In this document: piece after piece, positions 1 through 35,102 of the stretch
Position numbering within the stretch: the stretch's first letter is position 1
Layout: every line of letters begins with the position of its first letter
Source of the DNA: an uncultured Clostridia bacterium
Lineage (GTDB): Bacteria; Bacillota; Clostridia; TANB77; CAG-508
Direction of reading: 5' to 3'
Length of the DNA: 35,102 nucleotides
Assembly: GCA_947631185.1 (NCBI GenBank)
Contig: CANRKJ010000026.1
Location: 1-35,102 of the forward strand
Made by a program: the position numbers and the translations under genes
The notes under the pieces: model-generated
Told to the model about the DNA's origin: nothing
The model's database searches: none
Seen by the model: only the letters and a program-made list of their open reading frames with translations

Positions 1-77
1 ATGGACAGCATTTATTCGCTGATAGAATTTTTGAACCGCTTGACAATTATATAGATAGTATAAAAGAGGATTGTTTG
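1..77. repeat. Left copy of 77-bp terminal direct repeat
   Basis: The first 77 bases are identical to bases 35026-35102. A gene reads in frame across the joined ends (the Dps-like protein), so the repeat marks a circular assembly rather than a biological terminal repeat. 77 is a usual assembler k-mer length. The true circle is 35,025 bp. Confidence 0.97.
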
Positions 78-332
78 CTATTTGAAAAAATTTATCCTCT
101 ATCAAGTAAAGAATATTTAGCGCAGGCTTCTTTGATAGTTCCCGAAAGACTAGAAGACACCGCGCAAAATTGGCTTTCAATGCGTGAATTACATATTAAA
201 ACTTTGAATTTTATTGAATCCATAAAAAATGATTTAACCGTAGGCGAAGCTAATTTGATTGGCAATATCGCTGAAACATTAAACCAAAACTTAGGGTTAT
301 TAAACCTACAATGCGATAGGATAATTAAATAA
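1..332 (+). CDS. Dps-like miniferritin, 3' part (split by contig ends)
   Basis: This is the continuation of the gene that starts at 34935. Joined through the 77-bp overlap, the protein has 140 residues, slightly shorter than a typical Dps of 150-180. The reading frame enters at base 3 and stops at 330-332. This part supplies the third and fourth helices of the expected ferritin-like four-helix bundle, with a helix rich in Leu and Asn at the C-terminus. The residues that define the family lie in the other part (H22, H34, D38, D49, E53). A TTG at 75 could look like a start, but that would remove the whole ferroxidase site, so it is rejected. The ParB-like gene starts 6 bp downstream. Confidence 0.8.
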   Translation, partial: GQHLFADRIFEPLDNYIDSIKEDCLLFEKIYPLSSKEYLAQASLIVPERLEDTAQNWLSMRELHIKTLNFIESIKNDLTVGEANLIGNIAETLNQNLGLLNLQCDRIIK

Positions 333-338
333 TAAAAA

Positions 339-1076
339 ATGATAACTTGGAAAATAGAAAAAAGAAAAATATCAGATTTAAAAGGGTTTAAAAAGAACCC
401 CCGTAAATTTACGGAAAAGGGATTAAAAGATTTAAAAAAATCTTTAGAAAATTTAGGCGATGCAAATATAATAACTATTAATTCTGATAATACTATTTTA
501 GGAGGACACGCAAGAATTCAAGTAATGAAAGAATTAGGCTATAAAGAGGTTGATGTTAAAGTACCAGATAGACTATTAAATGAGAAAGAAGCGGAAGAAA
601 CTTGTATAAGATTAAATGCAAATACAGCAGGCGAATGGGATTTTGATTTATTAAATGATTTTGATAGTTCGGATTTATCAGAATGGGGCTTAAATATTAT
701 TGAGACCCCCGATAATATAGAAAGTAAATATACTAGAAAAGTTGATATTCCTATTTATGAAATAAAAGGGGAAGAACCAACCATAAATGAAATGATTGAT
801 ACTTCAAAAGCTGATAAATTAATAGAAAAAATAAATAAATTAAATATAAAAAAAGAAACAAAAGATTTTTTAATAAAAACCGCTACACGATTATATGAGT
901 TTAATTATAGTAATATAGCCGAATTTTATTGCCACCAAAACAAAGAAGTACAAGAAATAATGGAAGAATTAGCTTTAGTTTTAATTGATTTAAACAAGGC
1001 TGTAGAAAATGGTTATGTACAATTAAATGAATGGATTGAAAAATTATTTTTAGAAACTTCGGAAATTGAATGTTAA
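339..1076 (+). CDS. ParB/sulfiredoxin-fold nuclease-like protein
   Basis: The protein has 245 residues. The N-terminal ~100 residues match the ParB N-terminal/Srx fold: NPRKF at 20-24, then a helix, then GGHAR at 55-59 followed by a Leu/Glu-rich helix, and the RLNAN-GEWD segment near 91-102 that is typical of phage ParB-like proteins. The C-terminal half (about 140-245) is Lys/Glu-rich and I do not recognise it. Stand-alone ParB-like proteins are common in phages beside DNA methylases, base-modifying enzymes and terminases, where they are thought to bind or cut DNA or to hydrolyse nucleotides. The next gene, a predicted base glycosyltransferase, overlaps its stop by 7 bp, which suggests a shared role in DNA modification. 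No partition ATPase (ParA) is present, so plasmid-style partition is unlikely. Confidence 0.8.
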   Translation: MITWKIEKRKISDLKGFKKNPRKFTEKGLKDLKKSLENLGDANIITINSDNTILGGHARIQVMKELGYKEVDVKVPDRLLNEKEAEETCIRLNANTAGEWDFDLLNDFDSSDLSEWGLNIIETPDNIESKYTRKVDIPIYEIKGEEPTINEMIDTSKADKLIEKINKLNIKKETKDFLIKTATRLYEFNYSNIAEFYCHQNKEVQEIMEELALVLIDLNKAVENGYVQLNEWIEKLFLETSEIEC

Positions 1077-1936
1077 ATATAAATGAAACTTGTGTTTTTA
1101 TTTTAACTTATGGTAGGCCTGAAAAAGTTATAACATATAAAGCATTACAAAAACAAAATTATAGTGGAAAAATTTATCTAATATGCGATAATACAGATGA
1201 GAAATTAGAAGAATATAAAAAAATATATAAAAATAAAGTAATTGTTTTTGATAAAAAAGAAGTAGCTTTAAAAACTGATACGATAGATAATTTTAATAAT
1301 TTAAAAGCAGTAGTTTATGCAAGAAATGAAGTTTATAATATTGCCAAAAAGTTAGGCATAAAATATTTTTGTGTATTAGATGATGATTATGATAGGTTTG
1401 AATATAGAAGAATTGTTAATAATAAATTAATAAATTGCAAAATTAAAAATTTAGATGAAATATTTTTAGCAAGTTTTAATTTATTAGATAAATGTAAATT
1501 AATTGATTGTTTTGCGTATGCTCAAAACGGGGATTATATAGCTGGTAAAGATAGTTTTGAAAAAATTAATCATAAAAGAAAAATAATGAATGTATTTTTT
1601 TGTAAGGCTGAAAGATGTTTAGAATTCAAAGGAAGTATTAATGAAGATTTAACTTGTAGCATATATAATGGACAACGAGGGAAATTATTATTAACTTTTA
1701 ATGATATATCAATTAATCAAAAAATTACACAAAGTAATGGGGGGGGGTTAACTGATATATATTTAGATTTAGGTACTTATGTAAAAAGTTTTTATAGCGT
1801 TATAGCCAATCCCAATTGTTGTAAAATCTATACTATGGGTAATAATGATTTAAGAATTCATCATAAAGTAGATTGGAATAAATGCTGTCCTAAACTTATA
1901 AGAGAAGAATTTAAAATTGCAAAAACCAACAGATAA
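1070..1936 (+). CDS. TET-associated-type glycosyltransferase (TAGT-like), predicted DNA base glycosyltransferase
   Basis: The protein has 288 residues and a GT-A-like layout: FILTYGRPEKV at 10-20, the segment KIYLICDNTDEKLEEYK at 34-50, VVYARN at 81-86, a DxD-type metal site LDDDYD at 103-108, and NGGGLTD at 223-229 followed by a Tyr-rich segment. This order is what I know from the TAGT family of phage enzymes, predicted to add sugars to hydroxylated bases in phage DNA. The assignment rests on motif memory, not a search. No TET/JBP hydroxylase or hydroxymethyl-pyrimidine synthase is visible here, so the acceptor is unclear. The three Gly codons 224-226 form a run of nine Gs, unusual in an AT-rich genome and a possible slippage site. 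The gene sits between the ParB-like gene and the terminase small subunit and overlaps both. Confidence 0.72.
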   Translation: MLNINETCVFILTYGRPEKVITYKALQKQNYSGKIYLICDNTDEKLEEYKKIYKNKVIVFDKKEVALKTDTIDNFNNLKAVVYARNEVYNIAKKLGIKYFCVLDDDYDRFEYRRIVNNKLINCKIKNLDEIFLASFNLLDKCKLIDCFAYAQNGDYIAGKDSFEKINHKRKIMNVFFCKAERCLEFKGSINEDLTCSIYNGQRGKLLLTFNDISINQKITQSNGGGLTDIYLDLGTYVKSFYSVIANPNCCKIYTMGNNDLRIHHKVDWNKCCPKLIREEFKIAKTNR

Positions 1937-2264
1937 AAACTTAATAAAGATACGAACCACGGAAGAAGCGAGAGAAAAAGGCAGAAATGGTGGCAAAAAA
2001 TCAGGCGAAGCACGCAGAAAAAAAAAGACAATGCGTGAAGTTCTTGATATTTTAATGGAAAAACAATTAACAAACGCAAAAGGTGAAAAGGCTACTACCT
2101 TAGAAGCTATGATGACTGCCTGCATTAAAAAGGCATTAACAGGTGATATAAAAGCGAATGAGTTTATTCGTGATACAACCGGACAAAAGCCCAAAGAACA
2201 AATGCAGATAGAGGTCGACCGCCCAATTATATATGATGATGTGCCTAAAGAGGTAAAATGTTAA
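1917..2264 (+). CDS. Terminase small subunit-like protein (KGG-motif)
   Basis: The protein has 115 residues. Its basic N-terminus (EAREKGRNGGKKSGEARRKK, about 17-36) is the KGG-like pattern seen in DUF5681-type proteins encoded just before phage large terminases. It is followed by a helical segment (MREVLDILMEKQL) and a second helical part (MMTACIKKALTGDIKANEFI), consistent with a DNA-binding small terminase. The start is TTG at 1917, inside the end of the glycosyltransferase gene, with a weak purine-rich site upstream. The first in-frame ATG would remove the basic motif, so TTG is preferred. It could instead be an accessory packaging protein. The large subunit follows after one small gene. 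Confidence 0.65.
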   Translation: MQKPTDKNLIKIRTTEEAREKGRNGGKKSGEARRKKKTMREVLDILMEKQLTNAKGEKATTLEAMMTACIKKALTGDIKANEFIRDTTGQKPKEQMQIEVDRPIIYDDVPKEVKC

Positions 2265-2425
2265 AAAATAAAAGTTTTATAACAGATTTTATTAATTTTT
2301 TTGAAAAAGAGTTTAATATTGAATTTTTGGGAGCGGATGAAAAAAGTCAAATGACAAGCGCACCGCTTGATTTTATAATATCATATTTTTATGGAAATAA
2401 AAATAACAGATTTAATAGCCCCTAA
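2258..2425 (+). CDS. Small hypothetical protein between terminase subunits
   Basis: A 55-residue reading frame starts at ATG 2258, overlapping the stop of the small terminase gene, with a purine-rich site (AAAGAGG) just upstream. It runs 35 bp into the large terminase gene. The product is aromatic and charged (FINFFEKEFNIEFLGADEK) and resembles nothing I can name. Tight coupling on both sides and a full use of the gap before the large subunit argue that it is translated. It may also serve to couple terminase translation. Confidence 0.55.
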   Translation: MLKNKSFITDFINFFEKEFNIEFLGADEKSQMTSAPLDFIISYFYGNKNNRFNSP

Positions 2426-3617
2426 TTTTTATGAATTACATAATATAATTAAAAATGAAGAATATTTTAATATTTGGTTAACGGGGGGCAGAAATAGTTT
2501 AAAATCATCTTTTGTATCAATTGAAATTATTTTAGGTATGGCAAGGGACGAAAAAGCAAATGCGGTAGTATTAAGAAAAGTAGGTAAATATTTAAAAGAT
2601 AGCGTATATAATACTTTTATATGGGCTATTGATAAACTGGGGTTAACCCCTTATTATATTTTTTTAAAATCGCCCTTAAAAATTGTAAATAGATTTACCG
2701 GTCAAACAATTAGCTTTTTTGGACTGGATGAGCCGTTAAATTTAAAATCTATTAAATCCGAAAAAGGATATTTCCGCTTTATTTGGTATGAAGAAGTAAA
2801 CCAATTTGACGGAATGCCTGAAATTAGAAGCGTAAATTTATCATTGGGGCGTGAACACGATAAACCATACTTTTTTTATACGTATAACCCCCCGCCAGAA
2901 ACTGACCATTGGATTAATGAAGAAATTGCAATAAAAAAAGATAATAGAATAATCCATCATAGTACCTATTTAGAAGTACCAAAAGAATGGATAAAACAAA
3001 ATATACTGTTAGAAGCGAAAGAACTTAAAAAATATCATCCTCTACAATATGAAAATGAATTTTTAGGCAAGGTAACAGGCAGGGGCTTGAATGTATTTAA
3101 TAATATTGAAAGCCGTATTATTACCGATACTGAAATCAATAATTTAAGAATATTTGGTGAAGGTATTGACTGGGGCTATTCAGTAGACCCATTCGCTTGG
3201 GTAGCGGTAGGATATAATCGAAAATACAAAGATTTATATATTTTTGATGAAGTATACGGCGTAGGCTTCTCAAACCCCGTAGCAATACAATTGGTAAAAG
3301 CTAAGCATAGAAATCAATGCGTTATAAAAGCTGACGACGAAGAACCTAAAAGTATCGATGAATTTTGCGACGCTGGACTTGAAACCGAACGCGCTAGGAA
3401 GCCCGCAGGCTCAAGACATTATTATTTGAAATGGTTGCAGGGTTGCAGAAAAATAATTATAGACCCTGAACGCTGTCCTAACGCAGATAGGGAATTTAGA
3501 AAATATCAATATGTTATGGATAAAGCAGGGCGGGTTAAATCAGAATACCCCGACAAAGATAACCATACTATTGACGCTGTTTGTTATTCAATCAGAGAAA
3601 TTGAAACTTATATTTAA
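2391..3617 (+). CDS. terL: Terminase large subunit
   Basis: The protein has 408 residues, a normal length for PBSX/SPP1-type large terminases. The ATPase domain has a variant Walker A at 31-40 (TGGRNSLKSS) and a Walker B ending in the catalytic Glu pair at 130-135 (FIWYEE). A coupling segment near TYNPPP follows. The C-terminal RNase H-like nuclease domain has its first Asp at 260 (EGIDWGYS), a middle acidic stretch (KADDEEPKSIDE) and a last Asp at 395 (NHTIDAVCYS). It translocates DNA into the prohead through the portal encoded next and cuts the concatemer. The start ATG lies within the preceding small gene, and its stop overlaps the portal start (TAATG). Confidence 0.96.
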   Translation: MEIKITDLIAPNFYELHNIIKNEEYFNIWLTGGRNSLKSSFVSIEIILGMARDEKANAVVLRKVGKYLKDSVYNTFIWAIDKLGLTPYYIFLKSPLKIVNRFTGQTISFFGLDEPLNLKSIKSEKGYFRFIWYEEVNQFDGMPEIRSVNLSLGREHDKPYFFYTYNPPPETDHWINEEIAIKKDNRIIHHSTYLEVPKEWIKQNILLEAKELKKYHPLQYENEFLGKVTGRGLNVFNNIESRIITDTEINNLRIFGEGIDWGYSVDPFAWVAVGYNRKYKDLYIFDEVYGVGFSNPVAIQLVKAKHRNQCVIKADDEEPKSIDEFCDAGLETERARKPAGSRHYYLKWLQGCRKIIIDPERCPNADREFRKYQYVMDKAGRVKSEYPDKDNHTIDAVCYSIREIETYI

Positions 3618-5365
3618 TGTTTAATCTTTTTAAAAAAAACAAAATAAAAAGGCAAAATGTAAATTTACCAAAAAAGCAAGAATTTAACACAAACATATTG
3701 CCTAATTACGAAGCTGAAATTTTGACAGCTCAACAAGTTCAAGACAGAAATTTTTATCGCAATGTTTTGCAGGATGTAAACGATAAACAAAATTTTGTTT
3801 TTGATAGCGCTTGTGATGATGTTTTGCCCGAAGTAAATTTAAACCCTGATTTACGCGATAATATTCTAGGGAGTGAAATTGTATTATCGCATTTCGGTAA
3901 AAATAGTTTTATCGGCTTCCCCCTATGCGCAATTTTAGGACAAGACTGGATTATAAACAAAGCCTGTACAATACCCGCTCAAGACGCCTTAGTCGCAGGG
4001 TACAATATAAACGTTAAAGACGCGGATTTAGAAAAAACCGACGTTGACAATATCGAAAAATTAAAAAATTATACTTTTAATAATAATTACAACATAAATG
4101 ATACATTGATGAAATTTGCCCACAATAAAAGATTGTACGGGCAAGCTCTTTGTATTCCTATTATTGATGAATGCGATATGTCACTGCCTTTTAATATTGA
4201 CGCTGTAGGGGCAGGATGTTACCACGGCTTGAAGGTAATAGACCCAATCTTTTCAATGCCTATACTTGATATTGATAGCGCTACAAATCCATTATCAAAC
4301 AGATTTTATAAACCTACATTTTTTAGAGTTGGAAACCAAGACATACATTATTCTTGGTTTATATTCAATACTTTAAATGAAGTATCAGACACGTTAAAGC
4401 CTACATACTATTATGGCGGTGTACCATTACCGCAACTTATTTATAAGCAGGTATATGGCGCTGAAAGAACGGCAGACGAAGCCCCTATGTTAATGATGAG
4501 CAAGCGCTTGAATTATATGGACGGGAATTTAAACGCATTTTTATTCGAGCAAAGCAAACTTGAAAAAACTTTAAAAATGTTTAGCTGGCTTCGAAATAAC
4601 TGGGGGGTATTATTAAAAAAACCTGACCAAACAATTGGTCAAATTGATACATCTCTTACGGATGTGGATACTGTTACAATGCTAAGTTTTCAAATTGTAT
4701 CGGCAACGGCGGGTATACCTTCAAGCCGATTATTAGAAACAAGTCCTAAGGGATGGCAATCATCCGGAAGCTATGAGGATGAACAATATAAACGCTTATT
4801 AATGACTGTCCAAGGGTTAGATTTTGAGCCGTTATTAAATTTACATTATAGGCTTTTATCTAAATCGTATTTAGGTAAAGATTACAACTTTGAATGTAAG
4901 TTTGAAGCGCTTCAACAGCCTACGCCCAAAGAACTTGCCGAAATAAACGAAATAAACTCACGCACTGATAGTACATATATAAACGCGGGCGTAATTTCAG
5001 CTGACGAGGTTAGAAACAAAATCCGAGATGATAATAAAACGCAATATACTACTTTGAGCGAAGAACTGCCTGAGGAAGTGGATTTTAGCGATTTGTTACC
5101 CGATAACGAAGGCGAAAATGAAAATGATACAACTACCCCCCCCTCAATTAACGGGCAACAAGACCCTATACTAAACGGAGCTCAGGTTCAATCTTTAGTT
5201 AATGTTGCTCAATCTGTTGGAATGGGTAAAATCTCAAAAGAAAGCGGAATGAGTATTTTAAAAACTGCTTTTAATATGCCTGAAAATGAAGCAGAAAGCA
5301 TAGTTAAAGAAGCTGAAACGCCTGAAAATAAAGATTTGTTAGAAAATAATAATAATGATATTTAG
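3617..5365 (+). CDS. Portal protein (DUF1073 family)
   Basis: The protein has 582 residues. The sequence is of the DUF1073 portal type: DWIINKACTIPAQDALVAGY near 112-131, a long central domain with conserved aromatic residues (PTYYYGGVPLPQL), and the segment GIPSSRLLETSPKGWQSSG that corresponds to the family's conserved loop before the stem helices. The C-terminus is an acidic, Asn-rich tail. It forms the dodecameric ring at the capsid vertex for DNA entry and for neck attachment. DUF1073 proteins can be labelled 'Acb1-like' by automatic pipelines; position right after terL makes portal the sound reading. A run of eight Cs (5136-5143) lies in the acidic tail. The start overlaps the terL stop. 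Confidence 0.93.
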   Translation: MFNLFKKNKIKRQNVNLPKKQEFNTNILPNYEAEILTAQQVQDRNFYRNVLQDVNDKQNFVFDSACDDVLPEVNLNPDLRDNILGSEIVLSHFGKNSFIGFPLCAILGQDWIINKACTIPAQDALVAGYNINVKDADLEKTDVDNIEKLKNYTFNNNYNINDTLMKFAHNKRLYGQALCIPIIDECDMSLPFNIDAVGAGCYHGLKVIDPIFSMPILDIDSATNPLSNRFYKPTFFRVGNQDIHYSWFIFNTLNEVSDTLKPTYYYGGVPLPQLIYKQVYGAERTADEAPMLMMSKRLNYMDGNLNAFLFEQSKLEKTLKMFSWLRNNWGVLLKKPDQTIGQIDTSLTDVDTVTMLSFQIVSATAGIPSSRLLETSPKGWQSSGSYEDEQYKRLLMTVQGLDFEPLLNLHYRLLSKSYLGKDYNFECKFEALQQPTPKELAEINEINSRTDSTYINAGVISADEVRNKIRDDNKTQYTTLSEELPEEVDFSDLLPDNEGENENDTTTPPSINGQQDPILNGAQVQSLVNVAQSVGMGKISKESGMSILKTAFNMPENEAESIVKEAETPENKDLLENNNNDI

Positions 5366-6164
5366 CGATTCTTTACAAGTAAATCAAGGTATTATGAGAT
5401 GGTATGTTAAACGACTTAAAAGTTTAGCTATCAAAATGCAAAAAGAGTGTAAAGAAGAATTAAAAAAAATATATAAGGCAGGTTATCCTCAAATAGCTTT
5501 TGATGAGAGCTTGAGTTCTCAAGCTAGGATGTTGTTAAATACATTAAGAGAAAAGTTTGGCGCATTATTTACTAATGAAGCTAAAAGACTTGCAAACGGT
5601 CTTATAAAACAAACAAGGCGTTATTCCAAAAATCAAATAAATAATGCTTTGAAAAAAGCGTTACCCCCTAGTGAAGTAAACAATTTCTTATTAAAAGGCT
5701 CTGCAATTCCTGAAGCCGAAAAAGAAACTATAAAAGCATTATTATTCGAAAATGTTTCTTTAATTAAATCAATCCCAGATGAATATTTTAAGCAGATAAC
5801 GGGCGCTGTGGCTAGAAGCATTGAAAACGGCGAGGGAATACAGGCCTTAACAAAACAATTAGTTAGTTTTGGCGCAAAGACAGAGCGCAGAGCACAATTA
5901 ATTGCACAAGACCAAACACGCAAAGCGTATAATTCAATTAATATGCGTAAGTTCGAGCAAGCAGGAGTTAAGCGTTTTAGGTGGCGTCATAACGGCGGAA
6001 GCAGAGAGCCTAGGGAATATCACAAAAACGTTTTAAACGGCAAAATCTTTGATTTAGACAAAGGCGCGCCAAATGACAAGCCCGAACCAAAATATATATA
6101 TCCCGCACAATTGCCATATTGTCATTGCACAATGGAGATTGTTTTCGAATGGGAAAATGAATAA
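5355..6164 (+). CDS. Head morphogenesis protein, MuF-like
   Basis: The protein has 269 residues. A helical N-terminal region is followed by the phage MuF C-terminal domain from about 183 to the end: IAQDQTRKAYN at 183-193, then RFRWRHNGGSREPREYHKNVLNGKIF, and a terminal Cys/His pair in PYCHCTMEI. MuF proteins are minor head proteins bound near the portal and needed for head assembly or carried as ejected proteins. The gene overlaps the portal gene by 11 bp, the usual portal-MuF order. It is the last gene before a 330-bp gap with possible operators. No toxin domain is fused to it, unlike some long MuF proteins. Confidence 0.92.
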   Translation: MIFSDSLQVNQGIMRWYVKRLKSLAIKMQKECKEELKKIYKAGYPQIAFDESLSSQARMLLNTLREKFGALFTNEAKRLANGLIKQTRRYSKNQINNALKKALPPSEVNNFLLKGSAIPEAEKETIKALLFENVSLIKSIPDEYFKQITGAVARSIENGEGIQALTKQLVSFGAKTERRAQLIAQDQTRKAYNSINMRKFEQAGVKRFRWRHNGGSREPREYHKNVLNGKIFDLDKGAPNDKPEPKYIYPAQLPYCHCTMEIVFEWENE

Positions 6165-6321
6165 AAGTATTAATTTATTTTAACTTTTATTAAGAAAATT
6201 AAGATTAACGAAAAATAGAAATTTTTTATTTTTAAGACAAATCTTTTAAAACTCAGCGGTGAAATTTTTACTTCTTTTGTTTTTGGTTTAACCAACTAGG
6301 AACCTTTAAAACCTAAGGTAA

Positions 6322-6337
6322 AAACCTTAAAAGGTTT
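6322..6337. repeat. Short perfect inverted repeat
   Basis: AAACCTT and AAGGTTT flank a 2-nt centre. Related AACCT/AGGT pieces lie just upstream (6301-6320), so alternative pairings are possible. There is no T-tract, so it is not a classical terminator. It could be a protein-binding site or an mRNA processing structure. Confidence 0.5.
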
Positions 6338-6363
6338 ATACCATAAAAACATTTAAAATTAAA

Positions 6364-6486
6364 TATATCGAATCGATATAAAAAACAAGTCGGTTCGATA
6401 TAAATTGATAATAAAATGAAATTATATTCCGTAAAATATGTTTTATAATTATTAAGATATATTAAAATAAATATCGTTTCGATAGG
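6364..6486. promoter_or_regulatory. Cluster of three operator-like sites (core TCG-NN-TCGATA)
   Basis: Site 1 (6364-6380) is TATATCGAATCGATATA, a perfect palindrome with 8-bp arms around one base. Site 2 (6386-6402) and site 3 (6470-6486) each match it at 12 of 17 positions and share TCG-NN-TCGATA. Site 3 ends 8 bp before the start codon of the protease gene. Repeated palindromic half-sites just upstream of a structural block suggest binding by a dimeric regulator. No regulator can be assigned from sequence. The LuxR-type protein at 34215 and the minus-strand AGRPK-type protein are the only DNA-binding candidates. Confidence 0.55.
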
Positions 6487-6494
6487 TATTAATT

Positions 6495-7832
6495 ATGTTA
6501 AATAAAATTGAGCAGATTTATAATAAAAATGTATTTGATAAAAAAGAAATTGATACAAACGATTTTTGGATTTTAAGAGATAATCCCGTTACTAAAGAGG
6601 GTATTTTTTCTTATATGGGTTATCAAATAAGCCCTGATATACAGGGAGATAAAATTTATAAAGTATTTAGACCCTTGAGTGAAGTTGCAAGCCCCGAAGC
6701 GTTGGAAAGTTTGAAACAAATACCTTTTATAAACGAACATACTATGCTTGGTGCTTCTCAGGGCTTTGCTAAACCCGAAGAAATTGGCGTTGAAGGTGTA
6801 ACAGGCACGAACCCTAAAATTGATGATGAAAATAAGACGGTAACAGTTGATTTAAAAATCTTTAGCGAAAAATTAAAAAAATTAATTGAAGCCGGCAAAA
6901 AAGAACTTTCACTAGGTTATAAATGTGATTATGAGCCTGTTAATAATCCTAATTATGATTTTATTCAAAAAAATATCCGTTATAATCATTTAGCTTTAGT
7001 TGATGAAGGCAGAATGGGTCACGATATATGCGTAATGGATAAACAAATTGTATACGATAAATTAAATATAAAGGAGTATCAAATTATGGAAAAAAAAGGC
7101 GTTGATAAACGCGAATTAATCAAAGAAATTATGGCGATTGCTTCTAAGCCCGATACCGATTTTAAGGGCGGGGAATCAGAAAAAGAAGACACAATCGCTA
7201 AAAAGTTAGAAGCTATAGCTTATAACCCTTCTGAAACTGGCGCAAATGATGAAGAAAATGAGCTTGAAATTAAAGAAGGCGTAAAAAAACCGGAAGAAAC
7301 CGACGTTGAAATCAAAAAAGATGATGTTCTTGATGAAGACTTACCAAAAGAAGAAACTATCGTTGAAGAAAAAGTTGAAGACGCTGACGTAGATAAACGC
7401 GAATTAATCGACGAAATCGGAGGCATTTTAAAAGATAAAATTGATGAAGAATTATGGCGTACCGTTATCGGTAAAATTGAAAAATTAGCTTATAATAATT
7501 CTGAGGCAGGTGCGAATGATTGTAATAAAACTGTTGATGATTGTAAACAAGCTATGGACAGTGCTATTAGTATGGATAAAGCAATTAAATATATTGCAGA
7601 GCGTGACGACTTAGTAAACCGCGTTAAAAAAGTTATTGGCGATAATGTTAATTATAAAAAAATGACTATAAACGAAGTGGTTAAATACGCCTGCGATAAA
7701 TTAGACATCAAAAATTCGCTTGATTGCTTAAATGGTTATTTGAAAGCAAAAACACCTGTTAAAGCGGTAGTATGCGATAATTTAGATGTAAATTATAGAA
7801 ACTCAAACGTATTAAATGATTATTTAAAATAA
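6495..7832 (+). CDS. DUF2213-type prohead protease fused to scaffold
   Basis: The protein has 445 residues. The first ~190 resemble DUF2213 phage proteins: a Tyr-rich start (GIFSYMGYQISPD), the segment VFRPLSEVASPEALESLKQIPFINEHT in pieces near 57-83 with a His, a Gly-rich stretch, then KKELSLGYKCDYEPV and RYNHLALVDEGRMG. I read this as the capsid maturation protease. The remainder is acidic and Lys-rich with heptad-like stretches, fitting an internal scaffold. Two copies of a unit (VDKRELI-[KD]-EI ... AYN-SE-GAND) show an internal duplication. A strong ribosome site lies inside the gene, giving a nested scaffold start (separate entry). The cement and capsid genes follow, the normal order. 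Confidence 0.82.
   Translation: MLNKIEQIYNKNVFDKKEIDTNDFWILRDNPVTKEGIFSYMGYQISPDIQGDKIYKVFRPLSEVASPEALESLKQIPFINEHTMLGASQGFAKPEEIGVEGVTGTNPKIDDENKTVTVDLKIFSEKLKKLIEAGKKELSLGYKCDYEPVNNPNYDFIQKNIRYNHLALVDEGRMGHDICVMDKQIVYDKLNIKEYQIMEKKGVDKRELIKEIMAIASKPDTDFKGGESEKEDTIAKKLEAIAYNPSETGANDEENELEIKEGVKKPEETDVEIKKDDVLDEDLPKEETIVEEKVEDADVDKRELIDEIGGILKDKIDEELWRTVIGKIEKLAYNNSEAGANDCNKTVDDCKQAMDSAISMDKAIKYIAERDDLVNRVKKVIGDNVNYKKMTINEVVKYACDKLDIKNSLDCLNGYLKAKTPVKAVVCDNLDVNYRNSNVLNDYLK
7086..7832 (+). CDS. Nested scaffold protein (internal in-frame start)
   Basis: An AAGGAG site at 7071-7076 is followed after 9 nt by ATG 7086, in frame with the protease gene (codon 198). Initiation here gives a 248-residue acidic protein without the protease domain. 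This matches the known arrangement in which a scaffold is translated from inside the protease gene, as for lambda C/Nu3. The product contains the duplicated unit: VDKRELIKEI with AYNPSETGANDEE, and VDKRELIDEI with AYNNSEAGANDCN. A protein of this kind is expected to be made in excess, fill the prohead and be removed by the protease. The internal start is inferred; only the SD and the domain boundary are seen. Confidence 0.7.
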   Translation: MEKKGVDKRELIKEIMAIASKPDTDFKGGESEKEDTIAKKLEAIAYNPSETGANDEENELEIKEGVKKPEETDVEIKKDDVLDEDLPKEETIVEEKVEDADVDKRELIDEIGGILKDKIDEELWRTVIGKIEKLAYNNSEAGANDCNKTVDDCKQAMDSAISMDKAIKYIAERDDLVNRVKKVIGDNVNYKKMTINEVVKYACDKLDIKNSLDCLNGYLKAKTPVKAVVCDNLDVNYRNSNVLNDYLK

Positions 7833-7853
7833 ATTATATAGGAGATAAAAAAA

Positions 7854-8669
7854 ATGGTTCAAACACAAGTAAACACCAAGTTAGCAATTGGCGTTGAAGG
7901 TGATTACGCTGACGACAGCCCTAGACGTGAAGCTGGTTTTATAGTCCAAGGCTTTACCTCAGGCGGTTCACAAGCACAAGGTTCAATCCAAATTGCCACT
8001 AATCCGAGCGCAAATTGCGCTGTAACTGTGGGTTCGGTTGTTTTCACTTTATCAACCGAGGCAGAAAGTTCAAGCGGTACAGTTGTAAAAATCGGTGAGG
8101 CTGATACAAATACAGCGTCAGAATTAAACACCGCTATAAATGCGCAGTTAGGAGAAACTTTAACTGCTTCGGTTGTAGGTAATATAATTACTGTAAAAGC
8201 TAATCAAGTAGGATATGAAGGCAATTATATTACGCTTGCCACATCTGACAGCGCGAATATAACAATAACTGCTATGTCAGGCGGTGAAGCCGGTCAAACT
8301 TTCCCCGCTACTGTAGGCAGGGTATTTTCTTATACAGGTACTGAAAATGTTGTACAGGTCGGCGGTGAAAATTTCGCAGGTATATTAGTTAATCCGAAAG
8401 AATATGCATTATATAACGGATTAAACCCAACCTTGCAATTACCTGATGGAGTTACAGGGGGCATTTGCTCATTCGGACATATATTTGTACGCTCTTTAAC
8501 AGCTTTTGCACCTAACTATTTAGCGTCATACGATAAAAATACAGGCGCAATTTATGCTTACTCACCAGAAACAGAAGCGCCAAACTCATCTGAACAAATT
8601 GCAAACGCTAAATTTGTTTTAAGTTCAGGCGAAGCAGGGCAAATCGGAATATTAGAATTAGGCGCATAA
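7854..8669 (+). CDS. Capsid cement/decoration protein
   Basis: The protein has 271 residues with a strong SD (AGGAG) before the ATG. The N-terminus (AIGVEGDYADDSPRREAGFIV, in part) matches the start of structural cement proteins, which begin with a Gly-Glu-Phe/Tyr and a DSPRR-like segment. The C-terminus ends in IGILELGA, also typical. The middle part, about 40-145, is a Thr/Val/Ala-rich beta domain (VGSVVFTLSTEAES... NIITVKANQVGYEGNYITL) that looks like an inserted or expanded surface domain. It lies directly upstream of the major capsid gene, 21 bp apart, the usual position of the protein that clamps capsomers. Confidence 0.8.
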   Translation: MVQTQVNTKLAIGVEGDYADDSPRREAGFIVQGFTSGGSQAQGSIQIATNPSANCAVTVGSVVFTLSTEAESSSGTVVKIGEADTNTASELNTAINAQLGETLTASVVGNIITVKANQVGYEGNYITLATSDSANITITAMSGGEAGQTFPATVGRVFSYTGTENVVQVGGENFAGILVNPKEYALYNGLNPTLQLPDGVTGGICSFGHIFVRSLTAFAPNYLASYDKNTGAIYAYSPETEAPNSSEQIANAKFVLSSGEAGQIGILELGA

Positions 8670-8690
8670 TACAGAAAGGAATAAAATAAA

Positions 8691-9743
8691 ATGAAACAAT
8701 ATTCAACAGAAAAATTGTATCTTACGCCTAAACAAGTTAAAGCATTTGATACAAAAAAATATACAAATTTAAAAATGTCTGATTTAAACACTTTAGGCGT
8801 TGCAATGGACGCACAAGTTTCATTGCAAACAGTGCCTTCAATCACTTCACCCGTACAATTTTTTCAATACTGGGTATCAAAAGCGGTTGAAGTAGCTACT
8901 GCTTCAAGGACTATTGATAAAATCGCAGGGCGTACTATTGCTGGGGCTTTTGAGGATGAAGAAATTGTCGTACCGTATATTGAATTAACAGGCTCAGCAA
9001 GACCTTATACCGATACGGCAAATATTCCCTTGGCTTCTTATAACCCTAATTTTTTAGCAAGAACAATTATAAGAATGGAAGAAGGTCTTGAAGTGGGCTA
9101 TCTTGAAAGCCTTAGAGCGTCAAGAATGCAAAGGGACGACCACGAATTAAAAGCAAGAGCCGTTGCAGAATCTTTAGCAATATCCGCTAATGATATCGGC
9201 TTTTTTGGCTTTGCAAACGGTCAAAATCAAACATTCGGATTTTTAAATGACCCTAATTTACCCGCCTATAGAACAGTTGCTCAAAACGCAGGTCAAAACT
9301 CTACTTCTTGGACTAATAAGACATTTAATGAAATTACGGCAGATATTATAACAGCTGTATCTCAATTAACAGTTCAATTGGGAGGCAGATTTAACCCCGC
9401 TGTAGACGCATTTAAACTTGTATTGTCTTTGGCTTCATACCAATTTTTAAATACTTTAAATGAGTTAGGCACTCAATCAGTTTTGGAATGGTTAACTAAA
9501 ACCTACAAAGTTGAAATCATACCCGCTCCTGAGCTTGACGGAGCTAACGGAGGACAGAATGTATTTTATTTAATGCTGGATGAATTCAACGGCTCAAGAG
9601 TTATTGACCAGTACGTCCCCGAAGTATTAAGACTTATCGGTATGGAAAAGAAAGCTAAAGTAACCGTTGAATCTTATGCCAATGCTACGGCGGGTATTAT
9701 TGTACAACAACCCGTTGGTGTTGTTAGATATTCAGGTATTTAA
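8691..9743 (+). CDS. Major capsid protein (HK97 fold, DUF2184-like)
   Basis: The protein has 350 residues, preceded by a strong SD (AAAGGA). It resembles the DUF2184-type major capsid proteins: a mobile N-terminal arm, VQFFQYWVSKAVEVATA, EDEEIVVPYIELTGSARPYTD for the E-loop region, and FGFLNDPNLP in the middle. The C-terminal half has the P-domain/A-domain pattern with QFLNTLNELGTQSVLEWL and a GIIVQQPVGV ending. No separate delta domain is evident, which fits a separately translated scaffold. A hairpin just downstream may trim or stabilise this abundant message. Confidence 0.9.
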   Translation: MKQYSTEKLYLTPKQVKAFDTKKYTNLKMSDLNTLGVAMDAQVSLQTVPSITSPVQFFQYWVSKAVEVATASRTIDKIAGRTIAGAFEDEEIVVPYIELTGSARPYTDTANIPLASYNPNFLARTIIRMEEGLEVGYLESLRASRMQRDDHELKARAVAESLAISANDIGFFGFANGQNQTFGFLNDPNLPAYRTVAQNAGQNSTSWTNKTFNEITADIITAVSQLTVQLGGRFNPAVDAFKLVLSLASYQFLNTLNELGTQSVLEWLTKTYKVEIIPAPELDGANGGQNVFYLMLDEFNGSRVIDQYVPEVLRLIGMEKKAKVTVESYANATAGIIVQQPVGVVRYSGI

Positions 9744-9777
9744 TCTTTTGGCACTCTGACTTACTCCCTATTCAAAG

Positions 9778-9805
9778 TATAGAAGGGCTTTATTGCCCTT
9801 CTATA
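9778..9805. terminator. Hairpin after the capsid gene (terminator-like, no U-tract)
   Basis: TATAGAAGGGC and GCCCTTCTATA form a perfect 11-bp stem with a 6-nt loop. It is followed by GGGGGTTTA, not by a U-run on either strand, so a full intrinsic terminator is doubtful. A role in 3'-end protection or partial termination after the major capsid gene is plausible. Confidence 0.6.
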
Positions 9806-9828
9806 TGGGGGTTTATAAGGAATTAAAT

Positions 9829-10077
9829 ATGTATAAAATAATATCAAATTTAGAAAATAATATATTAAGTGATATACTGATAAAAAAAGGCGTTAACTAT
9901 TTTTCAAAAGAAATAGTTGCAAATCTGCTTCAAGAGCCAGTTTTTCAATCGTTTTTAAAACGCGGTTTTGTAATTGTTGAAGATTTAAAAATTAAAGCTG
10001 ATAAAAAACAAGAAAATATTCAGCTGAATAAATCGAAATCAAATAAAAATAAATCGAAATCAAATAAAAATAAATAG
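9829..10077 (+). CDS. Small protein after the capsid gene, with repeated Lys/Ser/Asn tail
   Basis: An 82-residue protein starts at ATG 9829 with AAGGA 7 nt upstream; earlier TTG/ATG codons lie in or next to the hairpin and are less likely. The body (about 1-60) has PVFQSFLKRGFVIVE near its end, which resembles PCFKEHCERGYISYY in the next gene, so the two are probably distant paralogs. The tail is KSKSNKNKSKSNKNK, made by an exact 21-bp tandem duplication. Small proteins of this kind are common between the capsid and neck genes of myophages, with unknown function. Confidence 0.7.
   Translation: MYKIISNLENNILSDILIKKGVNYFSKEIVANLLQEPVFQSFLKRGFVIVEDLKIKADKKQENIQLNKSKSNKNKSKSNKNK
10030..10071. 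repeat. 21-bp tandem duplication in coding sequence
   Basis: Two exact, adjacent 21-bp units (10030-10050 and 10051-10071) encode the repeated Lys/Ser/Asn tail of the preceding gene. A third partial unit leads into the stop codon. It keeps the frame and looks like a recent slippage or duplication. Confidence 0.9.
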
Positions 10078-10085
10078 GGGGTAAA

Positions 10086-10454
10086 ATGTATATATTATCA
10101 AGATTAGCCAATGACCAAGTTTATATAAAATATAAAAAGGGATATGGCAATAAAAATATAGTTGAAAAAGAAATTTTAATAAAAGGCAAAGCGGATATTA
10201 CAACGCGTCAATTAATTACTCCTATGGGTGTATTGACAAAAGTAAGCGATGATGATTTTGAAATTTTAAAAGAAAATCCTTGTTTTAAAGAGCATTGCGA
10301 AAGAGGATATATTTCTTATTATAAAATTAAACCTGATATCGAAAAAAGTGCACAAAAATTAAATAAAGATGAAAGCGCACCTCTTGACAATGAAAAAATT
10401 GAAAAATTAGCAAAAAAAAGAAACAAGAAAGCTCCGAATATAAATGCTGAATAA
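10086..10454 (+). CDS. Hypothetical small structural protein
   Basis: The protein has 122 residues and a GGGGG-type ribosome site upstream. The central part VSDDDFEILKENPCFKEHCERGYISYY (about 57-83, quoted in part) resembles short proteins found after capsid genes in other phages, where a 'D-D/E-x-L-x-x-x-P-x-F' helix is followed by an RGY/RGF strand. The C-terminal 35 residues are highly charged (Lys/Glu/Asn) and probably disordered. It is related to the gene before it. I cannot assign a function; a head-completion or accessory role is guessed from its place. Confidence 0.7.
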   Translation: MYILSRLANDQVYIKYKKGYGNKNIVEKEILIKGKADITTRQLITPMGVLTKVSDDDFEILKENPCFKEHCERGYISYYKIKPDIEKSAQKLNKDESAPLDNEKIEKLAKKRNKKAPNINAE

Positions 10455-10881
10455 TTGCAATAATTGTAATAATAATGTAGTTGTAAATATAGACAAGTTT
10501 ATTGCTCAATTCCCTGAGTTTAATGATGATGTTTATAATTCTTTAATTCCAGTTTACCTAAAAAGAGCGCTTACTTTTTGTAGCGCCTGCAATTTTGGAA
10601 GACTAAAAAATTATAAAAGGATTCTTGCAATATATCTACTTACCGCACATTTATTGACGCTTAGTAATCAAACCAATAATAACGGCAATTCAGGACAAGG
10701 GGGCATAGTAGGCAGTGCCAGTGTGGGAGATGTTTCAATTTCGTATGTGCAAATACCTAACCTTGATAAATTTGATTATTGGCTAAGTCTTACGCCGTAC
10801 GGATTACAATTGATAGCGCTTTTAGAAATTCTTTCATCTGTACCGTTTTATATCGGCGGGAGTTACGAGAGAGTATTATAA
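10444..10881 (+). CDS. Head-tail connector/adaptor (DUF4054-like)
   Basis: The protein has 145 residues. It fits the DUF4054 pattern: FIAQFPEFNDDVYNSLIPVYLKRAL near the N-terminus, AIYLLTAHLLTL in the middle, then a Gly/Ser-rich loop with SASVGDVSISYVQIP, and a C-terminal YWLSLTPYGLQL. Such proteins form the ring below the portal in myophages such as AP22- and E217-like phages. The unusual N-terminus is Asn/Cys rich (NNCNNCNNN). The start overlaps the end of the preceding gene by 11 bp. The stop lies just before a hairpin that works as a terminator on the other strand. Confidence 0.85.
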   Translation: MLNNCNNCNNNVVVNIDKFIAQFPEFNDDVYNSLIPVYLKRALTFCSACNFGRLKNYKRILAIYLLTAHLLTLSNQTNNNGNSGQGGIVGSASVGDVSISYVQIPNLDKFDYWLSLTPYGLQLIALLEILSSVPFYIGGSYERVL

Positions 10882-10882
10882 T

Positions 10883-10906
10883 AAAAAACCGCTTTTACAA
10901 GCGGTT
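10883..10906 (-). terminator. Intrinsic terminator acting on the minus strand
   Basis: AACCGCTT and AAGCGGTT form an 8-bp stem with a 4-nt loop (10887-10906). Read on the minus strand the stem is followed by six Ts (10888-10883). On the plus strand there is no T-tract. It therefore fits the end of the minus-strand transcript that begins near 12370, about 1.5 kb away. Confidence 0.7.
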
Positions 10907-10963
10907 GGGATATACTTCGAACAAAAAGTATTATAATTATATCATTATTTCATACATTTGTAA

Positions 10964-11539
10964 ATGAAAAAAATAATTAAAGGTCAAAAGTTAGAAGATT
11001 TTATAAAACGATTAAAACCCTTTAGCGTGCAAGCGGGGTTTTTTGAAAATTCTACATATAATAGTGGTTTACCTGTTGCAAAAGTTGCTAAATGGCAAAA
11101 TGAAGGTTACACAGTTAACGTGACTGAAAAAATGAGAAAATTTTTTTTAGCAAAGGGCGCACCGCTTAAAAAAAGCACAACACAAATTGTAGTACCTGCC
11201 CGTAATTTTATGACCCGTGCGCGAGGTAAAGTAAGAAGTGCAGAGGGAATGAATGTTATAAATAAATTAATGCTTGCCGTAGTAAATGGTTCTATGACAA
11301 TTGAGCAGATGTGCGAACAGTTGGGACTATATGGGCAAGGCCTTATACAAGGCGAAATAAGAAACACAACAAACCCGCCTTTATCTGATTTAACAATTCA
11401 ATGGCGCGCACAGCAATATGCTAGCAAAGCTAAAAAAAATAAAAATACAGGGGTTACCTCTGCTAACCGTGACCCGCTTAGAGATACGGGTACAATGCTT
11501 GCAAGTGTAAGCTATAAGGTAAATAAAAATGGTTCTTAA
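10964..11539 (+). CDS. Tail completion/neck protein (minor structural)
   Basis: The protein has 191 residues. The pattern AGFFENSTYNSGLPVAKVAKWQNEG (in part, about 24-48), then VPARNFMTRA, a central helix EQMCEQLGLYGQGLIQGEI, NPPLSDLTIQWR and a final DPLRDTGTMLASVSYKV is the one I know from phage neck or tail-completion proteins of gp10/morphogenesis type (the 'PPRPF' and 'L.DTG.M..SVSY' motifs). It sits between the adaptor and the next neck gene. No clear SD precedes the ATG. It is transcribed on the plus strand, while the minus-strand unit runs antisense through it. Confidence 0.75.
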   Translation: MKKIIKGQKLEDFIKRLKPFSVQAGFFENSTYNSGLPVAKVAKWQNEGYTVNVTEKMRKFFLAKGAPLKKSTTQIVVPARNFMTRARGKVRSAEGMNVINKLMLAVVNGSMTIEQMCEQLGLYGQGLIQGEIRNTTNPPLSDLTIQWRAQQYASKAKKNKNTGVTSANRDPLRDTGTMLASVSYKVNKNGS

Positions 11540-11897
11540 TTTATTGCCTATCGCAATGAAAGCAACAAATATTTTAGGTTGCAATAAAAAAATCTTATAT
11601 TATCAATATAACGGCACAACAACCGATTCAATGGGGCGCGATATTCCCGATTATTTAGACCCGATTACATTATGGGCGAGTGTTCAAGCTGTTTCCAATA
11701 AAACTTATCAGGAACTTGGACTAGATTTAAATAAAAATTATAAAACAATATGGGCTGAACATCCGTTGTTTTCAATAGCTGAAAGAAAACAGCCCGATAA
11801 AATATTATACGATAACTTAACATTTCAAATCGTTGAGAATCGTAAATGGTCAGAAACCAACGGATATACAAGAGCGCTAATTATTCAAATAAAATAA
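11529..11897 (+). CDS. Collar/head-tail joining protein
   Basis: The protein has 122 residues and overlaps the preceding gene by 11 bp. The pattern KILYYQYNGTTTDSMGRDIP, then LWASVQAVSNKTYQELGLDLNKNYKTIW, is typical of small collar proteins in contractile phages with DUF4054 and DUF3383 proteins ('ASVQ.V....Y..LGLD..K.Y'). It ends in a beta-strand-rich part that would form the ring barrel. The function is inferred from this pattern and from its place between adaptor and tail terminator. Its last 21 bp overlap the 3' end of a minus-strand gene. Confidence 0.7.
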   Translation: MVLNLLPIAMKATNILGCNKKILYYQYNGTTTDSMGRDIPDYLDPITLWASVQAVSNKTYQELGLDLNKNYKTIWAEHPLFSIAERKQPDKILYDNLTFQIVENRKWSETNGYTRALIIQIK

Positions 11898-12035
11898 GAG
11901 CGAATCTAAATTAATTTTATTCAAACGCACTTTTTCAATGAAACATTTTTCTTTTAAAGTGACGCGCATTGTTTTATTTTTAGGGTCTAAAGATTTTGGA
12001 CGCCCCGCATTTAATCTTTTACCGCCTTTAGACAA
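11877..12035 (-). CDS. Small DNA-binding-like protein with GGKR-AGRPK start (minus-strand unit)
   Basis: A 52-residue gene starts with TTG at 12035 on the minus strand, 6 nt after a very strong SD (GGGAGGAG), and stops at 11877. The start overlaps the stop of the other minus-strand gene by 8 bp, so the two are coupled. The product begins MSKGGKRLNAGRPKS, followed by a Thr-Met-Arg-Val-Thr strand and a Lys/Leu-rich helix. GGxRxGAGRPK is a well-known start of small phage and mobile-element proteins that bind DNA; the strand plus helix recalls a short ribbon-helix-helix. A regulator role is inferred. It lies antisense to late neck genes and would be expressed early from the duplicated promoter. 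Confidence 0.72.
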   Translation of the reverse strand: MSKGGKRLNAGRPKSLDPKNKTMRVTLKEKCFIEKVRLNKINLDSLLFYLNN

Positions 12036-12342
12036 ATTGTACTCCTCCCTTAAATAAAGCCAGTTTATTTTGTCCTTCGTTTAATTCAAAATCAGGCCTA
12101 TTGATTTTTATAAGATTTAAAACATTGATTAAATCGTGTAAACATTTGGTTTCTCTTTCAATAGCTTTAAAAGAGCCTATACTATTTGCAAAATAAGTAG
12201 CTTTGTTGAATTTTTCCTGCAAATAATCAATATAATCTTTTAAATCTTCTTTTTGCATTTTACAAATCGCAACCGGAAAAATATATTTGCCGTTACCGTC
12301 TGTAAATTTTAATTTTAATTCGTTAAATCTTTCTTTTTTCAT
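12028..12342 (-). CDS. Hypothetical protein, first gene of the minus-strand unit
   Basis: The protein has 104 residues from ATG 12342, chosen because AAGAGG lies 7 nt upstream; the longer frame from 12363 would read through this site. The product is Lys-rich and helical (KEDLKDYIDYLQEKFNKAT, ETKCLHDLINVLNLIK) and matches no family I know. It is the only long minus-strand gene in the genome. Its 5' region, from the -35 box to the first codons, closely matches that of the early gene at 30709, so it should be made early. The coupled second gene looks DNA-binding. It may be a regulator, an anti-defence protein or a superinfection-related moron; nothing in the sequence decides this. Confidence 0.75.
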   Translation of the reverse strand: MKKERFNELKLKFTDGNGKYIFPVAICKMQKEDLKDYIDYLQEKFNKATYFANSIGSFKAIERETKCLHDLINVLNLIKINRPDFELNEGQNKLALFKGGVQFV

Positions 12343-12373
12343 TTTAATACCTCTTAATTTCATTCACATTAAT

Positions 12374-12401
12374 ATAATAACACATATTTATATTTTTGCA
12401 A
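12374..12401 (-). promoter_or_regulatory. Sigma70-like promoter of the minus-strand unit (copy of an early promoter)
   Basis: On the minus strand: TTGCAA (12401-12396), 16 nt, TATTAT (12379-12374). The early promoter at 30650-30677 is TTGCAA, 16 nt, TATAAT. The match continues around both boxes (GTGTTAT) and through the leader GAAATTAAGAGGTATTAAAATGAA in pieces, down to the start codon, so the two regions are duplicates. Confidence 0.8.
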
Positions 12402-12470
12402 CATAATTCAAAAAAAATAATACGAAAGTATTACAAAACTTTACAATAATGTATACAAATAGAAACATAA

Positions 12471-13004
12471 ATGCAATATCTTAAGTTTAAAACACAAAAC
12501 CAAATATATGCGGATTTTATAAATTTAATAAAAACGGGGTTTAATGAGCTTCAAATATTTGATTGGGATGTAAAGCAATTATATTCGCCTTTTCAGACAG
12601 AGCAATTAAAACCGACGGTGTTTTTGACTATTGTTTCAAATATAGATTATGGCGCACAGTATATGGATTACAAAACGCGCATATCTAAACAAAAAAAAGA
12701 ATTAACAATACGCTTCTCTGCGACCCGTGACGAGCAATTTAATGATACGGTGAACACTTATAACCCAGTTGATATTTTAACCGCTTTAAATGACTTTGTG
12801 CGCTCGGCTATTGGAATTAATTCATTGAGTAGTATGGGGTATGCTCAATATAAAAGCCAAGTGTTTAATATTGAAAATTATATTGATGATGATGAAGATT
12901 TTAAAACATTGCCCTCATTTAATTGCACATATCTATATACAAACGAATTTAATTATCCTTATAAAAAATTAGATAGTTTCGATTGTAAAATATACAAAGT
13001 TTAA
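12471..13004 (+). CDS. Tail terminator/neck protein (LIC_12616-like)
   Basis: The protein has 177 residues. Pattern: an N-terminal helix, FDWDVKQLYSPFQTEQLKPTVFLTIVSN, a basic strand KKELTIRFSATRD, VDILTALNDFVRS, and IENYIDDDEDFKTLPSFNCTYLYTNEF near the C-terminus. This matches proteins of the LIC_12616 kind that lie just before the sheath gene and act as tail terminator or gateway ring. It follows the minus-strand unit, and so must be transcribed by late readthrough from upstream or by a local promoter that I cannot see in 12402-12470. SD upstream is weak. Confidence 0.7.
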   Translation: MQYLKFKTQNQIYADFINLIKTGFNELQIFDWDVKQLYSPFQTEQLKPTVFLTIVSNIDYGAQYMDYKTRISKQKKELTIRFSATRDEQFNDTVNTYNPVDILTALNDFVRSAIGINSLSSMGYAQYKSQVFNIENYIDDDEDFKTLPSFNCTYLYTNEFNYPYKKLDSFDCKIYKV

Positions 13005-13025
13005 AAATAAAATATACATTTTACG

Positions 13026-13067
13026 TATAATTTAAACACTAAATAATACATTTAGGTATTATTTTTT
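13026..13067 (+). terminator. AT-rich hairpin with U-tract before the sheath gene
   Basis: AAATAATAC (13041-13049) and GTATTATTT (13056-13064) form a 9-bp AT-rich stem with a 6-nt loop, followed by further Ts to 13067. It is a weak intrinsic terminator or attenuator candidate. A TATAAT hexamer at 13026-13031 just upstream might be a -10 box, but no good -35 is seen. Confidence 0.45.
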
Positions 13068-13119
13068 AAAAAATAAACAAAAAATTTGATTTTAATTACA
13101 CAATATAGGAGTTTTTTAT

Positions 13120-15465
13120 ATGCCGATTCCACAAAGTAAATACGTTGATATTACTTCAGCGGTGGCAAATACTCAAGCGGTTGCTAATAAAGAGCTTATA
13201 CCAAGGGTATTAACCACAAACGAAAATTTCGCCTACGGGCAAGTTTACGAATTTACATCAGCTAATGAAGTAGGCGCATTGGCGGGTTATAGTTCAACCG
13301 AGTATGCTTTAGCAAGTATATATTTCGGTTGGGTATCTAAAACCGCGACAAGCCCAAAAAAAATATCATTCTTTAGATATAGAATAAATGAAGCAACAGC
13401 GCCATTTTTAAACGGTATTGCGCCTGTAAGCGTTGTACAACTAGCAAAAGTTAACAATGGGTCAATAACTGTTTATTTAGGTGATACTTCGTTTACATTA
13501 AACAATCTTAATTTTTCGAGTGCGCAAAGTTATGCAGATATCGCGCAAACTTTACAAACTGCCCTACAAGCTAATACACAAGGCGGTGCACTGTATACCC
13601 AAGCAACTGTTTCATATACAAATAATACCTTTTTATTGACAGGCGGTGTCAAAGGCGCAAATAATATAGCTTTACCAACTGGACAAGATTTTAATTATAA
13701 TGCGTACCCAATCGAAAATACGACAATTAATTTAGGTTATACAAGCGTACAAGGAAGCGCACAAAGTTACGTACCCGAATTAACTCAAATTATTGCAAAT
13801 GAAACATTAGATGAAAGCACAGCACAACCAAATCAATGGTTATATACAGGTGTGAGCGTTACATCTTATGAAGTTAAAAAAGATAATCAAACGGGATATA
13901 CAACAGTTCAAGGCGTTCAAAATGCTTATGTTACCGAAGAAACGCAAATTTATTTAGACGCTGGATGTACCGCAGAACTTGCGCAAGCAGGGAATGAAGA
14001 ATGGACTTATGTAGCAGACGAGCTAGGAAGTGCGCCCGTCACCCAAACTGTTTACAACGTTTTAGAATATGTCGTCACTCTTGCATATACTTCAACAGTT
14101 GCTGGAGAACAAACAACAAGCGGTTATACTTTAACGCAAACACAATCGGGCGAATATGTTCAAACTGGTGCTTATGTTGTTTTGGGTACAGGTCAACAAG
14201 TCCCTGCATTAGTTAACCAATGGAAAGCAAACGGACAAACAGCTATTGCTTACGAATTAAAAAACACAAGCGGATTAATATTGTATTCAAAAGTTGGCGG
14301 TACAATATCGGATGACGGCGCAGACCCGCTTTATACTGATATAAGGTGCGAAAATCAAGCGCAAGAAATAACAGCAAACGAATATAAATATACGGGCGTA
14401 AGTGTGACTACATATAATGTTGAAGCGATAAATTTTGAAGGTCAAGAAAATCTTTTTGAAGATAGCGCTTTATTAACGCCTTTAACAACACAATTAAATT
14501 TTCAATATTATGGTGATACTGTGGTTAATACGGTTAAATTACCTGACGCTCTAGGTTGGACAGATAGCGCAACCGTAAGCAACGGTCTGGACTTAAGCAC
14601 AATCAACCAAGTATTAGATAATATGGTTGATTTATCAACAAACTTTTTAACATACGGTTTTATAAATTACGCAGACGCAGTAAATAATATATCTGCAATC
14701 GGCGCTTGGAATGATGAACATAACAACGACTACAGATTTTGTTTTGATGTTTCAGCGCAAAATTATCAAGATGTTATTAATGTAGCTAAAGGATTTACAG
14801 GATTAACAGCGCATTATAATATAAACTACGGTTCAGGCGTACCTGCTTGGATAATGAGCGCTATATTACCTGCAACGACAAACTATTCAAAAGATAACGG
14901 TGTTAAGTCTTATATGTTCCAGCAATTCCCGTCAATGCCTGTAAGTGTTGGAATTAGCGGTGACGGTTCGTTATATCAAACACTTGACAACCTCAATATT
15001 AACTATAACGGACAAACTCAGAAAAGCGGTTCTATATTGGCATTTTTTCAAGACGGTTTCAATACAAACGGAGTTGACACAGCCGTATTCGATAATGAAG
15101 CGTGGTTAAAAGATAGTATTTCAACTGATGTTATGAATATGTTTATTGGGCTTGATAATGTCAGCGCTGATAAATCAGGGTTAAATATAATGACGGGAAT
15201 ATTAAATGCTAATTGTGAAAAAGCATTAAAAAATCACGTTTTCGCAATCGGAAAAACATTAAATTTAACCGCACAAGCGTATATTACTCAATTAACAAAT
15301 GATGAAAATGCTTGGTTGGATGTACAAAATAAGGGCTATTGGTTCGATATAGTCATCAACACCCAAACATCAGGTACAACAACGCGTTATGTAGCAGAGT
15401 ATATTTTAATTTATTCTAAAAATGACACAATTAGAAAAGTTATTGGCTCTGATATATTAATTTAA
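13120..15465 (+). CDS. Tail sheath protein (DUF3383-like) with large inserted region
   Basis: The protein has 781 residues; DUF3383-type sheaths are usually about 350-500. The N-terminal ~200 residues (with LTTNENFAYGQVYEFTSANEV and an Ig-like LTVYLG-type fold around 110-190) and the C-terminal ~310 (from LPDALGWTDSATVSNGLD, about residue 472, through ILPATTNYSKDNGVKSYMF to a final RYVAEYILIYSKNDTIRKV) match a normal sheath. Residues about 200-470 are an insertion rich in Tyr, Thr, Gln and Val, with a repeated motif YTGVSVTSYEV and YTGVSVTTYNV. The insertion should lie on the outside of the sheath. Strong SD (TAGGAG); a terminator follows the gene. Confidence 0.88.
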   Translation: MPIPQSKYVDITSAVANTQAVANKELIPRVLTTNENFAYGQVYEFTSANEVGALAGYSSTEYALASIYFGWVSKTATSPKKISFFRYRINEATAPFLNGIAPVSVVQLAKVNNGSITVYLGDTSFTLNNLNFSSAQSYADIAQTLQTALQANTQGGALYTQATVSYTNNTFLLTGGVKGANNIALPTGQDFNYNAYPIENTTINLGYTSVQGSAQSYVPELTQIIANETLDESTAQPNQWLYTGVSVTSYEVKKDNQTGYTTVQGVQNAYVTEETQIYLDAGCTAELAQAGNEEWTYVADELGSAPVTQTVYNVLEYVVTLAYTSTVAGEQTTSGYTLTQTQSGEYVQTGAYVVLGTGQQVPALVNQWKANGQTAIAYELKNTSGLILYSKVGGTISDDGADPLYTDIRCENQAQEITANEYKYTGVSVTTYNVEAINFEGQENLFEDSALLTPLTTQLNFQYYGDTVVNTVKLPDALGWTDSATVSNGLDLSTINQVLDNMVDLSTNFLTYGFINYADAVNNISAIGAWNDEHNNDYRFCFDVSAQNYQDVINVAKGFTGLTAHYNINYGSGVPAWIMSAILPATTNYSKDNGVKSYMFQQFPSMPVSVGISGDGSLYQTLDNLNINYNGQTQKSGSILAFFQDGFNTNGVDTAVFDNEAWLKDSISTDVMNMFIGLDNVSADKSGLNIMTGILNANCEKALKNHVFAIGKTLNLTAQAYITQLTNDENAWLDVQNKGYWFDIVINTQTSGTTTRYVAEYILIYSKNDTIRKVIGSDILI

Positions 15466-15498
15466 ACTTAACCTCTTTCTCTTCAAATATTCGACTAT

Positions 15499-15535
15499 TG
15501 TAATATAGGATATTGTCCTATATTACACTTTTTTT
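15499..15535 (+). terminator. Intrinsic terminator after the sheath gene
   Basis: TGTAATATAGGA (15499-15510) and TCCTATATTACA (15516-15527) form a perfect 12-bp stem with a 5-nt loop, followed by C and seven Ts. It lies inside the late operon, between sheath and tube, so it probably works as a partial terminator that sets the sheath to downstream ratio. Confidence 0.8.
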
Positions 15536-15562
15536 AATTAAAATTTATAGGAGTTATATAAA

Positions 15563-16003
15563 ATGCAAGATACATCAAGCGTAGGTTTGTTAGTAAGGTT
15601 AACAGCTTCGGTCACATTTCCTTTAGGTATTAATATTACGGCATTTCCGGAAGATAACGACGTAGGCGTTACGGGTTCAACCGAAATAGCAGGGCACGCG
15701 AGCGGAATTAACGGCGATTTAATAACTTGGTGCGTGGCAAATGGAATAGAAACACAAGTACCAGTTATTCCAAATACCGTAGATGAAAGTTTAATGGATA
15801 TTTTATTTCAAGCAAATAGAGTTTCAAAAAATCGCTTTCCTAAAAAAGACATTATCAATATGACCGTTACAAATCCTGTAACTGCTGTTTCTAAAACATA
15901 TAAAAACGGTAAAATGTTAAATGCGCCTGCTGGATATCAATATGGCGGTGACGGCCGTATAAAAACAAAAGTTTATACATTCGTTTTTGAAGACGTGGTA
16001 TAA
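15563..16003 (+). CDS. Tail tube protein
   Basis: The protein has 146 residues, with TAGGAG upstream. It lies directly after the sheath and before the tail assembly chaperone, which is the tube position in myophages. Features are a beta-rich fold, ITAFPEDNDVGVTGSTEIAGHA in the first half, NMTVTNPVTAVSKTYKNGKML in the second, and an ending GGDGRIKTKVYTFVFEDVV that closely recalls tube proteins ending in a 'GR.KTK.Y.F.F' strand pair. It would form the inner tube through which DNA passes. Confidence 0.85.
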   Translation: MQDTSSVGLLVRLTASVTFPLGINITAFPEDNDVGVTGSTEIAGHASGINGDLITWCVANGIETQVPVIPNTVDESLMDILFQANRVSKNRFPKKDIINMTVTNPVTAVSKTYKNGKMLNAPAGYQYGGDGRIKTKVYTFVFEDVV

Positions 16004-16029
16004 TTTAATAAAAATAGGGAGTTTTAAAA

Positions 16030-16461
16030 ATGAATAATGATATTCCGAAACTTGAAGCTAAAGAGATAGAAATTAACGGCTACAAGTTCACAATAAGCAA
16101 AATGCCTTCTACTATTGCACAGCGTGTTTTAATGCAAATACCAACGGGTTTAATTCCTATCATATCAAACTTTACAAATGCTGAAAATGCGGTATTTGAA
16201 ATGCTTTCATATTGCGATAGGGTATACCCTGACGGGCGCGTAGTAAAGTTAATAAATAGGGCGATAATTGATAATAATGTCCCCGATTTACAAACTTTAA
16301 TGCAGTTAGAAAAGGAGGTTTGGGAATATAATTACGATTTTTTAGACTTTGGCGCTCTTGCGCCTTTCTTGAAAAAGTGTCTTTACCGTGTCGAATCGAA
16401 TCTTTCCAAAACATTGACGGATTTATTGGACAAATTATTGTCAGTGGCAGGGCAACGTTAA
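16030..16461 (+). CDS. Tail assembly chaperone, first frame (gpG-like)
   Basis: The protein has 143 residues when read without frameshift. It begins with an acidic, beta-rich part (KLEAKEIEINGYKFTISKMPS) and continues as helices (VFEMLSYCDRVYPDGRVVKL, LQTLMQLEKEVWEYNYDFLDF). Position between tube and tape measure, size, and the overlap with a second open frame identify the gpG/gpT-type chaperone that coats the tape measure during tail assembly. A slippery heptamer at 16338-16344 directs a -1 shift (separate entry). An AGGGAG-type ribosome site precedes the ATG. Confidence 0.85.
   Translation: MNNDIPKLEAKEIEINGYKFTISKMPSTIAQRVLMQIPTGLIPIISNFTNAENAVFEMLSYCDRVYPDGRVVKLINRAIIDNNVPDLQTLMQLEKEVWEYNYDFLDFGALAPFLKKCLYRVESNLSKTLTDLLDKLLSVAGQR
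16338..16344 (+). promoter_or_regulatory. Programmed -1 frameshift site T TTT TTA
   Basis: In the chaperone frame the codons are GAT TTT TTA GAC, giving the classical slippery heptamer T-TTT-TTA. The -1 frame is open from 16332 to 16580, so the heptamer lies at the start of the allowed window. A second, weaker candidate is G-AAA-AAG at 16371-16377. Confidence 0.8.
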
Positions 16462-16580
16462 GGGAATTACAGACAGTATATACCTTAGAAGACGCAATGA
16501 AAATTTTTGAAGCTGAAAATATTTCCAAATACAACGAGTATCTTATAACTAAGGCTTTAAACAAAAAAAATGGCAACTAG
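16344..16580 (+). CDS. Tail assembly chaperone, -1 frame extension (gpT-like)
   Basis: After a -1 shift at the slippery site, translation continues for 78 residues, making a fusion of about 183 residues. The extension has RATLRELQTVYTLEDAMKIF followed by a Glu-rich helix, which resembles the C-terminal part of other myophage and siphophage fused chaperones (a short helix, then Y-x-x-E-D). It has no good start codon of its own with a ribosome site; a GTG at 16377 exists but would cut it. The end overlaps the tape measure start by 11 bp. As in lambda, the fusion would recruit the tape measure to the tube protein. Confidence 0.78.
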   Translation, partial: RLWRSCAFLEKVSLPCRIESFQNIDGFIGQIIVSGRATLRELQTVYTLEDAMKIFEAENISKYNEYLITKALNKKNGN

Positions 16581-18054
16581 TAGCGCACAATCTGAATATC
16601 AATTTGTTATAGACTTTGTGTCCGAAGGGCTCAAAGAAATGCTTTCGCTTGTCGGTGATGTAGACGAAAGTTTGAAATTGTTTGAAAAATCCGAATATAA
16701 TACGGAAAAAGCAAACGAAAAATTAAACGATTCTCTAAAAGATACTGACAAAATATTAAAAAATACAAATGATAAACTGAATGAAGCAAAAAACAAATTA
16801 AATCAAAATACCGATTCAGCGTTAAACAATGCAAATGCTAATAACAAAGTTGAAGGCAGTCTAAACGGAATATTTAAAAAACTTATTTCAATAGGCGCAA
16901 TTTATTCTTTAGCCCATAAGGCTATGGATTTTTATAATGAAGGTCTTCAAATGGATGAACTGGCTAAAAAGACAGGGGTTTTAAGAGATGAGCTTCAAAA
17001 TATTGCACAGGCTGGAAAAGTATTTAACATTTCAACTGAAACAACGGCAAGCAGTATAACAAAGGCACAAGAGTATTATAAAAAGACATTTGGGGTAAGC
17101 ACAACGGGCGAAAATGCCTATGAAGCAATCGCTAAAAAAATGCAAGGTATGAGTGCCAGACAGCAATACGAGTTTGGGGCGTCTATTGGACTTGATGAGG
17201 GTACTATTGCTTTATTATCTCAAGGTGTCGAAAGTTATAAAGAACAATTAAAAGAAGCGTCTAATTACAAGTTGTTTGATGAAGACGACTTGAATAAAAT
17301 GCGCGAATATAGGCAAAATATTGGACAATTAAGACTTGGTTTTAATCAGTTTTATGCAATTATGGCGCGCGCTCTTTTACCTGCCGTAAATGCTATTTTA
17401 AAGCCAATAGGACAATTTTTTAAATTTTTATCAAATCACGAAGGTTTAGTTAAATCCATTGCATTATATGCAGGACTGGCGGGTGTATTAATCGGCTTGC
17501 CAAAAATAATAGGATTAATTACTACTGCTTGGAAGCTATTAAATACCGCTTTTTTGGGCTTACCTATAGGGTGGGTAGTGGCAGGAATTACCGCATTATT
17601 TTTAATCATTAACGATTTTATTAATTTTTTGCAAGGCAATAATTCGGTTATTGAAAAAGTATTAAAATCGTGGGGCGTTGATGTAGAAAAAGTAAGAAAA
17701 ACTTTTAACACATTTTTCAATGATGTAGCAAAAAATGTATTAAAATTTATAGAGCGGTTTAAACAAGTGCTTGATTTGATTGAAAGAGTTAGACGCGCAC
17801 AGTTCAAACTGGACGATACGGCAAATAATAATAATAACTTAAATACTTTACCTGCGGGCAGTAGGTTATATTCTACCCCACAAGACCGCCCTGTAAATCA
17901 AAGCACGTTTAATGATAGACCAAGTAATTACAGCCGCACTACGAATAATAATAAAAATGTTAATATCGCTACGGTAAATATTCAAACTCAAAATATGACC
18001 CCTGCAGATATTAAGCGTACAATTTCAAGTATTGATAACGGCATAGCGGGTTAA
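16570..18054 (+). CDS. Tape measure protein
   Basis: The protein has 494 residues, short for a tape measure; at about 0.15 nm per residue it predicts a tail near 75 nm. The N-terminal third is coiled-coil and rich in Lys, Asn and Asp (LFEKSEYNTEKANEKLNDSL, DKLNEAKNKLNQN). Two hydrophobic segments follow at about 300-320 (GVLIGLPKIIGLITTAWKLL) and 330-355 (LPIGWVVAGITALFLII), the usual membrane-penetrating part. The C-terminus is Asn/Arg/Ser-rich. It fixes tail length and is ejected first. Its start overlaps the chaperone -1 frame. Confidence 0.88.
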   Translation: MATSSAQSEYQFVIDFVSEGLKEMLSLVGDVDESLKLFEKSEYNTEKANEKLNDSLKDTDKILKNTNDKLNEAKNKLNQNTDSALNNANANNKVEGSLNGIFKKLISIGAIYSLAHKAMDFYNEGLQMDELAKKTGVLRDELQNIAQAGKVFNISTETTASSITKAQEYYKKTFGVSTTGENAYEAIAKKMQGMSARQQYEFGASIGLDEGTIALLSQGVESYKEQLKEASNYKLFDEDDLNKMREYRQNIGQLRLGFNQFYAIMARALLPAVNAILKPIGQFFKFLSNHEGLVKSIALYAGLAGVLIGLPKIIGLITTAWKLLNTAFLGLPIGWVVAGITALFLIINDFINFLQGNNSVIEKVLKSWGVDVEKVRKTFNTFFNDVAKNVLKFIERFKQVLDLIERVRRAQFKLDDTANNNNNLNTLPAGSRLYSTPQDRPVNQSTFNDRPSNYSRTTNNNKNVNIATVNIQTQNMTPADIKRTISSIDNGIAG

Positions 18055-18055
18055 T

Positions 18056-18625
18056 ATGAATATATTAGCAAGTTTAATTCAATTAACGAACAAGGTTCTT
18101 GTCTTGTCGAATGAAGGAGCAACAATTAAAAAATTCGTTGCTTATTCTGACAATAACCCTATATTAGAAGAATTGGAAATATTAAGCTCTGATATTCAAG
18201 ATGAGTCAGAAATGTTTCAACATCCAATTGAAAGCGGGGCAAGCATAACGGATAGCCGTATTTTAACGCCTAATATAGTTAATATAAATGCTCTTATATC
18301 TTTCGATGACAGCGAAACATTAACAGACCTTGAAAATTTATATATTAATGCTACGCCTTTAAAAATTCGCGCGGGCAATAAAGTAATTGATAAAGCTATT
18401 ATTAGTGCAAAGCCGAATGCGATAGATTCAGAAAGATGGGACAAATCTGCTTACGATATAGTATTTAGTGAATATTTTGAAGTTAGCCCCGTTTATGTAG
18501 AAATGCCCAAAAGTGCGAATAAATCAAGTGTTTCACGAGTTCATAGCGGGATTAAAAAATCTACTAATAAACCTGTTAAAAAAAATTCGTGGGCATATTC
18601 TGCTATATTTGGGGGTAGAACTTAA
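18056..18625 (+). CDS. Baseplate protein, Dit-like
   Basis: The protein has 189 residues. After an N-terminal helix the pattern is beta-rich: EMFQHPIESGASITDSRILTP in two pieces, VNINALISFDDSETLTDL, and LKIRAGNKVIDKAIISAKPNAIDSE. The 'hPie.Ga.itDh.i..P' motif is common to Dit-like N-terminal domains of myophage baseplates, placed right after the tape measure. The C-terminal 35 residues are Ser/Lys-rich. It is expected to form the ring joining tube and hub. The start is 2 bp after the tape measure stop, and the stop overlaps the next start. Confidence 0.72.
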   Translation: MNILASLIQLTNKVLVLSNEGATIKKFVAYSDNNPILEELEILSSDIQDESEMFQHPIESGASITDSRILTPNIVNINALISFDDSETLTDLENLYINATPLKIRAGNKVIDKAIISAKPNAIDSERWDKSAYDIVFSEYFEVSPVYVEMPKSANKSSVSRVHSGIKKSTNKPVKKNSWAYSAIFGGRT

Positions 18626-18960
18626 TGTATGATATAGAATTATCAAATGAATATGCTAACCAAGAATTCAGCCTTCAAATTGATGAAATACCAAATATTA
18701 TAAATGTTTTATTACAAACTACGCCCGCTGGCGCTTTATTAATGACATTAAGTATAAATAGTAATATTTTAGGAAGTGCATTTATTTGTGCGCCTAATAG
18801 ATTGCTTGTTGAACAAAATTATATCATTGAGCAGTTAGGCGGTAATTTTATATTCCAGTGTGAAAATGACATTTATCCAAATTATAATGATTTTGGTACA
18901 AAATGTAACTTAAAATTCTTGTTATCAAGTGAAATAGCGGAAATACAAGCCAATGCGTGA
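18625..18960 (+). CDS. Baseplate plug protein (Pam3 gp18-like)
   Basis: The protein has 111 residues, with overlap to the gene before it (TAATG). The sequence is beta-rich: FSLQIDEIPNIINVLLQ, SINSNILGSAFICAPNRLLVEQ and GNFIFQCENDIYPNYNDFGTKCNL. A Gly-Gly-Asn-Phe followed by 'Y.dFG..c.L' near the end is what I recall of the small 'plug' proteins described in the Pam3 cyanophage baseplate. Position between the Dit-like protein and the hub supports it. Moderate confidence on the name, high that it is a baseplate gene. Confidence 0.65.
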   Translation: MYDIELSNEYANQEFSLQIDEIPNIINVLLQTTPAGALLMTLSINSNILGSAFICAPNRLLVEQNYIIEQLGGNFIFQCENDIYPNYNDFGTKCNLKFLLSSEIAEIQANA

Positions 18961-19789
18961 GAGAATATTATATTGTGAAGTTCAAACTGATGAAAACGAT
19001 ACGACACAATTAAAAAGACTGGAAGGGTTATATACAGTATTTAACGGCTCACGTAAAAAGGGCGATACAGCAAATGAAGCACAAATTCAGATTGAAAATT
19101 TAACTAATGCTGATATTCAATTTTTAAGCACATATTCAACCCCATATTTTAAACAAAACAGCAAAAAAAAATTAAGAGTATTTGCGGGGTATGGTGATAT
19201 TGGAAGCTCTTTAATATATGAAGGCGATATTGTAGAAGCAATACCAAGCAGTCAACCCGATACAACTTTAAATATTAAATCAATGGGGTTGTATTACGCG
19301 CAAAGAACGCCTGTTACTTTTAGTATTGAAAATACCGACAATCAAAAACTTGCACAATCAATAGCGGATGAATTAAATTTAAAATTTGACTGGGCACAGG
19401 ATAATCAAGTTAAAAATATTTCTTTTTTTCATTTTACCGGCTCTAAAGGTGAATTGATAAAAGAATATAATAAACAATCGGATGTATTATTGTATGAGGA
19501 TAACGGGGTTTTGCACGCCAGTGCTAAAAAAGTGCAAGCGCCGAGCGGATATGTTCCGTTAATATCTCAAAAAAGCGGGATGATTGGTATCCCTGAGCCT
19601 GATAAAATAGGGGTAAAGGTAAGAGTATTATTTAACCCGCAATATTCATTAAGCACTTGTTTTAAATTAGAATCCGAAAGGATGAGCGGACTAAACGGTA
19701 ATTATTCAATCTATCAAATGGATTATAGCCTTGCTAACCGCTCAACAGATTTTTATATTGACATTTTAGGACAAGCAATAGGCACATAA
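18953..19789 (+). CDS. Baseplate hub protein (gpD/gp27-like)
   Basis: The protein has 278 residues. Features: GSRKKGDTANEAQIQIENLTNADIQFL for the first hub domain (in pieces, about 32-58), then LRVFAGYGDIGSSLIYEGDIVEAIPS, typical of phage late-control/hub proteins ('vfAGYgd...iy.GdI'). The second half has LAQSIADELNLKFDW, a KQSDVLLYEDNGVLHA segment and a C-terminal tube-like barrel. It should be a trimer bearing the spike encoded next. It overlaps the plug gene by 8 bp. Confidence 0.82.
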   Translation: MRERILYCEVQTDENDTTQLKRLEGLYTVFNGSRKKGDTANEAQIQIENLTNADIQFLSTYSTPYFKQNSKKKLRVFAGYGDIGSSLIYEGDIVEAIPSSQPDTTLNIKSMGLYYAQRTPVTFSIENTDNQKLAQSIADELNLKFDWAQDNQVKNISFFHFTGSKGELIKEYNKQSDVLLYEDNGVLHASAKKVQAPSGYVPLISQKSGMIGIPEPDKIGVKVRVLFNPQYSLSTCFKLESERMSGLNGNYSIYQMDYSLANRSTDFYIDILGQAIGT

Positions 19790-19793
19790 TAAA

Positions 19794-20522
19794 ATGAGCA
19801 ACGAAGAAAATCAAGTTCAATTACCATTAAACCTGCCCGCAGATGATAACAGCACAGAGGGTTTACTTAATTTTTTCAGAAATAAAATCGGTATATGGAT
19901 TGAAAAAATTGCCCCTGCGCAGATTGTAAGCTATGATAGGGTAGCAAATAGAGCAGTTGTTAAAATTTTAAACAATGCAATAACTACAGACGGACAGGCT
20001 CTTGAGCGTAAAAATCTTATTAATATTCCTGTACTTCAATATGGCGGGGGCGGTTTTTTCTTTAATTTCCCAATAAAAGAAAATACTATAGGCTGGATAT
20101 GCGCGTGTGATAGAAATATTGACATTTTTAAACAAAATTACACACAATTTACCCCTTCGTCATTAGAAAAACATCAATACAAAGACGGCTTTTTTATACC
20201 TGATACTATAAAACCATTTAATTTTCAATTATCTGCAGAGGATGAAAATGCGGTTGTTTTAATATCGGAAGACGGATTAACTAAAATATCACTTGCGCAG
20301 GGGCAGGCAGTTATAACAGCTGAAAATATAACTTTAAACGGCACTAATGTTACGATTAACGCAACCAATATAACTGAAAACGGTACATTGACTGTCAATG
20401 GGGCAACTACTATAAATTCGGATTTAACTGCCACTGGTACTTGTACATTTAGCAATAAAGAATTTTTATCACATTTACATTCTAACGGTAATCAGGGGGC
20501 AAATACGGGGGGTGTTGTTTAA
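19794..20522 (+). CDS. Baseplate central spike (gp138/gpV-like) with HxH tip
   Basis: The protein has 242 residues. The first ~115 form an OB-like domain of the gp138 type (NRAVVKILNNAITTDGQ, INIPVLQYGGGGFFFNFPI, NTIGWICACDRNID). A beta-helix of short repeats follows (ENITLNGTNVTINATNITEN, then GTLTVNGATTINSDLTATG). The C-terminal tip is HLHSNGNQGANTGGVV with H227 and H229, the HxH motif that in P2 gpV and phi92 gp138 binds one iron ion from three chains at the needle point. It pierces the outer membrane, which supports a diderm host. Confidence 0.88.
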   Translation: MSNEENQVQLPLNLPADDNSTEGLLNFFRNKIGIWIEKIAPAQIVSYDRVANRAVVKILNNAITTDGQALERKNLINIPVLQYGGGGFFFNFPIKENTIGWICACDRNIDIFKQNYTQFTPSSLEKHQYKDGFFIPDTIKPFNFQLSAEDENAVVLISEDGLTKISLAQGQAVITAENITLNGTNVTINATNITENGTLTVNGATTINSDLTATGTCTFSNKEFLSHLHSNGNQGANTGGVV

Positions 20523-20878
20523 TGTTAACTTTTGCAATTAACGAAAATAACGATATATTCCTTGATAGTAACAATAATATTGCCCTAGCAACAAATTTAA
20601 CCGCAATGGGTAATATATGCGTTAATAAATCATTGACCCGTAAAGGTGAGGTTTATTACGATACCGATAAGGGTATTGATTTTTTTAATAGTGTTTTTGG
20701 TGAAATTGCAGATACATTAATTTTTCAAGCAGATTTAATAACACAATTAAAAGATACGGTTGATGTTATTGATATAAAGAATTATAATTATAGCATTACA
20801 ACTTCTAATAATTCACAAATATATAATTATAGCGTGGATGTTCAAACTAATTACGGAGTTATCCAATTAAATGGCTAG
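20522..20878 (+). CDS. Baseplate wedge protein (gp25/gpW-like)
   Basis: The protein has 118 residues. It begins with a short beta part NNDIFLDSNNNIALATNLTAMGNICVN, followed by RKGEVYYDTDKGIDFFNSVFG, and ends with beta strands (SVDVQTNYGVIQLNG). The 'GE..yd...Gid' pattern and its place between the spike and gpJ-like genes fit the gp25-like wedge protein that clips the first sheath ring to the baseplate. Its start overlaps the spike stop and its stop overlaps the gpJ start. Confidence 0.78.
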   Translation: MLTFAINENNDIFLDSNNNIALATNLTAMGNICVNKSLTRKGEVYYDTDKGIDFFNSVFGEIADTLIFQADLITQLKDTVDVIDIKNYNYSITTSNNSQIYNYSVDVQTNYGVIQLNG

Positions 20879-22844
20879 CAATCAGTTTACAAATTTTACT
20901 TTTAATCAAAACGGGGTAATAATACCCGATACAAACGATTTAAAAACTACGGTACAAGATGAATTCAAAAGTGCTTTCGGCTCTGATTTATCCCTAGAAG
21001 ACAGCACGCCACAGGGGCGCTTAATTGATATTGAAACAAACGCGCGACAAGATGTTATTAACTTTACGGCAACAGTGGCGAATTCAATATGTAATGCTCA
21101 AAAGTCTGGCGGGTCAATATTAGACAATTGGTTAAGTAATTTTAATTTGCAACGTGGAACAGCTCAAGCGTCAGTTGTTAATGTAGTTGTTACGGGGTTG
21201 CCGAATACAATAATTCCTATAGGCGCTCAAGCTCAAGATGTAAACGGTAATATTTGGCTTAATGAAAGCGAAATTATAATCGGAAATAATGGTACGGCTA
21301 CAGGTGTATTTTATTCACAGGAACAAGGGGCAATTACGCTTGAAGCTAATCAGCTAAATAAAATAATAAGCGGTCAGGCTTTGGGCGTAACAGGGTGGCA
21401 GTCAATCAATAACCCTTCATCTGCTATTGAAGGCACAACCGTAATGAATGATTATGGCGCGCAACAATTGTTAACTAATTGCTTGTTTAGAGGTTCGGCT
21501 CTTTTTGGCAATTATAAAAGCGCGGTAATAAAAAATGTTAACGGGGTAATTGATTGCTTTACTCTTGAAAATCCGTACAATGAAATATTACCAGTTGATA
21601 ATATTGAACTAGCTCAACATAGCGTGTATGTTGCCGTGTTAGGCGGTGAAGCGCAAGAAATCGGACAGCAATTATTTTATATTAAATCGGCGGGGTGTGC
21701 TTGGAACGGAAACACTACCGTTATTGCAAAAGACTTAGTATTTAATACATCAAGCCCCGTTACATTTGAAATTCCTGAACCGTTGCCAATTGGTGTAGAG
21801 TTAAGTATTACAAATTTAAACAATACATCTGATAATTTAATTGATGATATAAAAAATGTTTTAATAAATTATTCAAATAATCTTTATGCTGAAAATAACC
21901 TGCCTGCGCCATACATTAGAGGTACGGTTAATACGTATACTTTAACTAGGGCTTTAATGTCGAATATCGAAGGTATAACCGTAAATTCATTAAAAATTGC
22001 GCCTTATATTGCGCCGACAAATATAAATATAACCATAACGCAGGGCGCTGGATTATCTAATCCGAGCGTTGTTTTAGATACATTTATCGGACAAATAAGC
22101 GAAACGGGCATATATAATTTTATATATGGTATAAATTTTAATACCAGCACGGCTTCAGTGTCACAAACAGAGGGTAGCGGATTAAGTCAATTAGAAATAA
22201 ATAAAAATCAATTCTTTCAATTATTTAATACAAGCGAAACATATACCTTTAAAATACAGACTACCACAGAAGGTTTATGGGAATGCGAACAAAATGGCAA
22301 TTTTTATACTTTGGCGCAGTTAGGCATAAGCTACGAGGGTGAAGCTGATACGGAAAGCGTTGTTCAGGTCGAAGCTACAGTTAATAATAGTTGGTTATAT
22401 AATAATGAAAGTATTACACTGGGCACGTATGGAATAACGATTAGTGGCAGTCCTGCTTTAAATGATGTGTTGACGGTAAATTTATATGTAGCTAAAAATA
22501 TAATTCACGCCACAAGTCGAATAGTTAAGGCGTCTGTCGTATCTGGTATTTATTGGGCGCACGTTGACGCAGAAACTTTTAACTCACAAATTAAAGCGTC
22601 AGGCGTGTACGCTTTTGTATATAATACATTGAATCAATGGACGCTTGACTATGCGCCTGTAGATATTAGCCAATACGGGTTAACAGTATTTGGACAGCCG
22701 ATAGTTAATGACCAAATAATTGTTCAATTTAATGACGGCGATTATACTACACAGCCTTTACAAGTATATTGCACAGAGTATCCAAGTTTTTCGACAGAAA
22801 ATATATATGTTACAATCACAAACACAACTCAAATATATAACTAA
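20871..22844 (+). CDS. Baseplate wedge protein, gpJ-like, with added beta modules
   Basis: The protein has 657 residues, larger than common gpJ-like proteins (about 300-450). The first ~370 match baseplate J: SLEDSTPQGRLIDIETNA, GSILDNWLSNFNLQRGTAQ, PNTIIPIGAQAQDVNGNIW and the later NLPAPYIRGTVNTYTLTRAL. The C-terminal ~280 are extra, with three related modules: QLGISYEGEADTESVVQV (~480-497), TYGITISGSPALNDVLTV (~518-535) and QYGLTVFGQPIVNDQIIVQF (~598-617). These look like surface domains and may hold fibre or host contacts. The end overlaps the next gene by 38 bp. Confidence 0.83.
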   Translation: MASNQFTNFTFNQNGVIIPDTNDLKTTVQDEFKSAFGSDLSLEDSTPQGRLIDIETNARQDVINFTATVANSICNAQKSGGSILDNWLSNFNLQRGTAQASVVNVVVTGLPNTIIPIGAQAQDVNGNIWLNESEIIIGNNGTATGVFYSQEQGAITLEANQLNKIISGQALGVTGWQSINNPSSAIEGTTVMNDYGAQQLLTNCLFRGSALFGNYKSAVIKNVNGVIDCFTLENPYNEILPVDNIELAQHSVYVAVLGGEAQEIGQQLFYIKSAGCAWNGNTTVIAKDLVFNTSSPVTFEIPEPLPIGVELSITNLNNTSDNLIDDIKNVLINYSNNLYAENNLPAPYIRGTVNTYTLTRALMSNIEGITVNSLKIAPYIAPTNINITITQGAGLSNPSVVLDTFIGQISETGIYNFIYGINFNTSTASVSQTEGSGLSQLEINKNQFFQLFNTSETYTFKIQTTTEGLWECEQNGNFYTLAQLGISYEGEADTESVVQVEATVNNSWLYNNESITLGTYGITISGSPALNDVLTVNLYVAKNIIHATSRIVKASVVSGIYWAHVDAETFNSQIKASGVYAFVYNTLNQWTLDYAPVDISQYGLTVFGQPIVNDQIIVQFNDGDYTTQPLQVYCTEYPSFSTENIYVTITNTTQIYN

Positions 22845-23454
22845 TCCGGCTATATTTGAAACTTTCGGCTATGAAATAAATTATATGCGTCATATATTAT
22901 GGCAGTATGATAATGCCGAGGTATTAAAAAAAATAGCGCAGTTAAAAACTGAATGGTATCAAAAGAATATACTAGGTTTTTGGCAATATATAAGCGATAG
23001 TTTTTTGAATATTATGAATGCGGATGAATGGGGAATAACCAACTGGGGCAATCTTTTACAAGTTAACCGCTTATATAACATACAAGGTCAAGATATTACA
23101 TTATCATTGGATTTATATAGGCGTCTGGTCGCGGGTAAGTTTAATTTATTATATAGTAATGGCTCTATACCTGAAATTAACCAATATTTAAATTTTGTTT
23201 TTTCAAACCATAGAACTGAAAATACTATTGCGGGTTTTTGTAAAGATTTACAAAATATGTCCGTAATATATAACATTTATTTTGAACCCAATCTTGAAGA
23301 ATTGGCGTTAATGTATAGCCGTGATTTTTTACCTACGCCCGCAGGTGTTCAAACTAAAATATATTTATTCAACCCGTCTACGACATTCGGATTTTTTGGA
23401 AGCGGATTAAATACATTTGATAATGCACCTTTTTGGGATGGACGTTATATATAA
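22807..23454 (+). CDS. Baseplate protein (DUF2612-like, tail protein I position)
   Basis: The protein has 215 residues from ATG 22807. Longer frames start deep inside the gpJ gene and are less likely. Features: a helical first half with FWQYISDSFLNIMNADEWGITNWGNLLQV (in part), then DLYRRLVAGKFNLLYSNGSIPEINQYLNFVF, which is the DUF2612 pattern of a W-x-x-LG-like turn followed by 'YR..l.aki......gt..dIN..L'. The C-terminus is aromatic and Gly-rich (FGFFGSGLNTFDNAPFWDGRYI). It links the baseplate wedge to the tail fibre encoded next. Confidence 0.8.
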   Translation: MLQSQTQLKYITNPAIFETFGYEINYMRHILWQYDNAEVLKKIAQLKTEWYQKNILGFWQYISDSFLNIMNADEWGITNWGNLLQVNRLYNIQGQDITLSLDLYRRLVAGKFNLLYSNGSIPEINQYLNFVFSNHRTENTIAGFCKDLQNMSVIYNIYFEPNLEELALMYSRDFLPTPAGVQTKIYLFNPSTTFGFFGSGLNTFDNAPFWDGRYI

Positions 23455-23486
23455 ATATGATATAATTATATTAAAGGTTATAATAT

Positions 23487-25106
23487 ATGAAATCAAGCGA
23501 ATTAATTTTTCCTACTCCCTTGCCTGAGCCTATAGCAAGCCAAGGCGATAAAAATAATATACCGTTAAGCAATCCTGTTTCTAGTTCAAATCTGGCAAGC
23601 ATTCAAAGCGGTTTCCCTGCTATAACTTCACAAAACGTTAATGAAGGCGGGTTACCTCCTATGCGCGCTGATTTTAACGGATTATTTTATTTAATATCCG
23701 ATATTAAGTATTATCAAATGGCGGGCGGTCATATAACTTTTAACCAAGAGGTATGCAATACTATAGGCGGTTATCCTAAGGGTGCTGTTTTAGCAAATAT
23801 AACCGATACTAGTATACAATATTATAAATCGGTGGTAGATGATAATACTTATAATTTTCTAGAAGAAGAATACGACCCTCAATACTGGCAGGCTATAGGT
23901 GTGACGATTGATGTACCAATTGCGACAACAGAAAGTTTAGGTGCTGTACAGCCTGACGGGAAAAGTATAGGAGTAACGGAAAAGGGCGAAATATCGGTAT
24001 TACAAGCGCCTATCATAGATACATTTCACCCTATCGGTGACCCTATAATTACATTAAATAATACATTAAACGAAAATGAAATTTGGCTTGAGGGTGGAAG
24101 TGTTGCACAAAATACATATGCTAATTTGTTTAGTGTCTATCAATATAATTATACTCCTGTTCATACTATATATAATTTTAATGGAACTTTAAACGGGGAA
24201 TTAAATTTTGGAAAAGATTTTGTTATTGCGCCTAAGGCGCTTACGGATTATGCAAAATCTAATTTAACTTTACCGAATAACACTTCAGATTTTAGTTTTG
24301 AAATTCCTGTAAAAATAACTTCTTTAAATCAATACAACCAAACAATTATACAGTTTGGTACAGAAAATACAAAAAGTATAGTATTACAAATAGGCACATC
24401 AGGTCAATTTCTTTTGAGTCTTTCGAGTAATGGCACGTCGTGGGATATAACGCAGGGGTATGCTTCAACTGCTGCTCTTAGCGCAGGTTCTTGGTATATG
24501 ATAAAATTTGCTTATAAATATTCTACAAAAACGTACACTGCACAATATGCGACACTTAATAATTATACTCCGCAGGAATATGGGAAAATAGCTTCTTTAA
24601 GTGGGTTGCAATATAGCGATGGTTTAACTTTTACCGCAAGCGCAGATTTTTATTACGCAAGTAATTTGAATTGGTATTTTGGAAGTATAGAGCCTGTAAA
24701 TACAACAGCAGGTCAATATTTTAATGGTTATATTGATTTAGGGGGGGTAAGTTTAAATGGGAATGCTTCTAGTGTATTAAGCGCGCAATCAATTGCAAAT
24801 TTTAATTTGCCTGATTTTAGAAATAGAAGTTTTTGGGGAAGTCCTGACGGTAGTTTTGGTCAAATAGAAGCCGGTCTTCCAAATGCAACAGGTTCATCTG
24901 GATACGTGGTTTCTCAACAATCAAGTTCTTTCCAAAAGGGTGCTTTAAAATTTAACGCACAATCATACGGTAACGGACCCGCAAAAAACGTAAATTATTC
25001 AGGACCAATAGAATTAGATTTATCTTGGGCAAATTCAATTTACGGCAATTCTGATACAGTTCAGCCTCCTAGTATTAAAATGCGTGTTAAAACGAGGTAT
25101 CAATAA
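23487..25106 (+). CDS. Tail fibre/receptor-binding protein with LamG-like insertion
   Basis: The protein has 539 residues with an AAAGG site upstream. The N-terminal part (about 1-150) has the fibre attachment pattern GGLPPMRADFNGLFYLISDIKYYQ. The first half of a tail-collar-like domain is at about 198-220 (EIWLEGGSVAQNTYANLFSVY), and its second half starts near 438 (NFNLPDFRNRSFWG) and runs to the end (YGNSDTVQPPSIKMRV). Between them, about 225-435, is a concanavalin/LamG-like beta domain (FSFEIPVKITSL, AGSWYMIKFAYKYSTKTYTA). So the sugar-binding-like domain is inserted in the collar domain. It is the main host-range candidate; its chaperone follows at once. Confidence 0.82.
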   Translation: MKSSELIFPTPLPEPIASQGDKNNIPLSNPVSSSNLASIQSGFPAITSQNVNEGGLPPMRADFNGLFYLISDIKYYQMAGGHITFNQEVCNTIGGYPKGAVLANITDTSIQYYKSVVDDNTYNFLEEEYDPQYWQAIGVTIDVPIATTESLGAVQPDGKSIGVTEKGEISVLQAPIIDTFHPIGDPIITLNNTLNENEIWLEGGSVAQNTYANLFSVYQYNYTPVHTIYNFNGTLNGELNFGKDFVIAPKALTDYAKSNLTLPNNTSDFSFEIPVKITSLNQYNQTIIQFGTENTKSIVLQIGTSGQFLLSLSSNGTSWDITQGYASTAALSAGSWYMIKFAYKYSTKTYTAQYATLNNYTPQEYGKIASLSGLQYSDGLTFTASADFYYASNLNWYFGSIEPVNTTAGQYFNGYIDLGGVSLNGNASSVLSAQSIANFNLPDFRNRSFWGSPDGSFGQIEAGLPNATGSSGYVVSQQSSSFQKGALKFNAQSYGNGPAKNVNYSGPIELDLSWANSIYGNSDTVQPPSIKMRVKTRYQ

Positions 25107-25777
25107 TGCAAAATTTTATTTATGAATATGACGTTAGTACAAACGAATTTTTAGGCAAAAAAAAAGCCGAAGCAGACCCCGAAGAAACGAAAAAAAGAGG
25201 TGTATTTGTACCTCTTGTACCTGCTTATGCAACGCTTATTAAACCGCCTGCGTTTAAAGAAAATCAAATACCTGTTTTTAATAACGGTAAATGGAAGATA
25301 GAAGCTGACTATAGAAAAAATTTTTACGAAGTCGATACTGAATTAAAAGTACAGCCTATTACATCTATCGGCGATATATCAAAAGACAATTTCCTTGTTT
25401 CAAAAGAAATCGGCGAAAAAATAAAAGAAAATAAAAATCATTTTAAAATCGACAACGGACAAATTGTCGAAAAAACAGAAGATGAAATAAAAAAAGAAGA
25501 AATTGAAGCAAAAGAAAAACAATTTGACGAGTTATTTTTTTATACTTCTTTAGGGTATGTTAAAAGGACAGTAACATTTCAAGACGGGGATACGGCTAAT
25601 TTCTTGACTGATATTGTACCGTTGTTAGAGGTTGACACTCCTATTATTACATATAATAAACCTGATTTTGAAAATCAAGAAACGCCTTCACAAAATAGAA
25701 ATGTAAAAGTAACCGAAATATTTTTAACGGAATGCAAAAAACAATTATTGAAAGACTTTTGGGGCAATGAGGTATGA
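25106..25777 (+). CDS. Tail fibre assembly protein/chaperone-like
   Basis: The protein has 223 residues and its ATG overlaps the tail fibre stop (TAATG). The first half has KENQIPVFNNGKWKIEADYR, the typical 'f.......W....dyr' feature of tail fibre assembly proteins. A long charged helical part follows (GEKIKENKNHFKIDNGQIVEK... in pieces). The C-terminal part, with QFDELFFYTSLGYVKRTVTF and a Thr/Asp-rich strand, resembles DUF4376-like ends. It is expected to aid trimer formation of the fibre or to cap it. Confidence 0.68.
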   Translation: MQNFIYEYDVSTNEFLGKKKAEADPEETKKRGVFVPLVPAYATLIKPPAFKENQIPVFNNGKWKIEADYRKNFYEVDTELKVQPITSIGDISKDNFLVSKEIGEKIKENKNHFKIDNGQIVEKTEDEIKKEEIEAKEKQFDELFFYTSLGYVKRTVTFQDGDTANFLTDIVPLLEVDTPIITYNKPDFENQETPSQNRNVKVTEIFLTECKKQLLKDFWGNEV

Positions 25778-25843
25778 AAATATTAAGTCTAATTAAGCAT
25801 TCTATATTTATATTATATAATTTAGATAAAAAAGGATATGAAA

Positions 25844-26101
25844 ATGTTGAAAAAATTAAGCACTCACCTATTAATAACAAGCCTGATTTTAGGTTATTCC
25901 TTGGCTCTTGCTGATGTTGACCCTAAACAAAATATTGAAAATAACAAAGGATTTGCTTCGATTAATTACGATAGGCAAGATAGCGAAAAAACGGGCAATC
26001 AAAAAATTATTAATGACCATAGCGCATTTAATATTAACGTGATTATTGTTAAAAAGAGCGCTTTGTTTTGTAAAGATAAAGCCGAAAATAACAATAAGTA
26101 G
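25844..26101 (+). CDS. Small secreted protein with signal peptide
   Basis: The protein has 85 residues from ATG 25844, chosen because AAAGGA (25831-25836) is 7 nt upstream; an ATG at 25838 would be only 1 nt from it. The N-terminus MLKKLSTHLLITSLILGYSL ending in ALA before Asp24 is a clear Sec signal peptide with an AxA-type cleavage site. The mature part of about 62 residues is polar and Asn/Lys-rich, with one Cys near the end (ALFCKDK). It lies between the fibre and lysis genes, with a possible local -10 (TATAAT, 25816-25821). It might be a superinfection-exclusion protein, a periplasmic lysis factor or a moron; I cannot assign it. Confidence 0.72.
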   Translation: MLKKLSTHLLITSLILGYSLALADVDPKQNIENNKGFASINYDRQDSEKTGNQKIINDHSAFNINVIIVKKSALFCKDKAENNNK

Positions 26102-26132
26102 AATTGCATTATATATAGAGATTTATTTTTAA

Positions 26133-26720
26133 ATGTTTTGGGATAAAGAAAAAATAATATATATTAGGCAATTGCCTGAACATAAAGAGGGGCAACCGTA
26201 TATAAGAATACCGCGTGAGATTGATAAACTACCTTCTACAATGCGTGAGGATAGAGAAACGGGCAAGTGGATAACTTTATGGGAAGAAAAATTAAAATAC
26301 CCTTATAAGACGACTTTTAAATTTAAGTTAGAAGTTAAAACAAATATTAGAATGTATATATTTGATTTACCGCTTGAAAAAGAGCCGGACGGCTCGTTAT
26401 CTTTTATATGGAACGGCTGTAATATACCGAATAGTTTGTGGTCGATTTTAAAATTTTCTAAAGATAGCCCGCAGGGTCTACAGGCTTCTTGTTGGCACGA
26501 CGCGTTATTATTTAAAAAGGTTGATTTTATTGAGCAATTGCATTTAAAAGGTATTGATATAACCGTGGGCGAGTACAGACGGTTAACTACTTTAATTTTT
26601 AGACAAATATTAAAAAATTTTGGAGTTAATGTTATAAAAGCAAATATTATGGCGGGCGCTGTCGGAGCTTGGCAGTTTATATCACCTCAATGGTGGGGGG
26701 TAGAAGACGAATTATTATAA
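26133..26720 (+). CDS. DUF1353-like protein
   Basis: The protein has 195 residues. The central part LSFIWNGCNIPNSLWSILKF at about 89-108, followed by CWHDALLFKK at about 119-128, matches the DUF1353 pattern ('f.tDgas.P...w........aa..HD.ly'), with a Trp-His-Asp core. A C-terminal helical part carries a short hydrophobic segment (IMAGAVGAWQFI). DUF1353 proteins occur in many phages near tail or lysis genes, and their role is not known; a peptidase-like activity has been suggested from the conserved His/Asp but is not proven. The start has a weak ribosome site. Confidence 0.72.
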   Translation: MFWDKEKIIYIRQLPEHKEGQPYIRIPREIDKLPSTMREDRETGKWITLWEEKLKYPYKTTFKFKLEVKTNIRMYIFDLPLEKEPDGSLSFIWNGCNIPNSLWSILKFSKDSPQGLQASCWHDALLFKKVDFIEQLHLKGIDITVGEYRRLTTLIFRQILKNFGVNVIKANIMAGAVGAWQFISPQWWGVEDELL

Positions 26721-27095
26721 ATGCGCATAGGCTCTTGCAATAATTATCTTACTTTTAAATATAACAGTATTTTAAAAAGGTACTGGAAAAAGGGGCAATT
26801 GCCCACTGTAGTAAAAGGATTTTACGGAGAAAAGTTAACGAATGTTACGCTTGAGCATTTAGTACCTCATTCACAAGGCGGTAAAACTACTTTAGCTAAT
26901 TTGGTTTTGACGACAGCACAGCGTAATAATTTGAGAGGAAACTCGCCTTTAGAATGGTTTATTGATAAAAAAACGGTTGATGAATATTTGAGCCAATTTA
27001 TAGATGTTAAATTGCCTAAATTTGATGGCAACCAATATGTTGCAAGTATTAAAAAAACTTTAAAAAATATGGGGGTATATGAATTTAAACTTTAA
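26721..27095 (+). CDS. HNH endonuclease
   Basis: The protein has 124 residues. The HNH motif is [10 protein letters not shown] at 45-54 (catalytic H46), N60 in LANLVL, and N69 in QRNNLRG. The N-terminus has one Cys and no zinc-knuckle pairs. It starts right after the stop of the DUF1353 gene and overlaps the endolysin start by 17 bp. It is not next to the terminase, where packaging-related HNH proteins usually lie, so it may be a free-standing homing-type nuclease or one that acts on host DNA. Confidence 0.87.
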
Positions 27096-27477
27096 AATTT
27101 CCGAGTTAATACATTCCGATAAAGCTATAGAGCATAAAATTAATAATATGCCTGATATAAATAGCTTAGATAATATGTTAAATCTTATTGTTTTTTGTTT
27201 GCAACCTGTTAGAGAACTTCTAAAAAAACCTATGATTATAACATCAGGCTATAGAAACGCACAAGTTAATAAACTTGTTGGAGGTAAACCGAACTCACAG
27301 CATTTAAAAGGTGAAGCGGTTGATTTTAAAATAACGGGAATGACACCGGCGCAAATTATTAATACAATAAAAAATTCAAATATTGAATATGACCAGTTGA
27401 TAAATGAATATAATAAGTGGGTACATATTTCGTATAGCAAAAATCACAATCGAAAAGAATTTTTAATAATAAATTAA
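27079..27477 (+). CDS. Endolysin, M15-type peptidase
   Basis: The protein has 132 residues and is a single-domain Peptidase_M15_3. The conserved SGYR is at 56-59, and the zinc ligands are H75 (NSQH), D82 (EAVDF) and H116 (WVHISYS). Such enzymes cut peptide bonds in peptidoglycan stems or cross-bridges. There is no signal peptide, so it needs the holin-like protein encoded 15 bp downstream to reach the wall. No cell-wall-binding domain is present, as is common for phages of diderm hosts. Confidence 0.93.
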
Positions 27478-27492
27478 CAGGACAATAATTAA

Positions 27493-27786
27493 ATGGATAT
27501 AGAAAAAATGCAACAGAAAATTAACGAGATTTATAATTTTTTATTTGGCTCACCCTTAAATCCAGAGAAAATCAGCTTTGTTTCTAAAGTTAATTTAATG
27601 TTTGAGGAGCTGGGGTTTTTAAAAAAAACGCTCATTGCTTCCATTACGTCAATTCTAATATTTACTTTTTATATGGGTCAAAAAATTAATACTCTTGATG
27701 ATTTGGTTCAAGATAACTATGCAAACTCTCAAAAAAATGATATAATTATTGACAGGTTAATTGAAATACAAAAAAAAATCAAATAG
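27493..27786 (+). CDS. Holin-like membrane protein
   Basis: The protein has 97 residues with one membrane segment at about 46-62 (TLIASITSILIFTFYMG). It is flanked by a charged N-terminal part of 45 residues and a C-terminal part of about 35 with heptad-like Leu/Ile (KINTLDDLVQDN, IIIDRLIEIQKKIK). Position right after the endolysin and before the late terminator suggests a class III-type holin. An alternative is an inner-membrane spanin-like protein, though no outer partner is seen. Confidence 0.65.
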   Translation: MDIEKMQQKINEIYNFLFGSPLNPEKISFVSKVNLMFEELGFLKKTLIASITSILIFTFYMGQKINTLDDLVQDNYANSQKNDIIIDRLIEIQKKIK

Positions 27787-27848
27787 TGTTTCTCTTTTCA
27801 AAATTATCTATCTAATACTTCTTAATTAATAATTCACATCTGATAATT

Positions 27849-27872
27849 AAAGCCCGAAAGGGCTTTTTTTTT
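27849..27872 (+). terminator. Strong intrinsic terminator ending the late region
   Basis: AAAGCCC and GGGCTTT form a 7-bp stem closed by a GAAA tetraloop, followed by a run of Ts to 27872. It lies 62 bp after the holin-like gene and is the best terminator of the genome. Confidence 0.92.
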
Positions 27873-27912
27873 GCTTAAAATCCTCCATATATATTAATTT
27901 TTGTAAAGAGGG

Positions 27913-27940
27913 TTGAATAATTTTATAATCTGTGTATAAT
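27913..27940 (+). promoter_or_regulatory. Sigma70-like early promoter
   Basis: TTGAAT (27913-27918), 16 nt, TATAAT (27935-27940), with TGTG directly before the -10. It lies between the late terminator and the first gene of the early region, 39 bp before its ATG. Confidence 0.75.
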
Positions 27941-27978
27941 TTAAATATAATCAGTTTAGGAAAAAAAGGAGTATTATT

Positions 27979-28311
27979 ATGATTAAGAAGTATTTATTTG
28001 GTGCATTTTTTCAAAATTTGGACAATAATTTTTCTATCCAAAATCAGATTGAAAATGAATTTTTAACGGATGATTTTGAAAAAAGATTAAATGAATTAGA
28101 ACCGATTATTCAAAATCGAGTTTTAGGCAAATTAAAATTATATATTAAAGAAAAAGAATATTATTCAACGCATAAGCTATTGAAAAATGAAGAATTGGAA
28201 AGACGGGCAAAAAATTTTTATAATAACTTACTGGACTGTAATTTGATTGATGAAACAGGAAATTTGAAGGCAGGCATAGAAGAAACTATTGACAGTGCGA
28301 TTTTTTCCTAA
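27979..28311 (+). CDS. Hypothetical early protein
   Basis: The protein has 110 residues, with a strong SD (AAAGGAG) before ATG 27979. It is largely helical and charged (DFEKRLNELEPIIQNRVLGKL, in part; EELERRAKNFYNNLLD), with no recognised motif. It is the first gene after the early promoter and is followed by a structured region with a U-tract, so it may be the most strongly expressed early gene. Such first genes often encode host-takeover or anti-defence proteins, but the sequence gives no direct sign. Confidence 0.8.
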   Translation: MIKKYLFGAFFQNLDNNFSIQNQIENEFLTDDFEKRLNELEPIIQNRVLGKLKLYIKEKEYYSTHKLLKNEELERRAKNFYNNLLDCNLIDETGNLKAGIEETIDSAIFS

Positions 28312-28326
28312 GTAGTTCATTAATAA

Positions 28327-28404
28327 GGGGCAATTATTGAGCTATTTTTCTTTACGACTGGTTATGGACTAAACGAATACGCTACCAATTTGCCCCATTT
28401 TTTT
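28327..28404 (+). ncRNA. Structured RNA or long-stem terminator/attenuator
   Basis: GGGGCAA (28327-28333) pairs with TTGCCCC (28390-28396), followed by a T-run (28398-28404). Inside, ATTG and AGC on the left can pair with CAAT and GCT on the right, extending the stem with small bulges. The apical loop is about 35-40 nt and more GC-balanced than its surroundings. A stem-loop of ~70 nt ending in U's between two early genes could be a terminator/attenuator or a small RNA. Confidence 0.5.
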
Positions 28405-28421
28405 AAAAAAAGGAGTATTTT

Positions 28422-28580
28422 ATGAATAATTTTTATAAAGCAAGCATTGAATTTGAAAGAACGTTATCAGAGCCTTTTAACCAAGAAGAATTTGACGAAA
28501 GTTACCAAAAAAAATATGAGGATGAACCTGATAATTTTGATGAATTTTATATCGAGTTTAGGGGGAAAAATGAGCGGTGA
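28422..28580 (+). CDS. Small hypothetical early protein
   Basis: A 52-residue gene with a perfect SD (AAAGGAGTATTTT before ATG 28422). The product is very acidic and Tyr/Phe-rich (FNQEEFDESYQKKYEDEPD, DNFDEFYIEF). It overlaps the next gene start by 11 bp. I recognise no family. Small acidic early proteins can act as DNA mimics or anti-defence factors, which is only a guess here. Confidence 0.75.
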   Translation: MNNFYKASIEFERTLSEPFNQEEFDESYQKKYEDEPDNFDEFYIEFRGKNER

Positions 28581-28827
28581 ATATTGGATTGACAAAGACC
28601 CTTATAATTTTAATACTGAGATTGATTTTATTAAATTTTATCATCCTGAATGGGTAAAAGAAATAGAAATAGAAATAGAAAAGAGGGAAAAAATGAAAAG
28701 TATTGAAGAAATTGAAGCAAAAAAAGAATGGATTTTAAAAGCCTTGAATGATGATGATAATCAAACAGAGGCACAACAAATAAAATTATGGGCGCAATTG
28801 GATTTAATTAATTGGATATTGATTTAA
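28570..28827 (+). CDS. Hypothetical early protein
   Basis: An 85-residue protein starts at ATG 28570, with AGGGGG just before it. A longer frame from TTG 28447 overlaps the well-supported small gene in another frame and is not used. Features are SGEYWIDKDPYNFNTEIDF, an EIEIEIEKREK charged helix (from GAAATA triplet runs), and WILKALNDDDNQTEAQQIKL. No family is recognised. The Glu/Ile repeats are low complexity. Confidence 0.7.
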   Translation: MSGEYWIDKDPYNFNTEIDFIKFYHPEWVKEIEIEIEKREKMKSIEEIEAKKEWILKALNDDDNQTEAQQIKLWAQLDLINWILI

Positions 28828-28839
28828 AAAGGGGATATT

Positions 28840-29004
28840 ATGAAAGAAGTATTAAAAAAAATGTTTACAAAAGATGAAATAACTTATTATTTAGTGGAAT
28901 TATTGAAAATTGATAAAAAAAATCTTGCTACTTTAAAAAAAATGATTCGCGTTAGAAACGATAAATTATTCGGATTATTTTTAAATAGTGAAAGGGGTAA
29001 ATAA
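28840..29004 (+). CDS. Small basic hypothetical protein
   Basis: A 54-residue gene starts at ATG 28840 with GGGG 6 nt upstream. It is Lys/Leu-rich and helical (MFTKDEITYYLVELLKIDKK, TLKKMIRVRNDKLFGLF). Its stop overlaps the start of the annealing-protein gene (TAATG), so it is coupled to the recombination genes. No family is recognised. Confidence 0.7.
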   Translation: MKEVLKKMFTKDEITYYLVELLKIDKKNLATLKKMIRVRNDKLFGLFLNSERGK

Positions 29005-29681
29005 TGGAAAATAAACTAGCTGTTTTTGAAGTTTTGAATAGTATAAACGTTAATGATAAAAAGGAAACAAAAAAAAGCGGCAAAAATGAATTGGCATATT
29101 TATCTTGGGCGTGGGCGTGGGCAGAGGTCAAAAAAAGATACCCCGAAGCCCAATACGTAATTTATAAATTTGAAAACAATTTGCCTTATGTGTACGATGA
29201 ATTAACTGGGTATATGGTTTTTACGTCAGTAACTATTGAAGGGATAACTCACGAAATGTGGCTTCCTGTTATGGATAGCAATAATAAGGCAATGAAATCA
29301 AAGCCCTATTGTTATAAGGTTAAAGAATATAGCACGGAGGGTTATTTTACTGGCAATTATATTGATAAAACGGTCGAATGCGCTTCGATGTTCGATATAA
29401 ATAAAACCATAATGAGATGTTTAACAAAAAATCTTGGTATGTTTGGGCTTGGATTATATATTTATGCGGGTGAGGATTTACCCGAATCCGAAATTGAAGA
29501 AAAGAAAAGAAATACAGCAGATAATGTTTTTTCAGATATTCCTAAATCGTATAATTGTTCTAATTGCGCAAAAGAGATAACACAAGCAGAGTATGCTTTT
29601 AGTTTAAAGAATTTTAAAAAATCTTTATGTAGAGAATGTCAAAAGTTAGAGAAGGAAAAAAATACAAATGCAATTAAATAA
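29004..29681 (+). CDS. Single-strand annealing protein, DUF1071-type, with zinc ribbon
   Basis: The protein has 225 residues. The DUF1071 (Sak3-like) core is clear: LAYLSWAWAWAEVKKRYPEA at 30-49, GYMVFTSVTIEGITHEMWLP at 69-88, then NNKAMK, and DINKTIMRCLTKNLGMFGLG at 131-150 followed by LYIYAGEDLP. The core is the Rad52-like annealing fold used with a partner exonuclease for phage recombination. The C-terminal part has CxxC at 185/188 and CxxC at 209/212, a zinc ribbon that may bind DNA or a partner. The exonuclease gene overlaps its end by 14 bp. Confidence 0.88.
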   Translation: MENKLAVFEVLNSINVNDKKETKKSGKNELAYLSWAWAWAEVKKRYPEAQYVIYKFENNLPYVYDELTGYMVFTSVTIEGITHEMWLPVMDSNNKAMKSKPYCYKVKEYSTEGYFTGNYIDKTVECASMFDINKTIMRCLTKNLGMFGLGLYIYAGEDLPESEIEEKKRNTADNVFSDIPKSYNCSNCAKEITQAEYAFSLKNFKKSLCRECQKLEKEKNTNAIK

Positions 29682-30465
29682 CATTAATTACTATTCAGAT
29701 GAAACTAACAAAGAATATTTAAGCGTTTCGCAATTTAAAAATTTTTATGGTACTCTAGATAATAATGGCTGTGAAGAAAGAGCGCTGGCGCAAATTAACG
29801 GTGAATTTTTAATTGAGCCTTCCAAGTCTATGTTGCAGGGTCAATATTTAGACGCTTGTTTTGAAGGCACAGAGGATAAATTTAAAAATAATAATCCTGA
29901 TTTATACACTCTAAAAGGCGAATTAAAAGCGGAATATAGACAAGCTCAGAGTGTGTTTGAAAGGGTTGTACAAGATGATTTGTTTTTTAAATATATGGAC
30001 GGAGAAAAACAAATCATAATGACGGCTAATTTATTCGGCGCGACGTGGAAAATTAAAATGGATAGCTACCATAAAGATAAATGTATTGTCGATTTAAAAT
30101 TTATTGAGGATATTCATAAAAAATTTTATTCTCACGATTTAGGGTTTGTCAATTTTATCGAGTATTGGGGCTATGATTTACAGCTTGCAATTTATCAGCT
30201 TGTGGTTGAAAAACATACAGGGAAAAAATTACCCTGCTACATTGCCGTAGCAGATAAAAAAAACCCGCCTGACTTTGAAATAATACAAATAAATCAATAT
30301 TGTTTAGATTCTGCAATCGAGTATTACGACGTAGAAAATAAAACAAAAAGGATAATTGAACTTAAAAAAGGTACTATTGCGCCCTCTAAATGCGGTGTAT
30401 GTGAATATTGCAGAGAGCATAAAGTTTTAAAAAATCCAATAAGCAGTGATTTTTTAATATATTAA
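29668..30465 (+). CDS. PD-(D/E)XK exonuclease, RecE/DUF3799-like, possible Fe-S cluster
   Basis: The protein has 265 residues. The nuclease core is KIKMDSYHKDKCIVDLKF with D132, D142 and K144 (D...D-x-K), followed by the QLAIYQ helix at 172-177, which gives the motif IV Gln/Tyr. A single Cys at 35 (NNGCEER) plus C242, C245 and C248 near the end recall the four-Cys arrangement of Fe-S nucleases (Cas4/AddB type). It should degrade one strand of double-stranded DNA to give substrate for the annealing protein encoded before it. The pair probably supports replication by recombination. Confidence 0.84.
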   Translation: MQLNNINYYSDETNKEYLSVSQFKNFYGTLDNNGCEERALAQINGEFLIEPSKSMLQGQYLDACFEGTEDKFKNNNPDLYTLKGELKAEYRQAQSVFERVVQDDLFFKYMDGEKQIIMTANLFGATWKIKMDSYHKDKCIVDLKFIEDIHKKFYSHDLGFVNFIEYWGYDLQLAIYQLVVEKHTGKKLPCYIAVADKKNPPDFEIIQINQYCLDSAIEYYDVENKTKRIIELKKGTIAPSKCGVCEYCREHKVLKNPISSDFLIY

Positions 30466-30474
30466 GGAGTATTT

Positions 30475-30606
30475 ATGAAAAGTATTTTAAAAAATATTAA
30501 AAAATATTTAAAACCATTTATACAACTGGCTATAATCTTTTTTATATTCGGTATAATATCTTATTTTTTAATTTTCGTATTTTTTACCTATTTATACAAT
30601 TTATAA
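30475..30606 (+). CDS. Small membrane protein
   Basis: A 43-residue gene with a perfect SD (AAGGAG) 6 nt before ATG 30475. The first 14 residues are basic (MKSILKNIKKYLKP) and the rest is one long hydrophobic segment (QLAIIFFIFGIISYFLIFVF). A single-pass inner-membrane protein is expected. It ends the first early block; an independent promoter follows at 30650. Candidates are superinfection exclusion or antiholin-like roles, without direct support. Confidence 0.75.
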   Translation: MKSILKNIKKYLKPFIQLAIIFFIFGIISYFLIFVFFTYLYNL

Positions 30607-30649
30607 TTATAAATTTATGTAACAAAATAATATATTTATATGAATTTTG

Positions 30650-30677
30650 TTGCAATTATCAAATGAAGTGTTATAAT
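30650..30677 (+). promoter_or_regulatory. Sigma70-like early promoter, duplicated at 12374-12401
   Basis: TTGCAA (30650-30655), 16 nt, TATAAT (30672-30677). The bases around both boxes and the leader down to the start codon (including the AAGAGG ribosome site, 30696-30701) are nearly the same as those of the minus-strand unit. It starts the second early block. Confidence 0.83.
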
Positions 30678-30708
30678 AATATTGTAGTTGAAATTAAGAG
30701 GTATTAAA

Positions 30709-31074
30709 ATGAAGAATAAATTACTAAGCGAGCAAATATGCGAGATATGCGGGATTAAACCTAAAACTTATCAAGATTACGAACTCAACGAATATGAGCT
30801 TTATCCTGATTTTTCCGAACCTGAAAATTTCGTTGAGTTGCTTGAAATAATATCAGAAAAAGCAACCGTTTTATTTAGTCATAATGGTGTTTATTTTGGT
30901 TGCTCAATTCATTATGGATTTGACGCAATATTTGAGGCTGTTAAGGGAAGTTTGGCAAAGAATTTTTTAAATACTTTGATAAGACAACATTATAGCAATT
31001 CTTATTATCCTAAATTGTTAGATTTAGAACCAATCAAGCAATCAATCAGAGAGGCAGAGTGGAAGTATGACTAA
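30709..31074 (+). CDS. Hypothetical early protein
   Basis: The protein has 121 residues from ATG 30709, set by AAGAGG 7 nt upstream; a frame from TTG 30688 would include the ribosome site. The N-terminus has QICEICGIKPKTYQDYELNE, with one CxxC pair that is not part of a clear zinc finger. Further on are PDFSEPENFVELLEIISEKA and AIFEAVKGSLAKNFLNTL. It resembles short phage proteins of unknown function with a 'yPDf..p.Nf..Ll.i' segment that occur in many gut phages. The stop lies in the next gene's overlap (8 bp). Confidence 0.8.
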   Translation: MKNKLLSEQICEICGIKPKTYQDYELNEYELYPDFSEPENFVELLEIISEKATVLFSHNGVYFGCSIHYGFDAIFEAVKGSLAKNFLNTLIRQHYSNSYYPKLLDLEPIKQSIREAEWKYD

Positions 31075-31231
31075 AACAAATTTTGAGAAAATAAAAGAAA
31101 TGAGTATTGGTGAATTTATTGCAAAAACATCTCCTTGTTGCGAGTTTTGTATATATGCTTACGGATGCACTATTGAAAAAAATTGCAAAGAAGGTATGAA
31201 ACAATATCTAGAAAGCGAGTATGAGGAATGA
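31067..31231 (+). CDS. Small Cys-rich phage protein
   Basis: A 54-residue gene (ATG 31067) overlapping both neighbours. The pattern is FEKIKEMSIGEFIAK, then CCEFC, a GC, an NC and EGMKQYLESE. This is a very common small phage protein: an 'F-E-K-I-K-x-M-S' helix, a zinc-knuckle-like Cys set, and a Gly-x-x-x-x-L-E-S helix at the end. Its role is unknown. The start is coupled to the gene upstream and its TGA overlaps the next ATG (ATGA). Confidence 0.82.
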   Translation: MTKTNFEKIKEMSIGEFIAKTSPCCEFCIYAYGCTIEKNCKEGMKQYLESEYEE

Positions 31232-31539
31232 ACATTGATAACCTTATTATTATAAATATGTGGGATAGACCTTGTATGCACTTAATAGCAGAGATTTTAC
31301 CTGACGAAAAAATTAAATATATAAACAAAATTTTAAGAAAAGAATATCCTATATTAAAAAAGGGTAATGGTTGGGCAAGCATTAAGGATTATGGCTTTAT
31401 ATTTGATGAAGGAACTAAAAAATTTATTCAAAAGAATGAAAGTATTGTCAAGTATGATGATGGCACACTTCGCAGATGGCAAGGCTTAAGTGAGTTTACT
31501 TATGATGATATTGTTAATAGTTCCAAGTGTGGTGATTAA
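31228..31539 (+). CDS. Hypothetical early protein
   Basis: The protein has 103 residues and an ATGA overlap with the gene before it. It has WDRPCMHLIAEILPDEKIKY near the start, ILRKEYPILKKGNGW in the middle and YDDGTLRRWQGLSEFTYDDI near the end. No known motif is seen. It ends 2 bp before the next gene, within the same tight operon. Confidence 0.72.
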   Translation: MNIDNLIIINMWDRPCMHLIAEILPDEKIKYINKILRKEYPILKKGNGWASIKDYGFIFDEGTKKFIQKNESIVKYDDGTLRRWQGLSEFTYDDIVNSSKCGD

Positions 31540-31541
31540 TT

Positions 31542-31925
31542 ATGACAGAATCAATAATAATAAACGGTGTTGATGTGGGCGAGTGTAGTTACGCAATTTT
31601 ACCTAAAAAACAATGTCCTATGAAATCAATGCCATACGCAAAAGAAACAAGCTGCACTGCCTGCAAAGAAAATAATACAAGATTAAATTTTTGTAAAAAC
31701 AATCCTAATTGCTACTTCAAGCAGCTTAAAAGCAAAGAGCAGGAATGCGAGAAGTATAAAAAATTTATTGAAACCGTAAAATCAAGAATTAAAGGTTATA
31801 AAGAAAGTTGTGATGAATTTTGTCAGTATGATAGAAAATGTTGTCATAGTTGTTTTACTGGCGGTGCTATTGAACTGGGTGAAGATATTGAAATGGATAT
31901 AAGCGAGGTGGAAAATGAACGATAG
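31542..31925 (+). CDS. Cys-rich coiled-coil protein of a gut-phage/Gastranaerophilales type
   Basis: The protein has 127 residues and 13 or so Cys. It begins IIINGVDVGECSYAI, then PMKSMPYAKETSCTACKEN, NNPNCYFKQLKSKEQECEKY, and ends with DEFCQYDRKCCHSCF. The segment 'NCYfKQLk.KEQECE' with INGVDV at the start is one I associate with proteins found many times in Gastranaerophilales genomes and their phages. The Cys pairs suggest zinc binding. Function is unknown. It overlaps the next small gene by 11 bp. Confidence 0.75.
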   Translation: MTESIIINGVDVGECSYAILPKKQCPMKSMPYAKETSCTACKENNTRLNFCKNNPNCYFKQLKSKEQECEKYKKFIETVKSRIKGYKESCDEFCQYDRKCCHSCFTGGAIELGEDIEMDISEVENER

Positions 31926-32028
31926 ATTAAAATACAAAGTATTTGATAAACGAGATAATAAACTAAAAGAAATTAAAGGATATACTTTTTCTTTAATGGA
32001 GTTTGAGTTGATAAAGGAGAATAACTAA
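31915..32028 (+). CDS. Very small protein, YopX N-terminus-like
   Basis: A 37-residue gene from ATG 31915, with GAGGTG 6 nt upstream. The start MNDRLKYKVFDKRDNKLKEI is like the N-terminal strand of YopX-type phage proteins, but the rest of that domain is missing. It stops directly before the next ATG at 32029. It may be a remnant or a real microprotein. Confidence 0.55.
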   Translation: MNDRLKYKVFDKRDNKLKEIKGYTFSLMEFELIKENN

Positions 32029-32532
32029 ATGATCATAGACGAAAAAATCAAAGAACTTGAAGAAAAACAAGCGGAAATTTTAAAAGAAATTGAGGAATTA
32101 AAAAAAGGACAAGAAACTTTTAAAAGGTATAGAGCTGAAAAAGATAAATATTATCGTTCTATCAATTTTGATGGGAACATAATATATATAAAAGAGATTA
32201 ATGCAGCATCAGATAATTATAGATATATTACTGGCAACTATTTCGAAACAACCGAAGAAGCCGAAATACACATACAAAACCTCATAACCTATCAGCAATT
32301 AAAAGATATTGCTTTAAGGTTGAATAATGGGCAAGATATTAACCAAGGGGATTATTATAAAGATAAATATTATATTTACTATGACAAAGAAAAAGAAGAA
32401 TTTTTATTAGATTTTGATTGTACTGCACAAAGTTTAAATGTAGTTTATTGCCTTGATGAAAACTTTTTAAATGTTGCCTTATCCGAGATAGGTGAAGAAA
32501 AATTAAAGCAGTTATTGAAATGGGGGATATAA
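32029..32532 (+). CDS. Hypothetical phage protein with N-terminal coiled coil
   Basis: The protein has 167 residues, with AAAGGAG before ATG 32029. Residues 3-35 form a coiled coil (KIKELEEKQAEILKEIEELK). The rest has YFETTEEAEIHIQNLITYQQLKDIALRLNNGQDIN in part, KYYIYYDKEKEEFLLDF and VVYCLDENFLNVALSEIGEEKL. The second half is a frequent phage module ('tYqeLkdiA..LN.g..i.......KYyI.yD') in which the end 'F...a...IGee.l..l' is conserved. I know no function for it. It likely oligomerises by the coiled coil. Confidence 0.8.
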   Translation: MIIDEKIKELEEKQAEILKEIEELKKGQETFKRYRAEKDKYYRSINFDGNIIYIKEINAASDNYRYITGNYFETTEEAEIHIQNLITYQQLKDIALRLNNGQDINQGDYYKDKYYIYYDKEKEEFLLDFDCTAQSLNVVYCLDENFLNVALSEIGEEKLKQLLKWGI

Positions 32533-32672
32533 TGAAAAATAAAATATCTTTTGAAGAAATATATTGGTTTTTGTTGAAGGCACTTATTTTGTTTTCATTT
32601 GCGGGAGTTGTTTCGGCTTGGTGTATTATTATTTTTAAAGGGTTAAAGTATATTTTGTCATTACAACTTTAA
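32532..32672 (+). CDS. Small membrane protein
   Basis: A 46-residue gene whose ATG overlaps the stop of the gene before it (TAATG). It has a hydrophobic segment ALILFSFAGVVSAWCIIIF at about 17-35 after a short polar N-terminus with WFLLK. A single-pass membrane protein is expected. Its stop codon lies in a perfect inverted repeat. Confidence 0.7.
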   Translation: MKNKISFEEIYWFLLKALILFSFAGVVSAWCIIIFKGLKYILSLQL

Positions 32673-32684
32673 AATAAAGTTGTA
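32662..32684. repeat. Perfect inverted repeat after a small membrane gene
   Basis: TACAACTTTA and TAAAGTTGTA (10 bp each) flank AAA. It spans the stop codon at 32670-32672. There is no T-tract, so it is either an operator for a dimeric regulator or an mRNA stem that ends or protects the upstream message. Confidence 0.65.
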
Positions 32685-32709
32685 TATTATTTATAAGGAC
32701 CGAGAACAA

Positions 32710-32901
32710 ATGAAAAATTATCAAGATATTTTTAATGAAACTCTAACAAGAATTAGATATTCAGTTGAGGGGGCTGTGAAAGAAAATAGCCCTTTAATGC
32801 GCGCTATCGTTAAAGCTATGTATAATTTTACTGACCAACTGATTGCAAATAAAATAATAGAGGACAGAGAACAATATGGAAATTACAACTCAACAAAATA
32901 A
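32710..32901 (+). CDS. Small hypothetical protein before the replication gene
   Basis: A 63-residue protein from ATG 32710, with AAGGA 10 nt upstream. An earlier in-frame codon at 32680 lies within the inverted repeat and is not preferred. It is helical: NYQDIFNETLTRIRYSVEGA, SPLMRAIVKAMYNFTDQLIAN. I recognise a family-like 'SPLMraIVKAMYnFtd.LI' block from other phages but no function. The next gene overlaps its end by 26 bp. Confidence 0.7.
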   Translation: MKNYQDIFNETLTRIRYSVEGAVKENSPLMRAIVKAMYNFTDQLIANKIIEDREQYGNYNSTK

Positions 32902-33784
32902 AATACAAATCCCGTATTTTCAAATATATGCTTCGGATTTATTAATGTACAAAAATTTATTGTCTGATGAAGAATTAATAGAAGTTATTGAGGCTATTGC
33001 GGTTAATTGTTTGTTTAATAAAGAGAAAGAATTTAAAAACGAATATCAAAATGCATTTTATGAAAAATTAATCAACACAGCTGAAAAAAATAAACAAAAT
33101 TATTTAACAAAAATACAAAATGGTAAAAGGGGTGGTAGACCTCCCAAAAATCAAGATGAAATCCAAACAAAACCTATAGGTTTTATATCGGATAACCTAT
33201 CGGATAACCTATCGGATAACCTATCGGATAACCTATCGGATAACCTATCGGATAACCTATCGGATAACCTACAGGGTAGCCTACAGGGTAGCCTACAGGG
33301 TAGCCTACAGCCAAACCAATATAATAGAAAAGAATATAATAGAATAGAATATAATAAAATAAAAGATAATATAAAAGAAAATTTTAATAATTTTTCTTTT
33401 AGCGTTGATTTAATTTTTGACAATAATATTAACAAAGTATTTAAACTATATGAGGATTTATGCAAAGACTTGATACCTATTAAATTTGAAAAAAGAAATC
33501 AGTCTTATTTAGGTTTAATAAAAGAATTTTTAATTCAAATTAAATGCGATTTTGATTATGTAAAAGAACTTTTTATAAAAGCTAATAACCAAAAGACATT
33601 TTATAAACAAAAACTTATGCTTATGTCGGTTATTAAAAATCACGATAAAATTTATGCCGGTTTAGGCGGTGAAGATTTTGAGAAGGACATAAATGTCCCT
33701 TGCAAAAAAGAACCAAGTTTTAAAGAAAAAATGGAACAATGCAGATTGGAAGCAGAAAAGAGAGAAAAAGAAAATGGATTGTGA
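32876..33784 (+). CDS. Replication initiator-like protein (DUF6291-type N-terminus) with repeat-encoded linker
   Basis: The protein has 302 residues. The N-terminal ~75 match the DUF6291-like replication protein pattern (PYFQIYASDLLMYKNLLSDE, EELIEVIEAIAVN), followed by NGKRGGRPPKNQ at about 82-93, a basic motif seen in many phage initiators. Residues about 105-144 are a linker of seven SDNL and three QGSL units encoded by tandem 12-bp repeats. The C-terminal part, about 180-300, is helical (DFDYVKELFIKANNQKTFYK) and resembles a DnaD-like or helicase-recruiting region. Phage initiators often carry their origin inside the gene, as in lambda O, so the repeats are likely iterons. The helicase-loader-like gene follows. 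Confidence 0.75.
   Translation: MEITTQQNKIQIPYFQIYASDLLMYKNLLSDEELIEVIEAIAVNCLFNKEKEFKNEYQNAFYEKLINTAEKNKQNYLTKIQNGKRGGRPPKNQDEIQTKPIGFISDNLSDNLSDNLSDNLSDNLSDNLSDNLQGSLQGSLQGSLQPNQYNRKEYNRIEYNKIKDNIKENFNNFSFSVDLIFDNNINKVFKLYEDLCKDLIPIKFEKRNQSYLGLIKEFLIQIKCDFDYVKELFIKANNQKTFYKQKLMLMSVIKNHDKIYAGLGGEDFEKDINVPCKKEPSFKEKMEQCRLEAEKREKENGL
33188..33307. repeat. Tandem 12-bp repeats (7 + 3 units), candidate replication origin
   Basis: Seven exact copies of TCGGATAACCTA (33188-33271) are followed by three exact copies of CAGGGTAGCCTA (33272-33307). The two units agree at 8 of 12 positions. They lie inside the initiator-like gene and keep its frame. They are followed by a very AT-rich stretch (33308-33420), as expected for an unwinding element next to iterons. 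Confidence 0.85.
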
Positions 33785-33849
33785 CGAATTATGTATTGAT
33801 TGTGAAGGCACAGGGGAATAAAAAGAATATATAAATGGAGATTAGAAAG

Positions 33850-34212
33850 ATGATTAAACACGAATTTATTAGCAAACTATTATCATTGTATAGTTTTGTA
33901 CAATCCAAAGATGAGTTTGGCTCATATTACGATTCATATAGCCGTATATTAACAAATAAAATAGACTATGATAAATTATGGGATTTATTTAGCCAAAATT
34001 TTGGAAAATATCCCCCTACAGCAAGTGAATTGAAGGAATTTGCTAAACAATGCTATATAGAAAATATGGCGCTTGGAAAAGCAGACATAAAAACATCCAT
34101 TTTTGCAGTTAAAAACGGGTGCAGGTATGAATTTGGTACGAGCGGAAATATTTCAAAAGATGTTAATTGTTTAAAACAAGCAGGCTTTTGCGATATATCT
34201 GTTAGGAGTTAA
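33850..34212 (+). CDS. Possible helicase loader-like replication protein
   Basis: The protein has 120 residues from ATG 33850, with GGAG 9 nt upstream; ATG 33835 is an alternative with 5 more residues. The first part is helical and has ISKLLSLYSFVQSKDEFGSY, then DYDKLWDLFSQNFGKYPPTASELKEFAKQ. This recalls the short N-terminal domain of G39P-type loader proteins, in which a 'Y..L......yPPt..eLke' segment recurs. The match is weak. Its position right after the initiator gene supports a role in replication. The C-terminal ~45 residues are unlike anything I know. Confidence 0.5.
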   Translation: MIKHEFISKLLSLYSFVQSKDEFGSYYDSYSRILTNKIDYDKLWDLFSQNFGKYPPTASELKEFAKQCYIENMALGKADIKTSIFAVKNGCRYEFGTSGNISKDVNCLKQAGFCDISVRS

Positions 34213-34214
34213 AA

Positions 34215-34481
34215 ATGGAAAAAATTTTACAAAATTTTACAAAGTTAACCGTAAGAGAAAATCGTATAATTGAACTTTTGGCGCACGGATATACCACTTC
34301 TGAAATATGTAAAAAATTATACATAGCTGATTGTACTGTCCGTACTCATTGTACAAACATTTACGATAAATTAAATATATCAAACAGCAAAAAAGATGTA
34401 TGCTATTTAAAAACTAAATTAATTTTGTTGTATTTAAAATATAAAAAGATTCTGCCTGATGATTATTATATTGACATTTAA
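34215..34481 (+). CDS. LuxR/GerE-type transcriptional regulator (stand-alone HTH)
   Basis: The protein has 88 residues with a strong SD (AGGAG). It is a GerE-type HTH with little else: LTVRENRIIELLAHGYTTSE at 11-30, then ICKKLYIADCTVRTHCTNIY at 31-50 and DKLN at 51-54. The residues of the recognition helix (TVRTHCTNIYDKL) match the family pattern TV..H..nI..KL. No receiver or ligand-binding domain is present. It ends 10 bp before a strong promoter at 34491 that begins the late region, so it is a good candidate for the early-to-late switch, or for control of its own region. Confidence 0.9.
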   Translation: MEKILQNFTKLTVRENRIIELLAHGYTTSEICKKLYIADCTVRTHCTNIYDKLNISNSKKDVCYLKTKLILLYLKYKKILPDDYYIDI

Positions 34482-34490
34482 TTTAAGGGG

Positions 34491-34519
34491 TTGAAATTTT
34501 TAAAATTGTACTTTATAAT
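34491..34519 (+). promoter_or_regulatory. Sigma70-like promoter upstream of the late region
   Basis: TTGAAA (34491-34496), 17 nt, TATAAT (34514-34519). This is the best consensus promoter in the genome. It follows the LuxR-type gene by 10 bp and precedes the Cys-rich, Dps-like, ParB-like, glycosyltransferase and terminase genes, with no terminator in between. Confidence 0.78.
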
Positions 34520-34590
34520 ATAAATATCTTTATTATGAAGTGTCTAGATTTTTACATAGGCATAGGAGTAATTTTAAAAAAGAGGTAATT

Positions 34591-34935
34591 TTGTCAACGG
34601 TATATTGTTGTGGATTTAACCAAGAAAGTAAAGTTTATAACTTGCCGGCTGTTAATTGCGCTTGGAAAAAATTATTTTTTTTAAATGCCTGTTGTGTGTG
34701 TGGTCAATGTATTGCACAATTAAAAATATGTACTAAAAAAGGCGAAATTAAAATAATTGGCAGGTATAGAGGCGAAAAAGCGCTCGCTATACGTGATAAA
34801 ATTATTAAAGAAATAAAAAAGTATAAGGCGGCAAATGGCACTTGGCAAAACCAATTGATACATTATAATAATAAAGGCGATATTTACAATTTTAACAATC
34901 AAAAAGTTGGTAAAAACGAGGATTTTGTTAAATAA
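34591..34935 (+). CDS. Cys-rich hypothetical protein before the Dps-like gene
   Basis: A 114-residue protein from TTG 34591, with AAGAGG 5 nt upstream. A longer frame from GTG 34540 (131 residues) has no ribosome site and lies closer to the promoter. The N-terminal half has YCCGFNQESKVYNLPAVNC and LNACCVCGQCIAQLKICTKK, where several Cys could form a zinc site. The second half is a strand and helix (IKIIGRYRGEKALAIRDKII) followed by a polar tail. The pattern 'flN.CpvCg..i....' plus 'R..g..A' is common in phage proteins of unknown role. Its stop overlaps the start of the Dps-like gene (TAATG). Confidence 0.72.
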   Translation: MSTVYCCGFNQESKVYNLPAVNCAWKKLFFLNACCVCGQCIAQLKICTKKGEIKIIGRYRGEKALAIRDKIIKEIKKYKAANGTWQNQLIHYNNKGDIYNFNNQKVGKNEDFVK

Positions 34936-35102
34936 TGAACAAATTTAACCAATTAGTTATTTATTTGATAGCTATTCAAAATTTTGCGAAAGATATACAT
35001 TATAGCGTGAATGGAGAAGCATTTTATGGACAGCATTTATTCGCTGATAGAATTTTTGAACCGCTTGACAATTATATAGATAGTATAAAAGAGGATTGTT
35101 TG
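34935..35102 (+). CDS. Dps-like miniferritin, 5' part (continues at base 78)
   Basis: This part encodes residues 1-56 of a 140-residue protein that continues at base 78 of the window. It contains H22, H34, D38, D49 and E53. Their spacings (12, 4, 11, 4) are the same as for the five ferroxidase residues of Listeria Dps (H31, H43, D47, D58, E62). H22 lies in IHYSVNGEAF, which corresponds to the family's 'hWnvkG..F'. Dps proteins form 12-subunit shells that oxidise and store iron and protect DNA from peroxide. The start overlaps the stop of the gene before it. A phage copy at the head of the late transcript would be made late in infection. Confidence 0.82.
   Translation, partial: MNKFNQLVIYLIAIQNFAKDIHYSVNGEAFYGQHLFADRIFEPLDNYIDSIKEDCL
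35026..35102. repeat. Right copy of 77-bp terminal direct repeat
   Basis: Identical to bases 1-77. It closes the circle and should be counted once. Confidence 0.97.

Follow-up and report, generated by a model that had tools for sequence, protein, structure and literature searches.

A putative phage-encoded miniferritin of the Dps family, divided in the record by the ends of a circularly assembled contig

The window analyzed here is a stretch of 35,102 nucleotides that constitutes a whole contig of a draft genome (a MAG of 2.05 Mb in 78 contigs, 96% complete and 6.5% contaminated). When the two ends of the contig are joined, a gene appears that probably encodes a phage miniferritin belonging to a divergent phage subfamily of Dps, and that was probably split in the record when a circularly assembled genome was cut. 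An earlier note had proposed a Dps-like miniferritin at this position from the letters of the window, and family profiles and invariant ferroxidase residues now back this identity.

Results

Contig ends and the joined frame

Overlaps of 11–400 bp between the contig ends were tried, and the longest exact overlap was 77 bp. Since 77 is a common k-mer size in assemblers, we regard this overlap as the remnant of a circular assembly graph. As part of the explanation given above, the phage genome is taken to have been assembled as a circle and cut within the dps-like gene, which split the gene in the record as follows:

35026..35102, no strand: 77-bp end overlap, identical to 1–77; an assembly sign of circularity
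34935..35102, plus strand: dps-like gene, first part; residues 1–56, containing H22, H34, D38, D49, and E53
1..332, plus strand: dps-like gene, last part; the frame enters at base 3, positions 1–77 repeat 35026–35102, positions 78–332 are new sequence, and the stop is at 330–332

The joined frame (34935–35102, then 78–332) encodes 140 aa from ATG to TAA. The pattern H.{11}H.{3}D.{10}D.{3}E has a single match in the joined protein, starting at H22 (H22, H34, D38, D49, and E53), and we take this spacing to be that of the Dps ferroxidase residues. The pattern was present in 0 of 200,000 shuffles of the joined protein and in one of the 184 six-frame open stretches (at least 45 aa) of the window, which was the 5' piece of the dps-like gene itself.

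The homologue in locus L168 (7691–8095) is identical to the joined protein at 71 of 135 positions (53%), comprising 32/56 in the portion that ends with the overlap and 39/79 in the remainder, and an unbroken homologue in L186 shows 50% identity. Residues 57–140 alone retrieved L168 at 2e-12 among 16,434 open stretches. Because the relatives hold both halves in one unbroken frame and the 3' half alone finds L168, the join is sound as judged from sequence. In L219, moreover, the gene that leads directly into dps is a homologue of the one upstream of dps in the window. The claim that joining the ends through the 77-bp overlap restores a 140-residue protein with five residues at the exact Dps spacing was thus upheld. 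A gene severed by contig ends is recoverable in this way and can then be validated via its relatives.

Relatives of the joined protein

Searches of IMG/VR with the joined protein alone and with the large terminase subunit (TerL) alone found no relative. A portal alignment scan provided 97 loci, namely, the best 80 of 325 relatives in IMG/VR and 17 in genome contigs. An unbroken homologue of the joined protein was present in three of these 97 loci (L168, L091, and L093); many of them end short upstream of the portal, and absence there says little. A scan with the homologues added L186 and L189, while the two other loci that it retrieved come from contigs already represented by L093 and L091. 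Among 288 genomes from the family of the L168 genome, nine matched: the L168 genome itself, five with strong matches (L216–L220), and three with weak matches (G683, G662, and G612), which were excluded because of internal stop codons. One further member, L206, was obtained from a phrog_3636 search of 383 genomes; four matches of that search were excluded because they lie within open frames of 445–2525 aa. The weak match in G665 was also excluded because the joined protein did not confirm it. The family examined below consequently has 12 members (the window protein, L168, L091, L093, L186, L189, L206, and L216–L220), and the relatives are 31–53% identical to the window protein.

Profile searches and ferroxidase residues

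The PHROG profile phrog_3636 matched the joined protein at 2.6e-9 and the 5' piece at 2.8e-8, and did not match the 3' piece. The statement that neither half is recognizable alone accordingly holds for the 3' piece, which found nothing in Pfam or PHROGs, and fails for the 5' piece of 56 aa. The expectation that routine family annotation would miss the gene was borne out by Pfam, in which the window protein matched DUF5856 (PF19174) only, with an E-value of 0.12. Membership of DUF5856 was rejected because the scores were beneath the family cut-off of 34.6 bits (window, 13.9; L168, 14.9; L093, 12.7; L091, 19.6). Pfam Ferritin did not match the window protein, and its match to L168 (0.018) was beneath the cut-off.

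With the single protein as the query, the best match was Dlp-2 at 0.037 in the PDB and a Salmonella phage Dps at 0.05 in phage records. At E≤0.01, the family profile retrieved 31 different sequences from the PDB; one is named ‘AFP’, and the names of the others are Dps or ferritin-type. The best match was Agrobacterium Dps at 8.9e-6. In hhalign, the 12-member family aligned with a 36-sequence profile of bacterial and phage Dps over residues 4–131 (E=6.5e-9; best of 20 column-shuffled controls, 0.038). The C-terminal half alone gave an hhalign E-value of 0.09 against the Dps profile, which is short of significance. When appended to the N-terminal half, it added only 3.7 bits, a gain that 78 of 2,000 shuffled tails reached, as did 7 of 122 tails taken from other frames. 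Since the second half alone is not significant, its assignment to the Dps fold depends on its being continuous with the first half. Structure models, which covered a 109-aa piece, contained four helices at low confidence (pLDDT of 67 and 58), and their fold matches were within helical-bundle noise.

H22, H34, D38, D49, and E53 were invariant in all 12 family members. The alignment has 140 columns, of which only 17 are invariant; if invariant columns were placed at random, the chance that they include all five residues would be 1.5e-5. The exact canonical spacing was retained in ten members. In the other two, L217 (8549–8980) and L218 (5228–5650), the interval from D38 to D49, the third and fourth ferroxidase residues, is longer by an acidic insert of 7 or 6 residues. 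All 12 members also share a subfamily signature, a Tyr after the first His (HY for HW) and a Lys before the last Glu (KE for AE). The strict motif, with Asp as the third residue, was present in 6/6 other phage Dps examined. Of the 36 comparison Dps, 5 have it; the remaining 31 come from the bacterial family of the MAG and carry Glu for the first Asp in those sequences that were read.

The window protein is acidic (pI 4.9), and its first ferroxidase His is already residue 22. Asp and Glu outnumbered Lys and Arg in 12/12 members, and L219 is the sole member with a basic C-terminal extension. The window protein does not have the basic N- or C-terminal tail of DNA-binding Dps of the E. coli type. 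Because this tail is absent and the protein is acidic, DNA coating of the E. coli type appears unlikely, and the proposal that the protein protects phage DNA by binding gained no support.

Gene neighborhood

Across the junction, the order of genes is a LuxR-type regulator (34215), a Cys-rich gene (34540), dps, a ParB-like gene, a TET-associated glycosyltransferase gene, a phrog_2412 gene, terL, and the portal and head genes. The features around dps are the following:

34491..34519, plus strand: promoter-like site TTGAAA-17-TATAAT, 11 of 12; a consensus match only
34540..34935, plus strand: Cys-rich gene, 131 aa, directly upstream of dps; its stop overlaps the dps start (TAATG)
339..1076, plus strand: ParB-like gene (phrog_620, 3.2e-29); starts 6 bases past the dps stop
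1070..1936, plus strand: TET-associated glycosyltransferase (TAGT) gene (PF20691, 9.8e-38); DNA modification
1917..2264, plus strand: phrog_2412 gene, which by its position may encode the small terminase subunit; its relatives come after dps in L091, L093, and L217
2391..3617, plus strand: terminase large subunit gene (terL), four genes downstream of dps

The overlap of the dps start with the preceding stop and the 6-base gap to the next gene suggest that the Cys-rich gene, dps, and the ParB-like gene may be on one transcript. The ‘late promoter’ of the earlier note corresponds to a consensus match only: the site at 34491–34519 agrees well with the consensus, but such sites were not clearly enriched in the region (13 versus 9.0 expected, sd 3.5). 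The placement of dps next to DNA modification and packaging genes (ParB-like, TET-associated glycosyltransferase, and terL) was confirmed, and closeness to the terminase genes is common to most relatives.

The Cys-rich gene at 34540–34935 is zinc-ribbon-like (CC...CxxCGQ) and had no Pfam or PHROG match at 0.01. We guess that it is possibly a late regulator. A homologue immediately precedes dps in L219 and terL in L169 and L184. Since these last two loci, which are related prophages, have the Cys-rich gene and then terL with no dps between, the block that contains dps seems to be optional cargo located upstream of the packaging genes.

When genes shorter than 75 aa are disregarded, dps is followed by a gene of the small terminase (terS) type or a phrog_2412 gene in eight of 11 relatives (L091, L093, L168, L186, L216, L217, L219, and L220). 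The genes in L091, L093, and L217 are homologues of the phrog_2412 gene of the window. The gene in L168 matched a terS profile (phrog_1206, 5.4e-6), its best match being a family of unknown function, and the gene in L220 is a homologue of the L168 gene. The terS-type label for L186, L216, and L219 came from a reading of the sequence. Of the remaining relatives, L189 has a ParB-like gene at this place, like the window, L206 has a tail-like gene, and L218 has a gene of no clear type.

Several other arrangements were noted. In L171, a Superficieibacter prophage, homologues of the ParB-like and TET-associated glycosyltransferase genes are side by side upstream of the portal. In L093 (2158–7105), a related IMG/VR phage, the stretch shortly before dps contains an S-adenosylmethionine synthetase gene and two ParB-like genes, of which one includes a DNA methyltransferase domain. 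The phrog_2412 gene and terL are separate in the window (1917–3617), and a single open frame matches both in 7 of 11 terL regions from the family of the MAG (L066 and L068–L073). A TET-type or iron-dependent oxygenase was not detected among the window genes scanned (a subset of the open frames), and Rfam and tRNA scans of the window found nothing.

Host of the phage and Dps of the host clade

The joined protein was detected in one of 144 genomes sampled around the MAG and the portal in one of 390 genomes of its family; in both cases, this was the MAG itself. Among the 17 portal relatives in genome contigs, those of L168, L169, L170, and L184 are most like the portal of the window. The RpoB proteins of these four genomes are about 90–99% identical to each other and 63% identical to that of the MAG over an alignment of 741–746 residues. 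In another comparison, this part of the MAG RpoB was 64–65% identical to the four and 63–70%, in pieces, to a Superficieibacter. The name Candidatus Gastranaerophilales is derived from the record of L168, one of the four genomes; this clade consists of relatives of cyanobacteria.

Because the portal is absent from the other genomes sampled in the family of the MAG, and because the genomes with the nearest portal relatives differ from the MAG in RpoB, the contig was probably misbinned, and the likely host of the phage is this Gastranaerophilales-type clade. Two results argue against misbinning. In the family of the MAG, 41 of the 390 genomes sampled have terL matches, with relatives at 41–46%, and the GC content of the rpoB stretch of the MAG (0.31) is close to that of the window (0.317), with 0.22 in another contig of the MAG. 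No Dps-like frame was found in the 11 regions fetched around terL matches (L066–L076). The tetranucleotide pattern of the window, a hint only, correlated at 0.70 with L170 and at 0.31 with L168; the values were 0.22 for its own MAG (stretches of two contigs) and 0.36 for the genus of the MAG (two genomes). Since the MAG is doubted as the host, the idea that it lacks Dps and the phage supplies it was dropped for the MAG bacterium.

The profile phrog_3636 also detects Dps of the usual bacterial type, with matches in 9 of 14 control genomes. It matched 88 of 292 genomes in the family of the MAG, 85 of them at 4e-22 or better, and 12 of 383 genomes in the family of the L168 genome (G447), with 2.6e-9 as the best value. 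Of these 12 matches, seven were of the phage type by sequence, one was unconfirmed, and four were in the 445–2525-aa frames mentioned above. The phrog_3636 search detected no bacterial-strength Dps match in these 383 genomes, many of which are drafts. The bacterial hosts of this small phage lineage, therefore, seem not to have a Dps of their own.

Discussion

Proposed function and alternatives

We propose that the product is likely a ferroxidase that lowers Fe2+ and peroxide during infection. The subunit would fold into four helices and assemble into a 12-mer shell, in which Fe2+ would be oxidized with peroxide or oxygen at inter-subunit sites and stored as Fe3+. In an infected or lysogenic anaerobe, free iron and peroxide would then be lower, and Fenton damage would be reduced late in infection or during lysogeny. 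In anaerobic hosts in which no Dps was detected, this would spare the host machinery as well as phage DNA that is being replicated or has been packaged. The protein would probably act by chemistry and not by DNA coating because a basic tail is absent. A study on Yersinia ruckeri infected with phage YerA41 lists the host dps among the most induced genes (PMC7354516), which suggests that Dps can matter in infection.

The location of the gene permits another explanation, namely, that the Dps fold was reused as a late structural, packaging, or regulatory protein, in which the metal site serves mainly for stability. The terS-type or phrog_2412 gene that comes next in 8/11 relatives, the position of terL four genes downstream in the window, the changed residues around the site (HY and KE in 12/12), and the absence of a basic tail from the window protein are consistent with this reading. 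However, the five ferroxidase residues are invariant although most of the protein varies, and packaging appears independent of dps in L169 and L184, in which terL comes right after the Cys-rich gene. We consequently regard a reused fold as unlikely. The DNA modification genes beside dps in the window, the ParB-like genes near it in L091, L093, and L189, and the methyltransferase domain and S-adenosylmethionine synthetase of L093 suggest instead an iron store or chaperone, which would feed a DNA-modifying enzyme that depends on iron or would deprive host enzymes or the spike of the metal. This appears very improbable: the window genes scanned, a subset of its open frames, include no iron-dependent oxygenase, and L168, L216, and L220 have dps with no ParB or glycosyltransferase match in the stretch examined. 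The earlier note had also envisaged competition for the iron of an HxH spike tip; the spike gene ends with one HLH, but nothing links the spike and dps.

The window comes from a draft genome with 6.5% contamination, and its second half is weakly supported by Dps profiles alone, as would be expected of a chimera produced by false joining of the contig ends. Eleven homologues with both halves in a single unbroken frame already contradict a chimera, and we attach almost no weight to it. A putative ferroxidase of the Dps family remains our preferred reading. If the protein is active, such anaerobes could owe their oxygen tolerance to a prophage. We may further envision, as a rather doubtful extension, that this phage-only subfamily near the packaging locus is the sole Dps met by Gastranaerophilales, that a phage or prophage brings an iron and peroxide defense timed with DNA packaging, and that prophage carriage alters survival in oxygen.

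Comparison with known systems

The idea that a phage gene of this kind is unusual gained no support. Dps-like genes were present in 217 of 50,697 phage records (one query, E≤1e-3). Published studies describe DPS-like genes in the gut ‘Gratiaviridae’ and 36 other gut phage genomes, for which oxidative tolerance was proposed (PMC8008677), and a ferritin-like protein in Lactobacillus phages (PMC6669764). As described there, these proteins resemble that of the window in being phage-borne, ferritin-like enzymes thought to raise the oxidative tolerance of the host; their hosts differ, being Bacteroidetes and Lactobacillus, and the likeness is one of description. The name Gastranaerophilales was absent among the literature matches listed, which is no proof of absence, and the literature search found no paper on DUF5856.

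The family resembles the Dps miniferritins of known structure (Agrobacterium Dps 1o9r, Dlp-2 1jig, and E. coli Dps 1dps) in its profile match over most of its length and in the five ferroxidase residues, at the canonical spacing in 10/12 members. In contrast to these proteins, the window protein is under the Pfam Ferritin and DUF5856 thresholds, carries Tyr in place of the Trp by the first His, has the Ala that precedes the last Glu replaced by Lys, and is without a basic tail, although its relative in L219 has a basic C-terminal extension. The phage Dps of phrog_3636 (Salmonella phages SE131 and 7-11, and Escherichia, Aeromonas, Proteus, and Streptomyces phages) belong to the same family and carry the exact motif in the six examined, but are only 13–20% identical (16/126 to 26/131); a search of the phage collection with the L093 homologue retrieved nothing at E≤0.1. 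In the four enteric and Aeromonas phages viewed, the gene is near thyX, dCTP deaminase, PhoH, or anaerobic reductase genes, whereas that of the window precedes the terminase.

Phage Dps is, therefore, known in kind. What is new is a putative divergent subfamily (HY for HW and KE for AE), located mostly just before the terminase genes, in a host clade without a detected Dps. The present results add this subfamily to the phages of the gut clade Candidatus Gastranaerophilales, in which no bacterial-strength Dps match was found.
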